In this document: one piece after another, positions 1 through 64,000 of the stretch
Position numbering within the stretch: the first letter of the stretch is position 1
Layout of the letters: each line of letters starts with the position of its first letter
DNA from: Knoellia locipacati
Lineage (GTDB): Bacteria; Actinomycetota; Actinomycetes; Actinomycetales; Dermatophilaceae
Assembly (NCBI RefSeq): GCF_007992835.1
Contig: NZ_BKBA01000011.1
Location: 1 to 64,000, forward strand
Direction: 5' to 3'
Length of the DNA stretch: 64,000 nt
The notes under the pieces: model-generated
Database searches by the model: none
Told to the model about the DNA's origin: nothing
Seen by the model: only the letters and a program-made list of their open reading frames with translations
Position numbers and translations under genes: made by a program

Positions 1-70
1 GCGGGGTGCCGGCACGGACCGCGTCACCGGCACCGCTGCTCGACCGTGCCGCAGGTGAGAACGACAGCAG

Positions 71-126
71 CACCGCACCACCGCACCACCGCACCACCGC
101 ACCACCGCAGGACCGCACCACCGCAC
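71..126. repeat. 8-bp tandem repeat, 7 copies
   Basis: Seven consecutive copies of CACCGCAC (copies 5 and 6 each carry one change) lie just upstream of the first type VII secretion gene. The unit is not a multiple of three and ends about 30 bp before the GTG start at 156, so it is read here as leader or promoter-proximal DNA, not coding sequence. Copy-number slippage would change leader length or promoter spacing. Confidence 0.85.
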
Positions 127-155
127 CGACGAGAAGTTCAGGGGAGGAACCATCC

Positions 156-761
156 GTGTCAGGCGAGAACGAGGTCGAGTACCCGACCGAGACCATGACC
201 ACCTTGGCCAACACCAGGCAGACCAAGTGGGACACGGACGCCACCGAGGGCGTCAAGAAGATCCGCGACGCCCTCGCGGACAGGAGCACCTTCGGTGACC
301 TGCCGGTGCTCGCCTCGTACGGCTCGGTCTTCGAGGAGGTCCGCACGATCTACCTCGAGACCCTGCGGGGTGCGAAGGCGGACCTCGAGGCCGTGGCCCA
401 GGGCATCCGCACCTCCGCCCAGCAGATGAAGGACCGCGACGACCAGGCCGGCGCCGCGTTCGTCGACCTCTGGCAGCGCTGGGAGAACGGGCCGCTCGAG
501 AGCACGCGCAACCACGAGCAGGCCTCGTCGACCGAGTCGGCGCAGACCGCCGCCGAGACGGCCGACTCGGCGCAGTCCGGTGCCGCGGCGCCCGGCGGCA
601 CCCCCGCCGAGGGCGGCGAGGTCCCGACCGGCGAGAACCCCGACACCCAGTCGGAGGGCGCGATCCCCACGGGCGACGCCCCACCCGCCTCCGGTGACGA
701 AACGGACACCACGACCTACGACGCCACCTCCGGCCAGCCTCAGTCGCCGTACTTCCAGTGA
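156..761 (+). CDS. type VII secretion-associated helical protein
   Basis: A 201-residue protein not assigned to a named family. Residues 1 to about 120 look helical and charged, as in WXG100-like T7SS partners, though no clear WXG motif is visible. The remainder is a low-complexity tail rich in Ala, Gly, Thr, Pro and acidic residues. The GTG at 156 was chosen because GGGGAGG stands 9 nt upstream; an in-frame ATG farther upstream would put the 8-bp tandem repeat in the protein. Its stop overlaps the mycosin start (GTGA), so the two are probably translationally coupled. Role as substrate or substrate partner is inferred from position and shape only. Confidence 0.6.
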   Translation: MSGENEVEYPTETMTTLANTRQTKWDTDATEGVKKIRDALADRSTFGDLPVLASYGSVFEEVRTIYLETLRGAKADLEAVAQGIRTSAQQMKDRDDQAGAAFVDLWQRWENGPLESTRNHEQASSTESAQTAAETADSAQSGAAAPGGTPAEGGEVPTGENPDTQSEGAIPTGDAPPASGDETDTTTYDATSGQPQSPYFQ

Positions 762-2296
762 CCATGGCCCCGCGTCCGCTCCGCCTCCGTCGCGCGTTCG
801 CCGTGGCCGCAGCCTCCGCTGTCGCCTCGGTGGCGCTCGTCGGCGCGCCCGCCGCGACGGCGGACCCGCTCGACGACGGTCAGTGGTGGCGTGCGGCGAT
901 GGGCGTCGACGAGCTCAACGGCGCCGGCGCCGGCCAGGGCGTGACGGTCGCGGTGATCGACGGGCCGATCGACTCGAGCGTCCCCGAGCTCAAGGGCCGG
1001 GTCGCGGCCTCGAGCACCGAGTGCCTCACGAAGACGGGCGGCCGACAGGCATCCACCGCCACGGGGGCCGCCGCCGACCACGCGACGAGCATGGCCTCGC
1101 TCATCGTCGGCAGCGGCAAGGGCACCGCCGCGGGCGGTCGCGGCATCGCGGGGATCGCCCCCAGGGCGACGCTGCGCCACTACGCCGTGCTCTACGCCGA
1201 CACCACCGACGGCGGTCGCGACGGCTGCCGCCTCGACGTCTCGGGCCTCGACCAGTCGGGCAAGGCCACGGCCCGGGCCATCCGCCAGGCCGTCAAGGAC
1301 GGCGCGAAGGTGCTGAGCATCAGCCTCTCCGTGGACTACGACGCAGACCTGGTCGGCGCGCTGCTCGACGCCTACAAGGCCGGCGCCATCGTCGTGGGGT
1401 CCACCAACAACGACACCACGAACGTCCGTTGGCCCGGGATCGGCAACGGCGTCGTCACGGTGACCCACGTCGACCGCAACGGCAACCTCGACTCCAGCGC
1501 GCTGCGCAAGAGCCCGCTGCTCGACTTCGCGGCTCCCGGAAGCAAGGTCGCCTCCGGCGGTTCGGGGTCGTCGGGGTGGCGCAGCGACGTCATCGCCGAC
1601 GGGGCGTCGCAGGCCACCGCGATCACCGCGGGCGGGCTGGCCGCCATCTGGTCCGCACACCCCGACGCGACCGGCAACCAGGTCCTCCAGGCGGCGCGCC
1701 AGGCGGTGGGCATCCGCGCCAAGGACGGCAAGTACCTCACGTGGTTCCGGCGCGTGGGCAGCAACCTGCCCGCGGCCACGGGCAAGACCGAGTCCTACGG
1801 TTTCGGCATCTTCGCCCCCGCCGACGCCGTCAAGCTCGACGTCGAGACGCTGCCCGACACCAACCCGATGATCGTCGACAAGGGCGTCGTCGAGCCGACC
1901 GCGGAGCAGATCGCCGCGGCCACCGCCGGCGCGGCGAGCGCCGCGCCGACCGCGCCGAGCACGTCGTCGAGCAGCTCACCGGCCGCGTCGACCTCCCCGA
2001 GCGTCGACGCGGCCGCCCCGACGGGCACCCCCGACGACGGTGACGCCGACGGCGGAGGGTCGGGCTTCGCGTGGCTCGCCGCCGGGATCGGCGCGCTGGC
2101 CGTCGTCGCGGTGCTGGTCCTCCTTCTCCGGCGCAGGTCGGGCGGACCCGGAGCGGCTGACGGCGTGGTCGCGTCCCGCGCCCACGACACGAACGCCACC
2201 CACGACACGAACGACACGAACACGAACGACACGACGGCAGCGACGGATGGGGTCGCTGCCACGACGAAGGAGCACAGCAATGGCGTTGATCGCTGA
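758..2296 (+). CDS. mycP: mycosin, type VII secretion subtilisin-like protease (MycP)
   Basis: A 512-residue membrane-anchored S8 serine protease of the ESX system. Visible features: signal peptide (about 1-36), catalytic Asp68 in AVIDGPID, His108 in DHATSMASL, oxyanion Asn near 217 (STNND), catalytic Ser284 in DGASQATAI, a Ser/Pro-rich linker (about 390-430), a transmembrane helix at 437-457 followed by RRR, and an unusually long 50-residue cytoplasmic tail rich in Asp, Thr and Asn. Family knowledge: mycosins sit in the membrane with the protease outside and are needed for ESX secretion-complex stability. Start GTG 758 overlaps the previous stop; ATG 764 is an alternative. Confidence 0.93.
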   Translation: MTMAPRPLRLRRAFAVAAASAVASVALVGAPAATADPLDDGQWWRAAMGVDELNGAGAGQGVTVAVIDGPIDSSVPELKGRVAASSTECLTKTGGRQASTATGAAADHATSMASLIVGSGKGTAAGGRGIAGIAPRATLRHYAVLYADTTDGGRDGCRLDVSGLDQSGKATARAIRQAVKDGAKVLSISLSVDYDADLVGALLDAYKAGAIVVGSTNNDTTNVRWPGIGNGVVTVTHVDRNGNLDSSALRKSPLLDFAAPGSKVASGGSGSSGWRSDVIADGASQATAITAGGLAAIWSAHPDATGNQVLQAARQAVGIRAKDGKYLTWFRRVGSNLPAATGKTESYGFGIFAPADAVKLDVETLPDTNPMIVDKGVVEPTAEQIAAATAGAASAAPTAPSTSSSSSPAASTSPSVDAAAPTGTPDDGDADGGGSGFAWLAAGIGALAVVAVLVLLLRRRSGGPGAADGVVASRAHDTNATHDTNDTNTNDTTAATDGVAATTKEHSNGVDR

Positions 2297-3803
2297 CGGC
2301 GGCGGGGGCGGACCCACGCTCAACCCCAAGGCCAAGCACTTCGAGCGCGAGCTCTTCAAGGTGTTCGCGGCCAGCACGTCGACCATCTGGCTGACGCAGG
2401 AGGACTGGCGGGGGGCCAAGACCCAGCTCGAGGACCTCGCCAAGGACGTCCAGCAGGTCAAGTCCGAGCTCCAGGCGCCGGGTGACGGCGGCAAGGGCTG
2501 GCAGGGGCCCGCCGCCGAGGCCGCCCTGGCCAGCCTCGACAAGCTCAGCACGACGCTCGACGGGCACGCGGCCAAGGTCGGCGAGGTCGACACCAGCCTC
2601 GGCCAGGTCTACAAGGCGATCAGCGACGCCAAGGCGGGGTGGTACTCCGACGTGGCGAGCATCTCGACCTACGTCGACCCCTCGGCCCACACCCGCCTGC
2701 CGGCGCCCTACCTGCCGACCCCGGAGAACAAGGCCCAGTACAGCGTGCCCGACGCCGAGGCCGCGGCCGCGGCCGAGGACGCCCTCTGGGAGCAGCGCAA
2801 CCAGGCCGCCAAGGGCGTGCTCGAGCAGCTCGGTGCAGACACCCAGACCGCGACGGGCACGATGCCGATCGAGTCCAAGACCAAGTCCGAGACGCCCTAC
2901 GCGCCGACCGGTCCCGGCCCGAGCACCAACTACCCGACGGGGACGTCCACCCCGTCGGGCGGTGGTGGCGGCTACCAGATCGGCCAGCCCGTCGGTCCCG
3001 GCTTCCAGGTGCAGCCCACCGACACCGGGGGCGACCCCGACGACGAGAACCCGATCCCGATCCCGGTCCACGAGGAGCCGGAGGAGATCACGATCGGCGA
3101 CCCGCCCGGACCGGACCCCGACCCGACCTCCTACGAGGACCCGATCAGCTCCGACGGTGACGTCACGGGCTCGACGAGCGTGAGCACCGGCACGACCGGT
3201 GGCCAGACGTCCTTCCCGACCGGTGGTGGCGGTGGCGGCGGCGGACTCGGTGTCGCCGCTGGTGGCGTCGGCACGGGTGCCGCCGGAATCGGCGGCCTGC
3301 TCGGCGCCCGTGGCGGCGGCCTGTTCGGCTCCCGCGGCGGTGGCATGGTCCCCACCGGCGGCGCCCAGGGCCGCGGCACGGGGGCGGGGGCCCGCGGGAC
3401 GGCGTTCCGCTCGGGCGGTGCCGCCGGCGCCACCGGTCGTGGTGGCCAGATGGTCCCCGGCGGTGGGCAGGGTCGCGGCGCGACCTCGGCCCGTGGCTCG
3501 GCGGTCAAGGGTGCCACCGGCTCGGGCCGCTACGGCGTCCCCAAGCTCGACGGCAAGGGCGGCGTGGCCGCCGGCTCCGGGCAGGGCGCCAAGGGCGGTG
3601 CCCGAGGTGGCGCCGGTGCCAACGGTCGTGGCTCGTCCGCGCGCGGCGGCGCAGCCCGCGCAGGTGCTGCCGGTGCCGCTGGCGGTCGTGGCTCACGCAA
3701 GGGCGACCGCGACCAGGCGCAGGACGTCGACAAGCTGACCCATGAGGACGAGGAGAGCTGGTACGACGGCACCGAGGAGTCCAGCCCCCAGGTCTGGGAG
3801 TAG
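2280..3803 (+). CDS. WXG100-like type VII secretion protein with Gly/Arg-rich C-terminus
   Basis: A 507-residue protein. Residues 1-125 are helical with a WQG turn at 74-76, matching the WXG100 pattern of helix-WXG-helix secretion targets. A Pro/acidic stretch follows (about 220-300), then roughly 170 residues of Gly/Arg/Ala-rich repeats (about 313-480), and a strongly acidic end (HEDEESWYDG, ending PQVWE). ATG 2280 has a good GAAGGAG site and overlaps the mycP end by 17 bp. By position and shape it corresponds to the large PPE-like or WXG100-like proteins of actinobacterial ESX loci; whether it is secreted or structural cannot be told. Confidence 0.72.
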   Translation: MALIADGGGGGPTLNPKAKHFERELFKVFAASTSTIWLTQEDWRGAKTQLEDLAKDVQQVKSELQAPGDGGKGWQGPAAEAALASLDKLSTTLDGHAAKVGEVDTSLGQVYKAISDAKAGWYSDVASISTYVDPSAHTRLPAPYLPTPENKAQYSVPDAEAAAAAEDALWEQRNQAAKGVLEQLGADTQTATGTMPIESKTKSETPYAPTGPGPSTNYPTGTSTPSGGGGGYQIGQPVGPGFQVQPTDTGGDPDDENPIPIPVHEEPEEITIGDPPGPDPDPTSYEDPISSDGDVTGSTSVSTGTTGGQTSFPTGGGGGGGGLGVAAGGVGTGAAGIGGLLGARGGGLFGSRGGGMVPTGGAQGRGTGAGARGTAFRSGGAAGATGRGGQMVPGGGQGRGATSARGSAVKGATGSGRYGVPKLDGKGGVAAGSGQGAKGGARGGAGANGRGSSARGGAARAGAAGAAGGRGSRKGDRDQAQDVDKLTHEDEESWYDGTEESSPQVWE

Positions 3804-3834
3804 CTCCCTTCAGGACGACATCCGGCGGGTGGCC

Positions 3835-5436
3835 TCAGCCCGAGGTCATCCGCCGGATTGCTTCGACACCACCCGCGGCGACGATGCCCAGGGGCAGCGA
3901 CAGCGCCACGGTGAGGGTCTCGATGGCGTCGGCGAACCGCGACATCCGCGTCGAACGGTAGCCGCGCACGATGGCGGAGGAGCTGAGGACGCTGATCCAG
4001 GCGATGCCGGTCGCGACGACGAAGAGGACGACCGGGGCGGCGGACCACCCGGTCGCCAGCAACGCGTAGGCCGCGGCGAGCAGCAGCGACGCGCACGCCG
4101 CCAGCATGCTGTAGCGGGGGAGCCTGTCGCGCACCGATCGTGACTGGTAGCCGCAGGCCAGCGCGGCCCCGACGAGGAGGGCGACCGAGCCCCAGCGGAC
4201 GACCGGGTCGCTCGGGGCGGAGCTGACGAGCAGCCACCCGCCCACGGCCGTCGTGAGGGACAGGTATGCCGTGCCGATCGCGACGATCTCACGGGCCGCG
4301 TCGAACCGCGCCCGCATGTCGCCGCGGGTGATCCGCTTGCGCCGGCCGAGGCCGCGCTCGCGGACCGACCAGATGGTCGTCGAGAGCCGCTCGGTGTCGA
4401 CGAGCTGGTTCGCGTCGACGGTGAGGCTGGTCGTCGGCAGCAGGCGGATGAGCAGTGGTCCGAGGCCGGTGACGACGGCGGCGATCGAGGGGCCGGGCCA
4501 GTCGAGCACGGTGCCGAGCCCGACGAGCAGCCCCATCCCACCGATCGCCGACAGCACGGTGCGGTCACCGGGGGAGTCGACGGCGACCCGCGAGCGGGTG
4601 ATCGCGAGGGCTAGCACGGCGACGGCGCAGCCGACGACGACCGCCACGGACTCGCGTCCGGGCGAGCTGGGCAGGGGGAGGGTCAGGCCGGCGGCAAGAC
4701 CGAGGGCAGGAGCGGTGGCTGCTGCGGCGAACCGGTGTGCCCGCTCGCTGCTCAGGGCGGCGAGCCCGATGGCGCCGACGGCCAGGAGACCCGCGGCGAC
4801 CGTGGGCATCCACGCCGAGGACAGTCCCCAGACAGTGAACCCGCTGACGTCGCCGTTGCTGCGGGCCAGCGTCCAGGCGGCGACGAGGCTGATGACCGCG
4901 CCGAACGCCGCGGAGAGCCAGATGAGCTGGGAGGCCACCGTGGGCACGGGGGCCACGGTGGGCGTGCGGCGGACCTCGCGCACGGTGGTGAGACTCGAGC
5001 GCGGGCCGGTGACCTCGGGGACCGGGACCGGTGCCGCCTCACCACGGCGGCGGGTGGACTCGTCGACCTCGGACGCGCTCGGCACGGGGTCGGGCTCGTC
5101 GCGGTGGCGTCCGCCGGAGCCGGCGGGTGCGCTCGAGCGGGCCCCGCCGGCGCTGCGGCCGCGGTCGAGGTTGAGGATGTCGCGGGTCACCGCGTGCGTC
5201 GTCACGGGGACGACGCTGAGGATCGACCCGGTCGGCACCGACTCGTCGAACGCGTCGTGCGGGCCGAGCACGCGACCGCTCGGGGTGGCGATGGCGTGGG
5301 GGTTCGCGCGCGACGCGATGCCGAGCACGGAGAGGACGTCGGTGACCCGGGCGCCGTGGGGCACGACGAGGTCGTAGCGGCGACCACCCGCGGTGAGGCT
5401 GATCTGGAGCCCCGCGGACGTGTCGGTGCCCGGCAT
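3835..5436 (-). CDS. eccD: EccD, type VII secretion membrane channel component
   Basis: A 533-residue protein with an N-terminal ubiquitin-like (YukD) domain at about 8-78, a charged low-complexity linker (90-160), and 10-11 hydrophobic helices from about 166 to the C-terminus, the standard EccD layout. In ESX machines EccD forms the membrane core with EccB, EccC and EccE. The ATG at 5436 was preferred over an upstream in-frame start because the conserved domain begins right after it and GGGAGAAGAGGGGGA lies just upstream. It is divergent from eccC and convergent with the WXG100-like gene; 31 bp separate the two 3' ends. Confidence 0.92.
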   Translation of the reverse strand: MPGTDTSAGLQISLTAGGRRYDLVVPHGARVTDVLSVLGIASRANPHAIATPSGRVLGPHDAFDESVPTGSILSVVPVTTHAVTRDILNLDRGRSAGGARSSAPAGSGGRHRDEPDPVPSASEVDESTRRRGEAAPVPVPEVTGPRSSLTTVREVRRTPTVAPVPTVASQLIWLSAAFGAVISLVAAWTLARSNGDVSGFTVWGLSSAWMPTVAAGLLAVGAIGLAALSSERAHRFAAAATAPALGLAAGLTLPLPSSPGRESVAVVVGCAVAVLALAITRSRVAVDSPGDRTVLSAIGGMGLLVGLGTVLDWPGPSIAAVVTGLGPLLIRLLPTTSLTVDANQLVDTERLSTTIWSVRERGLGRRKRITRGDMRARFDAAREIVAIGTAYLSLTTAVGGWLLVSSAPSDPVVRWGSVALLVGAALACGYQSRSVRDRLPRYSMLAACASLLLAAAYALLATGWSAAPVVLFVVATGIAWISVLSSSAIVRGYRSTRMSRFADAIETLTVALSLPLGIVAAGGVEAIRRMTSG

Positions 5437-5531
5437 ACCGTCCCCCTCTTCTCCCAAGTCCCGTTCATCACGAAGAATAGGCCGCGGGGGAGCACCGTGG
5501 TGCGCCACCTCCATCCTGCCTGCGCGCCGTA

Positions 5532-5537
5532 TAGGTT
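5532..5537 (+). promoter_or_regulatory. -10 element for eccC
   Basis: TAGGTT, of the TANNNT type recurring before genes here, sits 34 nt upstream of the eccC GTG in the 135-bp divergent eccD-eccC region. A ribosome site (GGGGAGGGA) then precedes the GTG, so this mRNA has a leader. No convincing -35 box was seen. Confidence 0.45.
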
Positions 5538-5571
5538 GGCCCAGGCATCAGCACACTCGGGGAGGGAACTC

Positions 5572-8500
5572 GTGACCGCGACAGTCGGAGGCACGCGCCA
5601 GGAGGCGCCGGCCGTCCCGTCGGGACGGATCGTCCTGCAGCCGCCACCGGAGATCACCCCCGCCGAGGGACTGAGCAACGTCCTCATGCAGGCCGTGCCG
5701 ATGCTCGGCAGCGTCGGCTCGATGGGCTTCGTCGCGCTGTCGCAGCCGGGTCCGCGCGGCATCATCGGTGCTGGCATGTTCCTCGTCGCCTCGCTGGGCT
5801 TCGTCTTCGCGAGCGGCGTGCGCCAGCGCCAGCAGCACACGACCGAGGTCATCTCCAACCGGCGCGAGTACCTCGCCTACCTCGCCGAGGTCCGCGGCAC
5901 CGTGCGCGACGCCGCGGCCAAGCAGCGTGAGGCGGGGCTGTGGAACTATCCGGCGCCGGCCTCGCTGCCGCTGCTCGCCGAGGAGAAGAGCCGCGTCTGG
6001 GAGCGCCTGCCCAAGGACGACGACTTCCTGCACGTGCGCATGGGCACGACCTCGCAGCCGCTGTGCCTCACGCTCGAGCCCGCCGAGACCCCGCCCCTGG
6101 CGCAGCTCGACCCGGTCGCGGCCTCGGGTCTGCACCGCCTCCTCACGACCCACCGCGTCCAGCACGGCCTGCCCGCGTCGGTGTCGCTGTCCGCGTGGGC
6201 ACGGGTCCAGGTCACCGGTGAGGCCGGCCCGGCGCGGGCCCTCGCCCGCTCGCTCGTCGTCAACGCCGCGGTGATGCACTCGCCCGAGTCGCTCGTCGTC
6301 GCGGCGCTGGTCGGCCCTGACGTGCGTGACGAGTGGGACTGGCTCAAGTGGCTCCCGCACGCCCTCAGCCCGCGCGAGCGTGACGCGATCGGTCCGATGC
6401 GCCTCGTCGCCGAGTCGGTCGACGAGCTGCTCGAGCTCCTCCCCGACGACATCACCGACCGGCCGCGGTTCGGGCCGAGCGCCCAGCCGTCGACGCCGCA
6501 CGTCCTCGTCATCGTCGACGGCGCACGCCTGCCGCGGCACAACCCGCTCGTCACCGAGGACGGCGTCCTCGGGGTCACCGTCCTCGACCTCCCGGAGCAG
6601 TGGGGAGAGCTCGACTCGACGACGACCCTGCGCCTCGCGGTCGACGCTGCGCGGCAGGGTATGCCGTCCGCCCAGGTCCCGTTCGAGATCCTCAGCCTGA
6701 GCCGTGGCGGGGCCAAGGGCCTCGCCGACCAGATGAGCATCACCGAGGCCGAGGCCGCCGCCCGACGTCTCGCGCCGATGTTCGTCAGCGGTGAGGTCGA
6801 GGTCCGCGACGCGCTCACGAGCAGCACCGAGCTGGTCGACCTGCTCGGTCTGGGCGACGTCCGCGACTTCGACCCGGCGACCGCGTGGCGCCCGCGTCTG
6901 CAGCGTGACCGGCTGCGGGTGCCGATCGGTGTCGGCGGCAACGGCCAGGTCGTCGCCCTCGACATCAAGGAGTCCGCCCAGCAGGGCATGGGCCCGCACG
7001 GTCTCGTCATCGGCGCCACCGGCTCCGGCAAGTCCGAGCTCCTGCGCACGCTCGTGCTCGCGCTCGCGATGACCCACTCGTCCGAGCAGCTCAACTTCGT
7101 CCTCGTCGACTTCAAGGGTGGTGCGACGTTCGCGGGCATGGCCGACATGCCGCACGTCTCGGCCGTCATCACCAACCTCGGTCAGGAGCTCACGCTCGTC
7201 GAGCGCATGCAGGACGCCCTGCAGGGAGAGATGACCCGCCGCCAGGAGCTCCTGCGCTCGGCCGGCAACTTCGCCAACGTCACCGACTACGAGAAGGCGC
7301 GGGCGGGTGGGGCCGATCTGGAGCCGCTCCCGGCGCTGCTCATCGTCGCCGACGAGTTCTCCGAGCTGCTCTCGGCCAAGCCCGAGTTCGCCGACCTCTT
7401 CGTCGCCATCGGCCGCCTCGGCCGGTCGCTCTCGATGCACCTGCTGCTCTCGTCGCAGCGCCTCGAGGAGGGCAGGCTCCGCGGCCTCGAGTCGCACCTG
7501 TCCTACCGGATCGGTCTGCGCACGTTCTCCGCGGGCGAGTCGCGCACCGTCATCGGCGTTCCCGATGCCTACGAGCTGCCGCCCGTGCCGGGTCTGGGCT
7601 ACCTCAAGCCCGACCAGACCACGCTGCTCAAGTTCAAGGCCGCCTACGTCTCCGGTCCGCCGAAGGGACGTCGGCGCCGGTCGACCGCGGGCACCGGTGG
7701 CACGTCGATGCAGGTCCTGCCGTTCACCTCGACCAAGGCGGTCTCGGCGCTGCAGCGCGTCGACGAGGCGCCGGTCGCCACGAACGAGCCCGAGGAGACC
7801 CGTGCGGTCTTCGACATCGCCGTCGAGCGGATGAAGGGCAAGGGCAGGCCCGCCCACCAGGTCTGGCTGCCCCCGCTCGACGTGCCGAACTCCCTCGACC
7901 AGCTCCTCGGCGACCTCGCCACGGACCCGCAGCTCGGGCTGGTCAGCCGGCGCTGGCGCGACCGCGGCAGCTACGTCTTCCCGATGGGCATCGTCGACCG
8001 GCCGCTCGAGCAGCGCCGCGAGATGTTCGTGCTCAACCTCGGTGGGGCCGCCGGACACGTGGCCGTCGTCGGTGGACCGCGCACGGGTCGCAGCACCTTC
8101 GCGCGCACGCTCGTCAGCTCGATCTCGCTCACGACGACGCCGTTGGAGACGCAGTTCTACATCCTCGACTTCGGTGGCGGCACGTTCACGCCCTTCGCTG
8201 GGCTGCCGCACGTCGCCGGTGTGGCCAACCGCAACGAGCCCGACGTCGTGCGCCGCACGGTCGCCGAGATCAGCGGCATCATCGACAAGCGCGAGGCCTA
8301 CTTCCGGGCGCAGGGCATCGACTCGATCGAGACCTACCGCCGCCGCCGCGCCGAGGGGCGTGCCGACGACGGCTACGGCGACGTCTTCCTCGTCGTCGAC
8401 GGCTGGCCCACGATCCGGGCCGAGTTCGACGAGCTCGAGCAGTCGATCAGCGGCATCGCCGGGCGTGGTCTCACCTTCGGCATCCATGTCGTCATCACGA

Positions 8501-9540
8501 CCTCGCGCTGGATGGACTTCCGGATGCAGATCCGCGACGTCCTCGGCACCCGCGTCGAGCTCGGGCTCGGTGACCCCGGCGACTCCGAGATCGACCGCCG
8601 GGTCGCGGCCAACGTGCCCAAGGGACGTCCCGGACGAGGCATCACGACGACCAAGCACCACTTCCTCGCCGGCATCCCGCGCGTCGACGGCTCCGGCCGG
8701 GTCGACGACCTCGGCGAGGGTGTCGACGACATGGTCGCCAGGGTCTCCGCCGCGTGGCAGGGTCCCCGGGGTCCCAAGCTCCGGCTCCTGCCAGAGCGGA
8801 TCACGCTCGAGGCGATCCGTGCCCAGGCCGGTCCCGACGACAAGCGGGTCCTGCTCGGCATCGACGAGAACAACCTCGAGCCGGTCGGCGTCGACGTCAC
8901 GGAGGAGTCGCACCTCTACCTCTTCGGGGACTCCGACTCCGGCAAGTCGGCGATGCTGCGCGGCTACGCCAGTGAGATCGCCCGCCTCTACACGCCCGAG
9001 CAGGCCAAGCTCTTCGTCGTCGACTACCGACGCGCCCTGCTCGGCGAGCTGCCGCCGGACCACGTCGCCGAGTACATGACGACCGAGGAGCAGGTGACGG
9101 CCGAGATGGAGGGCCTCACGGCGTTCCTGCGCACGCGCCTGCCCGGCCCCGACGTCACTCCCGAGCAGCTGCGCTCGCGGTCGTGGTGGTCGGGCTCGGA
9201 GGCGTTCATCCTCGTCGACGACTACGACCTCGTCGTGACGTCCGCCGGGTCGCCGCTGCGCCCGCTCGTGCCGCTGCTCGCCCAGGCGACCGACGTCGGC
9301 CTGCACCTCGTCGTGACGCGTCGCTCCGGTGGCGCCTCGCGGTCGAGCTACGAGCCGGTGCTCCAGGCGCTGCGCGACCTCGCGAGCCCCGGCATCCAGC
9401 TGAGCACGCCGCCCGACGAGGGTGCGCTCGTCGGCAACGTCCGCGGCTCGCTCCAGCCCGCCGGACGCGGTCGGCTCGTGACCCGCGACAACGGCAACCA
9501 GGTCGTCCAGCTCGCCTGGCACCCCGCCAAGCACAGCTGA
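5572..9540 (+). CDS. eccC: EccC, three-domain FtsK/SpoIIIE ATPase of type VII secretion
   Basis: A 1322-residue motor protein on one chain (no EccCa/EccCb split). Two transmembrane helices lie near 40-85. Three ATPase domains follow: Walker A GATGSGKS at 481-488 with Walker B LIVADE; a second with GPRTGRST at about 835-842, where the usual Lys is Arg; a third with GDSDSGKS at 1119-1126 and Walker B FILVDD. Family knowledge: domain 1 drives export and domains 2/3 bind substrate signals. GTG 5572 was chosen for the GGGGAGGGA site 3 nt before it and the match to EccC N-termini. It is followed by a strong hairpin, so downstream genes probably have their own promoter. Confidence 0.95.
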   Translation: MTATVGGTRQEAPAVPSGRIVLQPPPEITPAEGLSNVLMQAVPMLGSVGSMGFVALSQPGPRGIIGAGMFLVASLGFVFASGVRQRQQHTTEVISNRREYLAYLAEVRGTVRDAAAKQREAGLWNYPAPASLPLLAEEKSRVWERLPKDDDFLHVRMGTTSQPLCLTLEPAETPPLAQLDPVAASGLHRLLTTHRVQHGLPASVSLSAWARVQVTGEAGPARALARSLVVNAAVMHSPESLVVAALVGPDVRDEWDWLKWLPHALSPRERDAIGPMRLVAESVDELLELLPDDITDRPRFGPSAQPSTPHVLVIVDGARLPRHNPLVTEDGVLGVTVLDLPEQWGELDSTTTLRLAVDAARQGMPSAQVPFEILSLSRGGAKGLADQMSITEAEAAARRLAPMFVSGEVEVRDALTSSTELVDLLGLGDVRDFDPATAWRPRLQRDRLRVPIGVGGNGQVVALDIKESAQQGMGPHGLVIGATGSGKSELLRTLVLALAMTHSSEQLNFVLVDFKGGATFAGMADMPHVSAVITNLGQELTLVERMQDALQGEMTRRQELLRSAGNFANVTDYEKARAGGADLEPLPALLIVADEFSELLSAKPEFADLFVAIGRLGRSLSMHLLLSSQRLEEGRLRGLESHLSYRIGLRTFSAGESRTVIGVPDAYELPPVPGLGYLKPDQTTLLKFKAAYVSGPPKGRRRRSTAGTGGTSMQVLPFTSTKAVSALQRVDEAPVATNEPEETRAVFDIAVERMKGKGRPAHQVWLPPLDVPNSLDQLLGDLATDPQLGLVSRRWRDRGSYVFPMGIVDRPLEQRREMFVLNLGGAAGHVAVVGGPRTGRSTFARTLVSSISLTTTPLETQFYILDFGGGTFTPFAGLPHVAGVANRNEPDVVRRTVAEISGIIDKREAYFRAQGIDSIETYRRRRAEGRADDGYGDVFLVVDGWPTIRAEFDELEQSISGIAGRGLTFGIHVVITTSRWMDFRMQIRDVLGTRVELGLGDPGDSEIDRRVAANVPKGRPGRGITTTKHHFLAGIPRVDGSGRVDDLGEGVDDMVARVSAAWQGPRGPKLRLLPERITLEAIRAQAGPDDKRVLLGIDENNLEPVGVDVTEESHLYLFGDSDSGKSAMLRGYASEIARLYTPEQAKLFVVDYRRALLGELPPDHVAEYMTTEEQVTAEMEGLTAFLRTRLPGPDVTPEQLRSRSWWSGSEAFILVDDYDLVVTSAGSPLRPLVPLLAQATDVGLHLVVTRRSGGASRSSYEPVLQALRDLASPGIQLSTPPDEGALVGNVRGSLQPAGRGRLVTRDNGNQVVQLAWHPAKHS

Positions 9541-9547
9541 GCGACGG

Positions 9548-9579
9548 CGCCGCGACGGGGAGTGCTCCCCATCGCGGCG
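9548..9579 (+). terminator. hairpin terminator after eccC
   Basis: A stem with outer arms CGCCGCGA/TCGCGGCG and inner arms GGGGAG/CTCCCC begins 7 bp after the eccC stop. There is no T-run, which is common for high-GC actinobacterial terminators. Confidence 0.65.
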
Positions 9580-9594
9580 CGGCGGGGGCGTCAC

Positions 9595-9600
9595 TAGGTT
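9595..9600 (+). promoter_or_regulatory. -10 element for the downstream T7SS gene trio
   Basis: TAGGTT lies 41 nt before the ATG at 9642, after the eccC hairpin and before a GAGGAGGGG ribosome site. It suggests a separate promoter for the three overlapping genes 9642-11940. Confidence 0.45.
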
Positions 9601-9641
9601 TGGGGCACGACGAGGGATGACGACATGGCGAGGAGGGGTCC

Positions 9642-10721
9642 ATGAACGACTTCAGGGTCGAGATCAGCCAGCTCGACACGGTCAACGGTGTGTTCAGGCT
9701 GCAGACGGGTCACCTGGGCAAGGTGCAGACCTATGTGCAGAGCAACTGCAACGCCGGTAGCGGTTTCACCGGTCTGGCGGTCGCGCCGCTGCAGGGGCAC
9801 TACGACCGCGCCTACCAGATCGCCGACACCGGCACGGGTCAGGGCAAGGCGATCTCGCAGAACTGCACGACCACCATGAACACGACCAAGACCGAGTACC
9901 TCGCGCAGGACCGTGCGGCATACGACCGCATGGCTGCGCAGATGCGCCGGACCGGACAGACCCCGCCGCCCTACCGCGCGCCCGGCCAGGGTCCCGCGCC
10001 GCAGCCGGGAGCCTCGGCCGCCAACGTCCCGTCGGGTGACAACACCTGGTGGAAGTACACCAAGCAGGGGCTCTCGGAGACGACGAACGTCCTGGGCTAC
10101 GCCGACAAGGTGCGCAGTATGGGGCCGTTCGGCCCGGGGATGGAGGCGCCGAAACCGCCGGAGTACCCCGACAGCCTCAACCCGGCGAAGTGGCGCGAGT
10201 ACGCCATGAACAAGCGGCTCTACGACACCGTGACCCACCGCTGGGACTCGCGCACCGCCGCCGAGCACAACGCGCGCAACACCAGCGGCAACGACTCCTG
10301 GACCGAGGAGGACGCGCGGCGCTCGCGCGAGGACGGCTACACCCGTGACCGCCAGGCGGCGCGCGACGACTTCTGGGAGCGCGTCGACTGGGCCGAGGCC
10401 GACCGCCGCAACGGTGCCGACACCACCGGCAACAGCTCGGTCACCGCCGACGACATGCGGCGCGAGCGGGAGAGCACCTACCGCAACCCGGCGCCGACCG
10501 ACGGCCGCGGCACGACGTGGGACGCGAACCAGACCTTCGGTGCCGCGCAGCGGGCCGTGGGGCTGCCCGGCGCACTCATCAGCACGACCGAGGGGCTCGT
10601 GAGCACCTGGCAGCACGGCCAGGACGCGAGCGACCTCAGGCAGGACGTCAACGCGTCCGTCGACGGACCATCCAACAGCGGCTCGGTCGACTGGGCCAAC
10701 AGGAACGGGGGACAGTGGTGA
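9642..10721 (+). CDS. type VII secretion-associated protein, unknown family
   Basis: A 359-residue hydrophilic protein with no signal peptide. The first 110 residues look like a helical hairpin region (MNDFRVEISQLDTVNGVF onward) of the size expected for an ESX partner domain. A Pro-rich joint near 115-135 leads to a highly charged region rich in Arg, Asp and Asn. Strong ribosome site GAGGAGGGG before the ATG. Its stop overlaps the GTG of the next gene. Position in the ESX locus suggests a secreted substrate or specific partner; no family was recognised. Confidence 0.6.
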   Translation: MNDFRVEISQLDTVNGVFRLQTGHLGKVQTYVQSNCNAGSGFTGLAVAPLQGHYDRAYQIADTGTGQGKAISQNCTTTMNTTKTEYLAQDRAAYDRMAAQMRRTGQTPPPYRAPGQGPAPQPGASAANVPSGDNTWWKYTKQGLSETTNVLGYADKVRSMGPFGPGMEAPKPPEYPDSLNPAKWREYAMNKRLYDTVTHRWDSRTAAEHNARNTSGNDSWTEEDARRSREDGYTRDRQAARDDFWERVDWAEADRRNGADTTGNSSVTADDMRRERESTYRNPAPTDGRGTTWDANQTFGAAQRAVGLPGALISTTEGLVSTWQHGQDASDLRQDVNASVDGPSNSGSVDWANRNGGQW

Positions 10722-11482
10722 GCACCATTGCAGAGCAGGTCGACGCGTCGAGCGCGCTCGTCCCGCCGGCGAGCGACGAGGGCAACTTCGTCGAGGACCT
10801 CGAGGCCAGCTCCGGTCTCGTGCTGCGACCGATCCTGTGGTTCATTCGCAAGGCGTTCGGCGTGAGCCCGATCGAGGAGCTCGTCAAGCCGATCGCCGGC
10901 GACTGGAACCAGCTGAGCCGGGCCAAGGACGCCTGGGGCCGCACCGAGATCGCGTGCAACGGCGTCGGCAAGAACTTCGGCGCCCTCAAGACCTCGACCA
11001 CCGAGTGGACCGGCCCGTCGTCGGTCGCCTTCCGCGACCGGATGGGCAAGCTCGAGGAGAACTACACCAAGTACGGCACGGGGTGCGACCAGATCGGCCG
11101 GCTCGTCGGCGCCCTCATCGACATCACCAAGTCGGTGGCGAGCACGATCGCGACGATCATCGGGTTCATCGTCGACGAGATCACCTTCCTCGCCGCGTGC
11201 GCGTCGATCCCGGGGCCGGGCTGGCTCGTGGGTGGCGCGAAGATCGCGACGAGCATCCGCAAGTACTGGAACCTCATCCAGCGCGGCTACAACGCGATCC
11301 GCCGGGTGCTCATGGCGATCAACAGCTTCGTCAAGGGCTGCTACGCCGTCGTCAACGTGCTGCGCGTCCTCACTGTCCTGTCCAACACCCTCATCGCGCT
11401 GCAGAACTACGGCACCGGCACCGACATCGACGACGCGCAGGCCAACAACTTCGGCGTGCCGCCCGGCACGGTGCCCGCATGA
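10718..11482 (+). CDS. WXG100-like type VII secretion protein with membrane-active segment
   Basis: A 254-residue protein with a WTG turn at 97-99 inside a helical region (about 60-125), the WXG100 signature. It is followed by a hydrophobic stretch at about 130-185 that could cross or insert into a membrane, then a further amphipathic helical region. Start GTG 10718 overlaps the preceding stop (GTGA). Likely an ESX substrate, perhaps secreted with one of its overlapping neighbours, since WXG100-like proteins commonly work as dimers. Confidence 0.65.
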   Translation: MSTIAEQVDASSALVPPASDEGNFVEDLEASSGLVLRPILWFIRKAFGVSPIEELVKPIAGDWNQLSRAKDAWGRTEIACNGVGKNFGALKTSTTEWTGPSSVAFRDRMGKLEENYTKYGTGCDQIGRLVGALIDITKSVASTIATIIGFIVDEITFLAACASIPGPGWLVGGAKIATSIRKYWNLIQRGYNAIRRVLMAINSFVKGCYAVVNVLRVLTVLSNTLIALQNYGTGTDIDDAQANNFGVPPGTVPA

Positions 11483-11940
11483 GCGGGGCGTCGTTCGAGG
11501 AGTCCAGCCGCGAGGTCGAGGCGATCCTCGCCGAGCTGCTCGAGCTCCGGCACGAGATCGACGCCGAGCGCGAGGAGCTCGTCGACCAGTTCGTCTCCGA
11601 CCCGACGACGGACCACCGTCGCGACTACGACGAGATGAGCGACAAGGCTCGTGCCGGTGAGCTCGGACCCGAGTGGCAGAAGCTCCAGCGCCGGGTCGAC
11701 CTCGACGAGACCTCGCTCGACCGGGTCTTCTCCAGCGAGGACACGAGCTCGGAGGCCGAGTTCGTCCGTTCCGTCGCCGACGAGAAGGCCAGCAGGCTGC
11801 TCGAGATGCAGGTGGAGCCGGAGGCCGAGGAGGACCTCAGGCTCAACATGTCGACCTTCGCCGGGGTGCGCGAGCAGCAGGCCGAGATCGCGCGGATGCT
11901 GGCCGAGCTCAAGGACCTGCCGCTGCCCCCTCTGGACTGA
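11479..11940 (+). CDS. small acidic coiled-coil protein of the T7SS locus
   Basis: A 153-residue, strongly acidic, almost wholly helical protein with Leu/Glu/Arg-rich heptad-like stretches at about 10-35 and 120-147 and no signal or membrane segment. It starts at an ATGA overlap with the WXG100-like gene. Candidate cytosolic chaperone or partner of the two upstream proteins, comparable in position to EspG or small Esx partners; no sequence family was recognised. Its last 32 bp overlap the convergent DUF3592 gene. Confidence 0.6.
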   Translation: MSGASFEESSREVEAILAELLELRHEIDAEREELVDQFVSDPTTDHRRDYDEMSDKARAGELGPEWQKLQRRVDLDETSLDRVFSSEDTSSEAEFVRSVADEKASRLLEMQVEPEAEEDLRLNMSTFAGVREQQAEIARMLAELKDLPLPPLD

Positions 11941-12655
11941 CCTCGTCGTCGGTGGCCGGGCGACCGGCCACCATGATGAAGCTCTCGCGTCGCGTCAGGG
12001 CCGACACCGAAGCTGCTCCGAGGACGAGCACGCCGAGCAGTCCGGGCAGCGCGAGGAGCAGCGTCCCGCCGACGCCCTCGGGCAGGCCCTCGCGGCCCCC
12101 GGCGGTCCGCGGCGGCAGCCAACCGGTGGGGTCGCGGAGCACGTCGACCGTCGTGCCGACCTTGGGCGCGACGTACTCGTTGCGCGACCCGAAGCGTTGG
12201 CTGAGCAGCGAGATGCCACGCTCCGACGTGCCGTCGGGGAAGGCGAAGGTCACGGCAACCGGCCCGCCCTCGCGCGGGGCGTCCGCGGCGCTCACCGTAG
12301 CGGTGGTGCGGTCCATGACGAACTGGCCGTGCAGGGCCATCGTCGCCATCGACGCATAGACGGGCGTCGGCCAGAAGAGGAGGAACGCGATGCCGATCGC
12401 GAAGGCCCTGACCCGCGAGCTCACCTGGAGCAGGAGGCCGACGAAGAGGACGAACCAGACGATCGCGGCCACCGGGTTGGGCAGGCCGATCGCCAGCCAG
12501 CCGTCGTCGAGGTCAGGGCGCAGCGAGGTCCACAGGGCGGCGAGGAACGCGAGCAGCGTCAGGCCCACGAGGACGACGCGGCGGGAGCGCCGCATGCCCT
12601 CCTCGACGGGTCGCTCGGGGCTGGCGACATCGGACGCTGGTGTCGGCTGGCTCAC
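11909..12655 (-). CDS. DUF3592-type membrane protein
   Basis: A 248-residue protein with hydrophobic helices near 24-42, 50-68, 75-97 and 205-227, and between the third and fourth an extracytoplasmic beta-rich domain (VAVTFAFPDGT...VGTTVDVLRDPTGWLP) typical of DUF3592. Function unknown. GTG 12655 is preferred because TATCGT (TANNNT) lies 7 nt upstream, giving a leaderless start; another GTG eight codons upstream is possible. It overlaps the convergent T7SS gene end by 32 bp. Confidence 0.7.
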   Translation of the reverse strand: MSQPTPASDVASPERPVEEGMRRSRRVVLVGLTLLAFLAALWTSLRPDLDDGWLAIGLPNPVAAIVWFVLFVGLLLQVSSRVRAFAIGIAFLLFWPTPVYASMATMALHGQFVMDRTTATVSAADAPREGGPVAVTFAFPDGTSERGISLLSQRFGSRNEYVAPKVGTTVDVLRDPTGWLPPRTAGGREGLPEGVGGTLLLALPGLLGVLVLGAASVSALTRRESFIMVAGRPATDDEVSPEGAAAGP

Positions 12656-12713
12656 CGGCACGACGATAACCAAAGTCACTCCGGCTCGCTTTCCGACGCA
12701 ACCTACGGACCCG

Positions 12714-12719
12714 TAGGCT
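12714..12719 (+). promoter_or_regulatory. promoter of the PlsC-like gene (leaderless)
   Basis: TAGGCT ends 7 nt before the ATG at 12727; TTCCGA is 17 bp upstream as a possible -35. There is no room for a ribosome site, so translation is probably leaderless. Confidence 0.5.
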
Positions 12720-12726
12720 GCGTTTC

Positions 12727-13494
12727 ATGGAACCCGTGTACAGCTCGGTCATCACCACCGCCCGGGGCGTCTTCGCCGCCCAGGGCATCACCTTCCGGAT
12801 CGAGGGCGAGCACAACGTGCCGACCACCGGAGGGGCCGTCATGGCGATCAACCACACGGGCTACTTCGACTTCACGTATGCCGGTCTCGCAGCTCGTCGT
12901 TCGGGTCGCCTCGTGCGGTTCATGGCGAAGAAGTCGATCTTCTCCCACCGGGTCGCCGGCCCCCTCATGCGCGGCATGAAGCACATCCCCGTCGACCGCC
13001 GCGACGGTCGCGCGTCGTTCATGCGCGCCGTGCAGGCCGTCAAGGACGGCGAGATCGTCGGTGTCTTCCCCGAGGCCACGATGTCGCGCTCGTTCGAGCT
13101 CAAGGAGTTCAAGCCCGGCGCCGCCCGGATGGCGCAGGAGGCGGGCGTCCCGATCCTCCCGACGACCATCTGGGGCTCGCAGCGCGTGTGGAGCAAGGAC
13201 CTGCCCAAGCACCTCGGCCGGCACCGGATCCCGATCTCGATCGTCGTCGGCGAGCCCTTCCACGTCGGCCCGGACGAGAACCGCAACGAGGCCACCGTCC
13301 GGCTCCAGGCCGTCATGGAGGCGCAGCTCCACGCCCAGCAGGAGGCCTACCCGCGCCTCACCGGTGACGACCTCGTCTACCTACCGGCGCGGCTCGGAGG
13401 CACGGCCCCGACGCCCGAGGAGGCCGCGGCGCAGGACAACGCCGACATGACCCGCACCACCGACAAGTTCAACAAGGGCCGCCGCGACAGGTAG
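12727..13494 (+). CDS. PlsC-like lysophospholipid acyltransferase
   Basis: A 255-residue acyltransferase of the 1-acyl-glycerol-3-phosphate acyltransferase superfamily. The catalytic NHTGYFD block (HX4D form, about residues 41-47) and the substrate-binding FPEATMSRSF block (about 114-123; FPEG in many members, FPEA here) are both present, with the IPVDRR motif between. It should transfer an acyl chain to a lysophospholipid or related acceptor at the inner face of the membrane. Its C-terminus is hydrophilic with no second domain. Stand-alone gene, so the acceptor cannot be inferred. Confidence 0.85.
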   Translation: MEPVYSSVITTARGVFAAQGITFRIEGEHNVPTTGGAVMAINHTGYFDFTYAGLAARRSGRLVRFMAKKSIFSHRVAGPLMRGMKHIPVDRRDGRASFMRAVQAVKDGEIVGVFPEATMSRSFELKEFKPGAARMAQEAGVPILPTTIWGSQRVWSKDLPKHLGRHRIPISIVVGEPFHVGPDENRNEATVRLQAVMEAQLHAQQEAYPRLTGDDLVYLPARLGGTAPTPEEAAAQDNADMTRTTDKFNKGRRDR

Positions 13495-13595
13495 GCCCTC
13501 AGGCCGCGCGAGTCACGAGCGAGTCGCGCGGAGACCCGTGGAGCGAGGCAAGTGCAGGTTCGCCGAGGCGCTGCTGGAAGGCGCTCGTCCCGGGA

Positions 13596-13700
13596 GCGCC
13601 GTGAGTGTGTGTTCGCCGCTGGCTGGGCCTGGCGGGAGCACGGAGCGCGCCCAGCGCGCGCAGTGCGGATGGGACTGCGGCGAACACACACTCACGGCGC
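13596..13700. repeat. 24-bp perfect inverted repeat, 57-bp spacer
   Basis: Arms 13596-13619 and 13677-13700 are perfect reverse complements (core TGAGTGTGTGTTCGCC). They lie in the 229-bp gap between two convergent genes (plus-strand PlsC-like, minus-strand DUF4916). The spacer holds a second GC-rich partial palindrome (GAGCGCGCCCAGCGCGCGC). It may act as a bidirectional terminator, but the stem is much longer than needed for that. Confidence 0.85.
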
Positions 13701-13723
13701 GTTGAAAGGGAAGACGAAGCGAC

Positions 13724-14263
13724 TCAGACCGGGTGGCCGAGGTGGCTGAGCGCCTGGCGAAGCAGGACGCCGTGCCCGCGCTCCATCTCGGCGAGCACGC
13801 CAGGGTCGAGGGCCTCGTCGGGAGTGAGCCAGGCGAGGTCGAGGGCGTCCTGCTGGGGCGCACAGTCGCCCGAGACGGGGACGACGAAGGCGAGCGAGAC
13901 GGCGTGCTGGCGCGGGTCGTGGAAGGGCGTGACGCCGGGGGTGGGGAAGTACTCGGCGACGGTGAAGGGCACCGGCGAGGTCGGGACGCGGGGGAGCGCC
14001 ATCGGGCCGAGGTCCTTCTCGAGGTGACGGAGCAGGGCGTCGCGCACGCGCTCGTGGTAGAGCACGCGCCCCGAGACGAGCTCGCGCCGGATGCGTCCGT
14101 CCTCGGACGCCCGCAGCAGCAGCCCCACGGCGGTGACGGCGCCGCGGTCGTCGACCCGGACCGGCACGGCGTCGACGTAGAGGATGGGCAGGCGCTCGCG
14201 CGCGTTGTCGAGCTCCTCCCGGCTCAGCCATGCGGGGGTGTTGTCGAGTTCGAGGGGACCCAT
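13724..14263 (-). CDS. DUF4916 (Nudix-related) protein
   Basis: A 179-residue protein resembling actinobacterial DUF4916 proteins: an N-terminal WLSREELD segment, then YVDAVPVRVDDRGAVTAVGLLLR as in Nudix folds, and a degenerate Nudix box region (SGRVLYHERVRDALLRHLEKDLG). The catalytic REXXEE pattern is not intact, so hydrolase activity is doubtful. It follows the ECF S-component gene by 29 bp on the same strand and may be the last gene of the B12 operon, but the link to corrinoids is only positional. Confidence 0.7.
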   Translation of the reverse strand: MGPLELDNTPAWLSREELDNARERLPILYVDAVPVRVDDRGAVTAVGLLLRASEDGRIRRELVSGRVLYHERVRDALLRHLEKDLGPMALPRVPTSPVPFTVAEYFPTPGVTPFHDPRQHAVSLAFVVPVSGDCAPQQDALDLAWLTPDEALDPGVLAEMERGHGVLLRQALSHLGHPV

Positions 14264-14292
14264 GGGCGCGATTGTGCCAAAGGGCCGGGGGC

Positions 14293-15132
14293 TCAGGTCG
14301 GCGGGCTCGCAGGGGTGAACTCGACCGGCGCCTCGAACGCGGCCTTGCGCGCCGCTCGACGCAGCGTGCGGAGCACGACGCCGCCGGTGAGGCTGATGAG
14401 GACGACGTTGGTGAGGGCCCGGCCGAGGTCCCACCCGAGCGAGGTCGCGAGCGAGAAGATCCCGAACCGGTGCAGGTTGTCGAGCAGGGGCGCCCCCGCG
14501 ACGAACGACAGCTCGCCGTCGAGGCCGCTCGCGAACGGCCAGAACATGAGGTTGAGCGCGAAGCCGTAGAGCAGCCCCGACACCGCGCCGTAGGCCGCGA
14601 GGAGCGCGATCTCTGCCCGGCCCCTCAGCTGGGGCAGGAGCCCTCCGCCGAGACCGACCCAGGCGGCGCCGAGCATCTGGAAGGGCAGCCAGGGCCCCAC
14701 GCCGCCGGTGATGAGGGCCGACGCGAAGAGCGTCGTGGCACCGAGGACGAACCCGAACCCGGCCCCGAAGACGCGTCCGCCGAGGACGAGCAGGAAGAAG
14801 ACCGTCTCGAGCCCGGCGGTGCCGGCGCCGAGTGGACGCAGGGCGGCGCCCACGGCCGACAGGACGCCGAGCATCGCGATCGCCTTGACGTCGAGACCGC
14901 CCTCGGACACCTCCGCCATGACGACGGAGAGGAGCAGGGGCATGAGCAGGCCGAAGACGAGGGGCGCGTCGGTCGAGTGCGCGAACGCGGTGCCGGGGTC
15001 GACGAGCAGGGGCCAGCCGAAGGCGACGACGCCGGCGAGGCTGACGATGACGATCGCGGCGACCGACCGGGGCCGGAGCCGGATGGCGCGGGTCCGGTCG
15101 GAGGACGCCCGCACGGGCGAGAGGGTGCTCAC
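14293..15132 (-). CDS. ECF transporter S component, predicted cobalamin-specific
   Basis: A 279-residue integral membrane protein with about seven hydrophobic segments (from VAAIVIVSLAGVVAFGWPLL near 25 to the helix before 255), as in substrate-binding S components of energy-coupling-factor transporters. It overlaps the ATPase gene by 4 bp (GTGA). With the upstream cobalamin riboswitch and the order T, fused A, S, it matches the actinobacterial CbrTUV-type arrangement, so cobalamin or another corrinoid is the likely substrate. Specificity is inferred from context, not from a recognised binding motif. Confidence 0.78.
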   Translation of the reverse strand: MSTLSPVRASSDRTRAIRLRPRSVAAIVIVSLAGVVAFGWPLLVDPGTAFAHSTDAPLVFGLLMPLLLSVVMAEVSEGGLDVKAIAMLGVLSAVGAALRPLGAGTAGLETVFFLLVLGGRVFGAGFGFVLGATTLFASALITGGVGPWLPFQMLGAAWVGLGGGLLPQLRGRAEIALLAAYGAVSGLLYGFALNLMFWPFASGLDGELSFVAGAPLLDNLHRFGIFSLATSLGWDLGRALTNVVLISLTGGVVLRTLRRAARKAAFEAPVEFTPASPPT

Positions 15133-16748
15133 GACGGCTCCCCGACGGCATACCGGACGTCGTCGACCGTGAGCCACGGCTGCGGTGAGGTGATCTTCGC
15201 GACCTGCGGGGCGAAGGCCGGGCTGGCGACGACGACGTCGGCGGTTGGTCCGTCGGCGACGACCTCGCCGGCCGCCATGACGACGACACGGTCGGCGGAC
15301 TCGGCGACGAACTCGACGTCGTGGGTCGAGACGACGACGCTGCGGCCACGCTCGACGAGCCGACGCAGGGCGCGGCGCAGGGCCGCCTTGCCGGCGTAGT
15401 CGAGGCCACGGGTGGGCTCGTCGAGCAGGAGGACCGGCGGGTCGGCGGTGAGCTGCACGGCGAGGACGACGGCGAGGCGCTGCCCCTCGGACAGGTCCCG
15501 GGGGTGGCGGTCGTCCGGTATGCCGGGTGCCAGGTCGTCGAGCAGGCTGCGGCAGGTGCCCGGGTCGCGCCCGCTCTCGCGGTCGGCCTGCGCACACTCG
15601 GCGCCGACCGTGTCGAGGTAGAGCAGGTCCGCGGCCGACTGCGGGACGAGCCCGACATGGCGACGGCGCTCGGCGGCGTCGAGGGCGCGGACGTCGGTCG
15701 CGTCGGACGTCGTGCCGTGACGGCGCCTCACCGAGCCCGAGCGCATCGGACCGGAGCCCTGGAGCGCCCAGAGCAGCGAGGACTTGCCGGCGCCGTTGCG
15801 GCCCATGAGGGCGGTGACCTCGCCGGCGCGCAGCGACAGGTCGACCTCGGCGACGGCGACGACGGTGCCGTGGGTGACGGTGACCCGGCGCGCGTCGAGC
15901 AGGGCGTGGCCGGGGGCGGCGACGGGGGGACGCGGTGCGGTCGGCAGGGACCGCCACGGTGCGGCCCGGCGGCGGGCGTCGCGCACCGAGAGCGGCAGCG
16001 GCGACCAGCCGGCCCAGCGGCCCAGCTCGACGACGGGCGGGGCGACGTCGGCGGTGAGCATGACCTGCGCCGGGTCGCCCTGGGTGACGACGCCGTGCGC
16101 GCCGACGTGGACGAGGGTGTCGGCGTACTGGAGCACGCGCTCGATCCGGTGCTCGGCGACGACGACGGTCACGGCGAGGTCGTGCACGAGCCGGGTGATG
16201 GTCGCGAGGACGTCCTCGGCGCCGGTGGGGTCGAGGGCCGACGTCGGCTCGTCGAGGACGATGACCTTGGGGTGGGTGGTGAGCACGGAGCCGATGGCGA
16301 CGCGCTGCTGCTGGCCACCCGAGAGCTCGCGCAGGGCGGCGCCGCGCAGGTCGGCGATGCCGAGCACGTCGAGGGTCTCCTCGACCCGCTTGCGCATGGT
16401 CGAGGCGCCGAGACCCAGCTGCTCCATGCCGTAGGCGAGCTCCTCCTCGACGGTGTCGGTGACGAAGCCTGCGAGGGGATCCTGGCCGACGACGCCGACG
16501 ACGTCGGCGAGGTCGCGGGGCCGGTGCTCACGGGTGTCGCGGCCGGCGACCCGGACGGATCCGGCGAGTGTGCCGCCGGTGAAGTGCGGCACGTGCCCGG
16601 TGATGGCGCCGAGGAGCGTGGACTTGCCGGAGCCGGTGCGGCCGACGACGAGGGCGAGCTCGCCCTCGTCGACGCGCAGGGACACGTCGCGCAGGACGGG
16701 CTCGGTCGCGCCCTCGAAGGACACGGACACGCGGTCGAGCTCGATCAT
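15129..16748 (-). CDS. ECF transporter fused double ATPase (EcfA-EcfA')
   Basis: A 539-residue protein with two ABC ATPase domains. Domain 1: Walker A GRTGSGKS at 36-43, signature LSGGQQQR, Walker B VIVLDEPTSALD. Domain 2: Walker A GRNGAGKS, signature LSEGQRLA, Walker B VLLLDEPTRGLD. Each half is complete, so both nucleotide sites can be active. Tandem fusion is usual for dedicated vitamin ECF systems in actinobacteria. Start ATG 16748 overlaps the T-component stop (ATGA), and its stop overlaps the S-component start, so the three subunits are made in step. Confidence 0.92.
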   Translation of the reverse strand: MIELDRVSVSFEGATEPVLRDVSLRVDEGELALVVGRTGSGKSTLLGAITGHVPHFTGGTLAGSVRVAGRDTREHRPRDLADVVGVVGQDPLAGFVTDTVEEELAYGMEQLGLGASTMRKRVEETLDVLGIADLRGAALRELSGGQQQRVAIGSVLTTHPKVIVLDEPTSALDPTGAEDVLATITRLVHDLAVTVVVAEHRIERVLQYADTLVHVGAHGVVTQGDPAQVMLTADVAPPVVELGRWAGWSPLPLSVRDARRRAAPWRSLPTAPRPPVAAPGHALLDARRVTVTHGTVVAVAEVDLSLRAGEVTALMGRNGAGKSSLLWALQGSGPMRSGSVRRRHGTTSDATDVRALDAAERRRHVGLVPQSAADLLYLDTVGAECAQADRESGRDPGTCRSLLDDLAPGIPDDRHPRDLSEGQRLAVVLAVQLTADPPVLLLDEPTRGLDYAGKAALRRALRRLVERGRSVVVSTHDVEFVAESADRVVVMAAGEVVADGPTADVVVASPAFAPQVAKITSPQPWLTVDDVRYAVGEPS

Positions 16749-17884
16749 GGGTGCACCTCCGTGGCGACCGGTCGAGGGCGGGCCACACTCCTCGGGGCGG
16801 GCGGCGGGGGTTCGGGTGTGAGGAAGGCGGGCAGGGCGGCCACGAGCAGGCCCGCGAGGGCGAGCAGGGGGAGGGCCGGCACCCCGAGCGGGTCGAGCGG
16901 GACGCCGAGGGCCGCCGCGTCCGAGCGTCGGACGAGCTGGACGGCGACGGCGGCGGCAGCCCCGCACCCGACCGTGAGCCACTCGGCGGCGCGCCACGGG
17001 TCGGGACGGTAGGTCGTGCGGGCGTTGGCGGCGCCGCCGAGCCAGATGCCCAGGAGCGACAGGGCGACACCGGCAGCGAGGACGGGCAGGCCCATCCACC
17101 CGGGGGTGGTGGCGTCGAGGACGCCGTAGGTGCCGACAGCGCTCGCGAGCAGCCCACCGAGGGTGCACGCGGCGGTGAGGGCACGGCGTCCCGGTGCCAC
17201 CTCGCGTCGGCGCCCGTAGCCGCGCGAGTCCATCGCCGAGGCCAGCATGAGCGAGCGGTCGAGGGTGTCCTCAAGCACCGGAAGGGCGACCCGGGGCACG
17301 GCGCGGATGCCACGTGCTGTGTCGCCGCGTAGGGCTCGGGCACGCATGACGCGCTGGACGCTCTCGGCCAGCTGGGGCGCCACGCTGATCGTCACGACGA
17401 CGGCCGAGCCGATCTCGCTCAGCGCGCCGGGGAGGCTGCGGAGCAGGCGCTTGGGGTTGGCCAGTGAGTTGGCGGCGCCGATGCAGGCGATCATCACGGC
17501 GAGGCGCAGGCCCTCGGTGAGCGCGCCGACGAGACCGTCGAGGCGCACGTCGCCGAGCAGGTTGATGCCTGCGGCCCACGACGGCAGCGACACCTCGGGC
17601 AGCGGGAGGATGACGGGCTCGCCGAACTTGAGCCCGACGAGCACGTGCAGCACCGCCCGGACGCCGACGATGAAGCCGCCGAGCCAGAGGTAGAGACGGA
17701 ACGACCGCGCCCACGGCGAGGACCCCCGCCGCGACAGGACGACGAGCGCGGCGACGGACAGGGCGGTGAGCAGCAGGAACGGGTTCGTCACGGTGCTCAC
17801 CGCGACGGCCAGACCGATCGCCCAGAGCCACCACGCGGCCGGGTGGACCGCGCGGGGCAGGGGCGGCGTCAGCGGGCCGGCCAT
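16745..17884 (-). CDS. ECF transporter T component (EcfT)
   Basis: A 379-residue membrane protein. Five or more transmembrane helices surround a long cytoplasmic region with the Ala-Arg-Gly coupling motif (ARALRGDTARG, near 210, and a second ASAMDSRGYGRR, near 245) that grips the two ATPase halves. The start ATG 17884 was chosen because the preceding sequence is low-complexity and out of character. The first helices begin at WWLWAIGLAVAVS. It lies 46 bp downstream of the DUF4430-like gene in the same operon. Confidence 0.9.
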   Translation of the reverse strand: MAGPLTPPLPRAVHPAAWWLWAIGLAVAVSTVTNPFLLLTALSVAALVVLSRRGSSPWARSFRLYLWLGGFIVGVRAVLHVLVGLKFGEPVILPLPEVSLPSWAAGINLLGDVRLDGLVGALTEGLRLAVMIACIGAANSLANPKRLLRSLPGALSEIGSAVVVTISVAPQLAESVQRVMRARALRGDTARGIRAVPRVALPVLEDTLDRSLMLASAMDSRGYGRRREVAPGRRALTAACTLGGLLASAVGTYGVLDATTPGWMGLPVLAAGVALSLLGIWLGGAANARTTYRPDPWRAAEWLTVGCGAAAAVAVQLVRRSDAAALGVPLDPLGVPALPLLALAGLLVAALPAFLTPEPPPPAPRSVARPRPVATEVHP

Positions 17885-17930
17885 GCCGCCACCGCCCTCT
17901 CGTGGAGAGGGGGCGGGGCGACGGACGTCA

Positions 17931-18842
17931 TCACACCGACGTCTGGGCCTGACGTCGACGCAGCCCGACGAAGGCCACGGCCGAGGCGAGGCCGGCGAGC
18001 AGTGCACCGCCGCCGAGGAGCCGGGCGGTGCCCGACCCTCCCGACCCGTCGGACGAGCGGCCGTCGGTGGGCCCGGCGGCGACAGCGTCGCTGCTGGACT
18101 CGGACGCGCTGGCGCTGGGCTCACCCGTCGCGGACGGGGAGGCCGACGACGGCGTGCTGGGTGTCGGGGAGGCGGTGGGGCTCGCGGCCCCAGGCGTGGG
18201 GGTGGTCCCCGGGGCAGCGTTCGGCGCCCGGGTCGCCCCTGCCGCCCCGCTCGTGGCGGGGGGCGCGGTGGTGCGGCCGGACGGTGCCTGCGTCGTCGAC
18301 CGAGGAGTGTTCGGTGCCGTCGTCGCCCTGCGCGGCGTGGGCTTGGGCGCCGCCGTCGTGGGCCTGGGCGCGGCGGTCGTCGGCTTGGGAGCCGAGACGG
18401 TCGCCGGCTGGGTGCCGGGGGCGGTGCCCGACCCGAACCGGAAGCCGACCGACGAGCCGGGCTTGGGGTCCCAGCCCTTGATGCCGATCTGGCTGTAGGT
18501 CCACGAGCCGCCGTTGGGTGCGTGCCAGAACGACCAGTAGGCGCTCGCCGGAGGCATGTTGACGCACGGGTCCGACTTCGGGAACCCGTCGATCCGGCAG
18601 AGGGCGTCGGGGAAGCGCTGCACCGCGGTGAGCGAGAACCCGGCGGACTGCAGGGCGCCCCACGCCGAGCCGGGGTCCCCGCTCGCGCAGCGCACCGACG
18701 TGCCGTTCGAGCTCTGGACGACGACCGTGACGCCGCTGGTGCTGGAGCAGGCGGCCGCCTGCGCCGGGGCGGCCGCGCCGGTGAGCGCGGCTGCCCCGAC
18801 CGCGGTGGCCGCGGCGAGCGAGAGGAGTCGCCGGAGCAGCAT
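17931..18842 (-). CDS. exported membrane-anchored DUF4430/transcobalamin beta-domain-like protein
   Basis: A 303-residue exported protein. Signal peptide 1-30 (ends AQAA), a compact domain at about 36-138, a Thr/Pro/Ala-rich stalk (about 140-265), and a C-terminal membrane helix (about 273-293) followed by RRR with no LPXTG-like motif. The domain has a pattern shared with the N-terminal domain of the next protein: C..I-G..P..DPC, then YWSFW at 102-106, then W..YSQIG. This fits the fold of DUF4430, the C-terminal corrinoid-contacting domain of transcobalamin and intrinsic factor. Four cysteines in the domain could form disulfides. Predicted role: bind or relay corrinoid at the outer membrane face next to the ECF transporter. 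Confidence 0.72.
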   Translation of the reverse strand: MLLRRLLSLAAATAVGAAALTGAAAPAQAAACSSTSGVTVVVQSSNGTSVRCASGDPGSAWGALQSAGFSLTAVQRFPDALCRIDGFPKSDPCVNMPPASAYWSFWHAPNGGSWTYSQIGIKGWDPKPGSSVGFRFGSGTAPGTQPATVSAPKPTTAAPRPTTAAPKPTPRRATTAPNTPRSTTQAPSGRTTAPPATSGAAGATRAPNAAPGTTPTPGAASPTASPTPSTPSSASPSATGEPSASASESSSDAVAAGPTDGRSSDGSGGSGTARLLGGGALLAGLASAVAFVGLRRRQAQTSV

Positions 18843-20818
18843 CAGGCGTGCACCCCGCGGCGGCGCGACAGGAGCACGAAGGCGGCTCCCGCGAGCAGCA
18901 GCAGCGATGCCACGGCGAGGGCGGGCCAGACCACGGCTCCGGTGTAGGCCAGACCGGGGGACGGGTCGCCCACGGGCTGGGCCCCGCCGCCTCCGACGCC
19001 GTCGGCCGAGCCGCCGCCGGTGCCGCCGGTGCCGGGCGTTCCCGCGGGGGGCGTGCTGCCGGGCGGGGTGCCCGTGCCGGGGGCCGTCGGCGTGGGGGTG
19101 GGGGTCGGCGTCGTGGGGGCGGCGGCCGTGACGAGGGTGTCGAAGCCGGGCAGCCCGAACGCGAGCATCGCCTGCGGAGTGGCGCGCTCCCACTGGTCGG
19201 TGCTCGTCGCCGCACCCGCGGCGAAGGCCTCGGGGGAGTAGGCGATGGCGCCGACGTTGGTCGTCGCGGCGTTGCTCGCCGGGAGGACCTGGAGGCCGGC
19301 GACCCAGGCGCGGCCCCTGCTCACGGCGTCCTCGGCGTCGGCCGATCCCGGGTGCTCGTCGAGGTAGGCCTGGAGCGCCTGGACGGCGAGACCCGTCGAG
19401 TTGGTGTTGACCGTCGTCGTGAAGCCGTCGTTGGCCCACCCGCCGGTCGTCGTGGCGGCCTTGGTGAGGAAGCCGACGGCGCGGGTGAGGTTGGACTCGG
19501 GCACGTCGACGCCGGAGCGGTCGGCCGCGAGCATCGCCTGCAGGCCCATGGCGGTGGCGTCGACCCCGACGGAGTCGGTGCCGTCGGCGCAGGGGGCCTT
19601 GCCGTGTCCGAGGCGGAACCCGCCGGACGGGCACTGCTGGGTGAGCATCGAGCCCAGGACCTTGGCGTCGAGGGCGTCGGCGCGGGCCAGCGCGAGGACC
19701 GCGATGGTCTGGCCGAACCCGTATGCCGGGGAGTTGCCGGAGTCGAGCACGGCACCGGTGTCGTCGATCTTGGAGACGAGGGTCTTGGCGACGTCGAGGC
19801 CACCGACGTCGTGGACGTCGTCACGCACGGCCTCGGCGGCGAGCATCGCCTTGGCGGCGGACGGACCGTCGACGTAGGACGTGCCCTCCCAGGTGAAGTC
19901 GACCCACTCCGGGATCTGCTTCTCGATGGCGGCCCAGAGGCCGGGGATGGCCTCGTGCTTCGGGTTCTGCGCGACGAGACCGAAGAGCATGTCGATCATG
20001 AGACCGGGGTTCGTCCCGTAGGACTGCAGGTCGTAGGTGCCGTCGCCCTGGAGGGCGCGCGAGACGAGCCACTGCGAGGCGAGGTCGGCGCGACCCGGGC
20101 CAGCGGGGGCCGTCGGGGTGGGCGTCGGCGTCGTCGGGGTCGGCGTCGGGGTGGGCGTGCTCGTCGAGGGCGTGGTCGACACCCGGGGCGCCGGGGCGTC
20201 CGGGACGTTGTCGACGAGGGACAGGGCGACGAAGGTGCCCGTCGGGGCGCCGGTCTCGTGGGCGCCGGTCTCGGCCTGCTTCCAGCCGGTGTCGGTGCCG
20301 GTCCAGAAGGACCACCACACACCGGTCCAGGCGTCGCACGGGTTGGTCGACGGGGCAGCGTCGACCTGGCAGATCTGCGGGCCGAAGCTCGTCGCCTTGG
20401 TGAGGACGTCGAAGCCGGCGTCGGCGAAGGTCTGGAGCGAGTTCGTCGACGAGTAGGCCGCGCCACCGGTCGTCGTGACGCAGCGCGCCACAGCGGGGTC
20501 GCTGCCCTGAAGGTCGATCACGGCGGTGACGCCGTCGACGTCGGGGGCGCACACCCCGGCGGTGAAGGTCGTGCCCGGTGCGGGCGGCAGGCCGGCCGGA
20601 GCCGCGGCGGGCGCCTTGGGCGTGGTCTGCGTCGCTGACGGGGTCGCCGTCGGGGCCGGCGCGGAGCCGGTCGGGGCGCTCGGCGACGGGGTGCTGCTCG
20701 CGGAGGCGGTGGGGCTGGGAGCGGACGCGGTCTCGGCGACGGCAGCGGCCGGCATACCGAGGACGAGGGCAGCCAGCGCGAGCGGCGCGACGGCGCGCAG
20801 GCGGGGGGAGCGGAGCAT
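18842..20818 (-). CDS. cell-wall-anchored intrinsic-factor/transcobalamin-like protein
   Basis: A 658-residue surface protein. Layout: signal peptide 1-29; Ser/Pro/Thr linker to about 80; beta-like domain about 85-205 with WWSFW at 168-172 and paired cysteines; TP-repeat linker 206-242; alpha/alpha-toroid about 243-565 of the prenyltransferase/squalene-oxidase-repeat type, with GG and G-aromatic turns (CPSGGFRLG, TTTGGWANDGF, NSTGLAVQAL); second linker; sorting signal LAYTG at 623-627, hydrophobic 628-650, then RRRG. Vertebrate intrinsic factor and transcobalamin have the same two domain types in reverse order. First gene after a cobalamin riboswitch. ATG 20818 has AGGAAGG upstream. The corrinoid role is strongly suggested by context but not shown by a binding motif. 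Confidence 0.78.
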   Translation of the reverse strand: MLRSPRLRAVAPLALAALVLGMPAAAVAETASAPSPTASASSTPSPSAPTGSAPAPTATPSATQTTPKAPAAAPAGLPPAPGTTFTAGVCAPDVDGVTAVIDLQGSDPAVARCVTTTGGAAYSSTNSLQTFADAGFDVLTKATSFGPQICQVDAAPSTNPCDAWTGVWWSFWTGTDTGWKQAETGAHETGAPTGTFVALSLVDNVPDAPAPRVSTTPSTSTPTPTPTPTTPTPTPTAPAGPGRADLASQWLVSRALQGDGTYDLQSYGTNPGLMIDMLFGLVAQNPKHEAIPGLWAAIEKQIPEWVDFTWEGTSYVDGPSAAKAMLAAEAVRDDVHDVGGLDVAKTLVSKIDDTGAVLDSGNSPAYGFGQTIAVLALARADALDAKVLGSMLTQQCPSGGFRLGHGKAPCADGTDSVGVDATAMGLQAMLAADRSGVDVPESNLTRAVGFLTKAATTTGGWANDGFTTTVNTNSTGLAVQALQAYLDEHPGSADAEDAVSRGRAWVAGLQVLPASNAATTNVGAIAYSPEAFAAGAATSTDQWERATPQAMLAFGLPGFDTLVTAAAPTTPTPTPTPTAPGTGTPPGSTPPAGTPGTGGTGGGSADGVGGGGAQPVGDPSPGLAYTGAVVWPALAVASLLLLAGAAFVLLSRRRGVHA

Positions 20819-20919
20819 GTGGGGGACAGCCTTCCTGAGCGGTTCGTGACGAACGCCCGACCCGGCCACGAGTGGCTGCCCGGGCTCCGTCCCGTGACCT
20901 CGACGGGTGATGTGGAGCC

Positions 20920-21046
20920 GCTCGCGCCTGCGGGGCAGTCCGGCTCGCCACCCTCGCGGGTGGCCTACGGTTGCGGGTCAGCGCCGGACTTGGACCGGCT
21001 TCCCCCCGCGGACGCGGTTGGTGTCGCCGATCGCTCGGCAACCCGC
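20920..21046 (-). promoter_or_regulatory. cobalamin riboswitch
   Basis: On the minus strand the leader contains the B12-box core: GGGGAAGCCGGTCC, then AAGTCCGGCGCTGACCCGC, then AACCGTAGG, followed by a stem and GAGCCGGACTGCCCCGC. This matches the conserved cobalamin riboswitch order (GGGAA, CCGG...TCCGG, GCTGACCCGCAAC.GTAGG, GAGtCCGGA.ACCTGCC). It lies about 100 nt before the transcobalamin-like gene, whose AGGAAGG ribosome site lies in the downstream leader. No T-rich terminator is seen, so control of translation is more likely. Confidence 0.92.
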
Positions 21047-21048
21047 CC

Positions 21049-21054
21049 ACTGTA
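21049..21054 (-). promoter_or_regulatory. -10 element for the B12 operon
   Basis: On the minus strand TACAGT (TANNNT type) is placed so that transcription would begin near 21042, right at the 5' end of the riboswitch. It is only about 35 bp from the divergent ileS -10 box. Confidence 0.45.
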
Positions 21055-21084
21055 GCGCCATCCTGAGTGCCCCCTGACAGCCGC

Positions 21085-21090
21085 TAGACT
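21085..21090 (+). promoter_or_regulatory. -10 element for the ileS leader
   Basis: TAGACT would start transcription near 21097, giving a T-box leader of about 255 nt. No clear -35 was seen. Confidence 0.4.
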
Positions 21091-21096
21091 CAGGTC

Positions 21097-21351
21097 ACAG
21101 GCGTTCGAGCCGTCATCAGCGGCGAGCCTCCGGAAGAACGGCGTGACCCTCGCGAGGGGGCCGGGCCCACTAGAACCGGACGTACGGGTCACGTCACGAC
21201 CTGGAGCAAGAGCGGTCGTATGCCGGACGCCCACGAGGGCGCGCGGCTGCGGCAAGCGAGGTGGTACCGCGGAGGGGCCCGGCCGGCATACGGCAGGGAG
21301 CCTTTCGTCCTCGTCCAGATGACGACGCGACGACCCGCAGGAGCCCCCGAC
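21097..21351 (+). promoter_or_regulatory. T-box riboswitch of ileS
   Basis: The leader has the T-box core GCGAGGTGGTACCGCGG (21257-21273), which binds the uncharged tRNA 3' end, followed by a GC-rich stem and TTCGTCCTCGTCC, the usual downstream partner of the GAGG side. A specifier stem-loop for an Ile codon is expected in the first 100 nt. No terminator T-run follows, and the ileS start is about 35 nt beyond, fitting the actinobacterial ileS type that controls translation start. The stem after the T-box contains the inverted 8-mer pair at 21218 and 21284. Confidence 0.93.
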
Positions 21352-24300
21352 ATGACCTACCCCAAGGTCTCCACCAGCCAGCCCGGCGCTGCCTTCGGCG
21401 TGCCCTCGAGCCCGCGGTTCCCGCAGATCGAGGAGGCCGTCCTCGCCCACTGGGAGGCCGACGACACCTTCCGCGCGTCGATCGAGCAGCGCGAGGCGGG
21501 GGAGAACGGTGAGAACGAGTTCGTTTTCTACGACGGTCCGCCGTTCGCCAACGGGCTGCCGCACTACGGCCACCTGCTCACCGGCTACGTCAAGGACCTC
21601 GTGCCGCGCTACCAGACGATGCGCGGCCGCCGGGTCGAGCGCCGCTTCGGCTGGGACACCCACGGCCTGCCGGCCGAGCTCGAGGCGATGAGCCAGCTCG
21701 GCATCAAGACCAAGGACGAGATCGTCGAGCTCGGCATCGAGAAGTTCAACGACGCGTGCCGCACCTCGGTGCTCAAGTACACCGGTGACTGGCGCGAGTA
21801 CGTCACCCGCCAGGCGCGCTGGGTCGACTTCGACAACGACTACAAGACGCTCAACGCGCCTTACATGGAGTCGGTGATCTGGGCGTTCAAGTCGCTCCAC
21901 GACAAGGGCCTCGTCTACGAGGGCTTCCGCGTCCTGCCCTACTGCTGGAACGACCAGACGCCGCTGTCCAACCACGAGTTGCGGATGGACGACGAGGTCT
22001 ACCAGATGCGCCAGGACCCGGCGGTCACCGTCGGCTACCTGCTCGACACCACAGGCTCGGACCCGGTGCTCGACGGCGCGCACCTGCTCGTGTGGACGAC
22101 CACGCCGTGGACCCTGCCGAGCAACCTCGCCGCCATGGTCGGCTCCGACATCGACTACGTCGTCGTCGAGGCGCCGGTGCCGGGGCTCGAGGACGGGGCT
22201 CCGGCCCGCTACGTGCTCGCCGAGGCCCGGCTGGGCCACTACGCGCGCGAGCTCGGCGAGGACCCCGTCGTCGTCGGTCGCTACAAGGGCTCCGACCTCG
22301 TCGGCCGTTCGTACACGCCGCCGTTCTCCTACTACGCGGGCCACGAGAACGCCTTCCGGATCGTCGCCGCCGACGACGCCGTGACGACCACCGACGGCAC
22401 CGGGGTCGTCCACACGGCCGGCGCGTTCGGTGAGGTCGACAAGGAGGTCACCGACCGCGAGGGCATCGAGCCGGTCATGCCGGTCGGGGCCGACGGTGCC
22501 TTCACGTTCCCCGTGTCCGAGTACGAAGGGATGCTCGTCTTCGACGCCAACGCGCCGATCATCGAGCACCTCAAGGCCGCGACGCGTGGCTCGGGCGAGG
22601 TGGGCTCGGTGACGCCGGGCACGGTGCTGCTGCGCCGCGAGACCTACGACCACTCCTACCCGCACTGTTGGCGCTGCCGCGAGCCCCTCATCTACAAGGG
22701 CGTCTCGTCGTGGTTCGTCGAGGTGACGAAGTTCCGTGACCGCATGGTCGAGCTCAACCAGCAGATCCAGTGGGTCCCCGACCACGTCAAGGACGGCCAG
22801 TTCGGCCGATGGCTCGAGAACGCCCGCGACTGGTCGATCACGCGGAACCGGTTCTGGGGCAGCCCCGTTCCCGTGTGGCGTTCGGACGACCCCGAGTACC
22901 CGCGCATCGACGTCTACGGCTCGTTCGAGGAGATCGAGCGCGACTTCGGCCGGCTGCCCCTGAACGCCCAGGGTGAGCCGGACCTGCACCGGCCGTACGT
23001 CGACTCGCTGACCCGTCCCAACCCCGACGACCCGACGGGGCGCTCGACGATGCGCCGGGTCGAGGACGTCATGGACGTGTGGTTCGACTCGGGCTCCATG
23101 TCGTTCGCGCAGGTGCACTACCCGTTCGAGAACGCCGAGTGGTTCGAGCACCACTTCCCGGGCGACTTCATCGTCGAGTACATCGGGCAGACGCGTGGCT
23201 GGTTCTACACGCTGCACGTGCTCGCGACCGCGCTCTTCGACCGTCCCGCGTTCACGTCGGTGATCTGCCACGGCATCGTCCTCGGCAACGACGGCCAGAA
23301 GATGAGCAAGTCGCTGCGCAACTACCCCGACGTGCGGGAGGTGTTCGACCGCGACGGCGCCGACGCGATGCGCTGGTTCCTCATGTCGTCGCCGATCCTG
23401 CGCGGTGGCAACCTCATCGTCACCGAGGAGGCGATCCGCGAGGGGGTGCGCCAGGTCCAGATCCCGCTGTGGAACAGCTGGTACTTCTTCACCCTCTACG
23501 CCAACGCCTTCGGTTCCGGTTCCGAGGGTGGTGACGGACAGGGGTATGCCGCGCAGTGGTCGACCGCGTCGACCGCGCCCCTCGACCGCTACCTGCTCGC
23601 CAAGCTGCGCCAGCTCGTCGAGACGACGACCAAGCAGCTCGACGGGCTCGACGTCGCCGGCGCCTGCGACTCGATCCGTGGCTTCGTCGACGTGCTGACG
23701 AACTGGTACATCCGCCGGTCGCGGGAACGCTTCTGGGACACCGGTTCTGGCGAGGGATCGGAGTCGGGTGCCGACGCACGTGCGGCGTTCGACACGCTCT
23801 ACACCACCCTCGAGGTGCTGACCCGGGTCACCGCGCCGCTGCTGCCGCTCGTCTCCGAGGAGATCTGGCGCGGCCTCACGGGTGGGCGCTCGGTGCACCT
23901 CGCCGACTGGCCGTCGGCCGACGACCTGCCCTCCGACGACGAGCTCGTCGCGCGGATGGACCAGGCTCGGACGATCTGCTCGGTCGCGTCGTCGCTGCGC
24001 AAGTCCGAGAAGCTGCGCGTGCGGCTCCCGCTGCGCGACCTCACGGTCGTCGTGCCGGACGCCGCCGGCCTCACCGACTTCGCCGGGATCGTCGCCGACG
24101 AGGTCAACGTCCGCCAGGTCTCGCTGCTCGACCTCGACGCCGCGGGGGAGAGTGACTTCGGCGTGACCCAGAAGCTCACGGTCAACGCCCGCGCCGCCGG
24201 CCCGCGCCTGGGGCGCGAGGTGCAGACAGCCATCAAGGGCTCGAAGACCGGCGACTGGTCGGTGGCCGAGGACGGCACCGTGGTCAGCGGCGGGCTCGAG

Positions 24301-24702
24301 CTCGTCGAGGGCGAGTACCAGCTCGAGACGGTCGTCGAGGGTGGCGGCGAGTCCTCGCGTGCGACGGCCGTCCTGCCCGGCGGCGGGTTCGTCGTCCTCG
24401 ACACCGAGGTCACGCCCGAGCTCGCGGCCGAGGGCCTCGCCCGCGACGTCATCCGCGCGGTCCAGCAGGCCCGCCGCGAGGCCGGGCTCGACGTGAGCGA
24501 CCGCATCTCGCTCACGGTCACCGGGTCGCAGGCCCTGTGGGAGGCGACGGTCGCCCACCAGGCGCTCATCGTCGAGGAGACCCTCGCGACGCAGTTCGGC
24601 TCGGCGCCGCAGCTCGAGGCGCTGCCGCTCGGCGACGGTGTGAGCGTGGCCGACCTCAGCGACGGTGAGCAGGCCCGGATCCTCGTCACGAAGCTCGGCT
24701 GA
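21352..24702 (+). CDS. ileS: isoleucyl-tRNA synthetase
   Basis: A 1116-residue class I aminoacyl-tRNA synthetase charging tRNA-Ile. HIGH-type motif HYGH at 71-74, KMSKS at 650-654, a CP1 editing region between them, and a C-terminal anticodon-binding region. The length and the [13 protein letters not shown] form fit the long, eukaryote-like IleRS of actinobacteria, a group that tends to be insensitive to mupirocin (family knowledge). ATG 21352 is chosen over upstream in-frame starts because those lie inside the T-box; GCAGGAG precedes it. Monocistronic, followed by a long palindrome. Confidence 0.97.
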
Positions 24703-24725
24703 CCGGCATACCCCTGCCTACACCT

Positions 24726-24799
24726 CGACTGATTCCCCAGTGGGACACGAGCCGGAGGCCTTCGGCCAACGGAACGTGTCCCACTGGGGCAATCAGTCG
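24726..24799. repeat. 24-bp inverted repeat with nested hairpin after ileS
   Basis: Arms 24726-24749 and 24775-24799 pair over 24 positions with a single unpaired C in the right arm (core CCCCAGTGGGACACG). The 25-nt loop contains a smaller GGCCTTCGGCC hairpin. It sits between ileS and the leaderless gene at 24859, so it may end ileS transcription, but the stem is very long and AT-containing compared with nearby terminators. Confidence 0.85.
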
Positions 24800-24844
24800 C
24801 AGCAGGGTGTGGCGCGGGTTACGGCGGCGAAAGCTACGCGTGAG

Positions 24845-24850
24845 TAGGGT
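24845..24850 (+). promoter_or_regulatory. -10 element (leaderless) for the hydroxylase-like gene
   Basis: TAGGGT lies 8 nt before ATG 24859 with no ribosome site between. Confidence 0.45.
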
Positions 24851-24858
24851 GCGGCGCC

Positions 24859-25767
24859 ATGGACAGCCCGTGGGAGATCGTCAGCAACCCGACGCACGAC
24901 CCGGTGACGTTCGCGCTGCCCTTCTTTGCGCTGTTCATCGTCCTCGAGCTCCTCGCCATCCGGTTCCTCGACGACGACGAGCGGGAGGCGCCGCGGCAGG
25001 GCTACTCGGCACCGGACACCGCCGCCAACCTCGCGAGCGGTGTCGGCTCGGTCGTCATCAACCTGGGCGCCCGGTTCGCGGCGCTCGTCCTCTACTTCGC
25101 GCTGTGGTCGGTGGCGCCGTGGCAGCTCGACGCGAGCAACCCGTGGACCTGGGTGTTCACGCTGCTCGCCGTCGACCTGCTCTGGTACGCCTATCACCGG
25201 GCCAGCCACCGCGTCCGGATCCTCTGGGCCGCGCACCAGGCACACCACTCGTCGGTCTACTTCAACTACTCGGTGGCGCTGCGGCAGAAGTGGAACCCGT
25301 GGGGCGAGCTGCTCTTCTGGACGCCGCTCCCGCTGCTCGGCGTGCCCCCGTGGATGATCTTCTTCGCGTTCTCGCTCAACCTCATCTACCAGTTCTGGGT
25401 CCACACCGAGACGATCCCCAAGCTCTGGGCGCCGGTCGAGTACGTCCTCAACACCCCGAGCCACCACCGCGTCCACCACGCCAGCCAGAAGCACTACCTC
25501 GACCGCAACCACGGCGGCATCCTCATCGTCTGGGACCGGCTCTTCGGGACCTACGCCGAGGAGGACGACGTGCCGGTCTACGGCCTCACGGTGCCGGTGA
25601 CGACGCACAACCCGCTCCGGCTCCAGTACGGCGAGTTCCTCGCCGCCGTCCGCGACGTCCGCCGTGCCCGGTCGTGGCGCGAGCGCGCCGGCTACCTCCT
25701 CGCGCCGCCCGGGTGGAAGCCGGGGGAGCCCACCCTGCCGCCGGAGTCCGAGGTCGTCACCCGCTGA
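24859..25767 (+). CDS. fatty acid hydroxylase/sterol desaturase family membrane enzyme
   Basis: A 302-residue integral membrane di-iron enzyme of the fatty acid hydroxylase superfamily. The His clusters are complete: HRASH, HQAHH, and HHRVHH with further His in HYLDRNHGG; four or five hydrophobic helices surround them. Family members hydroxylate or desaturate lipids with O2. The substrate is unknown; plant-type or alkylglycerol-monooxygenase-like lipids are possible. No electron-transfer partner is adjacent. Starts at a leaderless ATG. Confidence 0.88.
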   Translation: MDSPWEIVSNPTHDPVTFALPFFALFIVLELLAIRFLDDDEREAPRQGYSAPDTAANLASGVGSVVINLGARFAALVLYFALWSVAPWQLDASNPWTWVFTLLAVDLLWYAYHRASHRVRILWAAHQAHHSSVYFNYSVALRQKWNPWGELLFWTPLPLLGVPPWMIFFAFSLNLIYQFWVHTETIPKLWAPVEYVLNTPSHHRVHHASQKHYLDRNHGGILIVWDRLFGTYAEEDDVPVYGLTVPVTTHNPLRLQYGEFLAAVRDVRRARSWRERAGYLLAPPGWKPGEPTLPPESEVVTR

Positions 25768-25770
25768 ACC

Positions 25771-25776
25771 TAGGCT
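25771..25776 (+). promoter_or_regulatory. -10 element (leaderless) for the AraC gene
   Basis: TAGGCT ends 6 nt before GTG 25783, which favours that GTG over ATG 25789 as the start. Confidence 0.45.
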
Positions 25777-25782
25777 GGCCGT

Positions 25783-26268
25783 GTGCCGATGCCCGTGTCC
25801 CGACCCGTGCGTCGCGTCCCCGGTGACGCGCTCGTGCACCTGCGCCGGGCCCGCGACCACATCGACCGGCACTTCGCCGAGGAGCTCGACCTCGACGAGC
25901 TCGCGGCGATCGCCCTCATGAGCAAGTTCCACTTCCTGCGCTCGTTCGCGGCGGTCTACGGCATCACCCCGCTGGCCTACCTGGGGGAGCGGCGGGTCGA
26001 GCGCGCCCAGGACCTGCTGCGCACGAGCAACCTCACCGTGACCGAGGTCTGCCACGCCGTGGGCTACACGAGCCTCGGCTCGTTCTCGAGCCGATTCCGC
26101 GAGATCGTGGGCGAGACTCCCAGCGCCTTCCAGAGGAGGTATGCCGTCCGCGGCGCCCCTCGCATCCCGGGCTGCTGGGTCTTCATGGCGGGTCTCGTCG
26201 AGAGGCGAGCCGACAGCGGGAACGGGGCGGACGGCATACGGAGCAATGCGGGAGAAGCGCCGCGCTGA
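25783..26268 (+). CDS. AraC-family transcriptional regulator
   Basis: A 161-residue DNA-binding protein with two helix-turn-helix motifs (about 33-120): LDELAAIALMSKFHFLRSF and the conserved VCHAVGYTSLGSFSSRF block. It lacks a sugar- or ligand-binding N-terminal domain, so it is a minimal AraC type. A short extension follows the HTH pair. It directly precedes a VOC-family gene, an association common in actinobacteria, where the VOC partner may bind the small molecule sensed or detoxified. No palindromic operator was found. Confidence 0.88.
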   Translation: MPMPVSRPVRRVPGDALVHLRRARDHIDRHFAEELDLDELAAIALMSKFHFLRSFAAVYGITPLAYLGERRVERAQDLLRTSNLTVTEVCHAVGYTSLGSFSSRFREIVGETPSAFQRRYAVRGAPRIPGCWVFMAGLVERRADSGNGADGIRSNAGEAPR

Positions 26269-26278
26269 GGTGACCTCG

Positions 26279-26284
26279 TAGCGT
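26279..26284 (+). promoter_or_regulatory. -10 element (leaderless) for the VOC gene
   Basis: TAGCGT ends 7 nt before ATG 26292. Confidence 0.4.
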
Positions 26285-26291
26285 CGCTCGC

Positions 26292-26735
26292 ATGATCACC
26301 AACGTGTCCCTCGTGTCCGTCTGGGTGAAGGATCTCGACGAGTCCCTCGCCTTCTACACCGACGTCCTCGGCTTCGCCGCCGGCGACGACGTGGTCCTCG
26401 GGGAGGACTTCCGGTGGGTCACCGTGACCCACCCGTCGCAGCCCGAGCTCCACCTGCACCTCACGACGCCGAGCAAGCCGCTGTCGGACGACCTCATCGC
26501 CGCGATGCAGCGGGCCCAGCTCGAGGGTGGGCTGCCGGGCGTCGGGCTGCACGTCGACGACTGCCGCAGGACGGTCGAGGACCTCAAGGCCAAGGGCGTC
26601 GAGTTCCTCCAGGAGGCCGAGGACCGGCCCTACGGCGTCGAGGCGCTCATGCGCGACAACTCGGGCAACTGGATGGTGCTCGTCGAGCCGCGCGAGTACA
26701 CCCCGGAGGACTTCGAGGGCGTCTCGTTCGACTGA
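26292..26735 (+). CDS. VOC-family (glyoxalase/bleomycin-resistance-like) protein
   Basis: A 147-residue protein made of two beta-alpha-beta-beta-beta units, with VKDLDESLAFYTDVLGF opening the first and VGLHVDDCRRTVEDLKAKGVEF the second. The end (ALMRDNSGNWMVLVEP) carries the usual C-terminal Glu metal-ligand position. Proteins of this group bind metals and small molecules; the specific reaction is unknown. It is paired with the AraC-type regulator 23 bp upstream, which probably controls it. Confidence 0.85.
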   Translation: MITNVSLVSVWVKDLDESLAFYTDVLGFAAGDDVVLGEDFRWVTVTHPSQPELHLHLTTPSKPLSDDLIAAMQRAQLEGGLPGVGLHVDDCRRTVEDLKAKGVEFLQEAEDRPYGVEALMRDNSGNWMVLVEPREYTPEDFEGVSFD

Positions 26736-26772
26736 GCGCGGGCCGGTGCCGCGCGGCTGAGACACTGGACGC

Positions 26773-28164
26773 ATGGCACCGGCTCCCGACTCCTCCCAGC
26801 GCGAGGCTGCACGCACCCTCGAGATCCTCAAGCGACTGCGCGAGATCGAGGAGTCGATCCTCGCCCGGGCGCCCGAGCACGACCTCGAGCCCTCGCTCGA
26901 CCGCATCCGCGCCGTCATGGAGCTGGCCGGAGAGCCGCAGCGCACCTTCCCCGTCATCCACCTGACGGGCACCAACGGCAAGACGACCACCGCGAGGGTC
27001 ATCGAGTCGGTGCTGCGCGAGATGGGGCTCAAGACAGGCCGGTTCACCTCGCCGCACCTCCACACGATGCTCGAGCGGATCGCCATCGGTGGTGCTCCGA
27101 TCGAGGCCGAGAAGTTCCTGCGCGCCTACGACGAGGTCATCGGCCTCATCGACATCGTCGACGCCAGGTCGGCCGCCGAGGGCGAGCCGCGGATGACGTA
27201 CTTCGAGGTGCTCGTGGCCGTCGCTTATGCCGCGTTCGCCGATGCCCCGGTCGATGTGGCGATCGTCGAGGTCGGCATGGGGGGCAGCTGGGACGCGACC
27301 AACGTCGCCGACGGCGTCGTCTCGGTCATCACGCCGATCGCGCTCGACCACCAGCACTTCCTCGGCGACACCGAGACCGACATCGCCCTCGAGAAGTCCG
27401 GGATCATCAAGGCCGACGGCATCGCGATCTCGGCGACGCAGGCCGACCCGGCCGTGGCGACGATCCTGCGCGAGCGCGCCGAGGAGGTCGGCGCGCAGAT
27501 CGCGTCCGAGGGGGAGCAGTTCGGCATCGAGGGCGCCGACGTCGCCGTCGGCGGTCAGGCACTCACCGTGCGCGGGCTCGCGGCGACCTACGAGGACCTG
27601 TTCCTGCCCTTCCACGGCACCCACATGGCGCAGAACGCTGCCGTCGCGATCGCGGCGGTCGAGGCCTTCCTCGGCGGGGGCGAGCAGCCGCTCGACATCG
27701 ACGTCCTCAAGGCCGGGCTGGCCGCGGCCACGTCACCGGGCCGGCTCGAGGTCGTCCGCCGCAGCCCCACCGTCCTCGTCGACGCGGCCCACAACCCGGC
27801 CGGCGCCCGCGCGCTGCGGGACGGGCTCGAGGAGGCCTTCACCTTCACCACACTCGTCGGCGTCGTCGCGATCCTCAAGGACAAGGACGCCACCGAGATG
27901 CTCGAGATCCTCGAGCCCGTCCTCGACGAGGTCATCGTCACGCGCACCACGTCGCCGCGGGCGATGCGCCCGAACGACCTCGGCGAGATCGCCAAGGGCG
28001 TGTTCGGTGAGTCCCGCGTGACGGTCGTCGACGACCTGCCCGACGCCCTCGACCGTGCCGCCGGCATCGCCGACGGGGCAGGGGTGGGCGGAGGAGTGCT
28101 CGCCACCGGGTCGGTCATCACCGCCGCCGAGGTGCGGATGCTCCTCGGCGTCACCGACGCCTGA
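26773..28164 (+). CDS. folC: folylpolyglutamate synthase / dihydrofolate synthase
   Basis: A 463-residue Mur-ligase-family enzyme adding glutamate to folates. ATP loop HLTGTNGKTTT (about 63-73), the GMGGSWDATN block, the DHQHFLGDT region with the modified-lysine loop (EKSGIIK), and the C-terminal DAAHNP motif are all present. Start ATG 26773; the N-terminal 30 residues are a helical extension. In many actinobacteria folC, DUF4233 and ndk form one block. Here a CDF gene and an L7/L12-CTD gene are inserted between folC and DUF4233. Confidence 0.96.
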   Translation: MAPAPDSSQREAARTLEILKRLREIEESILARAPEHDLEPSLDRIRAVMELAGEPQRTFPVIHLTGTNGKTTTARVIESVLREMGLKTGRFTSPHLHTMLERIAIGGAPIEAEKFLRAYDEVIGLIDIVDARSAAEGEPRMTYFEVLVAVAYAAFADAPVDVAIVEVGMGGSWDATNVADGVVSVITPIALDHQHFLGDTETDIALEKSGIIKADGIAISATQADPAVATILRERAEEVGAQIASEGEQFGIEGADVAVGGQALTVRGLAATYEDLFLPFHGTHMAQNAAVAIAAVEAFLGGGEQPLDIDVLKAGLAAATSPGRLEVVRRSPTVLVDAAHNPAGARALRDGLEEAFTFTTLVGVVAILKDKDATEMLEILEPVLDEVIVTRTTSPRAMRPNDLGEIAKGVFGESRVTVVDDLPDALDRAAGIADGAGVGGGVLATGSVITAAEVRMLLGVTDA

Positions 28165-28172
28165 TCGGATCC

Positions 28173-28257
28173 GGTCTGCGAGGCCGCCTGGTCTGCGAGG
28201 CCGCCTGGTCTGCGAGGCCGGCTGGTTCGCGAGGCCGGTTGGTCCGCAGGCCCGGGA
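28173..28257. repeat. 17-bp tandem repeat, 5 copies, after folC
   Basis: Five head-to-tail 17-bp units begin 8 bp after the folC stop: 28173-28189 and 28190-28206 are identical (GGTCTGCGAGGCCGCCT), 28207-28223 has one change, and the last two are progressively diverged. Each unit contains a GAGGCC core. The pattern suggests recent duplication at the folC-proximal end. Confidence 0.9.
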
Positions 28258-28274
28258 CCGCGGAGCGCAGCACG

Positions 28275-28346
28275 GTGTGCGAAAAGGGCCGATAGCCAAT
28301 AAGTGTCCGGGCTGGACACTTATGGGTGATCGACCCTTCGCGACAC
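28275..28346. repeat. nested long palindrome between folC and the CDF gene
   Basis: Inner arms 28299-28308 and 28314-28323 (ATAAGTGTCC/GGACACTTAT) form a perfect 10-bp stem with a 5-nt loop. Flanking sequences pair less perfectly, and outer arms 28275-28288 and 28334-28346 (GTGTGCGAAAAGGG/CCCTTCGCGACAC) extend it. It lies between convergent genes and may terminate both. Confidence 0.75.
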
Positions 28347-28368
28347 CCACACGAGCCGGACCCCGCGG

Positions 28369-29034
28369 TCAGTCGATGTCCTCCCCGGCGAGGGCCTTGG
28401 CGGCGAGGTGCTCCTCGCTCGCGACCTCCCACACCTCGGCGGCAGCGTGCACCCCGAGTGCGACGATGCCGAGGCCGAGCACGATGTCCGGCCACCCCGA
28501 GCCGGTGAGGGCGGTGACGACGCCCATCGCGATGATCGCGACGTTGACGAGCACGTCGTTGCGGGCCGACAGGTAGGCCGCCCGCGACAGGCTCCCGCCG
28601 TCCGTGCGGACCCGGGCGAGCAGCCAGGCGCAGAGCCCGTTGACGAGGGCTGCCGAGCCTGCTGTGGCCACGAGCCAGCCCACCTGCGGCGGAACGGGGT
28701 CACCCCACTTCTGGACGGCCTGCCAGACGGCAGCGGCCGCCGGCACGAGCAGGATCCCGGCCATGACCTTGCCGGCGAGCGCCCGGTGCCGCACGCCCCA
28801 GCCGAGCGCCAGCGCGATGAGCAGGTTGATCGCCGTGTCCTCGAGGAAGTCGACGCTGTCCGCGAAGAGCGCCACCGACCCGATCGCCAGGGCGACGGCG
28901 ACCTCGACCCAGAACCACGCGAAGTTCAGCGCGGCGACGGTGAGCACGACCCGGCGCAGCGGCCCGGCGTCGAGCAGCCGGTGCGGGGGAGGCGGCGAGG
29001 AAGGCGGCTCGGGTGAGCCGGCGGGAAGGGGCAC
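28369..29034 (-). CDS. cation diffusion facilitator (CDF)-type transporter
   Basis: A 221-residue membrane protein with about six helices and the CDF metal-site pattern: N-terminal FADSVDFLEDT and the second SARNDVLVNV, each with paired Asp/Asn/Asp side chains in place of the common HXXXD. It ends soon after the last helix (EVWEVASEEHL), so the cytoplasmic C-terminal domain is missing or minimal. It likely exports a divalent metal in exchange for protons. The start is uncertain: GTG 29034 is used; GTG 29055 is the alternative. Convergent to folC and divergent from 29074. Confidence 0.78.
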   Translation of the reverse strand: MPLPAGSPEPPSSPPPPHRLLDAGPLRRVVLTVAALNFAWFWVEVAVALAIGSVALFADSVDFLEDTAINLLIALALGWGVRHRALAGKVMAGILLVPAAAAVWQAVQKWGDPVPPQVGWLVATAGSAALVNGLCAWLLARVRTDGGSLSRAAYLSARNDVLVNVAIIAMGVVTALTGSGWPDIVLGLGIVALGVHAAAEVWEVASEEHLAAKALAGEDID

Positions 29035-29061
29035 CCGTCCATCCAACCAGCGCACGCGGCA

Positions 29062-29067
29062 TACCCT
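29062..29067 (+). promoter_or_regulatory. -10 element (leaderless) for the 29074 gene
   Basis: TACCCT ends 6 nt before ATG 29074 and overlaps a CGGCATAC motif. Confidence 0.35.
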
Positions 29068-29073
29068 CGTGCC

Positions 29074-29340
29074 ATGACCCCGATCACGAAGCTGGTCCTC
29101 CTCATCGCCGTCGCGGTGCTGGTGTTCTGGCTCGTCACCCGGCTGCGCAACAGCACCCGCCGCGACAGGGTGAGCTTCCGCCCGGTCGAGGACCTGCCGC
29201 AGGACGTGCAGCAGTCGATCGACCACGCCCTGGCCCACGACAAGAAGGTCACCGCCATCAAGCTCTACCGTCAGGCCACCAAGGCGCCGCTCGACGCAGC
29301 CAAGGCCGCCATCGACGTGCGGGAGTGGAAGCGCGGATGA
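29074..29340 (+). CDS. membrane-anchored L7/L12 C-terminal-domain-like small protein
   Basis: An 88-residue protein: one N-terminal transmembrane helix (5-23), then a basic linker and a domain resembling the ribosomal protein L7/L12 C-terminal fold (KVTAIKLYRQATKAPLDAAKAAID). Similar L7/L12-CTD proteins exist in actinobacteria without known function. It overlaps the DUF4233 gene by 4 bp (ATGA), so it belongs to the DUF4233-ndk block. Cytoplasmic placement of the domain is inferred from the positive residues after the helix. Confidence 0.8.
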   Translation: MTPITKLVLLIAVAVLVFWLVTRLRNSTRRDRVSFRPVEDLPQDVQQSIDHALAHDKKVTAIKLYRQATKAPLDAAKAAIDVREWKRG

Positions 29341-29741
29341 GCCGCATCCCGTTGACCGGCACGCTCGGCAAGTTCACGTGGCGGATGCTCGCCATGGTCC
29401 TCGGCAGCCAGGGGGTCGTCCTGCTCCTCGGTGCGCTCGTCGCCCGCGGCACGGCCCTGGCCGAGGGCGCCGACAACGCCCACACCCTGCTCTGGCTGGG
29501 CATCGCCCTCGCCGTGCTGTCCTTCGTCGCCGCAGGGATGATGCGCGGGCCCCTCGGGCTCCCCGTCGGATGGCTCGTCCAGCTGCTCACGTGGGCCAGC
29601 GCCGTCGTCGTCCCGGCGATGATCGGGGTCGGCCTCGTCTTCACGGGCCTGTGGCTGCTGTGCCTCGTCAAGGGCCAGCAGGTCGACGCCATGGTGGCTG
29701 CCCGGGAGTCCGGCGCCGCCGACGCCGAGGCCGCTCGCTAG
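29337..29741 (+). CDS. DUF4233 membrane protein
   Basis: A 134-residue protein with four hydrophobic helices (about 13-38, 48-64, 70-92, 95-110), the usual size and layout of DUF4233 proteins found beside folC and ndk in actinobacteria. Function unknown. Start overlaps the preceding stop. Its TAG stop forms part of the ndk -10 box (TAGGCT). Confidence 0.85.
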   Translation: MSRIPLTGTLGKFTWRMLAMVLGSQGVVLLLGALVARGTALAEGADNAHTLLWLGIALAVLSFVAAGMMRGPLGLPVGWLVQLLTWASAVVVPAMIGVGLVFTGLWLLCLVKGQQVDAMVAARESGAADAEAAR

Positions 29742-29744
29742 GCT
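29739..29744 (+). promoter_or_regulatory. -10 element (leaderless) for ndk
   Basis: TAGGCT ends 7 nt before GTG 29752. Its first three bases are the DUF4233 stop codon. Confidence 0.45.
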
Positions 29745-29751
29745 GGCCCGC

Positions 29752-30174
29752 GTGACTCTCGAACGTTCGCTCGTCCTCGTCAAGCCTGACGGCTACGCCC
29801 GCGGTCTCTCCGGGGAGGTGCTGCGCCGCATCGAGGCCAAGGGATACACCCTGGTCGCGCTGGCCGTGACCACGCCCGACCGCGACCGCCTCGCCGCCCA
29901 CTACGCCGAGCACGAGGGCAAGCCGTTCTACGAGCCCCTCCTCGACTTCATGTCGTCGGGCCCCGTGACCGCCGCGGTCATCGAGGGCCAGGGCTGCATC
30001 CCCGGGTTCCGCTCGCTCGCCGGCGCCACCAACCCCACCGAGGCCGCGCCGGGCAGCATCCGCGGCGACCTCGGTCGCGACTGGGGCGAGAAGGTCCAGA
30101 AGAACATCGTCCACGGCTCCGACTCGCCCGAGTCGGCCGCGCGTGAGATCGGCATCTGGTTCCCCGAGCTCTGA
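29752..30174 (+). CDS. ndk: nucleoside-diphosphate kinase
   Basis: A 140-residue enzyme exchanging phosphate between nucleoside di- and triphosphates. Visible: LVKPDGYARG at the N-terminus, the LAGATNPTEAAPGSIRGDLG nucleotide-binding block, and the phospho-histidine motif NIVHGSDS (His near 115). Full length for the family. Starts at a leaderless GTG and is followed 16 bp later by a perfect 18-bp-stem terminator. Confidence 0.97.
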   Translation: MTLERSLVLVKPDGYARGLSGEVLRRIEAKGYTLVALAVTTPDRDRLAAHYAEHEGKPFYEPLLDFMSSGPVTAAVIEGQGCIPGFRSLAGATNPTEAAPGSIRGDLGRDWGEKVQKNIVHGSDSPESAAREIGIWFPEL

Positions 30175-30189
30175 CCTGACCGACATCCC

Positions 30190-30228
30190 AGGTATGCCGG
30201 CCGCTCACCTTGAGCGGCCGGCATACCT
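30190..30228 (+). terminator. terminator after ndk built from a paired GTATGCCG motif
   Basis: Perfect 18-bp stem: arms 30190-30207 and 30211-30228 with a 3-nt loop. The outer part of each arm is AGGTATGCCGG and its complement. No T-run follows. Confidence 0.85.
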
Positions 30229-30278
30229 GCGTCTGCGGCCAGAAGAAATCTCGTCGAGCGAACTCGCGGGTAGCGCCC

Positions 30279-30284
30279 TAGGTT
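30279..30284 (+). promoter_or_regulatory. -10 element for the M14 carboxypeptidase
   Basis: TAGGTT lies about 50 nt before ATG 30337, which has its own GAAGGAG ribosome site. Confidence 0.45.
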
Positions 30285-30336
30285 GAGGATCGCGTGGACA
30301 ACGGTGTCCGCGCGTCCGTGGATCGAAGGAGCCAGC

Positions 30337-32421
30337 ATGAGGATCACTCGAGTCGGGCCGGGGGTGGTCTCGGCGGTCGCGCTGGTGGCCGCCGGGCTCG
30401 CGGGCGCCGGTGTCGCCGCCGCGGCGCCACAGCCCAACGCCCAGGACGACAAGGTGCAGATCGTCACCGTGCACGCGGCGACCCAGAAGGAACGCTCGGC
30501 CGTCGACGCCCTGGGCCTGGACACCACCGAGCACGCCGACGAGCACGGTGTGGACGTCGTCCTGCACGGCGCCGGCGACGTCGCGCGACTGCGGGCCGCG
30601 GGCAAGAAGTGGACCGTCAAGGTGGCCGACCTCGCCGCGGTCGAGCGCGCCAACGCCAAGAAGGACAAGGCCTACGCCGCGAGCGTGGCGTCGTCGCAGC
30701 TGCCCAGCGGCCGCACGAGCTATCGCACCCTCGCCGACTACAACGCCGAGATGGCCGCGCTCGCCAGGAAGTACCCGACCAAGGTCAAGCCACTCACGCT
30801 CGCGAACCCGTCGGTGCTCGGCAAGCCCATCAACGGCATCGAGATCACCGACGGCGCGGCCAACACCGCCGACGGCAAGCCGGTGTTCCTCATGATGGGA
30901 GCGCACCACGCCCGCGAGTGGCCGTCGTCCGAGCACTCGATGGAGTTCGCCTACGACCTCCTCGAGAGCGGCGACGCCCGCAACGCCGCGATCCTCAAGG
31001 GCGTGCGCACGATCGTCGTGCCGGTCGTCAACGTCGACGGCTTCCAGATCTCGCGCTCGGCGGCCCCGCTCGGCGACTTCAGCACCTTCGACTACGAGAT
31101 GAAGCGCAAGAACTGCTCGATCAGCACGAAGACGCCGGCGCAGTACACGACCGGCACGTGTGACAACAACCTCGCCGGACGGCTGCGTGGCACCGACCCC
31201 AACCGCAACTACCCCGGCTTCTGGGGTGGCCCGGGTGCGTCGTTCACGTGGAGCAGCGACACCTACCGCGGTGACGGCCCGGGCTCCGAGCCCGAGGTTG
31301 ACGCCGTCCGCAAGCTCATCAGCAGCCGGCAGGTGACCGCCCTCATCACCAACCACACCTACAGCAACCTCGTGCTGCGCCCGCCGTCGCTGGCCTCGAC
31401 GGGCTTCAGCCCTGACGAGATCCAGTACCGCGCGCTCGGCGCCGACTTCGCCTCGCACAACGGCTACTCCAACATCCCGTCGTTCGGTCTCTACGACACG
31501 TCCGGCTCGGTCGAGGACTGGAGCTACTGGAACACCGGTGGCTACGGCTTCACCTTCGAGATCGGCACCGAGGGCTTCCACCCGCCCTACGAGACCGGCG
31601 TCGTCGCCGAGTACGCCGGCCTGGCACCCGCCGCGGGCGCAGGCAAGGGCGGCAACCGTGAGGCCTACTACCGCGCCGCCGCTGCCGCTATGGACAAGGG
31701 CATGCACTCGACGATCACCGGCAAGGCACCCGCCAACACCACCCTCACGGTCCGCAAGACCTACCAGGGCATGACGTCGCCGGTGCTCCAGCCGGGTGGC
31801 ACCACGAGCCCGCCGATCCCCTACACGGACGTGCTCAGCTCGTCGCTGGCCGGCAAGGGCGGCTCGTTCTCGTGGGCGGTCAACCCGTCGACCCGCCCGC
31901 TCGTCGTCGGTCGCTACGGCCGTGACCCGGTGGCCCCGACGGCGCCGAGCCAGACCATCGCGAACCCCGCGGGCGTGCCCGCTGTCGGCGCGTCGGAGTT
32001 CTCGAACGTCACGATCCAGGGCCTGCCGACCTACGACAACGGCAAGGTGGTCTTCAACTTCAGCTGGCCCGGTGGCACCGCGGTCGACTGGGACTTCTAC
32101 ATCTACGACGCGGCCGGCAACCAGGTCGCGTCGGCGGCCACAGCCGACAACCCGGAGACGGCCACGGCGCTCGACCCGGTGCCCGGTGGCTACCGGATCG
32201 AGGCGAACAACTACGACGGCGGCTCCACCTCGACCGACTGGTCGGGCACGATGTCGTTCCTGCCGCCCGACCCGGCGATCGTCACCGGCGTCAAGGAGGC
32301 GTGGAACCTCACCTGCACGAGCACCAAGGGCAAGGTCCTGTCGACCCGCAGCGTCATCGTCGACCGTGGCCAGTCCGTGGACGTCGGCAACCCGTGCAAC
32401 CGCGGCAAGAACCCCCGCTGA
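30337..32421 (+). CDS. secreted M14 zinc carboxypeptidase
   Basis: A 694-residue exported enzyme. Signal peptide 1-32, a pro-region to about 110, then the M14 catalytic domain: Zn ligands His and Glu in HHAREWPSSE (from residue 190), third ligand in ITNHTYSN, substrate-site TDPNRNYPGFWG, and catalytic Glu in FTFEIGTEGF. The C-terminal part (about 440-690) carries a beta-sandwich-like region (VVFNFSWPGGTAVDWDFYIYD) and a CXnC pair near the end. It removes C-terminal amino acids from peptides outside the cell. ATG 30337 has GAAGGAG upstream. Flanked by two motif-built terminators. Confidence 0.93.
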   Translation: MRITRVGPGVVSAVALVAAGLAGAGVAAAAPQPNAQDDKVQIVTVHAATQKERSAVDALGLDTTEHADEHGVDVVLHGAGDVARLRAAGKKWTVKVADLAAVERANAKKDKAYAASVASSQLPSGRTSYRTLADYNAEMAALARKYPTKVKPLTLANPSVLGKPINGIEITDGAANTADGKPVFLMMGAHHAREWPSSEHSMEFAYDLLESGDARNAAILKGVRTIVVPVVNVDGFQISRSAAPLGDFSTFDYEMKRKNCSISTKTPAQYTTGTCDNNLAGRLRGTDPNRNYPGFWGGPGASFTWSSDTYRGDGPGSEPEVDAVRKLISSRQVTALITNHTYSNLVLRPPSLASTGFSPDEIQYRALGADFASHNGYSNIPSFGLYDTSGSVEDWSYWNTGGYGFTFEIGTEGFHPPYETGVVAEYAGLAPAAGAGKGGNREAYYRAAAAAMDKGMHSTITGKAPANTTLTVRKTYQGMTSPVLQPGGTTSPPIPYTDVLSSSLAGKGGSFSWAVNPSTRPLVVGRYGRDPVAPTAPSQTIANPAGVPAVGASEFSNVTIQGLPTYDNGKVVFNFSWPGGTAVDWDFYIYDAAGNQVASAATADNPETATALDPVPGGYRIEANNYDGGSTSTDWSGTMSFLPPDPAIVTGVKEAWNLTCTSTKGKVLSTRSVIVDRGQSVDVGNPCNRGKNPR

Positions 32422-32464
32422 CGCAGGACGCCTCCCACCCTCGTGAGGGGTGAGGAACCCCGAA

Positions 32465-32503
32465 AGGTATGCCGGCCGCGCACCCCGCGCGGCCGGCATA
32501 CCT
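32465..32503 (+). terminator. terminator after the carboxypeptidase built from a paired GTATGCCG motif
   Basis: Perfect 17-bp stem: arms 32465-32481 and 32487-32503, loop ACCCC. The same AGGTATGCCGGCCGC edge is seen in the ndk terminator. Confidence 0.85.
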
Positions 32504-32516
32504 CTGCCTGCGGGGC

Positions 32517-32566
32517 CTTGCGTCCGCAAAGGTGGTCGCGATGCCGACCAGTGTCGCGGACGCAAG
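32517..32566. repeat. composite hairpin upstream of mreB
   Basis: Outer arms 32517-32527 and 32556-32566 (CTTGCGTCCGC/GCGGACGCAAG) enclose an inner hairpin TGGTCG/CGACCA (32533-32538, 32545-32550). It lies just after the previous terminator and about 50 bp before the mreB -10 box, so it is likely untranscribed by mreB or part of a short RNA. Confidence 0.7.
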
Positions 32567-32613
32567 CGAGCAGGGACAGCGTGTTGGGCCGGGGAGGCGA
32601 GCGGGTCCGCGCG

Positions 32614-32619
32614 TAGCAT
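32614..32619 (+). promoter_or_regulatory. -10 element (leaderless) for mreB operon
   Basis: TAGCAT ends 7 nt before GTG 32627. Confidence 0.45.
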
Positions 32620-32626
32620 CGCGAGC

Positions 32627-33658
32627 GTGGCTGGACTGAACCGGTGGATGGGCGGGCGTGACCTCGCCATCGACCTCGGGACGGCCAACACCGTGATCTA
32701 CGAGCGGGGGCGCGGGGTCGTCCTCGACGAGCCGTCGGTCGTCGCCGTCCGGGCCGGGACCTCGCAGCTGCTCGCGGCCGGGCACCGCGCCAAGGAGATG
32801 CTCGGGCGCACCCCCGACTCCGTGACCGCGGTGCGACCGCTGCGCGACGGCGTGATCTCCGACGCGGACGTCACCGAGCGGATGCTGCGGTGGTTCGTCG
32901 ACCAGGTCTCACCCTTGCGCATCCTGCGCCCGCGGATGGTCGTCTGCGTCCCGAGCGACATCACGAGCGTCGAGCGGCGGGCCCTCGAGGACTCGACGCT
33001 GCGCGCGGGCGCGCGGCGGGTGCACGTCATCGAGGAGCCCATGGCGGCGGCGATCGGTGCCGGTCTGCCGATCGAGGAGACGATGGCCTCGATGGTCGTC
33101 GACCTCGGTGGCGGCACGACCAACGTCGCCGTCATCAGCCTCGGCGGGATCGTGACGAGCCGCTCGATCCGCACCGGCGGCGACGAGGTCGACGAGGCGA
33201 TCATCGCCCACGTGAAGTCCGAGTACTCCCTGCTCCTGGGCGAACGCAGCGCCGAGCAGATCAAGGTGGCCGTCGGCTCGGCGTTCCCCATGCGCGAGGA
33301 GCTGAGCGAGCGGGTCCGCGGGCGCGACCTCGTCACGGGGCTGCCCAAGACGGTGTCGATCTCGTCGGTCGAGGTCCGTCGCGCGATCGAGGGGCCGGTC
33401 CTGCAGATGGTCGAGCTGGCCCGGGCGGTGCTCGACGTGTGCCCGCCCGAGCTGGCCGGCGACATCCTCGACCGCGGGGTGACCCTCACCGGTGGGGGAG
33501 CGCTGCTGCGGGGTCTCGCCGAGCGGATGCACCACGAGCTCGGCGTCCCGGTCACGGTCGCCGACGACCCGTTGCGCGCCGTGGCCCGCGGAGCCGGCCG
33601 GTGCGTCGACGAGTTCGACACCCTGCACCGCGTCCTCGTCGACAACCGCCGGCTGTGA
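32627..33658 (+). CDS. mreB: rod-shape-determining protein MreB
   Basis: A 343-residue bacterial actin. Phosphate-1 loop AIDLGTANTVIY near the start, phosphate-2 MVVDLGGGTTNVAVISLGG, the VIEEPMAAAIGAGLPIEE helix, and the C-terminal LTGGGALLRGLAERM adenosine loop. It polymerises under the membrane and guides lateral wall synthesis. GTG 32627 is preferred because of the -10 box 7 nt upstream. Its stop overlaps the mreC start (GTGA); mreB-mreC-mreD-mrdA are all coupled in this way. Confidence 0.96.
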   Translation: MAGLNRWMGGRDLAIDLGTANTVIYERGRGVVLDEPSVVAVRAGTSQLLAAGHRAKEMLGRTPDSVTAVRPLRDGVISDADVTERMLRWFVDQVSPLRILRPRMVVCVPSDITSVERRALEDSTLRAGARRVHVIEEPMAAAIGAGLPIEETMASMVVDLGGGTTNVAVISLGGIVTSRSIRTGGDEVDEAIIAHVKSEYSLLLGERSAEQIKVAVGSAFPMREELSERVRGRDLVTGLPKTVSISSVEVRRAIEGPVLQMVELARAVLDVCPPELAGDILDRGVTLTGGGALLRGLAERMHHELGVPVTVADDPLRAVARGAGRCVDEFDTLHRVLVDNRRL

Positions 33659-34494
33659 GGGGCGACGCGCCCGACCGCCGGCGGCGTCGTCTCGTCACGC
33701 TCGCGGTGCTCGCCACGTGCGCCCTCCTGCTCGTCGACCTCGTGGGCGGGCCGGGGCCGGGTGTGCTGCGCCGTGGTGCGGCCACCGTGCTCGGACCGCT
33801 CGAGCGGGTGCTCGCGCCGTCGGGCCGGGCGAGCGAGGACGAGCTGCGTCGCGACAACGAGGACCTCCAGAACGCACTGCGGCAGGCCGAGGTGGCCGGC
33901 CGCGAGGCGTCCGAGCTGTCCGCGCTGATGGCGTCGCCGGCGACCGCCGGGGCGCGGGTCGTCCCCGCTCGCGTCGTCGGGGTCGCCGCTCCCGGGCCGC
34001 AGGGCGTCGTCCGGCTCACCATCGACGTCGGCAGCCGCGACGGCATCGACGTCGACCGCACCGTCGTCGCGGCCGGTGGTCTCGTGGGGCGCGTCTCGTC
34101 GGTGGCGCCGTGGACGAGCGACGTCCTCGTCGTCGGCGGACCCGACGTCGTCATCGGGGCGCGGGTCGGAGCCGCGGGAGCGCTCGCGACCGTGAGTGGG
34201 GCCACGGTGGCGGCGACGGACCGGGCGCCGGGGGAGCTGGGGCTGGCCCTCGTCCAGACCGGAACCCTCGCCGTCGGGGACGACGTCCGCACGCTCGGCA
34301 GCGTCGACGGGCGTCCCTTCGTCCCCGGCGTCCTCGTCGGGCAGGTGACCGCGGTCGAGCCCCAGCGTGGTCGCCTCGCACCGTCGGGCACCGTGCAGCC
34401 GGCCGTCGACGTGGGGACGCTGTCGGTCGTCGGGGTCCTCCTGAGCCCGCCGCGCGCCACACCCCGCCCGGCCGCCACCGGGGGTGCGAGGTGA
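33655..34494 (+). CDS. mreC: rod-shape-determining protein MreC
   Basis: A 279-residue membrane-anchored periplasmic-side scaffold. One N-terminal transmembrane helix (LVTLAVLATCALLLVDLVGG), a coiled-coil (DELRRDNEDLQNALRQAEVAG), then the MreC beta-barrel core (VVRLTIDVGSRDGIDVDRTVV, GLVGRVSSVAPWTSDVLVV). It links MreB to PBP2 and the elongation machine. Start GTG overlaps the mreB stop. Confidence 0.93.
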   Translation: MRGDAPDRRRRRLVTLAVLATCALLLVDLVGGPGPGVLRRGAATVLGPLERVLAPSGRASEDELRRDNEDLQNALRQAEVAGREASELSALMASPATAGARVVPARVVGVAAPGPQGVVRLTIDVGSRDGIDVDRTVVAAGGLVGRVSSVAPWTSDVLVVGGPDVVIGARVGAAGALATVSGATVAATDRAPGELGLALVQTGTLAVGDDVRTLGSVDGRPFVPGVLVGQVTAVEPQRGRLAPSGTVQPAVDVGTLSVVGVLLSPPRATPRPAATGGAR

Positions 34495-34979
34495 CGCCGG
34501 CCGGTGCCCTCGCCCGCGCCGTCCTGCTCCTGCTCGGCGGCGTCCTCGGTGTGACCCTCGCTGCGCGCCACCTCTCCCCGCTGCCGGACCTCGTGCTCGT
34601 CGTCGTCGTCTCCGCCGCGCTGCGGGCCGGGCCGCGGGTGGGCCTGCTCACCGGGCTCGTCGGCGGCTGGCTCCTCGACCTCCTGCCGCCGGGTTCCGCG
34701 GTGCTCGGGACCCAGGCCCTCCTGTATGCCGTCGCCGGACTCTGCGTCGGCGCCCTCCGTCGTCCCGGGCCGGTGCCGGTGGTCTGGGTCGTGCTCGTCA
34801 TCGCCGGTGCCGCGGGCGGCCTGGAGCTCGCCCGTGCGGTGCTCGCCCTCGCGCAGGGAGTCCCCGTCGACGTCGTGTCGTCGGCCCTGCGGGTGCTCGC
34901 CACGGCCACCGTGGGACTCGTCGTCGTCCCGCTCGTCAGCGCCGTCGAGCGCCGCTCCGAGAGGCGGCGGTTCGCGTGA
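34491..34979 (+). CDS. mreD: rod-shape-determining protein MreD
   Basis: A 162-residue integral membrane protein with five hydrophobic helices and the GLVGGWLLDLLPPGSAVLG segment typical of MreD. It is part of the elongasome with MreC. Overlaps mreC (GTGA) and mrdA (GTGA). Confidence 0.9.
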   Translation: MTPAGALARAVLLLLGGVLGVTLAARHLSPLPDLVLVVVVSAALRAGPRVGLLTGLVGGWLLDLLPPGSAVLGTQALLYAVAGLCVGALRRPGPVPVVWVVLVIAGAAGGLELARAVLALAQGVPVDVVSSALRVLATATVGLVVVPLVSAVERRSERRRFA

Positions 34980-36991
34980 CCGACGTGGGGCTGCGGCCCC
35001 GGGACGGGTCCGGCCACCAGGGCCGCTTCGTCGCCGTGGCCGCCGTCGTGGGTCTGCTCTTCGTCGTCCTGTTCGGCCGGCTCGCCCAGGTCCAGCTCAC
35101 CGAGCACTCCGACTACACGGCGGCTGCCGCGCAGCTCAACACCCGGACGATCGTCGTGCCCGCGGTGCGCGGCCGGATCCTCGACCGGACGGGCAAGGCG
35201 CTCGCCGACAACACGTCGGTGACCGTCGTGACGCTCGAGCGGCGGGTGGTGGCCGAGAGCGACGACGGCGCCCGCGGGCTGCTCGCCCGGGTGGCGACGG
35301 TCCTCGACCGTCCCGTCGACGAGCTCCTGGCCCGCACCCACCTGTGCGGCGAGAAGGGCGCGGCGCCCGCGCCGGCGTGCTGGGCCGGCTCGCCGCAGGT
35401 GCCGATCCCCGTCGCCAGCGGGGTCGACCCGCAGCGGGCGCTGAGCCTCGTCGAGCGACCCGGGGAGTTCCCGGGGGTGGCGGTCGAGGCGCTGCCGGTG
35501 CGTCGCTACCCCGCGCCGCTGGGCGTCAACGCCGCCCACGTGCTCGGCTACCTCGGACGGGCCACCGAGAATGAGGTGACGGCGTCTGCCGGTGCGGTCA
35601 CCGCGGACGACCTCGTCGGCCGGGCGGGGCTGGAGCAGCAGTACGACACGGCACTGCGCGGGACCCCCGGTCGCACGGTCGTCTCGGTCGACCCGCGCGG
35701 TCTCGTGACCGGGGTCGTGTCCCGCGTCGACCCCGTGCCCGGCCGCGACCTCGTCACGAGCATCGACGCCGGGGTGCAGGCCACCACCGAGAGGGCGCTG
35801 GCCCGCGAGATGGCCGCGGCACGCAAGCGCGGACTGCCCGCGGACTCGGGCGGCGCCGTCGTCCTCGACGTCACCACCGGGCAGGTCGTGGCCTCGGCGA
35901 GCGCCCCGACCTACGACCCCAACGTCTGGACCGGCGGCATCTCGGCCACGCAGTACTCCGCGCTCACCGCGCCGAGCGCCGGGACGCCGCTCCTCTCGCG
36001 GGTCACGGGCTCCGCCATGGCGCCGGCGTCCACGCTCAAGGCACTGAGCGTGCCGGCAGCCGTGGCCGCCGGGAACTCGCTCACCCGCACCTACGAGTGC
36101 GGCTCGGCCTACCGCATCGGCAACCGGTCGTTCCGCAACTTCGAGTCACGCGGCTACGGCCCGATCACCTTCCACCGCGCCCTCGAGGTCTCGTGCGACA
36201 CCGTGTTCTACGACGTGGCCTACCGGTCGTGGCTCGCGCTCGGGGGACTGAAGGGGAGTGACGCCAAGGACCCGTTCATCACGACGGTCCGCGACTTCGG
36301 GCTCGGCGCCCGCACCGGCATCGACCTCCCGGGCGAGAGCGCCGGACGCATCCCCGACCGCACGTGGAAGCGCCAGGTCTGGGAGGACACGAGGGACGAG
36401 ACGTGCAGGCGGGCGAAGTCCGGCTACCCCGAGGTGGCGCGCGAGGACCGCGCGCGGGCGGCATACCTCACCGCCCTCGCGAAGGAGAACTGCCAGAGCG
36501 GCGCGCAGTTCCGCGCGGGCGACGCGGCGAACTTCTCGATCGGCCAGGGTGACGTCGCGACCACGCCGCTCCAGATGGGTGTGGCCTACGCCGCCATCGC
36601 CAACGGGGGAGTCGTCCACGCTCCGCGGGTCGGGGTGCGGGTGGTCGACCCCGTCTCGGGTGCCGCCGAGGCGGTCGCGGCCGGCCCCGCGCACCGGACG
36701 GCGCTGCGGGCGGACGTCGCGGCCTACGTGCAGACCGCCCTGCGCGCCGTCGTCGTGAGCGGCACCGGTGCGCCGACCTTCAGGGGCATGGCAGCCGACT
36801 GGCCGGTGTCGGGCAAGACGGGCACGGCCGAGGTCTTCGGACGCTCGGACACCTCGTGGTTCCTGTCCTACGCACCGACCACGAGACCGCGGTATGCCGT
36901 GTCCGTCGCGGTGAGCCAGGGTGGGCACGGGAGCGAGACGGCGGCGCCGATCGCCCGCTCGATCCACGAGGCCCTCCGCGTCATGCGGTGA
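34976..36991 (+). CDS. mrdA: penicillin-binding protein 2 (class B transpeptidase)
   Basis: A 671-residue DD-transpeptidase for lateral wall growth. N-terminal anchor helix ([21 protein letters not shown]), pedestal domain with RGRILDRTG, and transpeptidase domain with catalytic Ser in PASTLK, the SCD motif (VSCDTVFYD) and KTGTAE. Several Cys in the transpeptidase region ([20 protein letters not shown]) are unusual. No rodA follows; lpdA comes next from its own promoter. Start GTG overlaps the mreD stop. Confidence 0.95.
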
Positions 36992-37004
36992 GCGGGGCGC
37001 CCAC

Positions 37005-37010
37005 TAGGCT
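37005..37010 (+). promoter_or_regulatory. -10 element (leaderless) for lpdA
   Basis: TAGGCT ends 7 nt before ATG 37018. Confidence 0.45.
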
Positions 37011-37017
37011 TGGCGAC

Positions 37018-38415
37018 ATGGCTGACTTCGATCTCGTTGTTCTCGGTGCCGGTCCCGGAGGCTACGTCGCGGCGATCCGCGCCTCGCAGCTCGGGCTCAA
37101 GGTGGCCGTCGTGGAATCCAAGTACTGGGGCGGTGTCTGCCTCAACGTCGGGTGCATCCCGTCCAAGGCGCTCATCAAGAACGCCGAGCTGGCGCACACG
37201 CTCCAGCACGACAAGGCCAAGTTCGGCATCGAGGGCGACGCGACGATGTCCTACGGTCCGACCCACAAGCGCTCCCGCCAGGTCTCGGCCGGCATCGTCA
37301 AGGGCGTGCACTTCCTCATGAAGAAGAACAAGATCGAGGAGATCGACGGCTGGGGCACGCTCACCAGCCCGACCTCGATGGACGTCGCCCTCAGCTCGGG
37401 CGAGAAGCGCACCGTCTCGTTCGACAAGCTCATCATCGCCGCCGGCGCCGTGACCCGGATGCTGCCCGGCATGCAGGTCTCCAAGAACGTCGTGACCTAC
37501 GAGGAGCAGATCCTCACCGAGGACCTCCCCGGCTCGATCGTCATCGCCGGCTCGGGTGCCATCGGCGTCGAGTTCGCCTACGTCATGAAGAACTTCGGCG
37601 TCGACGTCACCATCGTCGAGTTCCTCGACCGCATGGTGCCCACCGAGGACGCCGACGTCTCCAAGGAGCTGCTCAAGCACTACAAGAAGCTCGGCGTCAA
37701 GGTCATGCTCTCGACCAAGGTCGACGGCGTCGAGGACACCGGCTCGGGCGTCAAGGTCACCGTCTCGCCCGCCGCCGGCGGCGACGCGCAGGTCCTCGAG
37801 GCCGACAAGTTCCTCTCGGCGATCGGCTTCGCGCCGCGCACCGAGGGCTACGGCCTCGAGTCGCTCGGGGTCAAGGTCAGCGACCGTGGCGCCATCGAGA
37901 TCGACGAGTACTGCCGCACCAACGTCGAGAACGTCTACGCCATCGGCGACTGCACCGCCAAGATGATGCTCGCCCACGTCGCCGAGGCCCAGGGCGTCGT
38001 CGCCGCGGAGCACATGGCCGGCGCCGAGACGATGCCGGTCGAGTACGACTTCATCCCGCGAGCGACCTACTGCCACCCGCAGATCGGCTCGTTCGGCTAC
38101 TCCGAGGAGCAGGCCCGGGAGAAGGGCTACGACGTCAAGACGGCGCAGTTCCCGTTCAGCGCCAACGGCAAGGCGATGGGGCTCGGCGACGCCGTCGGCT
38201 TCGTCAAGATCGTCGCCGACGCCAAGCACAACGAGATCCTCGGCGCGCACATGATCGGCCCCGACGTCACCGAGCTGCTCCCGGTGCTCACCCTCGCGCA
38301 GAAGTGGGACCTCACCGCCGACGAGGTCGCCCGCAACGTCTTCGCGCACCCGACCCTGTCGGAGTCGGTCAAGGAGGCCATCGAGGGCATCGCGGGGCAC
38401 ATGATCAACCTCTGA
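37018..38415 (+). CDS. lpdA: dihydrolipoyl dehydrogenase
   Basis: A 465-residue flavoprotein reoxidising dihydrolipoamide for the pyruvate and 2-oxoglutarate dehydrogenase complexes. FAD loop GAGPGG (10-15), redox disulfide Cys41/Cys46 ([12 protein letters not shown]), NAD-binding [10 protein letters not shown], second FAD site YAIGDC, and the C-terminal dimer-interface block with the active His-Glu pair ([12 protein letters not shown]). Stand-alone leaderless gene followed by a motif-built terminator. Confidence 0.97.
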
Positions 38416-38461
38416 GCCCGACCAGGCTCTGCACCGAGCGGCCCTGTGCCGCAGCGGTGCT

Positions 38462-38496
38462 CGTATGCCGTCCGCCCTTGTGGCGGACGGCATACG
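38462..38496. terminator. bidirectional terminator after lpdA built from a paired GTATGCCG motif
   Basis: Perfect 15-bp stem: arms 38462-38476 and 38482-38496, loop CTTGT. It separates lpdA from the convergent VOC gene, whose stop is 7 bp away, so it can serve both. Confidence 0.85.
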
Positions 38497-38502
38497 GCGT
38501 TC

Positions 38503-38898
38503 TCACCCCATGCCGGTGCCGAGGTTGAGGATGTTGCCGTCGGGGTCCTGGAACCAGACGCTGCGGAAGGAGGTGTCGCCCATGCTCATCGTGGCGACGC
38601 CGTCCTGCCACTGTGTGTCGGGCATGTCGTAGGTCTCGAAGCTCACGCCCTTGGCGCGCAGGTCGCTGATCTGGCCGTCGAACGCGTCGGCGGGGACCTC
38701 CATCATCATCGACGTCGCCTTGTTGGTGCCGGCGTACTCGGACTCGTAGACGAAGAGGCCGCCGGACCCGGCCTCGTAGGCCACGCCGCCGGGCATGTCG
38801 CGTCCGGGGGTGAGCCCGAGGACGCCCTCGTAGAACTCGCGTGCCCGGCCGAGGTCCTTGACGGCCAGGGTCGGGACGGGGGTGTGGTCACCGATCAT
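38503..38898 (-). CDS. VOC-family protein
   Basis: A 131-residue protein of the vicinal-oxygen-chelate fold: PVPTLAVKDLGRAREFYEGVLGL opens the first half; the second ends SVWFQDPDGNILNLGTG with the usual Asp-Pro-Asp-Gly-Asn-Ile turn. Metal ligands are not obvious in the first half, so it may be a binding protein rather than an enzyme. Function unknown. No partner gene overlaps it. Confidence 0.8.
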   Translation of the reverse strand: MIGDHTPVPTLAVKDLGRAREFYEGVLGLTPGRDMPGGVAYEAGSGGLFVYESEYAGTNKATSMMMEVPADAFDGQISDLRAKGVSFETYDMPDTQWQDGVATMSMGDTSFRSVWFQDPDGNILNLGTGMG

Positions 38899-39030
38899 CG
38901 TTGCTCCACGGGCGGACCGGACGACCCTCGTGCGGTCGGCCCTCTCCGAGCGTAGGCACCCGTGGGCGGTGGCGCCATGGGTCGAACCGGCCTGCCCGCA
39001 GGGTCCTCCGGGCCAGCCCCGGGCAACGGG

Positions 39031-39501
39031 TCAGGCAGGGTTCGCGGCCTGGGGCTCGCGGGCCACCGGGGGCAGGGCGGAGCCCGTCTCGAGCAGGCTC
39101 TTCATCGAGTCGAGGATCCAGACCCAGCCGTCGCGCACGGTCTCCGAGGTGAGCGGGCTCTGCTCGAGGGCGCTGTGGGTGAGCCGGAGGTGGGTCAGGC
39201 CCTCCCCGGCGGCGGTGAGCTCCCAGGCCACCCGGCTCGGGGGCTCGGCGGCGAGGTCGTCGGAGTAGACCGGGTGCCACGTGTGGACGAGCCGGTGCGG
39301 CGGCGTGACCTCCTCGACGACACCGTCGACGGCAGTGCTGCCGTCGGGCAGGAGCGTCGAGAACGCCTCACCGGCCACCGGTGGCGAGGTCCAGTGCGTG
39401 GCGTGGAAGTACTGCCGGGTCGCCTCAGGGTCGGTGAGCGCCCGCCACACCTCCTCGACCTCGGCGCGGATGTAGGTCTGGTAGACGTGCTGCGTGGTCA
39501 T
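39031..39501 (-). CDS. SRPBCC/AHSA1-family protein
   Basis: A 156-residue START-like domain protein (HVYQTYIRAEVEEVWRALTDPEATRQYF at the N-terminus, GWVWILDSMKSLLETG at the last helix). Such proteins hold a hydrophobic ligand in a deep pocket. It overlaps the ArsR regulator gene upstream by 4 bp, forming the common ArsR-SRPBCC pair; the pair's target and ligand are unknown. Confidence 0.85.
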   Translation of the reverse strand: MTTQHVYQTYIRAEVEEVWRALTDPEATRQYFHATHWTSPPVAGEAFSTLLPDGSTAVDGVVEEVTPPHRLVHTWHPVYSDDLAAEPPSRVAWELTAAGEGLTHLRLTHSALEQSPLTSETVRDGWVWILDSMKSLLETGSALPPVAREPQAANPA

Positions 39502-39848
39502 GGCTGCTCCCTGTCGGACGAGGCTCGGTGCGTGCTCTCCGCGACGCGCCGGACGTCGAGCACGGCGCGGGTGAAGGGTTGCGCGTACTTGCTGACCCAG
39601 CGGTCGGCGAGCAGCGCGATGGGGACGGGGTTGAGGTGGTGGCGCTTCTCGCGCCCCACGCGCTCGGTGCTCACGAGGTCGGCCTCCTCGAGCAGGGCGA
39701 GGTGCTTCATCACGGCGAAGCGGGTGACGTCGGGGAAGAGGGCCACGAGCTCGCCGACGCTCTGGCCGTCGGCCTCGAAGAGCGCGTCGAGCAGCGCCCG
39801 CCGGGTCGGGTCGGCGAGCGCCCTGAAGACGACCTGCTCCTCATCCAC
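39498..39848 (-). CDS. ArsR-family transcriptional regulator
   Basis: A 116-residue winged-helix repressor: FRALADPTRRALLDALFEADG, recognition helix TRFAVMKHLALLEEADLV, wing VGREKRHHLNP. It lacks the Cys-X-Cys metal site of classic ArsR, so metal sensing is unlikely. Start ATG 39848 is 10 bp from a perfect 20-bp palindrome, and it is coupled to the SRPBCC gene, so autoregulation of the pair is likely. Confidence 0.9.
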   Translation of the reverse strand: MDEEQVVFRALADPTRRALLDALFEADGQSVGELVALFPDVTRFAVMKHLALLEEADLVSTERVGREKRHHLNPVPIALLADRWVSKYAQPFTRAVLDVRRVAESTHRASSDREQP

Positions 39849-39858
39849 AGCGCCTATT

Positions 39859-39878
39859 ATGTGACCGAAAGGTCACAT
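39859..39878. promoter_or_regulatory. predicted ArsR operator
   Basis: Perfect palindrome ATGTGACC-GAAA-GGTCACAT, 10 bp upstream of the ArsR start and 2 bp beyond the stop of the upstream decarboxylase. It is AT-richer than its surroundings. Confidence 0.75.
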
Positions 39879-39880
39879 GT

Positions 39881-41305
39881 TCAAGAGGTGCGCATCACCG
39901 CGCGGTATGCCGTGACGACCGCCTCCGCGCTCCGGCTCGCCTCGACCTCGTCGGTCTCGAAGCCGATGACCGAGAACCGCATCGCCTCACGCCCTCGCCA
40001 GGACGAGCCGCCGACGAAGCACACGCCGTCCGAGCGGATCCGGGCCACGGTCTCGCGGGTCACCCGGTCGCCCTCGTCGGCGTCGAGGCCGGCGCCGAAC
40101 CGCACGAGCACCTGGTTGAGCCGGACGTCGCCCAGGACCTCGATCCCGGGCTCGGCCCGGAGGCGGTCGGCGACGAGGCGGGCGCAGGTGCAGTGCCGGT
40201 CGACCATCTCCTCGATGCCGTCGCGTCCGAGCGTCCGGATCATCGCCCAGGTGGCGAAGCCTCTGGCCCGGCGGGACAGCTCGGGCACGACGTGCGACGG
40301 GTCGCGGTCGCCGTCGCCCGACACGGGCAGGTAGCTCGCGGCGATCGTCATGGCGCGCTCGTGCGCCTCGCGGTCCCGGACCACGACGTAGCCGCAGTCG
40401 TAGGGCGTCTGGAGCCACTTGTGGCCGTCGACGGCCCACGAGTCCGCGGCCTCGACGCCCTCGGTGAGCTCGCGCGTCCGGCCCGAGGCCCGGGCCCAGA
40501 GCCCGAACGCGCCGTCGACGTGCACCCAGGCGCCGGCGTCGTGGGCGGCCGGCACGAGGGTGGCGAAGTCGTCGAAGGCGCCGGTGTTGAGCTGTCCGGC
40601 CTGGAGGATGACGATGGCGGGCTCGTGCACGGCGGCCATCGCCTCGAGCGCCGCGTCCGTGACGATGCGCCCCTGGTCGTCGGCGGGCAGGCGCACGACG
40701 CGGTCGCGCCCCAGGCCGAGGAGCTGCAACGCGGCATACGCGGTCGCGTGGGCCTCCTCGCCGATGAGCACCGTGACGCGTGGGGCGCCGAACAGTCCGT
40801 CGCTCTCGACGTCCCACCCGACGGCGCGGAGCACGGCGCTGCGGGCGGCGGCCAGTGCCGTGAAGTTCGCCATCGTCGCCCCCGTGACGAACCCGAGCGA
40901 GGCTTCGCGGGGGAGGTCGAGCAGCTCGAGGAGCCAGCCCGCGGCGACCGTCTCGGCGGCCGACGCCGCGGGTGACGCCTCGTGGTTGCCGGCGTTCTGG
41001 CCCCAGGCGCTCGTGAGCCAGTCGGCGGCGACACCGGCCGGGTGGGAGCCGCCGATGACCCAGCCGAAGAAGCGCGGTCCGGTCGGCGTCATGAGCCCGG
41101 AGTCGGCGAGGCGCACGAGATCGCCGAGCACCTCACCGGGGTCGGACCCGGTGTGGGGCAGGGGAGCCGAGAAGGCGCGCAGCGACGCGGCGTAGTCGTC
41201 CTGGGGGGCGGCCGCCCGGTTCGGCACGTCGTGCCGGAACGCGATGGCCGCCTCGCACGCGCGGCGCCACAGCGGTGCGACGTCCTCGGGGCGCGTCCTC
41301 GCCAT
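39881..41305 (-). CDS. PLP-dependent group II decarboxylase-like enzyme
   Basis: A 474-residue PLP enzyme of the aromatic-L-amino-acid/glutamate decarboxylase group. Cofactor features: NHEASPAA and TGATMANF near the N-terminal third, HVDGAFGLW (Asp pairing with the pyridine N), and the Schiff-base Lys in AVDGHKWLQTPYDCGYV. Substrate cannot be told. It lies directly upstream of ArsR on the same strand, but the operator between suggests separate transcription. Confidence 0.88.
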   Translation of the reverse strand: MARTRPEDVAPLWRRACEAAIAFRHDVPNRAAAPQDDYAASLRAFSAPLPHTGSDPGEVLGDLVRLADSGLMTPTGPRFFGWVIGGSHPAGVAADWLTSAWGQNAGNHEASPAASAAETVAAGWLLELLDLPREASLGFVTGATMANFTALAAARSAVLRAVGWDVESDGLFGAPRVTVLIGEEAHATAYAALQLLGLGRDRVVRLPADDQGRIVTDAALEAMAAVHEPAIVILQAGQLNTGAFDDFATLVPAAHDAGAWVHVDGAFGLWARASGRTRELTEGVEAADSWAVDGHKWLQTPYDCGYVVVRDREAHERAMTIAASYLPVSGDGDRDPSHVVPELSRRARGFATWAMIRTLGRDGIEEMVDRHCTCARLVADRLRAEPGIEVLGDVRLNQVLVRFGAGLDADEGDRVTRETVARIRSDGVCFVGGSSWRGREAMRFSVIGFETDEVEASRSAEAVVTAYRAVMRTS

Positions 41306-41379
41306 GGAGCGTCAGTGTCCTCCTGCCCGGTGGGGCGCGCCAGCGTTTGGGCAGTCCTCGGGCGGGGGCGGGGCGCGGT

Positions 41380-41952
41380 TCAGCGTGTGGTGCGGGCGCG
41401 GTAGGCCGCCGTCTTGGTGCGGTTCTGGCACGAGGTGGAGCAGAAGCGCCGGCTGCCGTTCTTGGAGGTGTCGAGGTAGACGACGTCGCAGCGCTCGGCC
41501 TCGCAGGTCCCGAGCCGGCCTGCCCAGCTGCTGCCGAGGGCGAGCGCGAGCCCCGTGGCGCACCCCGCGGCCCACCCGACGGCGAGGCTGTCGTCGGCGC
41601 CGTGGAAGTGGACCTGCCAGGCCCCCTCGCGCTGGTCGAGCTGGGGGCGGGCGCCGGTGGCGAGGAGCATCGGGTTGAGCAGGCTGGCGGCCGTGTCGAG
41701 GTCGTTGGCGGCGGCGGCCACGAAGACCTGCCGGAGGTCGTGGGCTCGTGACACGAGGAGCTCGGCGTCGGCCCGGGTCACGCGTGGCACGCGCCCACCC
41801 TCCCGGGCGAGCGCGGTCGCGGTGGCCGCGATCCGGTCCTCGGACGACGTGGGTGGGGTGTGCTCCACCCCGCGGGCCCAGTCGCCGGTGTGGGCGTTGA
41901 CGAGCCGCGCCGCGACATCGACGAGGGCCACCAGGTGACTGTCGAAGTCCAT
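41380..41952 (-). CDS. CGNR zinc-finger transcriptional regulator
   Basis: A 190-residue regulator with an N-terminal stress/ligand domain (ABATE type, about 1-140) and a C-terminal zinc finger with DNA-binding tail: CEAERCDVVYLDTSKNGSRRFCSTSCQNRTKTAAYRAR (the CGNR motif appears as CQNR). Start ATG 41952 has GGAGGTGA upstream, overlapping the repeated TTGACCAGT site. Divergent from an MFS transporter that it probably controls. Confidence 0.88.
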   Translation of the reverse strand: MDFDSHLVALVDVAARLVNAHTGDWARGVEHTPPTSSEDRIAATATALAREGGRVPRVTRADAELLVSRAHDLRQVFVAAAANDLDTAASLLNPMLLATGARPQLDQREGAWQVHFHGADDSLAVGWAAGCATGLALALGSSWAGRLGTCEAERCDVVYLDTSKNGSRRFCSTSCQNRTKTAAYRARTTR

Positions 41953-41964
41953 TTGACCAGTCAC
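41953..41964. promoter_or_regulatory. candidate operator, copy 1
   Basis: TTGACCAGTCAC contains the palindrome TGAC-CA-GTCA and covers the ribosome site and the base before the ATG of the CGNR regulator. A second copy lies at 42012-42023. Confidence 0.5.
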
Positions 41965-41975
41965 CTCCGTCCGTC

Positions 41976-41981
41976 TAGGTT
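41976..41981 (+). promoter_or_regulatory. -10 element for the MFS gene
   Basis: TAGGTT lies between the two TTGACCAGT copies, so a repressor bound at both could block it. Confidence 0.4.
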
Positions 41982-42011
41982 GGCGTCGTCGGCGTGACCG
42001 ACAAAATCTGG

Positions 42012-42023
42012 TTGACCAGTGAC
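42012..42023. promoter_or_regulatory. candidate operator, copy 2
   Basis: TTGACCAGTGAC differs from copy 1 at one position. It lies in the leader of the MFS gene, directly before its AGGAG ribosome site. Confidence 0.45.
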
Positions 42024-42038
42024 AGGAGCGTAGCCCAC

Positions 42039-43244
42039 GTGTCGAGGACCCGACCTGCACGACACCCGCTGCCACGCACGGTGCGCGTCCTCGTCGCGGC
42101 CCGGGCCGTCAACCGCCTCGGTGCGTTCACGCTGCCGTTCCTCACGGTGACGCTCGTCGAGGAGCTGGGCGCCTCGGTGGCCGACGCCGGCTGGGTGCTC
42201 GCCGGCTTCGGGCTGGCCACGATCCCGTCCCGCCTCGTCGGGGGCCGCCTCAGCGACCGCCTCGGGGCGCGGGCGACGATCACGCTCGGGCTCCTCGGCA
42301 CGGCCGCCGCCCAGCTCGGGGTGGCTGCCTCCCGGTCGCTCGTCCAGGCCGTCGTCGCCGCGGTCGTCCTCGGGCTCGTCTTCGAGGTGTACGAGCCCGC
42401 GAGCCAGTCCCTCGTCGCGGACGTCACGCCACCCGATCAGCGCCCCGCGGCATACGGGATGCTCGCCGCCGCGATGGCGGCTGCAGGGATGGGTGCCGGT
42501 CTGCTGGCCGCGATGCTCGCGAGCATCGACCTCAGGTGGCTCTTCGTCGTCGACGCCGTCACCTGCGTGGCGTGCGCGGCCGTCGTCCGCGCGCTGCTGC
42601 CCGGACGCGCGGCACCCGAGCCGGACGCCGCAGCGAGGGCCGACCCCGACCTGGGCGGGAGCAGTCCGTGGCGTGACACCCGGCTGCTCGCCATGCTCGG
42701 CATCGGGACCGGCTTCGCGCTGACCTACCTGCAGATCACGATCGCCCTGCCCCTCACGCTGAGCGCGCGTGGGCTGGCGCCCTCCACGCTCGGGCTCCTG
42801 CTCACCGTCTCGGCAGCGACCCTCACGGCGGGTCAGCCACTGCTCCGCCGGACGGCGCTGGGTGGCGACCACGTCGTCGCCATGACGGTCGGCTACGTCG
42901 TGCTCGCCGCCGGGCTGCTCGCCAACGGGTTCGCGACGACTCCGTGGATGTTCGTCGTGGCGACCGTGGTGTGGAGCGTGGGGGACCTCCTGCTCCTGGG
43001 TCACGCCCACAGCCTCGTCGCCGCGCTCGCGCCCGACGGCTCGCGTGGCCGCTACCTCGCGGTCCACGGCCTGAGCTGGGGCTTCGCCGCCGTCCTCGCG
43101 CCGGTGATGGGCACGCAGCTGCTCGAGCGCACCGGGCCGACGACGACGTGGGTGGCCGTCGCGGCGGGGTCGTGCGCGCTGGCCCTGGCCCAGCCGTGGC
43201 TGAGGGTCCGCCTGCGGGGCGCGGAGGTGGTGGCGCACGCCTGA
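42039..43244 (+). CDS. MFS transporter
   Basis: A 401-residue membrane transporter with 12 predicted helices in two halves and the MFS loop motif GGRLSDRLGARATI after helix 2. Likely a drug or small-molecule efflux pump, given its divergent CGNR regulator. GTG 42039 is chosen for the AGGAG 10 nt upstream; GTG 41994 would add 15 residues. Confidence 0.88.
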   Translation: MSRTRPARHPLPRTVRVLVAARAVNRLGAFTLPFLTVTLVEELGASVADAGWVLAGFGLATIPSRLVGGRLSDRLGARATITLGLLGTAAAQLGVAASRSLVQAVVAAVVLGLVFEVYEPASQSLVADVTPPDQRPAAYGMLAAAMAAAGMGAGLLAAMLASIDLRWLFVVDAVTCVACAAVVRALLPGRAAPEPDAAARADPDLGGSSPWRDTRLLAMLGIGTGFALTYLQITIALPLTLSARGLAPSTLGLLLTVSAATLTAGQPLLRRTALGGDHVVAMTVGYVVLAAGLLANGFATTPWMFVVATVVWSVGDLLLLGHAHSLVAALAPDGSRGRYLAVHGLSWGFAAVLAPVMGTQLLERTGPTTTWVAVAAGSCALALAQPWLRVRLRGAEVVAHA

Positions 43245-43276
43245 CCCCCTGACCGGGACAGGCGCCGGGGCGGTCC

Positions 43277-43282
43277 TAGGAT
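43277..43282 (+). promoter_or_regulatory. -10 element (leaderless) for the amidohydrolase
   Basis: TAGGAT ends 6 nt before GTG 43289. Confidence 0.45.
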
Positions 43283-43288
43283 CACCGG

Positions 43289-44803
43289 GTGAGCTCGCTG
43301 TTGATCCGTCAGGCCCGCGTCGTCCCCGTCGGCGGGGTGCCTGCCCCCTCCGGTCCGGTGGACCTGCGCATCGTCGGCGACCGCGTGCTCGAGGTGGCAC
43401 CGTCGCTGCGTCCGGAGCCGACCGACGAGGTCCTCGAGGCCGAGGGTCGCTGGCTCGTCCCCGGTCTCTGGGACCAGCACGTCCACCTCGGACAGTGGGC
43501 GGCGAACGCCTCGCGGCTCGACCTCTCCGCCACGACGAGCGCGGACGAGGCGACCCGTCTCGTCGCCGCCGAGGTCGGCTCGCGCGCCGGGGGAGCCCCC
43601 GGCACCGTCATCCAGGGCTTTGGCCACCGGACCGCCGGATGGGACCGCCAGCCGACCGTCGCCGAGCTCGACGCCGTGAGCGGTGACCTGCCCGTGGTCC
43701 TCATCAGCGGGGACGCGCACCACGGCTGGCTCAACTCCGCCGCCCTCCGGCTGCTCGACGTGCCGCCGCGTGACGGCGTGGTCGAGGAGAACGACTGGTT
43801 CCCGGTCTTCGCCCGTCTCGACGAGGTGACGCAGACCGCGGAGGGCAAGCGGACGGCATACGCCAAGGTCCTCGACGCAGCCGTGCGCCGCGGCGTCGTC
43901 GGGATCCGCGAGATGGAGTGGGCCGACAACGCGACCGAGTGGGCCGAGCGTTCCGACTCCGGTCTCGACGTCATCCGCGTGCGGACCGCGACGTATGCCG
44001 TGGGGCTCGCCGAGACGATCGCGGCCGGCCGCCGCAGCGGGGACGTCCTCGACGAGGCCGGGCTCGTGACGATGGGTCCGCTCAAGATCATCAGTGACGG
44101 CTCGCTCAACACGCGGACGGCCTTCTGCCACGACCCCTACGTCGGTGCCGACGTCCTCGAGCACCCGCGGGGGAGGGCCAACAACTCACCTGAGGAGCTC
44201 GCCGACCTGCTCGCGACGGCGACGGCGAACGGGCTCGACGTCGCCGTGCACGCCATCGGTGACGCGGCGGTCGGTGTCGCGCTCGATGCGTTCTTGCGCA
44301 CCGGCGCCCGTGGCTCGATCGAGCACGCCCAGCTCGTCGCGACGCCCGACGTGGAGCGCATGGCCCGCCTCGCAGTGGTCGCGAGCGTCCAGCCGGCCCA
44401 CCTGCTCGACGACCGTGACGTCACCCACCAGTGCTGGCCCGACCGTGCCGACCGCTGCTTCCCGCTGCGGTCGATGCTCGACGCCGGGGTGCGCCTGGCC
44501 CTCGGCTCGGACGCGCCCGTCGCGCCGCTCGACCCGTGGGAGGCGATGGCCGCGGCCGTGCACCGCACGGGCGACGAGCGCGAGGAGTGGAACGCCGCCG
44601 AGGCCATCACCGTCGCGCAGGCGCTCGCGGGGAGCGTCGACGGCGCCACCACCGTCACGGTGGGCAGCCTGGCCGACCTCGTGCTGCTCGACGGCGACCC
44701 GCTGGACGGCGCGCCCCAGGGACCGGAGGCCGCACAACGCCTGCGCGCGACCGAGATTCACACCACCGTGGTCGCAGGACGGCCCACTCGGACAGGCCGT
44801 TGA
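43289..44803 (+). CDS. YtcJ-like metal-dependent amidohydrolase
   Basis: A 504-residue TIM-barrel hydrolase. Metal-site motifs: LWDQHVHL (HXH), a GVVGIREMEW strand, the IISDGSLNTRTAF segment, AVHAIGDAAV, IEHAQLVA and a late Asp in LGSDAPVAPLDPW, as in YtcJ-type amidohydrolases. It probably acts on an N-acyl or cyclic amide; the true substrate is unknown. Single leaderless gene. Confidence 0.88.
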   Translation: MSSLLIRQARVVPVGGVPAPSGPVDLRIVGDRVLEVAPSLRPEPTDEVLEAEGRWLVPGLWDQHVHLGQWAANASRLDLSATTSADEATRLVAAEVGSRAGGAPGTVIQGFGHRTAGWDRQPTVAELDAVSGDLPVVLISGDAHHGWLNSAALRLLDVPPRDGVVEENDWFPVFARLDEVTQTAEGKRTAYAKVLDAAVRRGVVGIREMEWADNATEWAERSDSGLDVIRVRTATYAVGLAETIAAGRRSGDVLDEAGLVTMGPLKIISDGSLNTRTAFCHDPYVGADVLEHPRGRANNSPEELADLLATATANGLDVAVHAIGDAAVGVALDAFLRTGARGSIEHAQLVATPDVERMARLAVVASVQPAHLLDDRDVTHQCWPDRADRCFPLRSMLDAGVRLALGSDAPVAPLDPWEAMAAAVHRTGDEREEWNAAEAITVAQALAGSVDGATTVTVGSLADLVLLDGDPLDGAPQGPEAAQRLRATEIHTTVVAGRPTRTGR

Positions 44804-44957
44804 CCTGTCCTGACTAGCCAGAAGTAGTCCGGTCGCCCGGTCCAGATTTCCGGGTGGGTGGACTTACAACGATTTGGCGACGCTGGCGAAGAGGCGCGCC
44901 CTAGCGTGATCGCGTCGTCACCAACTGGCGACACGGCAGGTCACCAGGGGTGCAGGT

Positions 44958-46757
44958 ATGTCGAGGTCGCAGATACTCGCTCGACGGTCGGTCATGATCG
45001 GCTGGGACGCCCTGGCGTGGGTTCTCGCGCTGGGTGGGTTCCTCATGGTCCGCCACGAGTTCTCGCTCAGCGAGCGCGTGTGGATCACCGCCGCCACCTA
45101 TGTCGGCGCTGCCGTCACCCTGCAGGTCATCGGGGGTTTCTGGACCCACCTCTACCTCGGGCGCAGCAAGATCGGGAGCTTCGACGAGGTCACCTCGCTG
45201 GGCACCCTCGTCCTCGGCATCAGCCTCGTCCTCGGGGCCACGTCGTTCATCGCCGCACCGCTGTTCTCCCGCGGGATCGTCGTCGTCATGCCGATGCTGG
45301 CGCTGCTCATCATGGCCGCCGGCCGGTGGATCTTCCGCGCGACGCGTGGGGAGGACCGCCGACGCAACGTCGAGGTGCCGGGGGTGCCGGCCCTGGTCTA
45401 CGGCGCCGGTGACGCCGGGCACCAGCTCGCCGGTCTCGTCGACCACTCCGCCGACCCGCCCTACGCGATCGTCGGCTTCATCGACGACGACCCGAGCCTG
45501 CGGTTCTTCCGCGTGCGGGGCTACCGCGTCCTCGGGCGTGGCAGGGACCTGCTGTCGGTAGCGCGGCGCACCGGCGCCGAGGCTGTGGTCCTCGCGGTCA
45601 GCCAGGCCTCGCCGCAGCTCATCCAGGACGTCAACGACGAGTGCACCGCGGCCGGTCTCGAGCTCGTCGTGGTCCCGCCCGTGCGCGAAATGATCTCGGG
45701 GCGGCTCGAGCTCGACAAGCTGCGCGCCTTCAACGTCGCCGACCTCCTCGGCCGCCGCCCCATCGAGACCGACCTCTCCGAGATCGCCGACTACGTCGCG
45801 GGCAAGGTCGTCCTCGTCACCGGCGCCGGCGGATCGATCGGGTCCGAGCTCGCCCGGCAGGTCCGGGCCTTCGGCCCGAGCAAGCTCGTGCTGCTCGACC
45901 GTGACGAGTCGGCGCTGCACGCCACCAAGCTCTCCCTCGACGGCAACGGCCTGCTCGACACCGACGACACGGTCCTGTGCGACATCCGCGACCGTGAGGC
46001 CGTCTGCGCCGTCTTCAGCCGGCTGGCCCCCGAGGTCGTCTTCCACGCGGCGGCGCTCAAGCACCTGCCGATGCTCGAGCGCTTCCCCGAGGAGGGGTGG
46101 AAGACCAACGTGCTCGGCACGCGCAACGTGCTGGAATGCGCTGCCACCAACGGTGTCCAGGCGTTCGTCAACATCTCGACCGACAAGGCGGCGGACGCGA
46201 CGAGCGTGCTCGGCCAGACCAAGCGACTCGCCGAGCGCCTCACGGCCTGGTATGCCGGGCAGACCGGGATGCGCTACCTCTCGGTGCGCTTCGGGAACGT
46301 CCTCGGCTCGCGGGGTTCGGTCCTCGACACGTTCCGCGCCCAGATCGGCCGCGGCGGACCGGTCACCGTGACCGACCCCGAGGTCAGCCGGTTCTTCATG
46401 ACGATCCCGGAGGCCTGCGAGCTCGTGCTGCAGGCAGCGGCCATCGGTCGCCCCGGCGACGTCCTCGTCCTCGACATGGGCGAGCCGGTGCGGATCGTCG
46501 ACGTGGCCCGCCGGCTCATCGAGGAGTCCGGCAAGGACATCCAGATCACGTACACCGGCCTGCGCGACGGCGAGAAGCTCCACGAGGTGCTGCTCAGTGC
46601 CGGTGAACGCGGACAGGGCACCGAGCACTCGCTCATCACCCAGGTGTCCGTGCCACGACTCGAGCCGGGGGACCTGCTCGCCACACACGCCGACCTGGTT
46701 CAGGTCGAGGGAGCACTGCCGATGCAGGGCAACGTTGCAGGAAAGGGAGTCCGATGA
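44958..46757 (+). CDS. membrane nucleotide-sugar 4,6-dehydratase/epimerase (CapD/FlaA1 family)
   Basis: A 599-residue protein. Four transmembrane helices (about 12-31, 43-62, 81-102, 107-124), a Rossmann-like domain (YGAGDAGHQ, 148-156), then a short-chain dehydrogenase domain with NAD loop [10 protein letters not shown] (288-297) and catalytic STDK (407-410). It matches WbpM/CapD-type enzymes that make UDP-2-acetamido-2,6-dideoxy-4-keto-sugars. It starts the polysaccharide operon and overlaps the next gene (ATGA). The 154-bp upstream region holds TAGCGT at 44902 as a possible -10. Confidence 0.9.
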
Positions 46758-48067
46758 CCGACCACATCACGATGACGAGGCCGTTCCCGGCGCTGCCCGG
46801 GGGTGTCCGGCTGGCCGTCGTCGGCCTCGGCTACGTCGGCCTGCCGCTGGCGGTCGAGTTCGGCAAGACGATGGACGTCGTCGGCTTCGACATCAACGGC
46901 GCCCGCGTCAAGGAGCTGAGCACCGGCACCGACTTCACGCTCGAGGTCGAGGACGAGGCGCTCGCCGGCTCGCTCGGGCTGCACTTCACCGAGGACCCCG
47001 AGGACATCGCCGACTGCAACGTCTACATCGTCACGACGCCCACGCCGATCGACGCCGCCAAGCAGCCCGACCTCTCGCCGGTGCTGTCGGCCACCGAGAC
47101 GATCGCCAAGGTCCTGAGCCCCGGCGACACCGTGATCTACGAGTCCACGGTCTACCCGGGTGCGACCGAGGAGCAGTGCGTGCCGGTCCTCGAGGACCTG
47201 TCCGGCCTCCTCGTCAACGTCGACTTCTTCGTCGGCTACAGCCCCGAGCGGATCAACCCCGGGGACAAGGAGCACCGGCTCCCGACCATCGTCAAGGTGA
47301 CGTCGGGCTCGACCCCCGAGGCCGCCGACTTCGTCGATGCGCTCTACTCGTCGATCATCACGGCGGGGACGCACCGGGCCTCCTCCATCCGGGTCGCCGA
47401 GGCTGCCAAGGTCATCGAGAACACCCAGCGCGACGTCAACATCGCGCTCATCAACGAGCTCGCGATCCTCTTCAACCGTCTCGACATCGACACCGAGGAG
47501 GTGCTCCAGGCCGCCGGCTCGAAGTGGAACTTCCTCGGCTTCCGCCCGGGTCTCGTCGGGGGCCACTGCATCGGCGTCGACCCCTACTACCTGACGCACA
47601 AGGCGCAGGCCGTGGGCTACCACCCCGAGATCATCCTCGCGGGTCGCCGCCTCAACGACTCGATGGGGTCCTACGTCGCCTCGCAGCTCGTCAAGCGGAT
47701 GACGAAGGAGCGGATCCCCGTGCGGGGTGCCCGCGTGCTCATGCTCGGGCTGACCTTCAAGGAGAACACCCCGGACCTGCGCAACTCGCACGTCGTCGAC
47801 ATCCTCACCGAGCTCCAGGAGTACGAGATCGACGTCGACGTCTACGACCCCTGGGCGCGCGCCGAGGAGGCGCAGAAGCACTACGGCATCGACCTCGTCG
47901 AGCAGCCCGAGCAGGGCGCGTATGCCGCGGTGATCGTCGCGGTGAGCCACCACCAGTTCGTCGAGATGGGGGCCGCGGGGATGCGTGCCTACGGTGACCC
48001 GGCGGGCCACATCCTCTACGACCTCAAGTACGTCCTCGACAAGTGCGAGTCGGACCTCCGGCTGTGA
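46754..48067 (+). CDS. UDP-N-acetylhexosamine/UDP-hexose 6-dehydrogenase (WbpA/TviB type)
   Basis: A 437-residue NAD enzyme oxidising the C6 hydroxyl of a UDP-sugar to a uronic acid. NAD loop [16 protein letters not shown], catalytic Cys in [12 protein letters not shown], and the [14 protein letters not shown] block. The [18 protein letters not shown] form matches the group acting on N-acetylhexosamines (Vi-antigen TviB, WbpA), so the polysaccharide probably contains an N-acetylhexosaminuronic acid. Coupled to the gene before it. Confidence 0.92.
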
Positions 48068-48128
48068 CCCCCTCGACGCCCCTGCCCTCCTCGTGGGCGA
48101 GGGCGTGCCACGCCGGGGCGAACCGGCC

Positions 48129-49055
48129 GTGACGACCTTGTGGGGGGTGCTCGTGACCTACCGCCGTGAGGCGCTGCTCGCCGACACCCTCGCCCGGATC
48201 GCTGACCAGAGCAGGCCGCCCGACCAGCTCGTCGTCGTCGACAACGGCTCCGACCCGCGGGTGCGCACGGCCGCGGGACGGGCGGGCGCGGTCTACATCG
48301 ACGCGGGCGACAACCTCGGGCCGGCCGGGGGCATCGCGCTGGGGATGGACTTCGTCCTCGAGCGGGCGGGCGACGACGACTGGCTCATGCTGTTCGACGA
48401 CGACGACCCGCCTGAGACCTCCGAGGCGGTGGAGGAGGTGCTCGCCTTCGCTCAGACCTGCCTCGCGACTTCCCCGCGCACCGCGGCCGTCGGTCTCGTC
48501 GGGGCGCGCTACGACCGGTCCCGCGGTCGCGTCGAGCGGGTGCCGGACGACGAGCTCTCGGGCCCGGTCGAGGTCGACTACATCGGTGGCGGCCAGCTGC
48601 CGGTCTACCGGTGCGCCGCCCTGCGCGACGTCGGGGTCTTCGACACCTCGCTCTTCTTCGGCTTCGACGACCTCGAGCACGGGCTGCGCCTGCGGCGGGC
48701 GGGGTACTCCCTCTTCGTCGACGGAGGACCCTGGCTCGAGCGGCGCAGGCGACACGGGCGCACCGGGGCGACCCGCTCCGGGCTGCGCAGTGCGTCTCCG
48801 CCGTGGCGCACCTACTACTCGGCCCGCAACCTCGCCCTCATCGCCCGTGAGCACGCCTCGGGAGCCGCCTCCTGGCGGGTGGCCGTCCACGGCGCGCTCG
48901 CCGGTGCCGCGGCCGCCACGCGACCGGGCGGTGGCGTGGCCGGTGCGACTGCCGCCCTGCGCGGTGCGGGTGATGCGCTGCTGGGACGGCGCGGACGCCG
49001 GGTCGAGCCGGTCGTCGTCAGCAAGGACGTCGTCGTCACGTGTGGTGAGTCGTGA
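48129..49055 (+). CDS. family 2 glycosyltransferase
   Basis: A 308-residue GT-A fold transferase: WGVLVTYRREALLADTLARI start, DNGSDPRVR, the NLGPAGGIALGMDF block, and LMLFDDDDP carrying the Asp-rich metal site. The pattern with GG after NLG resembles galactofuranosyl- and rhamnosyltransferases, but specificity is uncertain. No membrane helix. GTG 48129 was chosen as the first start near the conserved beginning; the C-terminal 40 residues are Ala/Gly-rich. Overlaps the next gene (GTGA). Confidence 0.85.
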   Translation: MTTLWGVLVTYRREALLADTLARIADQSRPPDQLVVVDNGSDPRVRTAAGRAGAVYIDAGDNLGPAGGIALGMDFVLERAGDDDWLMLFDDDDPPETSEAVEEVLAFAQTCLATSPRTAAVGLVGARYDRSRGRVERVPDDELSGPVEVDYIGGGQLPVYRCAALRDVGVFDTSLFFGFDDLEHGLRLRRAGYSLFVDGGPWLERRRRHGRTGATRSGLRSASPPWRTYYSARNLALIAREHASGAASWRVAVHGALAGAAAATRPGGGVAGATAALRGAGDALLGRRGRRVEPVVVSKDVVVTCGES

Positions 49056-50221
49056 GCACCGCGGCGCACGCAGCATCCGGTGCGACGAGACTGACGACAG
49101 AGACGGCACCGACGGCACCCCAGGCCCGTGTGGCACCGGTCCTCACCATCGTCGTCCCGGTCTTCAACGTCGAGGAGTACCTCCCCGCAACGCTGCGGTC
49201 CCTCGCACCGTCACTGGGCCCCGAGGTCGAGCTCGTCCTCGTCGACGACGGCAGCACCGACGACAGCCTCCGCACGGGCCAGCGCGTCCTCGACGAGCTG
49301 GGCGTCACGGCATACCGGCTCCTCCGTCTCGACAACGGAGGCGTGAGCGTCGCCCGCAACGTGGGCCTGCGCGCCGCCACGGGCGACTACGTCCTCTTCC
49401 TCGACGGTGACGACCAGGTCTCGCCTAACTTCTTCGCGACGGTGCGGGCCGCGCTCGCCCCGGCGACCCACGACATCGTGTGCTGGAGGTACCGGTCCGC
49501 CGCGCGCGACGGCGCGAGCCAGCACGCGCCCGCACCGGCCGGGACGCCGGTCGTGCGCAGCCTCACGGGTGCCGACGCGTTCGAGGAGTTCCTCGGCGGG
49601 CGGCTCGACGTCTGGACCGGCAGTGCGGCGTACTCGCGGACGTTCCTCGAGCGCAGCGGGGTGACGTTCACGGAGGGGTGCGTCGCCGGGCAGGACCGGG
49701 AGTTCATCCACAAGGCGTTCGGTGTGGCCGCGTCCGTGGCGCACGTCGATGCCACCTGCTCGTTCTGGATCCAGCGCACGAGGTCGATCACCCACAGCTT
49801 CAACATCCGTCGCTTCGACGCCGTCGAGGCGCACCGACGCGCGTTCGACTTCCTCGAGGAGCGGTCGGTCGACGTCGGCCCCGGGCGCGACGTCGACGAG
49901 CTGCGCAACCGGGCGATCGTCGGTCACTACTTCTTCAACCTCCGCAGCTGCATTCGGTCGGCCCAGCCCGCGGACCGGCGCCGCATCCTCGCGCTCCTCG
50001 ACGCGTCGTACCCCGGTCTCAACGCCGAGATCCGCCAGCGCGTCAGTGTCGGGAGCCCCTCGTTCGAGACCCGTCTCTATGTCCGGGCGCCGCGGCTCTA
50101 CACGTCCTGGGTCGTGTGGCGCGGGGGAGTGGTCGAACAGCTCGTCACCGCGAAGCGCACGGCCCTCGCCATGCGCACCCAGCTGCTCGCCCCGGCCCGC
50201 GGACGGCACGCGGCTCACTGA
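49052..50221 (+). CDS. family 2 glycosyltransferase
   Basis: A 389-residue GT-A transferase. After a 28-residue unstructured leader the domain begins LTIVVPVFNVEEYLPATLRSL, with VDDGSTDDS and LFLDGDDQV (metal-binding DGDD) and a catalytic region AGQDREFIHKAF. The C-terminal 100 residues are a helical extension seen in WcaA-like enzymes. It transfers one sugar during repeat-unit assembly; donor and acceptor are not identifiable. Last gene of the plus-strand polysaccharide operon. Confidence 0.87.
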   Translation: MSTAAHAASGATRLTTETAPTAPQARVAPVLTIVVPVFNVEEYLPATLRSLAPSLGPEVELVLVDDGSTDDSLRTGQRVLDELGVTAYRLLRLDNGGVSVARNVGLRAATGDYVLFLDGDDQVSPNFFATVRAALAPATHDIVCWRYRSAARDGASQHAPAPAGTPVVRSLTGADAFEEFLGGRLDVWTGSAAYSRTFLERSGVTFTEGCVAGQDREFIHKAFGVAASVAHVDATCSFWIQRTRSITHSFNIRRFDAVEAHRRAFDFLEERSVDVGPGRDVDELRNRAIVGHYFFNLRSCIRSAQPADRRRILALLDASYPGLNAEIRQRVSVGSPSFETRLYVRAPRLYTSWVVWRGGVVEQLVTAKRTALAMRTQLLAPARGRHAAH

Positions 50222-50233
50222 GAAGCGTTGCGG

Positions 50234-50254
50234 CTCAGGCCTTCTGGGCCTGAG
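50234..50254. terminator. bidirectional hairpin between converging glycosyltransferase genes
   Basis: CTCAGGCC/GGCCTGAG with a 5-nt loop begins 13 bp after the plus-strand stop and overlaps the last codons of the minus-strand gene. Only 13 bp separate the two genes. Confidence 0.55.
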
Positions 50255-51377
50255 ATTCGAGAAACCGCGCGAACCTGGCGTTGATGGGGTCGATCGCGTA
50301 CTCCGTCTCGAAGCGGCGTCGAGCGCGCGCGACCGTGTCGGTGAGGACGCCCCGTGCGACGAGGACGTCGTCGAGGGCCCGGGCGAGCGCGACCGGGTCG
50401 CCCTGGGGCACGAGGGTGCCGCACTCACCCTCGGCGAGGACCTCGCGCGAGGCGGGGATGGAGGAGGCCACGATCGGACACCCCTGTGCCATGGCCTCGA
50501 GCAGGACGCCCCCGATGCCCTCGCGCGACGACGGGAGGCAGAAGGCGTCCGCGGCGGCCAGCAGCCGTGGGACGTCCTCCCGGTGCCCGAGGAACCTCAC
50601 GGGCAGCGAGTGCTCGGCGACCGTCGCCCGGAGCGCGTCCGAGGCGCGCCCGTCCTTGCCGGCCACGAGGACGACGAGGTCCGGGTGGCTCGCGGTGAGG
50701 TGGGGGACGGCGGCCAGGAGGTGGTGCAGTCCCTTGGGGGGGTCCAGCCTCCCGACGGAGAGGACGACCGGTGTCCCCTCGGCGATCCCGAGCTCGGCGC
50801 GGACCCGGGCCCGCCACTGCGGAGAGCGGAAGTCGTACTTCTCGGGGTCGCGACCCCGCGGGATGACCTCGACCCGGTCCGCGCGGATGCGCAGGCGTGG
50901 AGCGACGCTGCCGGCGATGGCCGCGGTCACGGCGTGGAAGCGCGAGACGAGCCGACCCGTCGCGGCGTCCAGCGACTGCGCCGCCCGGAGCTTGACCCGG
51001 TTGCTCTCGGCGTAGTGGGTGGCGTCGTAGGCATCGCTCACGAGGCTGCCGGTCACGGGGACGCGGAGCAGGCGCGCGCCCAGCCGCCCGGCGATGTCGG
51101 CCTCGAAGAGTGTCGTGTGCACGAGGTGCGGCGCGATGTCCCGGCCCACCGTGACGACGCGACCGACGTTGCCGGCCCGGCCCTGGTGTGGGCTCGGGGG
51201 GTGCACGGTCGCACCTGCGCGTTCGAGGTCGCCGCGCAGGTCGTCGCGGGGGCCGAGTGCGAGCACGTGGAGGTCGATGCCGTTCTCCCGCAGGCCCGGC
51301 GCCATCTCGACGAGCGACGTCTCGGCCCCACCCGGTGCGAGTGAGTCGATGACGTACAGGACGCGCGTGGTGTCCAC
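50235..51377 (-). CDS. family 4 glycosyltransferase
   Basis: A 380-residue GT-B transferase. N-terminal acceptor domain opens VLYVIDSLAPGGAETSLVEM; the C-terminal donor domain has VLSVGRLDPPKGLHHLL and the E-X7-E pair in SSREGIGGVLLEAMAQG. Gene order on the minus strand is 55544, 54302, 53142, 51385, 50235, closely packed, so it is the last gene of a five-gene operon; 7 bp separate it from the exporter. Start GTG 51377. Confidence 0.88.
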   Translation of the reverse strand: MDTTRVLYVIDSLAPGGAETSLVEMAPGLRENGIDLHVLALGPRDDLRGDLERAGATVHPPSPHQGRAGNVGRVVTVGRDIAPHLVHTTLFEADIAGRLGARLLRVPVTGSLVSDAYDATHYAESNRVKLRAAQSLDAATGRLVSRFHAVTAAIAGSVAPRLRIRADRVEVIPRGRDPEKYDFRSPQWRARVRAELGIAEGTPVVLSVGRLDPPKGLHHLLAAVPHLTASHPDLVVLVAGKDGRASDALRATVAEHSLPVRFLGHREDVPRLLAAADAFCLPSSREGIGGVLLEAMAQGCPIVASSIPASREVLAEGECGTLVPQGDPVALARALDDVLVARGVLTDTVARARRRFETEYAIDPINARFARFLESQAQKA

Positions 51378-51384
51378 CGAGGTC

Positions 51385-53145
51385 CTAGAGGATGCCCGCG
51401 TGGGCCAAGGACTGCCGGTAGAAGTCGCTGCTCTCCCTCAGGGTGGCGGGGGAGTCCATCCTCGTCATCCGGCCGTCCTCGATCACCATGATCCGGTCGC
51501 AGATGTCGAGGGTCGACATCCGGTGGGCGATGATCACCACCGTCATCCCCTGGCGCAGCTCGGACAGCGTCCTCCTGATGAGGGCCTCGCTGGCACCGTC
51601 GAGGGCCGACGTCGGCTCGTCGAGGACGAGCAGCTCAGGGTCCGCGGCCAGGGCACGGGCGATGGACAGCCGCTGGCGCTGACCACCGGAGAGCTGGCCA
51701 CCGCGTTCGCCGAGGTGGGTGTCGAAGCCGTGGGGGAGCGCCTCGACGTCGGCGAGGATGTTGGCCCGCCGGGCGGCCGAGCGCAGGGCGTCGTCGTCGA
51801 TGCCCTCGCGGAAGAACCGGATGTTCTCGGCGACGGTGCCCGTGAAGAGGTTGGCGTCCTGGGGGACGAACCCCACCCGGGAGCTCCACCAGGAGCGGTC
51901 GACCTCGCGCATGTCGACACCGTCGACGCAGAGGGTCCCCGACGTGGGCTCGCGCAGGCCGAGGAGCAGCTGGGCCAAGGTCGACTTGCCGGCACCGGAC
52001 GGGCCGATGATGCCGATGGCCTCGCGGCTCTCGATGCGGAAGGTGATGTCCGACAGGGCGACCCTGTCGTTGGGGTACCTGAAGTCGACACCGGTCGCGG
52101 TGAGCGGCGTCATGGAGCCCGGGTGACGGGACCCGCCGCTCGCCTTGGCCTCGGTGTACTTGGCGACGGTCTCGGACACGGCCTCGAGGAACGGCACCGC
52201 GGCAGCGAGCGAACCGAGGGCGGCGGTCAGCTGCTGGCCGTAGCTCAGCGAGCGGAGCATGAGGAGCATGACGCCACCGATGACCGCGAGGTCCTTGTAG
52301 CCCGTGAAGGCAAGGACGGCGACGCCGCCGAGGATGGCGGAGTACGCGATCGCGAGGTAGGCCGGCGCCATCGTCGCGGTGAGGAAGTCGACGCGCCGCT
52401 GCTTCACGGCGGCCTCCACGGTGAGCCGGTCCATCTCGTCGGCGAACCGCTGCTGCACACCGAAGGCCTGCATCTCGATCCCCAGCGAGCCGAGCTCGGA
52501 GACCTTGGTCGCGAACTCGAGGTTGGCCACGGCGGACGCCGCGGCGCGCCGGCGCACCCGGCGTCGGATGGGCACGAGGACGGCGCCCACGACGGTGAGC
52601 GCGGCGAGGACCGCCAGGGTCGAGGCCGCGTCGACGATGAACCCCGCACTGAGGAAGGCCAGCAGGCTCAGCAGGGCCGTGACCGCGTTGGCGAGCGTCG
52701 TGATGGCCCACGAGACCTTGACGACGAACGACGTGAGCAGCTCCTGGAGCCGACCCGACGGCTCGGCCTGCTGCACCGCCCAGCTCGAGCCGAGGTAGGC
52801 GTGCGACAGGCGACGGCGCTCGGTCTGGGTGATCTCGGCGGTGAGCCGGGTGCCGGCGCTCAGGCTGGCGAAGTTGAGGGCGAGCCGCAGGGCCAGCGCG
52901 ACGGCGCCGATCCCGAGTGCGGCGCCGGTCGTGATCGTCTCGCCGAGGAAGGGCCCGATCGTGCCCGAGCCGTTGACGAGGGCCAGTGCGGTCGCGGTGA
53001 TGAGGACGAGGAAGGAGGCCTCGAGCAGTGCCCCGGCGAACGACGAGACCGCCAACGCCACCACGAGCCGTCGGTGCGACCCGACGGCCTGCGACAGCAC
53101 GGACAGGTACGCCGACTGCCGGTCTTCTCCCTTGTGCCGCTTCAT
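51385..53145 (-). CDS. ABC exporter (MsbA/PglK-like)
   Basis: A 586-residue half transporter: six-helix membrane domain (about 20-320) and ATPase domain with Walker A GPSGAGKS, signature LSGGQRQR and Walker B LLVLDEPTSALD; the Q-loop (FVPQDANLF) and H-loop (IIAHRMS) are complete. Likely acts as a homodimer moving a lipid-linked glycan or other product across the membrane. ATG 53145 is chosen over an upstream in-frame start, since that extension lies in the previous gene; it overlaps that gene's stop by 4 bp. Confidence 0.9.
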   Translation of the reverse strand: MKRHKGEDRQSAYLSVLSQAVGSHRRLVVALAVSSFAGALLEASFLVLITATALALVNGSGTIGPFLGETITTGAALGIGAVALALRLALNFASLSAGTRLTAEITQTERRRLSHAYLGSSWAVQQAEPSGRLQELLTSFVVKVSWAITTLANAVTALLSLLAFLSAGFIVDAASTLAVLAALTVVGAVLVPIRRRVRRRAAASAVANLEFATKVSELGSLGIEMQAFGVQQRFADEMDRLTVEAAVKQRRVDFLTATMAPAYLAIAYSAILGGVAVLAFTGYKDLAVIGGVMLLMLRSLSYGQQLTAALGSLAAAVPFLEAVSETVAKYTEAKASGGSRHPGSMTPLTATGVDFRYPNDRVALSDITFRIESREAIGIIGPSGAGKSTLAQLLLGLREPTSGTLCVDGVDMREVDRSWWSSRVGFVPQDANLFTGTVAENIRFFREGIDDDALRSAARRANILADVEALPHGFDTHLGERGGQLSGGQRQRLSIARALAADPELLVLDEPTSALDGASEALIRRTLSELRQGMTVVIIAHRMSTLDICDRIMVIEDGRMTRMDSPATLRESSDFYRQSLAHAGIL

Positions 53146-54305
53146 GGGGTCCTCTGCGTCGATGGGTGGGTCGTGAGGGACGTCGGGCCGACCTGTCGTG
53201 CCGGCTCCAGGACGTCGGCCGCGACCTGTCGCCATTGCGCGGCTCCGGCCGCGATCGAGTAGGTGTCGATGCAGTGCGCACGAGCACGCACACCCATGAT
53301 GCGTCGCAGGTCGGGGTCGCGCAGGAGATTGGCGGTCCTCGCCGCCAGCTCGGTCACGGAGTCGTCCGCCACGACGTGGCCGGTCACGCCGTCCACGACC
53401 ACGTCGGCGGCGCCGGCGGAGGAGGTCGTGACGACGGGGACACCGGTGAGACCCGCCTCGATGCAGACGCCGGGCATGCCCTCGGTGTCGGCCGCGCTCG
53501 TCATGACGAGCACTGCTGCATCGCGCAGCCAGTCGGGGACGTCGTCGCGCACCCCGAGCATCGAGACCCCGAGCTGCTCGGCTCGGGGACCCACCACGGA
53601 GCGCAGCTCACCGTCGCCGATGATGACGGGCGTGAACTCCACGCCGTCGTGGCGCAGGCGTGCGACCACGTCGAGGAACAGCTCGGGTCGCTTCCCGGGC
53701 TCGAGCTGCCCGACGAAGAGGACCCGGGGCGGGCCCGCTGCGTCCTCCGCGACCGAATCTGCGCCCGCAGCCCCTGCATCGGGGTGGTAGGTCTCGGGGT
53801 CGCGCGCGTTGGGGACAACCCGCAGCCGGTCGGCCGGCATCCCGAGCACGTCGCGCATCTGGTCGCGCACGGCCGTCGAGACGGCCACGCCCATCGCGGT
53901 GCGTCGTGCGAGAGCCCGGTAGAGACGCCGGCGCCACGGCCGCGCCAGCTCGGCGGTGGACAGGCCGATCTTGTAGTAGACGACGGGCACCCGCCCGCTC
54001 GCGAGGACGGCATACTTCATCGACTCCCCGCCATGGGCGACGACGACGTCCGCGCGCTCGTGCCTCACGAGCGTGTGCAAGCGCTGTGCCGCAACGGGAT
54101 CCAGCCCGAGACGTCGCGCGACGCCGGGTCGCCCGGACGCCACCAGGTCGGGCCGCAGCCCGGCGGCGGGGGCGTCGAAGAGGGCCACCGCCACGTGCCG
54201 CTGCGTGTCGTCGCGGGCAAGGGTGTCGCGCAACCGGCCGGCATACACCTGCGCTCCGCGCCACGAGTCCTGGGGGACGACGTGGAGGACGGTGAGGCGG
54301 CTCAC
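53142..54305 (-). CDS. family 4 glycosyltransferase
   Basis: A 387-residue GT-B transferase. N-terminus VLHVVPQDSWRGAQVYAGRL, nucleotide-sugar domain VLFVGQLEPGKRPELFLDVV, and the E-X7-E motif TEGMPGVCIEAGLTG, in which the second Glu is kept. Coupled to the exporter downstream and to the transferase upstream (GTGA), so three proteins are made in step. Sugar specificity unknown. Confidence 0.88.
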   Translation of the reverse strand: MSRLTVLHVVPQDSWRGAQVYAGRLRDTLARDDTQRHVAVALFDAPAAGLRPDLVASGRPGVARRLGLDPVAAQRLHTLVRHERADVVVAHGGESMKYAVLASGRVPVVYYKIGLSTAELARPWRRRLYRALARRTAMGVAVSTAVRDQMRDVLGMPADRLRVVPNARDPETYHPDAGAAGADSVAEDAAGPPRVLFVGQLEPGKRPELFLDVVARLRHDGVEFTPVIIGDGELRSVVGPRAEQLGVSMLGVRDDVPDWLRDAAVLVMTSAADTEGMPGVCIEAGLTGVPVVTTSSAGAADVVVDGVTGHVVADDSVTELAARTANLLRDPDLRRIMGVRARAHCIDTYSIAAGAAQWRQVAADVLEPARQVGPTSLTTHPSTQRTP

Positions 54306-55507
54306 CAGCCGAGGTCCTTGTCGTCCGCCACCGACGCGTAGGTCGCGAGCGACGTCGCGGCGACCCGGCGCTGGTCGAACTCGGCCAGCGCCCGCTCGCG
54401 TGCGGAGCTCCCGAGACGGGAGCGCAGTTCCGGGTCGTCGATCAGCCGGGCGACCGCCTCGGTGAGTGCGGTGGCGTCGGCAGCCGGGACGAGCAGCAGG
54501 TGCTCCTCGGACGTGCCGACCTCGCGGCAGCCCCGGATGTCGGTGAGCACCATGGGTCGACCACAGGCCGCGGCCTCCATTCCCGCTCGGGAGAACCCTT
54601 CTCGGTAGCTCGCGAGGACGAAGACGTCAAGGGCCGAGTAGACGGCCGTCATGTCCCGGCGCTCTCCGACGAACTCCACGGCACCGTCGTCGGCGTCGTG
54701 GGCCTCGCCGTCGTCCGGCCCGATCCACACGAAGCGGGCGCGCCCGGCGAGCGCCGACGACATGGCGACGAACTCGCGCTCGCCCTTCTCGACGACGCGT
54801 CGTCCGACGGCGCCGACGAGGATCTCGTCGTCACCCACCCCGAGCTCGGCGCGCACCCGCGCCCGGCCCTCGGGGTCGGGCTGGAAGCGTTCGAGGTCGA
54901 TGCCGTTGCCGACGACCCGGCTGCGCCCCCGTCGCAGGGCACGTCGCAGGGTGTGCTGGTCCTCGGCGTTCTGGAAGAGCTCGTAGTCCGAGAAGCGCGA
55001 CGCGACACCCTCGAGCCCGTAGACGAAGACGCGGCGCTTGAGGGAGTCACCGGGGCGGGCCCAGAGCCCGTGGCACGTGTTGACGACGACTGGTATGCCG
55101 CAGGCTCGCCCAGCGATGCGGCCCATGACTCCCGTCTTCGGGTTGTGCGTGTGCAGCACGTCGAGGTCGAGCCCGCGCAGCACACGGACGAGCTCGGCGA
55201 AGCCCCGCAGGTCGGCCTTCAGGCCCCAGCTGCGGGACAGCGACGGCACCGGGACGTGCCGGACGCCCAGGGCCTCGACGCGCTCGACGTAGCGGCCGGG
55301 CGCACTGATGCCGACGACGTCATGCCCCGCCTCGAGGTCGACGGTGAGCTCGGTGGCCAGCAGCAGGGCCAGGCTCATGTCGCTCGTCGTGAGGTGCGCG
55401 ATCCGCAACGGACGCGTGGCGGTGCGGCCGGGGGGCCGGACGGTGCCGCCGGACGTGGCTCGCAGGTGGAAGCTCAGCACGAGCGCTCGCCACCTCCCAC
55501 CACGCAT
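54302..55507 (-). CDS. family 4 glycosyltransferase
   Basis: A 401-residue GT-B transferase. The first 30 residues are Arg-rich and probably unstructured; the domain opens LRIAHLTTSDMSLALLLATEL. The acceptor half contains VLHTHNPKTGVMGRIAGRACG, the pattern of EpsD/CapM-like first-sugar transferases, and the donor half has VGAVGRRVVEKGEREF and YREGFSRAGMEAAACG (E-X7-E). Start ATG 55507; internal starts are possible. Confidence 0.85.
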   Translation of the reverse strand: MRGGRWRALVLSFHLRATSGGTVRPPGRTATRPLRIAHLTTSDMSLALLLATELTVDLEAGHDVVGISAPGRYVERVEALGVRHVPVPSLSRSWGLKADLRGFAELVRVLRGLDLDVLHTHNPKTGVMGRIAGRACGIPVVVNTCHGLWARPGDSLKRRVFVYGLEGVASRFSDYELFQNAEDQHTLRRALRRGRSRVVGNGIDLERFQPDPEGRARVRAELGVGDDEILVGAVGRRVVEKGEREFVAMSSALAGRARFVWIGPDDGEAHDADDGAVEFVGERRDMTAVYSALDVFVLASYREGFSRAGMEAAACGRPMVLTDIRGCREVGTSEEHLLLVPAADATALTEAVARLIDDPELRSRLGSSARERALAEFDQRRVAATSLATYASVADDKDLGW

Positions 55508-55543
55508 CCCGTCGGACCCAGCGGTCCCAGACGCCCGAATCGA

Positions 55544-56236
55544 TCAGCCGGCGCAACCGCTCACGGGGCCGGGCGCGTTGCACGTGTTCGAGCTGGAGAC
55601 ACCGCTCGGGTTGCCGGTGAGACCACCCATGCGGCTGCCACAGGCGCCCTGGCTCGGTGTCGCGGTGAACCGGAGCTTCATGTCGCTGTAGCGGTAGGTC
55701 GGGGTGCCGTTGCGATCGAGGCACTTCACGGCGACGCGGGCGCAGCCGTAGACGCAGCCGGCGCCGATCGCGCCACCACCGACCTTGCCGAGGATGAAGC
55801 CGGCACGCGGTCCGACGCCGGGGACGTTCCACGTCGTGTTGGTGACCGTGAGGGCCGAGCCGCCGGTGCAGTCGCCACTCGAGGAGGTGTCGAACCAGCT
55901 GACTCCGCTGGCGGTGACCGACTGGGGCGCGGCTGCGTCGAGGGAGTCACCGTCGCACGGGCAGACCGTGCCCGCGTTGGCGACGTCGGCATAGACGAAG
56001 AGCCACTTGTCGCCCGGGGACGGGCAGTAGCGCACGACGGTGAACGTCGGCGTGAGTGACGTGGGGAAGCACTTGGGGGTGCAGGTCGAGGTCGAGGCGC
56101 TGGCCGGTGCCGAGGCCACCACGGGGGTGGCCCACGCCAGCACTCCGACGGCGCCCCCCTTGGCCACCAGCGAGCGGCGTCGGATGCCTTGCGGCACCTT
56201 CTCGCCCGTCGTCGTGGCCGTCGCCCGATCGCTCAT
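55544..56236 (-). CDS. cysteine-rich exported protein with twin-arginine-like signal
   Basis: A 230-residue protein not assigned to a family. The N-terminus has RRRSLVAKGG then a hydrophobic stretch ending ASAPASAS, resembling a twin-arginine signal. The mature part has 12 cysteines in short clusters (CTPKC, CPC, CVYGC), enough for six disulfides, and a Gly/Ser-rich end. It heads the minus-strand operon of glycosyltransferases and exporter and faces the PqqD gene across a 234-bp region. Possible cell-surface protein or glycosylation acceptor. Start ATG 56236; GTG 56245 also possible. Confidence 0.65.
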   Translation of the reverse strand: MSDRATATTTGEKVPQGIRRRSLVAKGGAVGVLAWATPVVASAPASASTSTCTPKCFPTSLTPTFTVVRYCPSPGDKWLFVYADVANAGTVCPCDGDSLDAAAPQSVTASGVSWFDTSSSGDCTGGSALTVTNTTWNVPGVGPRAGFILGKVGGGAIGAGCVYGCARVAVKCLDRNGTPTYRYSDMKLRFTATPSQGACGSRMGGLTGNPSGVSSSNTCNAPGPVSGCAG

Positions 56237-56304
56237 CTGTCCCACTCACCCTGACACTGCCGGGGTGGGACTCTGGTCGTCCCACGCCTTCGGATTCGAG
56301 GATA

Positions 56305-56362
56305 TCTCCCGGTCGCAGGCTTCCGAGGGGAAACCGGGAAACCTGCGCGGGTTCCCGGGAGA
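56305..56362 (-). promoter_or_regulatory. candidate structured leader element
   Basis: Two-step hairpin: TCTCCCGG (56305-56312) pairs with CCGGGAGA (56355-56362), and GCAGG (56315-56319) with CCTGC (56342-56346), leaving an asymmetric internal loop and a 22-nt apical loop. It would be transcribed in the leader of the minus-strand exported-protein gene. No known riboswitch class was recognised. Confidence 0.4.
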
Positions 56363-56386
56363 CAACCCAATTCGCCTCGTCCGCCC

Positions 56387-56392
56387 TAGGAT
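56387..56392 (+). promoter_or_regulatory. -10 element for the PqqD-nucleotidyltransferase pair
   Basis: TAGGAT within CCTAGG, about 80 nt before ATG 56471. The same bases read on the other strand could serve the divergent gene. Confidence 0.4.
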
Positions 56393-56470
56393 GTGCGCGC
56401 GGGAACGCGCCTGCGCCGACCCGCCGGAACCGCCTCGTCGAGTGCGGACGGGAGCAGGGGACGAGGTGCC

Positions 56471-56719
56471 ATGCGACGCCACCCGGAGACGATCTGGCGT
56501 GCAGCCCCGGGCTTCGTCGCGCTCGCCCGGCCGGGCGGCGAGATCCTCACCGTGACGGGTCCGGCCGCAGGACTCTGGGAGCTGCTCGAGCAGGGCACGA
56601 CCCCGGCCGAGGCGGCGGAGGTCCTGGCCGGGCGCCACGGTGCGACGGTCGACGTCGTCCTCGCCGACCTCGAGCCGCTCTGGGACCGGCTACGTGCCGA
56701 GGGGCTCCTCGATGGCTGA
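56471..56719 (+). CDS. PqqD-family protein (first copy)
   Basis: An 82-residue protein of the PqqD fold: a winged-helix-like recognition domain opening WRAAPGFVALARPGG, with TGPAAGLWELLEQGTTPAEAAEVLA and a final VLADLEPLWDRLRAEGLL helix. PqqD-type proteins bind a leader peptide and present it to a modifying enzyme. ATG 56471 follows GGGGACGAGG. It overlaps the nucleotidyltransferase gene. No radical-SAM partner is present, which argues against PQQ synthesis. Confidence 0.82.
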   Translation: MRRHPETIWRAAPGFVALARPGGEILTVTGPAAGLWELLEQGTTPAEAAEVLAGRHGATVDVVLADLEPLWDRLRAEGLLDG

Positions 56720-57761
56720 GCTCCCGGCGCTCGTCGTCGCCGCGGGCTGGGGTCTGCCGACGACCACCGGCAGTGCCGTCGTCGACGACTCCGACCGCGA
56801 CCGGTTGCTCCACGGTGCAGGGCGCGACCGGCTCGGTGGGCTCCTGGCGGCAGCGGTGGGGGACGGGTCGGTCGTCGTCTCGGCCGACCTCGCGGCGGAG
56901 GTGACGGCGACGTGGCACGAGCAGCTGGCCGCGTCCGTGACCGTCGAGTGCCTCGTCCCGCCCGTCGCGGACCTGCTGCACGGTGCCGGCGTCGACTGGC
57001 GGCTGACCAAGGGGCCGGCGCTGGCCCATCTCGACTATCCGGACCCGTCCCTGCGACCCTTCGGTGACGTCGACGTCCTCGTCCGGCCCGGGCAGTGGCA
57101 GGTGGCCCTGGACGCGCTCGCCGAGGGCGGGTGGGTCCGGGTGTCGCCCGAGCTGGCGCCGGGCTTCGACGAGAGGTTCGGCAAGGGAGCCACCCTCACC
57201 AACGCCGTGGGCCTCGAGGTCGATGCGCACCGACGGCTCGCCGCCGGTCGCTTCGGGCTGCGTCTCGACTCCGAGCAGCTCTTCGAGGACGTCGAGTGGC
57301 TCGAGCTGGGTGGCCGGCAGGTGCCGTGCCTCGCTGCCCGGGACCGGCTGCTGCACGCCTGCTTCCACGCCTCGCTCGGGGGCGCCCGACGGCTGCGTGC
57401 GTTCCGCGACGTCGCCCAGCTCCTGCTCATGACGGAGGCGGACTGGGAGGGCGCGGTCACCGCCGCCGAGCGCGCGTCGGTGCAGGCCGTGGTCGCGAGC
57501 GCGGTCGTGGAGACGTGGCGACGGCTCGGTCTGGCGACCGAGCACCCCGCCCTCGACTGGGCTCGCGGGGTCCGCGTGGGGGCGGTCGACCGTCGGGCCC
57601 TCCGGCTCTTCGAGGAGGAGCGGAGCTATGCCCAGCAGGCGCTGACCGCGGTCCCGGACCTGCTCGGCAGGGGAGCCGGGCGCTACCTCTGGGCTCTCGC
57701 GGTCAAACCCGGTCACCGTGCAGCGGCCCCGGCTCCACCGCGAACGGCGACGCATCCCTGA
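56712..57761 (+). CDS. nucleotidyltransferase-fold protein (NTP_transf_5-like)
   Basis: A 349-residue protein with the fold of the NTP_transf_5 group: VDWRLTKGPALAHLDYPDPSLRPFGDVDVLVRPGQW contains the catalytic-type Lys/Gly and the DVDVLV acidic pair. Helical N- and C-terminal parts surround it. Such proteins occur in exopolysaccharide and peptide-modification clusters, often with PqqD and HprK-like genes; target unknown. Overlaps PqqD by 8 bp. Its last 59 bp overlap the convergent second PqqD gene. Confidence 0.82.
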   Translation: MAELPALVVAAGWGLPTTTGSAVVDDSDRDRLLHGAGRDRLGGLLAAAVGDGSVVVSADLAAEVTATWHEQLAASVTVECLVPPVADLLHGAGVDWRLTKGPALAHLDYPDPSLRPFGDVDVLVRPGQWQVALDALAEGGWVRVSPELAPGFDERFGKGATLTNAVGLEVDAHRRLAAGRFGLRLDSEQLFEDVEWLELGGRQVPCLAARDRLLHACFHASLGGARRLRAFRDVAQLLLMTEADWEGAVTAAERASVQAVVASAVVETWRRLGLATEHPALDWARGVRVGAVDRRALRLFEEERSYAQQALTAVPDLLGRGAGRYLWALAVKPGHRAAAPAPPRTATHP

Positions 57762-58026
57762 GCAGGCCGAGGCGGTCGAATTCCTCGACGGCTGCCACGA
57801 CCTCATCGGTCACGGACCGGCCAACCCGCTCCCCGAGACGGTCGGCCATCGCGCCGACGCTGGTGGAACCGTCGACCGCGAGCCACACGAGTGACGCCGA
57901 CTCGTTGAGCTCGTGCACGCCAGCGTCCCGGTCGTCGAAGAGCACGACCCGGTCGAGGACCTCAGCCGTCTCGATCGCCGGGTGCCGGCTCGGCGTCGAC
58001 CCGAGCGCGTCGAGAGAGCTCGTCAT
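57703..58026 (-). CDS. PqqD-family protein (second copy)
   Basis: A 107-residue protein: about 20 variable residues, then VVLFDDRDAGVHELNESASLVWLAVDGSTSVGAMADRLGERVG and a closing helix VVAAVEEFDRLGLL, the PqqD fold. It shares little with the first copy beyond the fold, so the two probably serve different partners. It overlaps the HprK-like gene upstream by 4 bp and converges on the nucleotidyltransferase gene. Confidence 0.82.
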   Translation of the reverse strand: MTSSLDALGSTPSRHPAIETAEVLDRVVLFDDRDAGVHELNESASLVWLAVDGSTSVGAMADRLGERVGRSVTDEVVAAVEEFDRLGLLRDASPFAVEPGPLHGDRV

Positions 58027-58958
58027 GAGCCCAGCTCCGTGAGCAGCGAGGTGAGGGTGGTGTCGGCCTGCGCCAGGTCGTCGACCTCGAGCGTGAAGGC
58101 GGGGACGGAGAGCCCCAGGTCGACGACCTCGCGAAAGCCCGCCCGACCGTGCTCGCGTCGCAGCGGGAGGTGAGCAGCCAGGGCCCGCACCGCGCTGGCA
58201 GGGTGGGCGTCGCTCAGGGTCCCGTCGGAGCCGGGCCGGTGGGTCGGGAGGACGATCGCGGTCAGGGGCGCGCCACGGCTGAGGCTCCCGAGGGTCGAGG
58301 CGGGGACGAGTGACTCCGACCGAGCCTCGAGCGGTGCGCCGGGCCGTCCCCCGGGGAGGGCCGACCGGTGAGCGGCAAGGAACGGGTCCAGCGGGCTGGG
58401 GTGACGCACCCCCACCGGGCGGGGGAAGGGCCTGACCTCCCACGACCGCTCGTCACTGCGGGTCACGAGGGCGACCTCGTCGGTGAGGAACTCCCAGCCG
58501 TGGGCGGTGAGCCAGCCCGCGAGAGTGCTCTTGCCCGCGTGGGACTCTCCGGCGAGGACGATGGCCCGGCCGTCGCGGGCCACGGCCGCGGCGTGGACCG
58601 GCGTCACACCCTCGGTGCGTTCGAGGAGGAGCCGGGTGACCTCCCAGAGCACGTAGGGCACGAGGTAGTCCTCGGTCACGCGCTCGCACGGCTCGAGGTC
58701 CCGCCACAGCTGCCACGGGTGGGTCGTCGACGGCGGGTCACGCCGCGCGACCGTGAAGGTGACGTTGGCGTCCCCGCCGTCGGCGCTCGGGCCAGTGCGC
58801 GGGTCGGTGCGCAGGTCGGTGAGGACCGCGTCGAGCTCGGCGGCGACCGCGGGCTCGTCGGCCTCGATCACGAACCTCACCGAGCCCGCGGCGAACGGAC
58901 CCACCCGGACCGGCGCGTCGAGCACCGGGCGCGTGTCATCCTGCAGCGGTGGCCTCAC
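58023..58958 (-). CDS. HPr-kinase-like (HprK-related) protein
   Basis: A 311-residue protein with an HPr-kinase-type P-loop: VHAAAVARDGRAIVLAGESHAGKSTLAGWL (GESHAGKST at 137-145) and a following FLTDEVALV acidic strand. The N-terminal 100 residues are a variable domain. Related proteins are grouped with PqqD in the so-called HPr-rel-A systems of exosortase-type polysaccharide loci. It may phosphorylate a peptide or sugar; HPr is an unlikely target here. GTG 58958 overlaps the divergent gene's GTG 58949. Confidence 0.85.
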   Translation of the reverse strand: MRPPLQDDTRPVLDAPVRVGPFAAGSVRFVIEADEPAVAAELDAVLTDLRTDPRTGPSADGGDANVTFTVARRDPPSTTHPWQLWRDLEPCERVTEDYLVPYVLWEVTRLLLERTEGVTPVHAAAVARDGRAIVLAGESHAGKSTLAGWLTAHGWEFLTDEVALVTRSDERSWEVRPFPRPVGVRHPSPLDPFLAAHRSALPGGRPGAPLEARSESLVPASTLGSLSRGAPLTAIVLPTHRPGSDGTLSDAHPASAVRALAAHLPLRREHGRAGFREVVDLGLSVPAFTLEVDDLAQADTTLTSLLTELGS

Positions 58959-60070
58959 GTCCCCGATTGTCGCCGACCCGACGCCTCGGCCGGGTCGAAG
59001 TCGTGGCAATCGTCGCGCTCGCCCTCTGGCTGGTCTGGGCGGTGCTCGCGGCGGCCGCCCACGGTGAGCTCCTCCCCGTCTCGTCGCCCTACGTCCTCAG
59101 CACCCTCGCGCTCGGGGGCGGTGTCGTCCTCGGCGACGTCGTGTCGCGGGCGGTCCCGACGGCGCACGTGGCCATGGGCGTCGTCGCCCTCGTGGCGCTG
59201 CTGCTCGTCGCGACGCTGGTCTCGCCGGGGGTGACCGGACTGCCCCTGGGCTACGCCAACGCCAACGCCGCGCTGGCCATCCAGGCCATGGCCCTGTCCG
59301 GGCTGCTGCTCGTCCGGGTGCGACCGAACCGCCGGTGGGTCCTCATGGGGGCGGTCGCGGCGGCGTTCGTCGTCCTCGCCCTGAGCCGGTCGACCGCGGC
59401 GACGGCGCTCGCCGTCGCGCTCGTCCCGGTCCTCTGGTGGGCCGCCGGTCGTGGGTCGGCCGCGCGCCGCGCCGAGGCGCCCAGCACCGCGTCGTCCCGC
59501 CGCGCTCCGCTCGTGGCCGGTCTCGTCTCCGGCGCCGCGGCAATCGCGGTCGTCTGGCTGGCGCGGACCGACGAGTGGCCCAGCGGACTCGAGGCCGCAC
59601 TCTCCACCGCGCGGCACACGTTGTGGCGCGACGCCCTGTCGGGCGCCACGTCCCATCCGCTCGTCGGCGTCGGCCCGGGCCACCTGGCCGAGGTGAGCTC
59701 GTTGAGCACCGACGTCGACCTCGGAGCGGCCCACTCGGCGGTGCTCCAGGTCGGTGCCGAGACGGGGTGGCCCGGGGTCGTCCTGCTGGCGCTGCTCACC
59801 GGGACGACGCTGGCATGGGCTTCACACCGCGGCGCCGCGGCCGCCACCATCGGCTCGTCCGCGGTCGCCGCGTTCACCGTGCACGCGCAGATCGACCACC
59901 TGCTCGAGTTCGCGCCGCTGCTGCTGCTCCTCGGAATCGTCGTCGGGGTGGCCGGTGCCCCGGCGCGGTCAGAACAGCTCGACGTCGCCGAGGGCGAGCG
60001 ACCAGTCGCCGGGCGAGGGAGGGGTCCGGGCGAGTGGTCGCGACGTGAGGATCGGTCCCTGCCCGGGTAG
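58949..60070 (+). CDS. O-antigen-ligase/polymerase-like membrane protein
   Basis: A 373-residue membrane protein with about ten helices and the WzyC-like segment ATSHPLVGVGPGHLAEVSSL, preceded by ARHTLWRDAL, the usual ligase/polymerase pattern (long loop with H and R). It is short for the family. It would join or polymerise lipid-linked glycans outside the membrane. The start overlaps the divergent HprK-like gene by 10 bp, and the last 102 bp overlap the convergent GNAT gene. Confidence 0.82.
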   Translation: MASRPRLSPTRRLGRVEVVAIVALALWLVWAVLAAAAHGELLPVSSPYVLSTLALGGGVVLGDVVSRAVPTAHVAMGVVALVALLLVATLVSPGVTGLPLGYANANAALAIQAMALSGLLLVRVRPNRRWVLMGAVAAAFVVLALSRSTAATALAVALVPVLWWAAGRGSAARRAEAPSTASSRRAPLVAGLVSGAAAIAVVWLARTDEWPSGLEAALSTARHTLWRDALSGATSHPLVGVGPGHLAEVSSLSTDVDLGAAHSAVLQVGAETGWPGVVLLALLTGTTLAWASHRGAAAATIGSSAVAAFTVHAQIDHLLEFAPLLLLLGIVVGVAGAPARSEQLDVAEGERPVAGRGRGPGEWSRREDRSLPG

Positions 60071-60949
60071 CGGCAGCAGCCCGGGCCGGCGCCGGCGCGG
60101 GAGCCCGATGGCGTAGTCGGCGCCCGACTCGGCGAGCACCCGCCGCACGAGACGGATCGCGGTGACCGAGTCCGGGACGAGCTCCTCGATGATCGCCGCC
60201 TCGAGGGCCCGACCCCGCCGACGGACCCGGAACACGAGACCACCACGCGAGGGGTCTGACTCGGAGGCGAGGACGACCCGGTAGTGCAGGGGGCCGAACG
60301 ACGTGCGCCACCGCAGGTACTCGGGCGAGCGCTGGGTCCGCACACCGGTCGTGGGCGCATGAAGCAGCAGGCCCGTGACGACGGCGTCGTCCACGAGCGC
60401 CTCCGCGGCGGGTCGTCCGGCAGTGGTCTCCTGCGACCAGAGGTCGGCGGCCTCGCGGGCCCGGAGCATCACCGCGGCCGAACCCACCCGTCGCGGCATG
60501 ACACCCACCGGCAGGCGGCGGCTCACGGTCCAGCCCATCTTGAGGTAGCCGGGACGGCTCTGGTCGTTGGGCGTGTTGAAGATCCACGCGTCGCCCTCGC
60601 GGGTGAGGTCGGCGACGGCCTCGAGGGTGAGCAGGCGGAAGATCCCCCGGCCTCGGTGGTCGGGGTGCGTCACGGTGTCGACGGCACGCACGCAGCGCAG
60701 CGGCTTGCCGTCGTCGTCGAGGAAGGTCCAGCGCAGGAACGTGCGGTAGCCGACGACCTGCCCGTCGAACAGCGCCACCCACGCGGGGGACTCGCCGAAC
60801 GGGTTGAGCCGGTGCTTCCACCAGAAGAAGTCCTCGTCGTGCCCGCCCGCGTCCCAGCCCATCGTCTCGCGCAGGAGCCCGAGCACCGCGGCGTCGTCGG
60901 AGGCCTGCGCCCGGCGGACCTCCACACCTCCGCCCTTCATGTCACCCAT
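59969..60949 (-). CDS. GNAT-family acetyltransferase, two-domain
   Basis: A 326-residue protein. N-terminal GNAT domain (about 8-150) with the acetyl-CoA loop TVTHPDHRGRGIFRLL; a second region with variable sequence (about 200-320) like the C-terminal half of exopolysaccharide-linked GNAT/FemAB-type proteins. It may acetylate a sugar amine. Its start overlaps the stop of the amidotransferase gene by one base (TGATG), so they are coupled. Confidence 0.83.
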   Translation of the reverse strand: MGDMKGGGVEVRRAQASDDAAVLGLLRETMGWDAGGHDEDFFWWKHRLNPFGESPAWVALFDGQVVGYRTFLRWTFLDDDGKPLRCVRAVDTVTHPDHRGRGIFRLLTLEAVADLTREGDAWIFNTPNDQSRPGYLKMGWTVSRRLPVGVMPRRVGSAAVMLRAREAADLWSQETTAGRPAAEALVDDAVVTGLLLHAPTTGVRTQRSPEYLRWRTSFGPLHYRVVLASESDPSRGGLVFRVRRRGRALEAAIIEELVPDSVTAIRLVRRVLAESGADYAIGLPRRRRPGLLPLPGQGPILTSRPLARTPPSPGDWSLALGDVELF

Positions 60950-62859
60950 CAGGTCGTCCATCCCGTGAGGTCGAGCCAGGACTGCATCATGAGGACCGTC
61001 CACAGCCGGTAGTCGTGGTTCTCGCGCCCGGCGAGGTGGGACTCGAGCGCCCGGGTCACCGGCTCGGGGCGGATGAGCCCCTGCCGGCGCAGCCGCTCGG
61101 GTGCGAGGAGGTCACAGGCCCACTCCCGCAGCGGTCCCCGGAGCCACTGCGCGAGGGGCGGGTCGAAGCCGACCTTGGGCCGGTCCCAGAGCTCGCGCGG
61201 GACGTAGCGGTCGAGCAGGTCGCGCTCGATCCACTTGCCCTGTCCGCCGCGGATCTTGCTCGTGGCCGGCAACCGCCAGGACAGCTCGACGAGCCGGTGG
61301 TCGAGGAACGGGACGCGCACCTCGAGGGCCACGGCCATGCTCGCGCGGTCGACCTTGACGAGCATGTTGTCGGGGAGCATGACCTGCTGCTCGGTGAGGA
61401 GGAGCTCGGCGAGCGCGTCGTGCGCGGACGGCACGGAGCGCGGCAGCAGCGCGGGTGACGGGGCCAGCATGAGGCTGGACGGGACCCACATCGTCGCGAG
61501 GGCGGCATACGCGTCCGTGACCGAGTCGGCGCGCACCGCGTGGGCGAGCTTGTGCGCCTTGGTGCCCACGTCCGGTGTGCTCATGCCTGCGCGCGTCGCG
61601 AGGGCGTCCCACCGCGTCACCGGAACCCGACGTATGCCGTGCGCGATCCCTCGTCGGACCGGCGACGGGAGGGCGCGTACGCGGCTGAGGGTGCCGGTCG
61701 CGACCCGGTGCCGGTTGTAGCCGCCGAACAGCTCGTCGGCGCCGTCGCCGCTGAGGCACACGGTGACGTGCTCCCGCGCGGCGGCGCACAGGACGGTGGT
61801 CGGGACGGCCGAGGGGTCGGCGAACGGCTCGTCGTAGGTCGCGGCCACGCGCTCGGCCAGCGTGAGGGCGTCGAGCTCGGGCAGGGGGAGCGTGGTGTGG
61901 TCGGTGCCGAGGTGGGCGGCGATCTTGGCGGCGTGCCCCGACTCGTCGTTCGTGCCGCCGACGGCCACGGTGAAGGTGCGCACCGGCCCGGAGCTCACCG
62001 CCTGGGCGACGGCGGCGACGACCGAGGAGTCGACCCCGCCCGAGAGGAAGGCGCCCACCGGGACGTCGGCCACGAGCCGTCGTCGCACGGACGTCCGCAG
62101 GGCCTCGTCGAGGTGGTCGGTGAGCTCGGCGTCGTCGCCGACGAGGGGGTCGCCCAGCCCCGAGCGGCTCGCGTCCGCGAGCGACCAGTACGCCACGGGC
62201 TCACCGGCCTGGCCGGCGGCGTCGACGGTGAGCAGGCTCCCTGGCGGGAGCTTGCGGACCCCGGGAAGGATCGACAGGGGAGCGGGGACGTAGCCGAGCC
62301 GGAGGTACTCGGTGAGGGCTTCGGGGTCCGGGCTCGTCGGTGCCCCGGGCAGGAGCCGCAGCGCCCCGAGCTCGGAGGCGAAGGCGAAGAGGGGCCCGAC
62401 GCGTCCGTAGAGCAGGGGCTTCTCGCCCAGCCGGTCCCGGGCCAGCGTGAACTCGCGGGTGTCGCGGTCCCAGACGCCGATGGCGAACATCCCGTCCACC
62501 GACCGCAGCGCGGACTCGACACCGTCGAGGGCGACGAGCTCGAGCAGCACCTCCGTGTCCGACGTGCCCCGCAGGTGAACACCCCTGTGCGACAGGCGTT
62601 CTCGGTGATCTGCGTGGTCGTAGATCTCGCCGTTGAGGACCAGGACCCAGCGGCCGTCGTGCGACGTCATGGGCTGGGCGCCGGTGGGAGAGAGGTCGAC
62701 GATCGCCAGGCGGCTGTGGCCGAGACCGACGCCGCGGTCCTCGTCGCTCCACACGCCGTCGCCGTCGGGTCCGCGGTGCACGACTGCCTCGACCATGCGC
62801 TCGACCAGCGGCCCCGCCGACTGGTTCCGGGCACCGAGGATGCCCACGATTCCGCACAC
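60949..62859 (-). CDS. asparagine-synthetase-type glutamine amidotransferase
   Basis: A 636-residue enzyme with an N-terminal class II glutaminase domain (nucleophile Cys2 in MCGIVG, NGEIYD at about 76-81) and a C-terminal ATP-pyrophosphatase domain with SGGVDSS (273-279). In polysaccharide loci such enzymes amidate uronic acids or other acids of the repeat unit, which fits the uronate-forming dehydrogenase at 46754; true asparagine synthetase is the alternative. The intact Cys2 separates it from lasso cyclases. Start GTG 62859. Confidence 0.9.
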   Translation of the reverse strand: MCGIVGILGARNQSAGPLVERMVEAVVHRGPDGDGVWSDEDRGVGLGHSRLAIVDLSPTGAQPMTSHDGRWVLVLNGEIYDHADHRERLSHRGVHLRGTSDTEVLLELVALDGVESALRSVDGMFAIGVWDRDTREFTLARDRLGEKPLLYGRVGPLFAFASELGALRLLPGAPTSPDPEALTEYLRLGYVPAPLSILPGVRKLPPGSLLTVDAAGQAGEPVAYWSLADASRSGLGDPLVGDDAELTDHLDEALRTSVRRRLVADVPVGAFLSGGVDSSVVAAVAQAVSSGPVRTFTVAVGGTNDESGHAAKIAAHLGTDHTTLPLPELDALTLAERVAATYDEPFADPSAVPTTVLCAAAREHVTVCLSGDGADELFGGYNRHRVATGTLSRVRALPSPVRRGIAHGIRRVPVTRWDALATRAGMSTPDVGTKAHKLAHAVRADSVTDAYAALATMWVPSSLMLAPSPALLPRSVPSAHDALAELLLTEQQVMLPDNMLVKVDRASMAVALEVRVPFLDHRLVELSWRLPATSKIRGGQGKWIERDLLDRYVPRELWDRPKVGFDPPLAQWLRGPLREWACDLLAPERLRRQGLIRPEPVTRALESHLAGRENHDYRLWTVLMMQSWLDLTGWTT

Positions 62860-62937
62860 GGCAGGGCCTCCCGTCGCCGCGCCACCGATTGCCGGATGAC
62901 ACCTCGGATCGTAGGTCCGTTCGTGTTCAATGGGGCC

Positions 62938-64000
62938 GTGTCCGACGAATTGCCCCCAGCCGTGCGCGTGCTGTGGCTCATCAAGGGGCTGGGTCCCGGG
63001 GGAGCCGAGCAGCTGCTCGTCTCTGCCGCCGAGGTCGCCCGCGACGAGCGGTTCGCCTACTCGGTCGCCTACGTGCGGGCGGACAAGCAGCACCTCGTGG
63101 CCAAGCTCGCGGCGAGCGGCGTGCCGGCGACCTGCCTGGCGACCGGCGTCGGCGGCGCCCGCCTCTGGCCGCTGCGCCTGCGGCGCCGGCTGAGGGACGT
63201 CGACATCGTGCACGCCCACTCGCCCCTGCTCGCCGGGGTCGTGAGGCTGCTCGCGCGCACCCTCCCCACGGGAGCCCGACCCAAGGTCGTGACGACCGAG
63301 CACAACGTGTGGCGCAGCTTCTCCACGCCGACACGCTGGCTCAACCGGCTCACGTCCGGCCTGGACGACCACCGGTTCGCGGTCTCGGACGAGGTCCGCA
63401 GGTCGATGACGCCGCGGGCGTCGCGCCACAGCGAGGTCCTCGTCCACGGCATCAACCACGAGTCGTTCGAGCGGACGGGGGAGTCGCGCGACGCGGTGCG
63501 CACCGCCCTGAGCCTGCGCCCGGACACCGTGGCGGCGCTCACCGTGGCCAACTTCCGCACCGAGAAGGACTACCCGAACCTGCTGCGTGCGGCGGCGACC
63601 GCCTGTGCGGCCGATCCCCACCTCACGGTGCTCGCGGTGGGCCAGGGCCCCCTGGAGCACGAGGTCCGTGAGCTGCACGCCGCGCTCGGGCTCGGGGACC
63701 AGTTCGTCCTGCTCGGCTTCCGCGACGACGTGCCCGACCTCATGCGCGCCGTCGACCTCTTCGTGCTCGGCTCCGCGCACGAGGGACTCCCGGTGGCGGT
63801 CATGGAGGCCCTGGCCGCCGGGCTGCCCGTCGTCGCGACCGACGTCGGCGGGGTGGCCGAGGCCGTGGTCGACGGCCAGAACGGCTTCCTCGTCCCGTCC
63901 CGCGACCCGAAGGCGCTCGCGGCCGCGATGCTCCGGGTCGCCGGCGACCCCGGGCTCAGGGCCGTCCTGTCCCGCGGAGCGCGCGCGGGATCCTCGCGGT
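62938..64000 (+). CDS. family 4 glycosyltransferase (3' end outside window)
   Basis: At least 354 codons, open to the window end. GT-B transferase: VLWLIKGLGPGGAEQLLVSA opens the acceptor domain; VAALTVANFRTEKDYPNLL begins the donor domain; E-X7-E in AHEGLPVAVMEALAAG is intact. Divergent from the amidotransferase with a 78-bp gap. GTG 62938 is the likely start. It likely continues the polysaccharide locus to the right. Confidence 0.88.
   Translation, partial: MSDELPPAVRVLWLIKGLGPGGAEQLLVSAAEVARDERFAYSVAYVRADKQHLVAKLAASGVPATCLATGVGGARLWPLRLRRRLRDVDIVHAHSPLLAGVVRLLARTLPTGARPKVVTTEHNVWRSFSTPTRWLNRLTSGLDDHRFAVSDEVRRSMTPRASRHSEVLVHGINHESFERTGESRDAVRTALSLRPDTVAALTVANFRTEKDYPNLLRAAATACAADPHLTVLAVGQGPLEHEVRELHAALGLGDQFVLLGFRDDVPDLMRAVDLFVLGSAHEGLPVAVMEALAAGLPVVATDVGGVAEAVVDGQNGFLVPSRDPKALAAAMLRVAGDPGLRAVLSRGARAGSSR

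Follow-up and report, generated by a model that had tools for sequence, protein, structure and literature searches.

A candidate corrinoid capture and ECF import operon with transcobalamin-like surface proteins in Knoellia locipacati and other Actinobacteria

Described systems and the layout of the locus

Few studies have dealt with the extracellular capture of B12 by Gram-positive bacteria, and accounts of ECF importers do not, as a rule, feature an additional binding protein outside the cell. The closest described system is that of Burroughs et al. (2007), whose passages on the transcobalamin-like SLBB clade (PMC1796856) present secreted, partly wall-anchored proteins that join a beta-grasp domain to an alpha/alpha toroid, with either of the two coming first and often with a second paralogue present. 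According to these passages, the genes lie in operons with a CbiO-like ATPase and a CbiQ-like membrane protein, B12 scavenging was proposed for them, the hosts usually lack B12 synthesis enzymes, and the clade is found in low-GC Gram-positives and planctomycetes, more rarely in euryarchaea. Another related system is ECF-CbrT of Lactobacillus delbrueckii, a corrinoid importer composed, in the part of its description used here (PMC5997447), of a group II S component, CbrT, and an ECF module of EcfT and ATPases common to other S components.

The window analyzed here is a stretch of 64,000 nucleotides from Knoellia locipacati. Its minus strand carries, from 21032 to 14293, a cobalamin riboswitch followed by five tightly packed genes, TC1, TC2, EcfT, EcfA and S component, as follows:

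20938..21032, minus strand: cobalamin riboswitch aptamer (RF00174, below the gathering threshold; 20931-21019 with our own model), about 120 nt before the ATG of TC1
18842..20818, minus strand: TC1, with a signal-like N-terminus, a beta-like domain, a Pro/Thr linker, an alpha/alpha toroid and an LAxTG-type anchor
20174..20578, minus strand: beta-like domain of TC1, SCO2322-type, like the C-terminal domain of transcobalamin
19124..20113, minus strand: alpha/alpha toroid of TC1, from the relatives' profile and a model
18845..18952, minus strand: LAYTG motif, hydrophobic segment and Arg-rich tail of TC1, a predicted sortase-type anchor
17931..18842, minus strand: TC2, with a signal-like N-terminus, a beta-like domain, a long linker and a C-terminal hydrophobic segment
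18414..18767, minus strand: beta-like domain of TC2, extent as modelled
16745..17884, minus strand: EcfT (CbiQ family), transmembrane component (PF02361, 3.5e-10)
15129..16748, minus strand: EcfA, two ABC ATPase domains in a single chain (two ABC_tran stretches)
14293..15132, minus strand: ECF S component (PF12822 match below the cut-off; relatives)

TC1 counts 658 amino acids from its ATG, with the reading frame open from 20869, and its stop overlaps the start of TC2, while EcfA overlaps both EcfT and the S component by 4 nt. The start of EcfT was set at the ATG at 17884, guided also by the length of a relative. A previous sequence-only reading of this DNA had arrived at the same overlapping or closely spaced genes and coordinates, which our analysis confirmed.

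The predicted features of the locus, namely secretion and anchoring, a toroid partner and CbiO/CbiQ-type genes in the operon, reproduce the 2007 layout, including the Gram-positive anchor and the second paralogue. Measured against the same passages (PMC1796856), both this layout and B12 scavenging were already predicted for other Gram-positives, whereas the locus differs in its actinobacterial hosts, the cobalamin riboswitch upstream, the toroid and beta domains residing mostly in separate genes, and a divergent SCO2322-type beta branch missed by DUF4430 (0 of 42 beta domains); these points, together with a linkage to MetH, are new.

The cobalamin riboswitch

At the Rfam gathering threshold (31.5 bits) RF00174 gave no match, so a permissive search and a model built from relatives were used, which settled the identity of the riboswitch. 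The permissive search placed RF00174 at 20938-21032 on the minus strand with 27.3 bits (E 5.5e-5 for the 651 nt searched and 7.2e-5 for the whole genome); the match expected by the sequence-only reading at 20920-21046 of this strand therefore exists, but lies below the gathering threshold. Our own model was made from 26 of 28 aligned sequences, leaving out the window and its closest relative L042, and in a scan of the window it found 20931-21019 with 83.7 bits (E 1.3e-16), the second-best place reaching 16.0 bits (E 0.06). Compensatory changes occurred in 7 of 17 helix pairs among the 28 sequences, and the window's switch shows the conserved core, the covarying helix and the cis position of the RF00174 class, which bears out the earlier assignment of a cobalamin riboswitch ahead of the operon. 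Since folding of the leader (20816-20935) was no better than that of shuffled sequences (z -0.16), no expression platform is claimed.

Capture proteins and transporter

A Pfam search of the window's TC1 and TC2 returned no match at E <= 1, and the domain assignments thus rest on relatives and models. Pfam DUF4430 (PF14478) matched none of the 42 beta domains at E <= 0.1; in profile comparison it scored a probability of 87% (E 3.7e-6) with the A1 beta profile and a weak 31% (E 5.3e-4) with the A5 beta profile. The SCO2322 model (NCBIfam NF040672), a family whose description names no function, was matched by 38 of the 42 at E <= 0.1, with the window's TC2 far under the cut-off (22.3 bits against 85). 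Built without the window rows, the A5 beta profile matched TC1 at residues 74-219 (E 1.5e-14), and TC1 was absent from the matches of the corresponding A1 profile; none of 200 shuffled TC1 controls was matched at E <= 100 by the beta profile search. Searching the PDB with TC1 or TC2 as a single sequence gave nothing useful, and transcobalamin and intrinsic factor were absent among the PDB sequence matches listed for the profiles (A1, A2 and A5, all rows; A7, 60 of 78).

The predicted fold of the TC2 domain is more telling. When its model (pLDDT 90) was compared with the PDB using Foldseek, matches 1-10 were all transcobalamin (probability 0.99-1.00, E 2.1e-3 to 1.6e-2, none at E 0.001 or better; 20% identity at a probability of 1.00), and at match 11 the probability dropped to 0.21. 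The order in the model is E12-19 E22-29 H35-41 E46-49 E52-59 E77-83 E106-112, and that of transcobalamin-like domains is S1 S2 H insert S3 S4 S5 (PMC1949818); under our own strand assignment, in which S4 has only two residues, the model shows a beta-grasp whose helix is followed by an inserted hairpin. These ten confident fold matches uphold the earlier proposal of a beta-like domain in the surface proteins.

The alpha/alpha toroid of TC1, also proposed earlier, was recovered as well: the region was modelled as such, a toroid profile without the window rows found TC1 at E 5.9e-64, and 9 of 15 toroid relatives matched PF00432 at E <= 0.1 (best 4.6e-5), the window's own toroid not being among the matches. 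Judged by this model the toroid is real, yet its fold does not by itself point specifically to transcobalamin, as many alpha/alpha toroids match, transcobalamin being one beside GH105, GH76, cyclases and glycosidases. The structural comparison with transcobalamin called for by the sequence-only reading therefore holds for the beta domain of TC2, while for the toroid it is unspecific.

Regarding the predicted anchor, the C-terminus of TC1 scored 23 of 27 bits against NCBIfam NF058582, the hydrophobicity profile backs the anchor segment, and the window's genome has two sortase places. TC1 thus combines the two domain types of vertebrate transcobalamin and intrinsic factor in the order beta to toroid, whereas the 2007 passages give transcobalamin the order toroid to beta (PMC1796856). 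Unlike these vertebrate proteins, TC1 and TC2 are predicted to be cell-anchored, and an ECF importer adjoins them in place of a receptor.

EcfT, two ATPase domains and an S component, the parts of an ECF transporter, are all present in agreement with the earlier reading, with the window's S component below the PF12822 cut-off (21.4 bits against 30.7) and 24 of 37 S relatives matching PF12822 at E <= 0.1 (best 2.5e-11). The S profile matched no PDB chain at E <= 10, so kinship with CbrT is not detectable by sequence, and PDB entry 6fnp came up solely via its EcfT chain (E 0.09). Compared with ECF-CbrT as described in that part of PMC5997447, EcfT and the double-ATPase EcfA lie here inside the operon, which also has two capture proteins.

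Distribution, B12 use and probable substrate

The operon is widespread in Actinobacteria. At least 571 operon stretches were confirmed in a scan, with Streptomyces, Amycolatopsis and Micromonospora among the record titles, and a search of plasmid DNA yielded two Streptomyces megaplasmid copies in 25 records, the remaining matches listed being short ATPase stretches. Within the genus all nine genomes, counting that of the window, have the S component, and across the order it is found in 43 of 149 genomes. Among 40 order-level loci fetched, 27 have an RF00174 match directly upstream; the 13 others comprise 11 in genomes without such a match at E <= 0.1, L081, which is cut by a contig end, and L079, where the contig leaves 338 nt ahead of the beta frame and these contain no switch. 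All five congeners with uncut upstream DNA have the switch. Of 80 named loci, 62 extend 5 kb or more beyond S on its upstream side, and there a switch (own model, E <= 0.01) lies upstream on the operon strand in 58, a beta domain in 59 and a toroid in 46; in 12 of these 46, as in the window, toroid and transcobalamin-like domain share one frame. The count obtained with the TC1 core as a single protein (6 of 39) is an undercount, because that search missed congeners that do have a toroid gene. Canonical DUF4430 occurs elsewhere in the phylum in 51 of 296 genomes.

Each of the 11 genomes without a detected switch has exactly one B12-binding place above cut-off, and in 10 of them this sole protein is a MetH adjoining the ECF genes; in 7 the two either converge within 100 nt or overlap, and in the other 3 they are 2.1-2.7 kb apart. 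These 11 genomes have 1-4 TP-methylases, which makes cobalt for synthesis an unlikely cargo, as compared with 7-10 in 8 of 39 operon genomes, which by these counts probably make corrins themselves. The other 31 of the 39 have 1-4, too few for corrin synthesis, and keep the ECF genes nonetheless. In the window's genome, 6 B12-binding places exceed the cut-off (7 at E <= 0.001), whereas TP-methylases number 3, so few that B12 synthesis is probably impossible there. In one genome (G090) the operon and switch are present, but a B12-binding domain at E <= 0.001 was not found. The MetH linkage and the few TP-methylases beside B12-binding proteins point to a corrinoid substrate.

We therefore consider it very likely that this is an uptake operon for cobalamin, or for corrinoids more widely, in which cell-wall capture feeds an ECF importer. 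At low cellular B12 the riboswitch would permit expression, a sense of switching that we infer; TC1 in the cell wall and TC2 in the membrane would catch extracellular B12, gripping it jointly through the transcobalamin-type beta domains and the toroid, and hand it to the S component, through which EcfT and EcfA would power inward transport. The capture and relay into an ECF transporter envisaged by the sequence-only reading is thus supported by the domain types, gene order, switch, MetH linkage and few TP-methylases, with binding, transport and the order of the relay presumed. Its remark that it knew of no described actinobacterial case agrees with the open-licence literature, in which we found none, though the idea had already been put forward for other bacteria in the cited passages of PMC1796856.

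That the main cargo would be incomplete or other corrinoids (cobinamide, or cobamides with other lower bases), completed or remodelled inside, seems rather unlikely to us: the present data fit cobalamin and other corrinoids alike, and ECF-CbrT takes both cobalamin and cobinamide according to that part of PMC5997447, but MetH, which in 10 of 11 genomes adjoins the genes as the sole B12-binding protein above cut-off, requires a finished cobamide. It is highly improbable that the cargo is cobalt or some other small solute and that the riboswitch secures cobalt for B12 synthesis. The CbiQ family of EcfT, the probable corrin synthesis in 8 genomes and the B12 riboswitches preceding some predicted cobalt importers, as noted in the relevant part of PMC2667541, would suit it, yet the 31 genomes with too few TP-methylases retain the genes, the S relatives match ECF_trnsprt and ECF-ribofla_trS, not CbiM, and a metal ion gives little reason for large secreted transcobalamin-like domains.

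Another explanation concerns the toroid protein, which could be an enzyme that is secreted and merely shares the operon, acting on glycans or resembling terpene cyclases. The nearest PDB sequences in profile search are indeed terpene cyclases, the fold matches named above include such enzymes, and one annotated record reads prenyltransferase/squalene oxidase repeat. Yet the DxDD + T/S + A/G pattern, the catalytic motif of type II terpene cyclases, was found in 0 of 69 toroids, and in the window and the 12 loci mentioned the toroid frame includes a transcobalamin-like domain; we regard an enzyme as improbable.

Within the corrinoid capture reading, we tentatively suggest, at somewhat less than even chances, a split intrinsic factor: in most toroid-bearing operons the toroid and beta halves are encoded apart, and as surface proteins that would each have an anchor of their own they may form a two-piece clamp around B12 at the cell wall and then deliver it to an ECF importer dedicated to this task. 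These capture proteins would vary much faster than the importer, occurring split, fused (as in the window), doubled or toroid-less, perhaps through competition for corrinoids.

In the annotated copy examined, the capture genes are labelled as squalene-repeat (prenyltransferase/squalene oxidase repeat) and hypothetical proteins, so the function is easily overlooked; it is also easy to test. Such a widespread operon would equip Actinobacteria with an intrinsic-factor-like capture step, and it is relevant to the idea, put forward in 2007, that Gram-positive bacteria were the source of these proteins in animals.

Operon layout and the upstream riboswitch

Six genes on this stretch of the window, five of them in the operon, are listed below, with TC1 and TC2 denoting the two predicted surface proteins.

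Genes of the operon and its upstream neighbour
18842-20818, minus: TC1, beta-like domain and predicted alpha/alpha toroid; first of five genes with overlaps or short gaps
17931-18842, minus: TC2, beta-like domain only; its start overlaps the TC1 stop
16745-17884, minus: EcfT; PF02361 match, 3.5e-10
15129-16748, minus: EcfA; two ABC_tran stretches
14293-15132, minus: S component; PF12822 match below its cut-off
21220-24702, plus: ileS, upstream of the operon; TIGR00392, 778 bits

The coordinates and the Pfam matches of the ECF genes agree with the sequence-only reading of TC1, TC2, EcfT, a fused EcfA and the S component as overlapping or closely spaced. Among relatives of the S component, 24 of 37 matched PF12822 at E <= 0.1 (best 2.5e-11).

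The same reading had placed a cobalamin riboswitch at 20920-21046 (minus). At the Rfam gathering threshold RF00174 had no match in the window; a permissive search returned 20938-21032 (minus) at 27.3 bits against a gathering value of 31.5 (E 5.5e-5), and in a whole-genome search the element (E 7.2e-5) ranked second, after a copy with 71.7 bits on a different contig. The 28 elements at the same operon position have in common an invariant core and a hairpin with covariation; compensatory changes occur in 7 of 17 pairs. A model built from 26 of the relatives, leaving out the window and its closest relative L042, recovered the element of the window with 83.7 bits (E 1.3e-16, though E-values of our own switch models are rough), and the runner-up at 29118-29195 (minus; 16.0 bits, E 0.06) is probably a chance match. 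Judged from these comparisons, we take the element to be a short actinobacterial cobalamin riboswitch, albeit one below the Rfam gathering threshold.

On the 3' side of the aptamer (20883-20919, minus), a GGCTCC...GGAGCC hairpin encloses CCGTCG, which is also present in many aligned relatives; the window leader did not fold better than shuffled sequence. The other strong cobalamin riboswitch of this genome (L001, G000:C3, 1501-1709) precedes a ribonucleotide reductase alpha gene (1873-3207).

Predicted folds and divergence of the putative capture proteins

Iterated searches seeded with the TC1 domain (residues 81-215) or the TC2 domain converged on the same 40 frames. One beta profile without window rows matched TC1 (E 1.5e-14), and TC1 was absent from the matches of another such profile. 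Of 42 beta-domain members, 38 matched NCBIfam SCO2322 at E <= 0.1 and none matched Pfam DUF4430; in profile comparison, 30 DUF4430 domains of the phylum matched one beta alignment, A1, at E 3.7e-6 (probability 87%) and another, A5, weakly (E 5.3e-4, 31%). The AlphaFold2 model of the TC2 beta domain (93 sequences; pLDDT 90.2, pTM 0.85) has its strands and helix arranged as PMC1949818 describes for the transcobalamin type of SLBB domain, its fourth strand being just two residues long. The proposed resemblance of this domain to transcobalamin was borne out by structure prediction: the ten Foldseek matches in the PDB with probability >= 0.99 are all transcobalamin, none reaching E 0.001, while the eleventh has probability 0.21. 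The best is 5np4, the human beta domain with cyanocobalamin (E 2.1e-3, TM 0.56/0.61, 20% identity).

For the toroid, PF00432 was matched by 9 of 15 relatives at E <= 0.1 and not by the window's own toroid at that threshold. Modelled from 105 rows, the TC1 core (pLDDT 86.4, pTM 0.70) is helical in the toroid region and gave 44 Foldseek matches at E <= 0.001, with transcobalamin 2v3n fifth. Because 2v3n ranks among terpene cyclases and GH105 and GH76 enzymes, the transcobalamin-like toroid of the sequence-only reading holds as a modelled alpha/alpha toroid, yet one not specific to transcobalamin. The DxDD motif of terpene cyclases occurred in 0 of 69 toroids.

TC1 carries LAYTG near its C-terminus, then a hydrophobic segment and a tail rich in Arg; TC2 closes with a hydrophobic segment and Arg residues, and the genome has two sortase places. 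In a simple motif count over two sets, LAxTG/LPxTG lay near the C-terminal end of 4/14 and 27/68 toroid frames and of 1/40 and 10/98 beta frames.

Against eight congeners (L042, L196-L202), the window's ECF proteins show 77-95% identity; over its TC1-TC2 region (17931-20818) the values are 44-62% for the TC2 match, found in six congeners, and 27-31% for the TC1 match, found in four. In five congeners there is a toroid frame in which no beta domain was listed, no toroid turned up in the available DNA of L202, and L196 and L198 are cut. By these sequence identities, the putative capture proteins evolve much faster than the importer within one genus.

Conservation of the operon

All 9 genomes of the genus, counting the window's own, carry the S component, as do 43 of 149 across the order. 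The order-level set comprised 40 loci: 36 of the 42 other S-bearing genomes supplied 37, and three were found via TC1. A beta domain adjoins the ECF genes in 39 of these loci, and an RF00174 match lies directly upstream in 27. Eleven of the 13 switchless loci are in genomes without any RF00174 match at E <= 0.1 (genome-wide search, stricter filters), and the operon switch model gave nothing below E 0.9 on these 11; L081 is truncated where its contig ends, and in L079 the contig begins 338 nt ahead of the beta frame, with no switch in that stretch. All five congeners with uncut upstream DNA carry the switch. By comparison with the window's EcfT, the EcfT frame was unassigned in 10 of the 11 switchless operons L065-L075.

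A scan of named genomes confirmed at least 571 stretches, of which 80 were kept (by title, 79 actinobacterial and one Chloroflexi). In the 62 that include 5 kb or more of DNA upstream of S, we found an operon-strand switch upstream in 58 (own model including the window, E <= 0.01), a beta domain in 59 and a toroid in 46. Those without a switch are L085, L158, L108 and L148, the last two beginning in or just before the first capture gene; those without a beta domain are L102, L145 and L160. A beta domain lies inside a toroid frame in 12 of those 46 toroid-bearing named loci and 0 of 14 in the order-level set.

Ten loci (L107, L110, L129, L123, L125, L130, L132, L134, L141, L154) have a second, opposite-strand switch near the operon's own (~980-2060, minus), which in the Amycolatopsis loci L107, L110 and L129 precedes another toroid gene. 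In six Micromonosporaceae loci (L106, L142, L147, L152, L153, L159) the toroid and beta genes are both doubled ahead of a single set of ECF genes, and in four of these (L142, L147, L153, L159) two operon-strand switches lie upstream. A megaplasmid copy in Streptomyces sp. SAT1 (L192, 2112-11901) adjoins metE; its toroid gene is annotated as a prenyltransferase/squalene oxidase repeat protein and the next gene as hypothetical.

Cargo and predicted role

Within the 11 genomes in which no switch was detected, exactly one B12-binding place each was above cut-off, and in 10 (the exception being G124) it is MetH by TIGR02082, for which all ten were scanned; two, clipped by stretch ends, score under the full-length cut-off. 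MetH is convergent with the operon within 100 nt or overlapping in seven and 2.1-2.7 kb off in three. These genomes have 1-4 TP-methylases, our gauge of corrin synthesis, which together with the lone MetH speaks against cobalt, instead of finished corrinoid, as the cargo. Against a finished corrinoid stand the eight of 39 genomes that keep the operon and, judged from their 7-10 TP-methylases, probably make corrins themselves, as well as G090, which has operon and switch with no B12-binding domain at E <= 0.001. Overall, the gene content favours a finished corrinoid over cobalt. The window's genome has six B12-binding places above cut-off and three TP-methylases, its congener G007 has 10 TP-methylases, and in L051 the operon neighbours IcmF, which is also a B12 enzyme.

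Most likely, TC1 and TC2 would take up the corrinoid outside the membrane and pass it to the S component, powered by the ECF module. According to passages of Burroughs et al. 2007 (PMC1796856), transcobalamin sandwiches B12 between its two domains. In the window, TC1 joins toroid and beta domain in one chain, and TC2 adds another beta domain; in most toroid-bearing relatives the toroid frame contains no beta domain, which is instead encoded by its own gene in the operon. This suggests that separate proteins may form a two-piece clamp. An established B12 importer, ECF-CbrT, is described in a passage of PMC5997447. As to novelty, no actinobacterial case was found in open-licence papers, whereas the plan itself was already laid out for other Gram-positives by Burroughs et al. 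2007 (PMC1796856); the plan is shared, and the bearers here are Actinobacteria. The operon is judged real and well supported, and as an actinobacterial form of the predicted B12 capture plan it is new.
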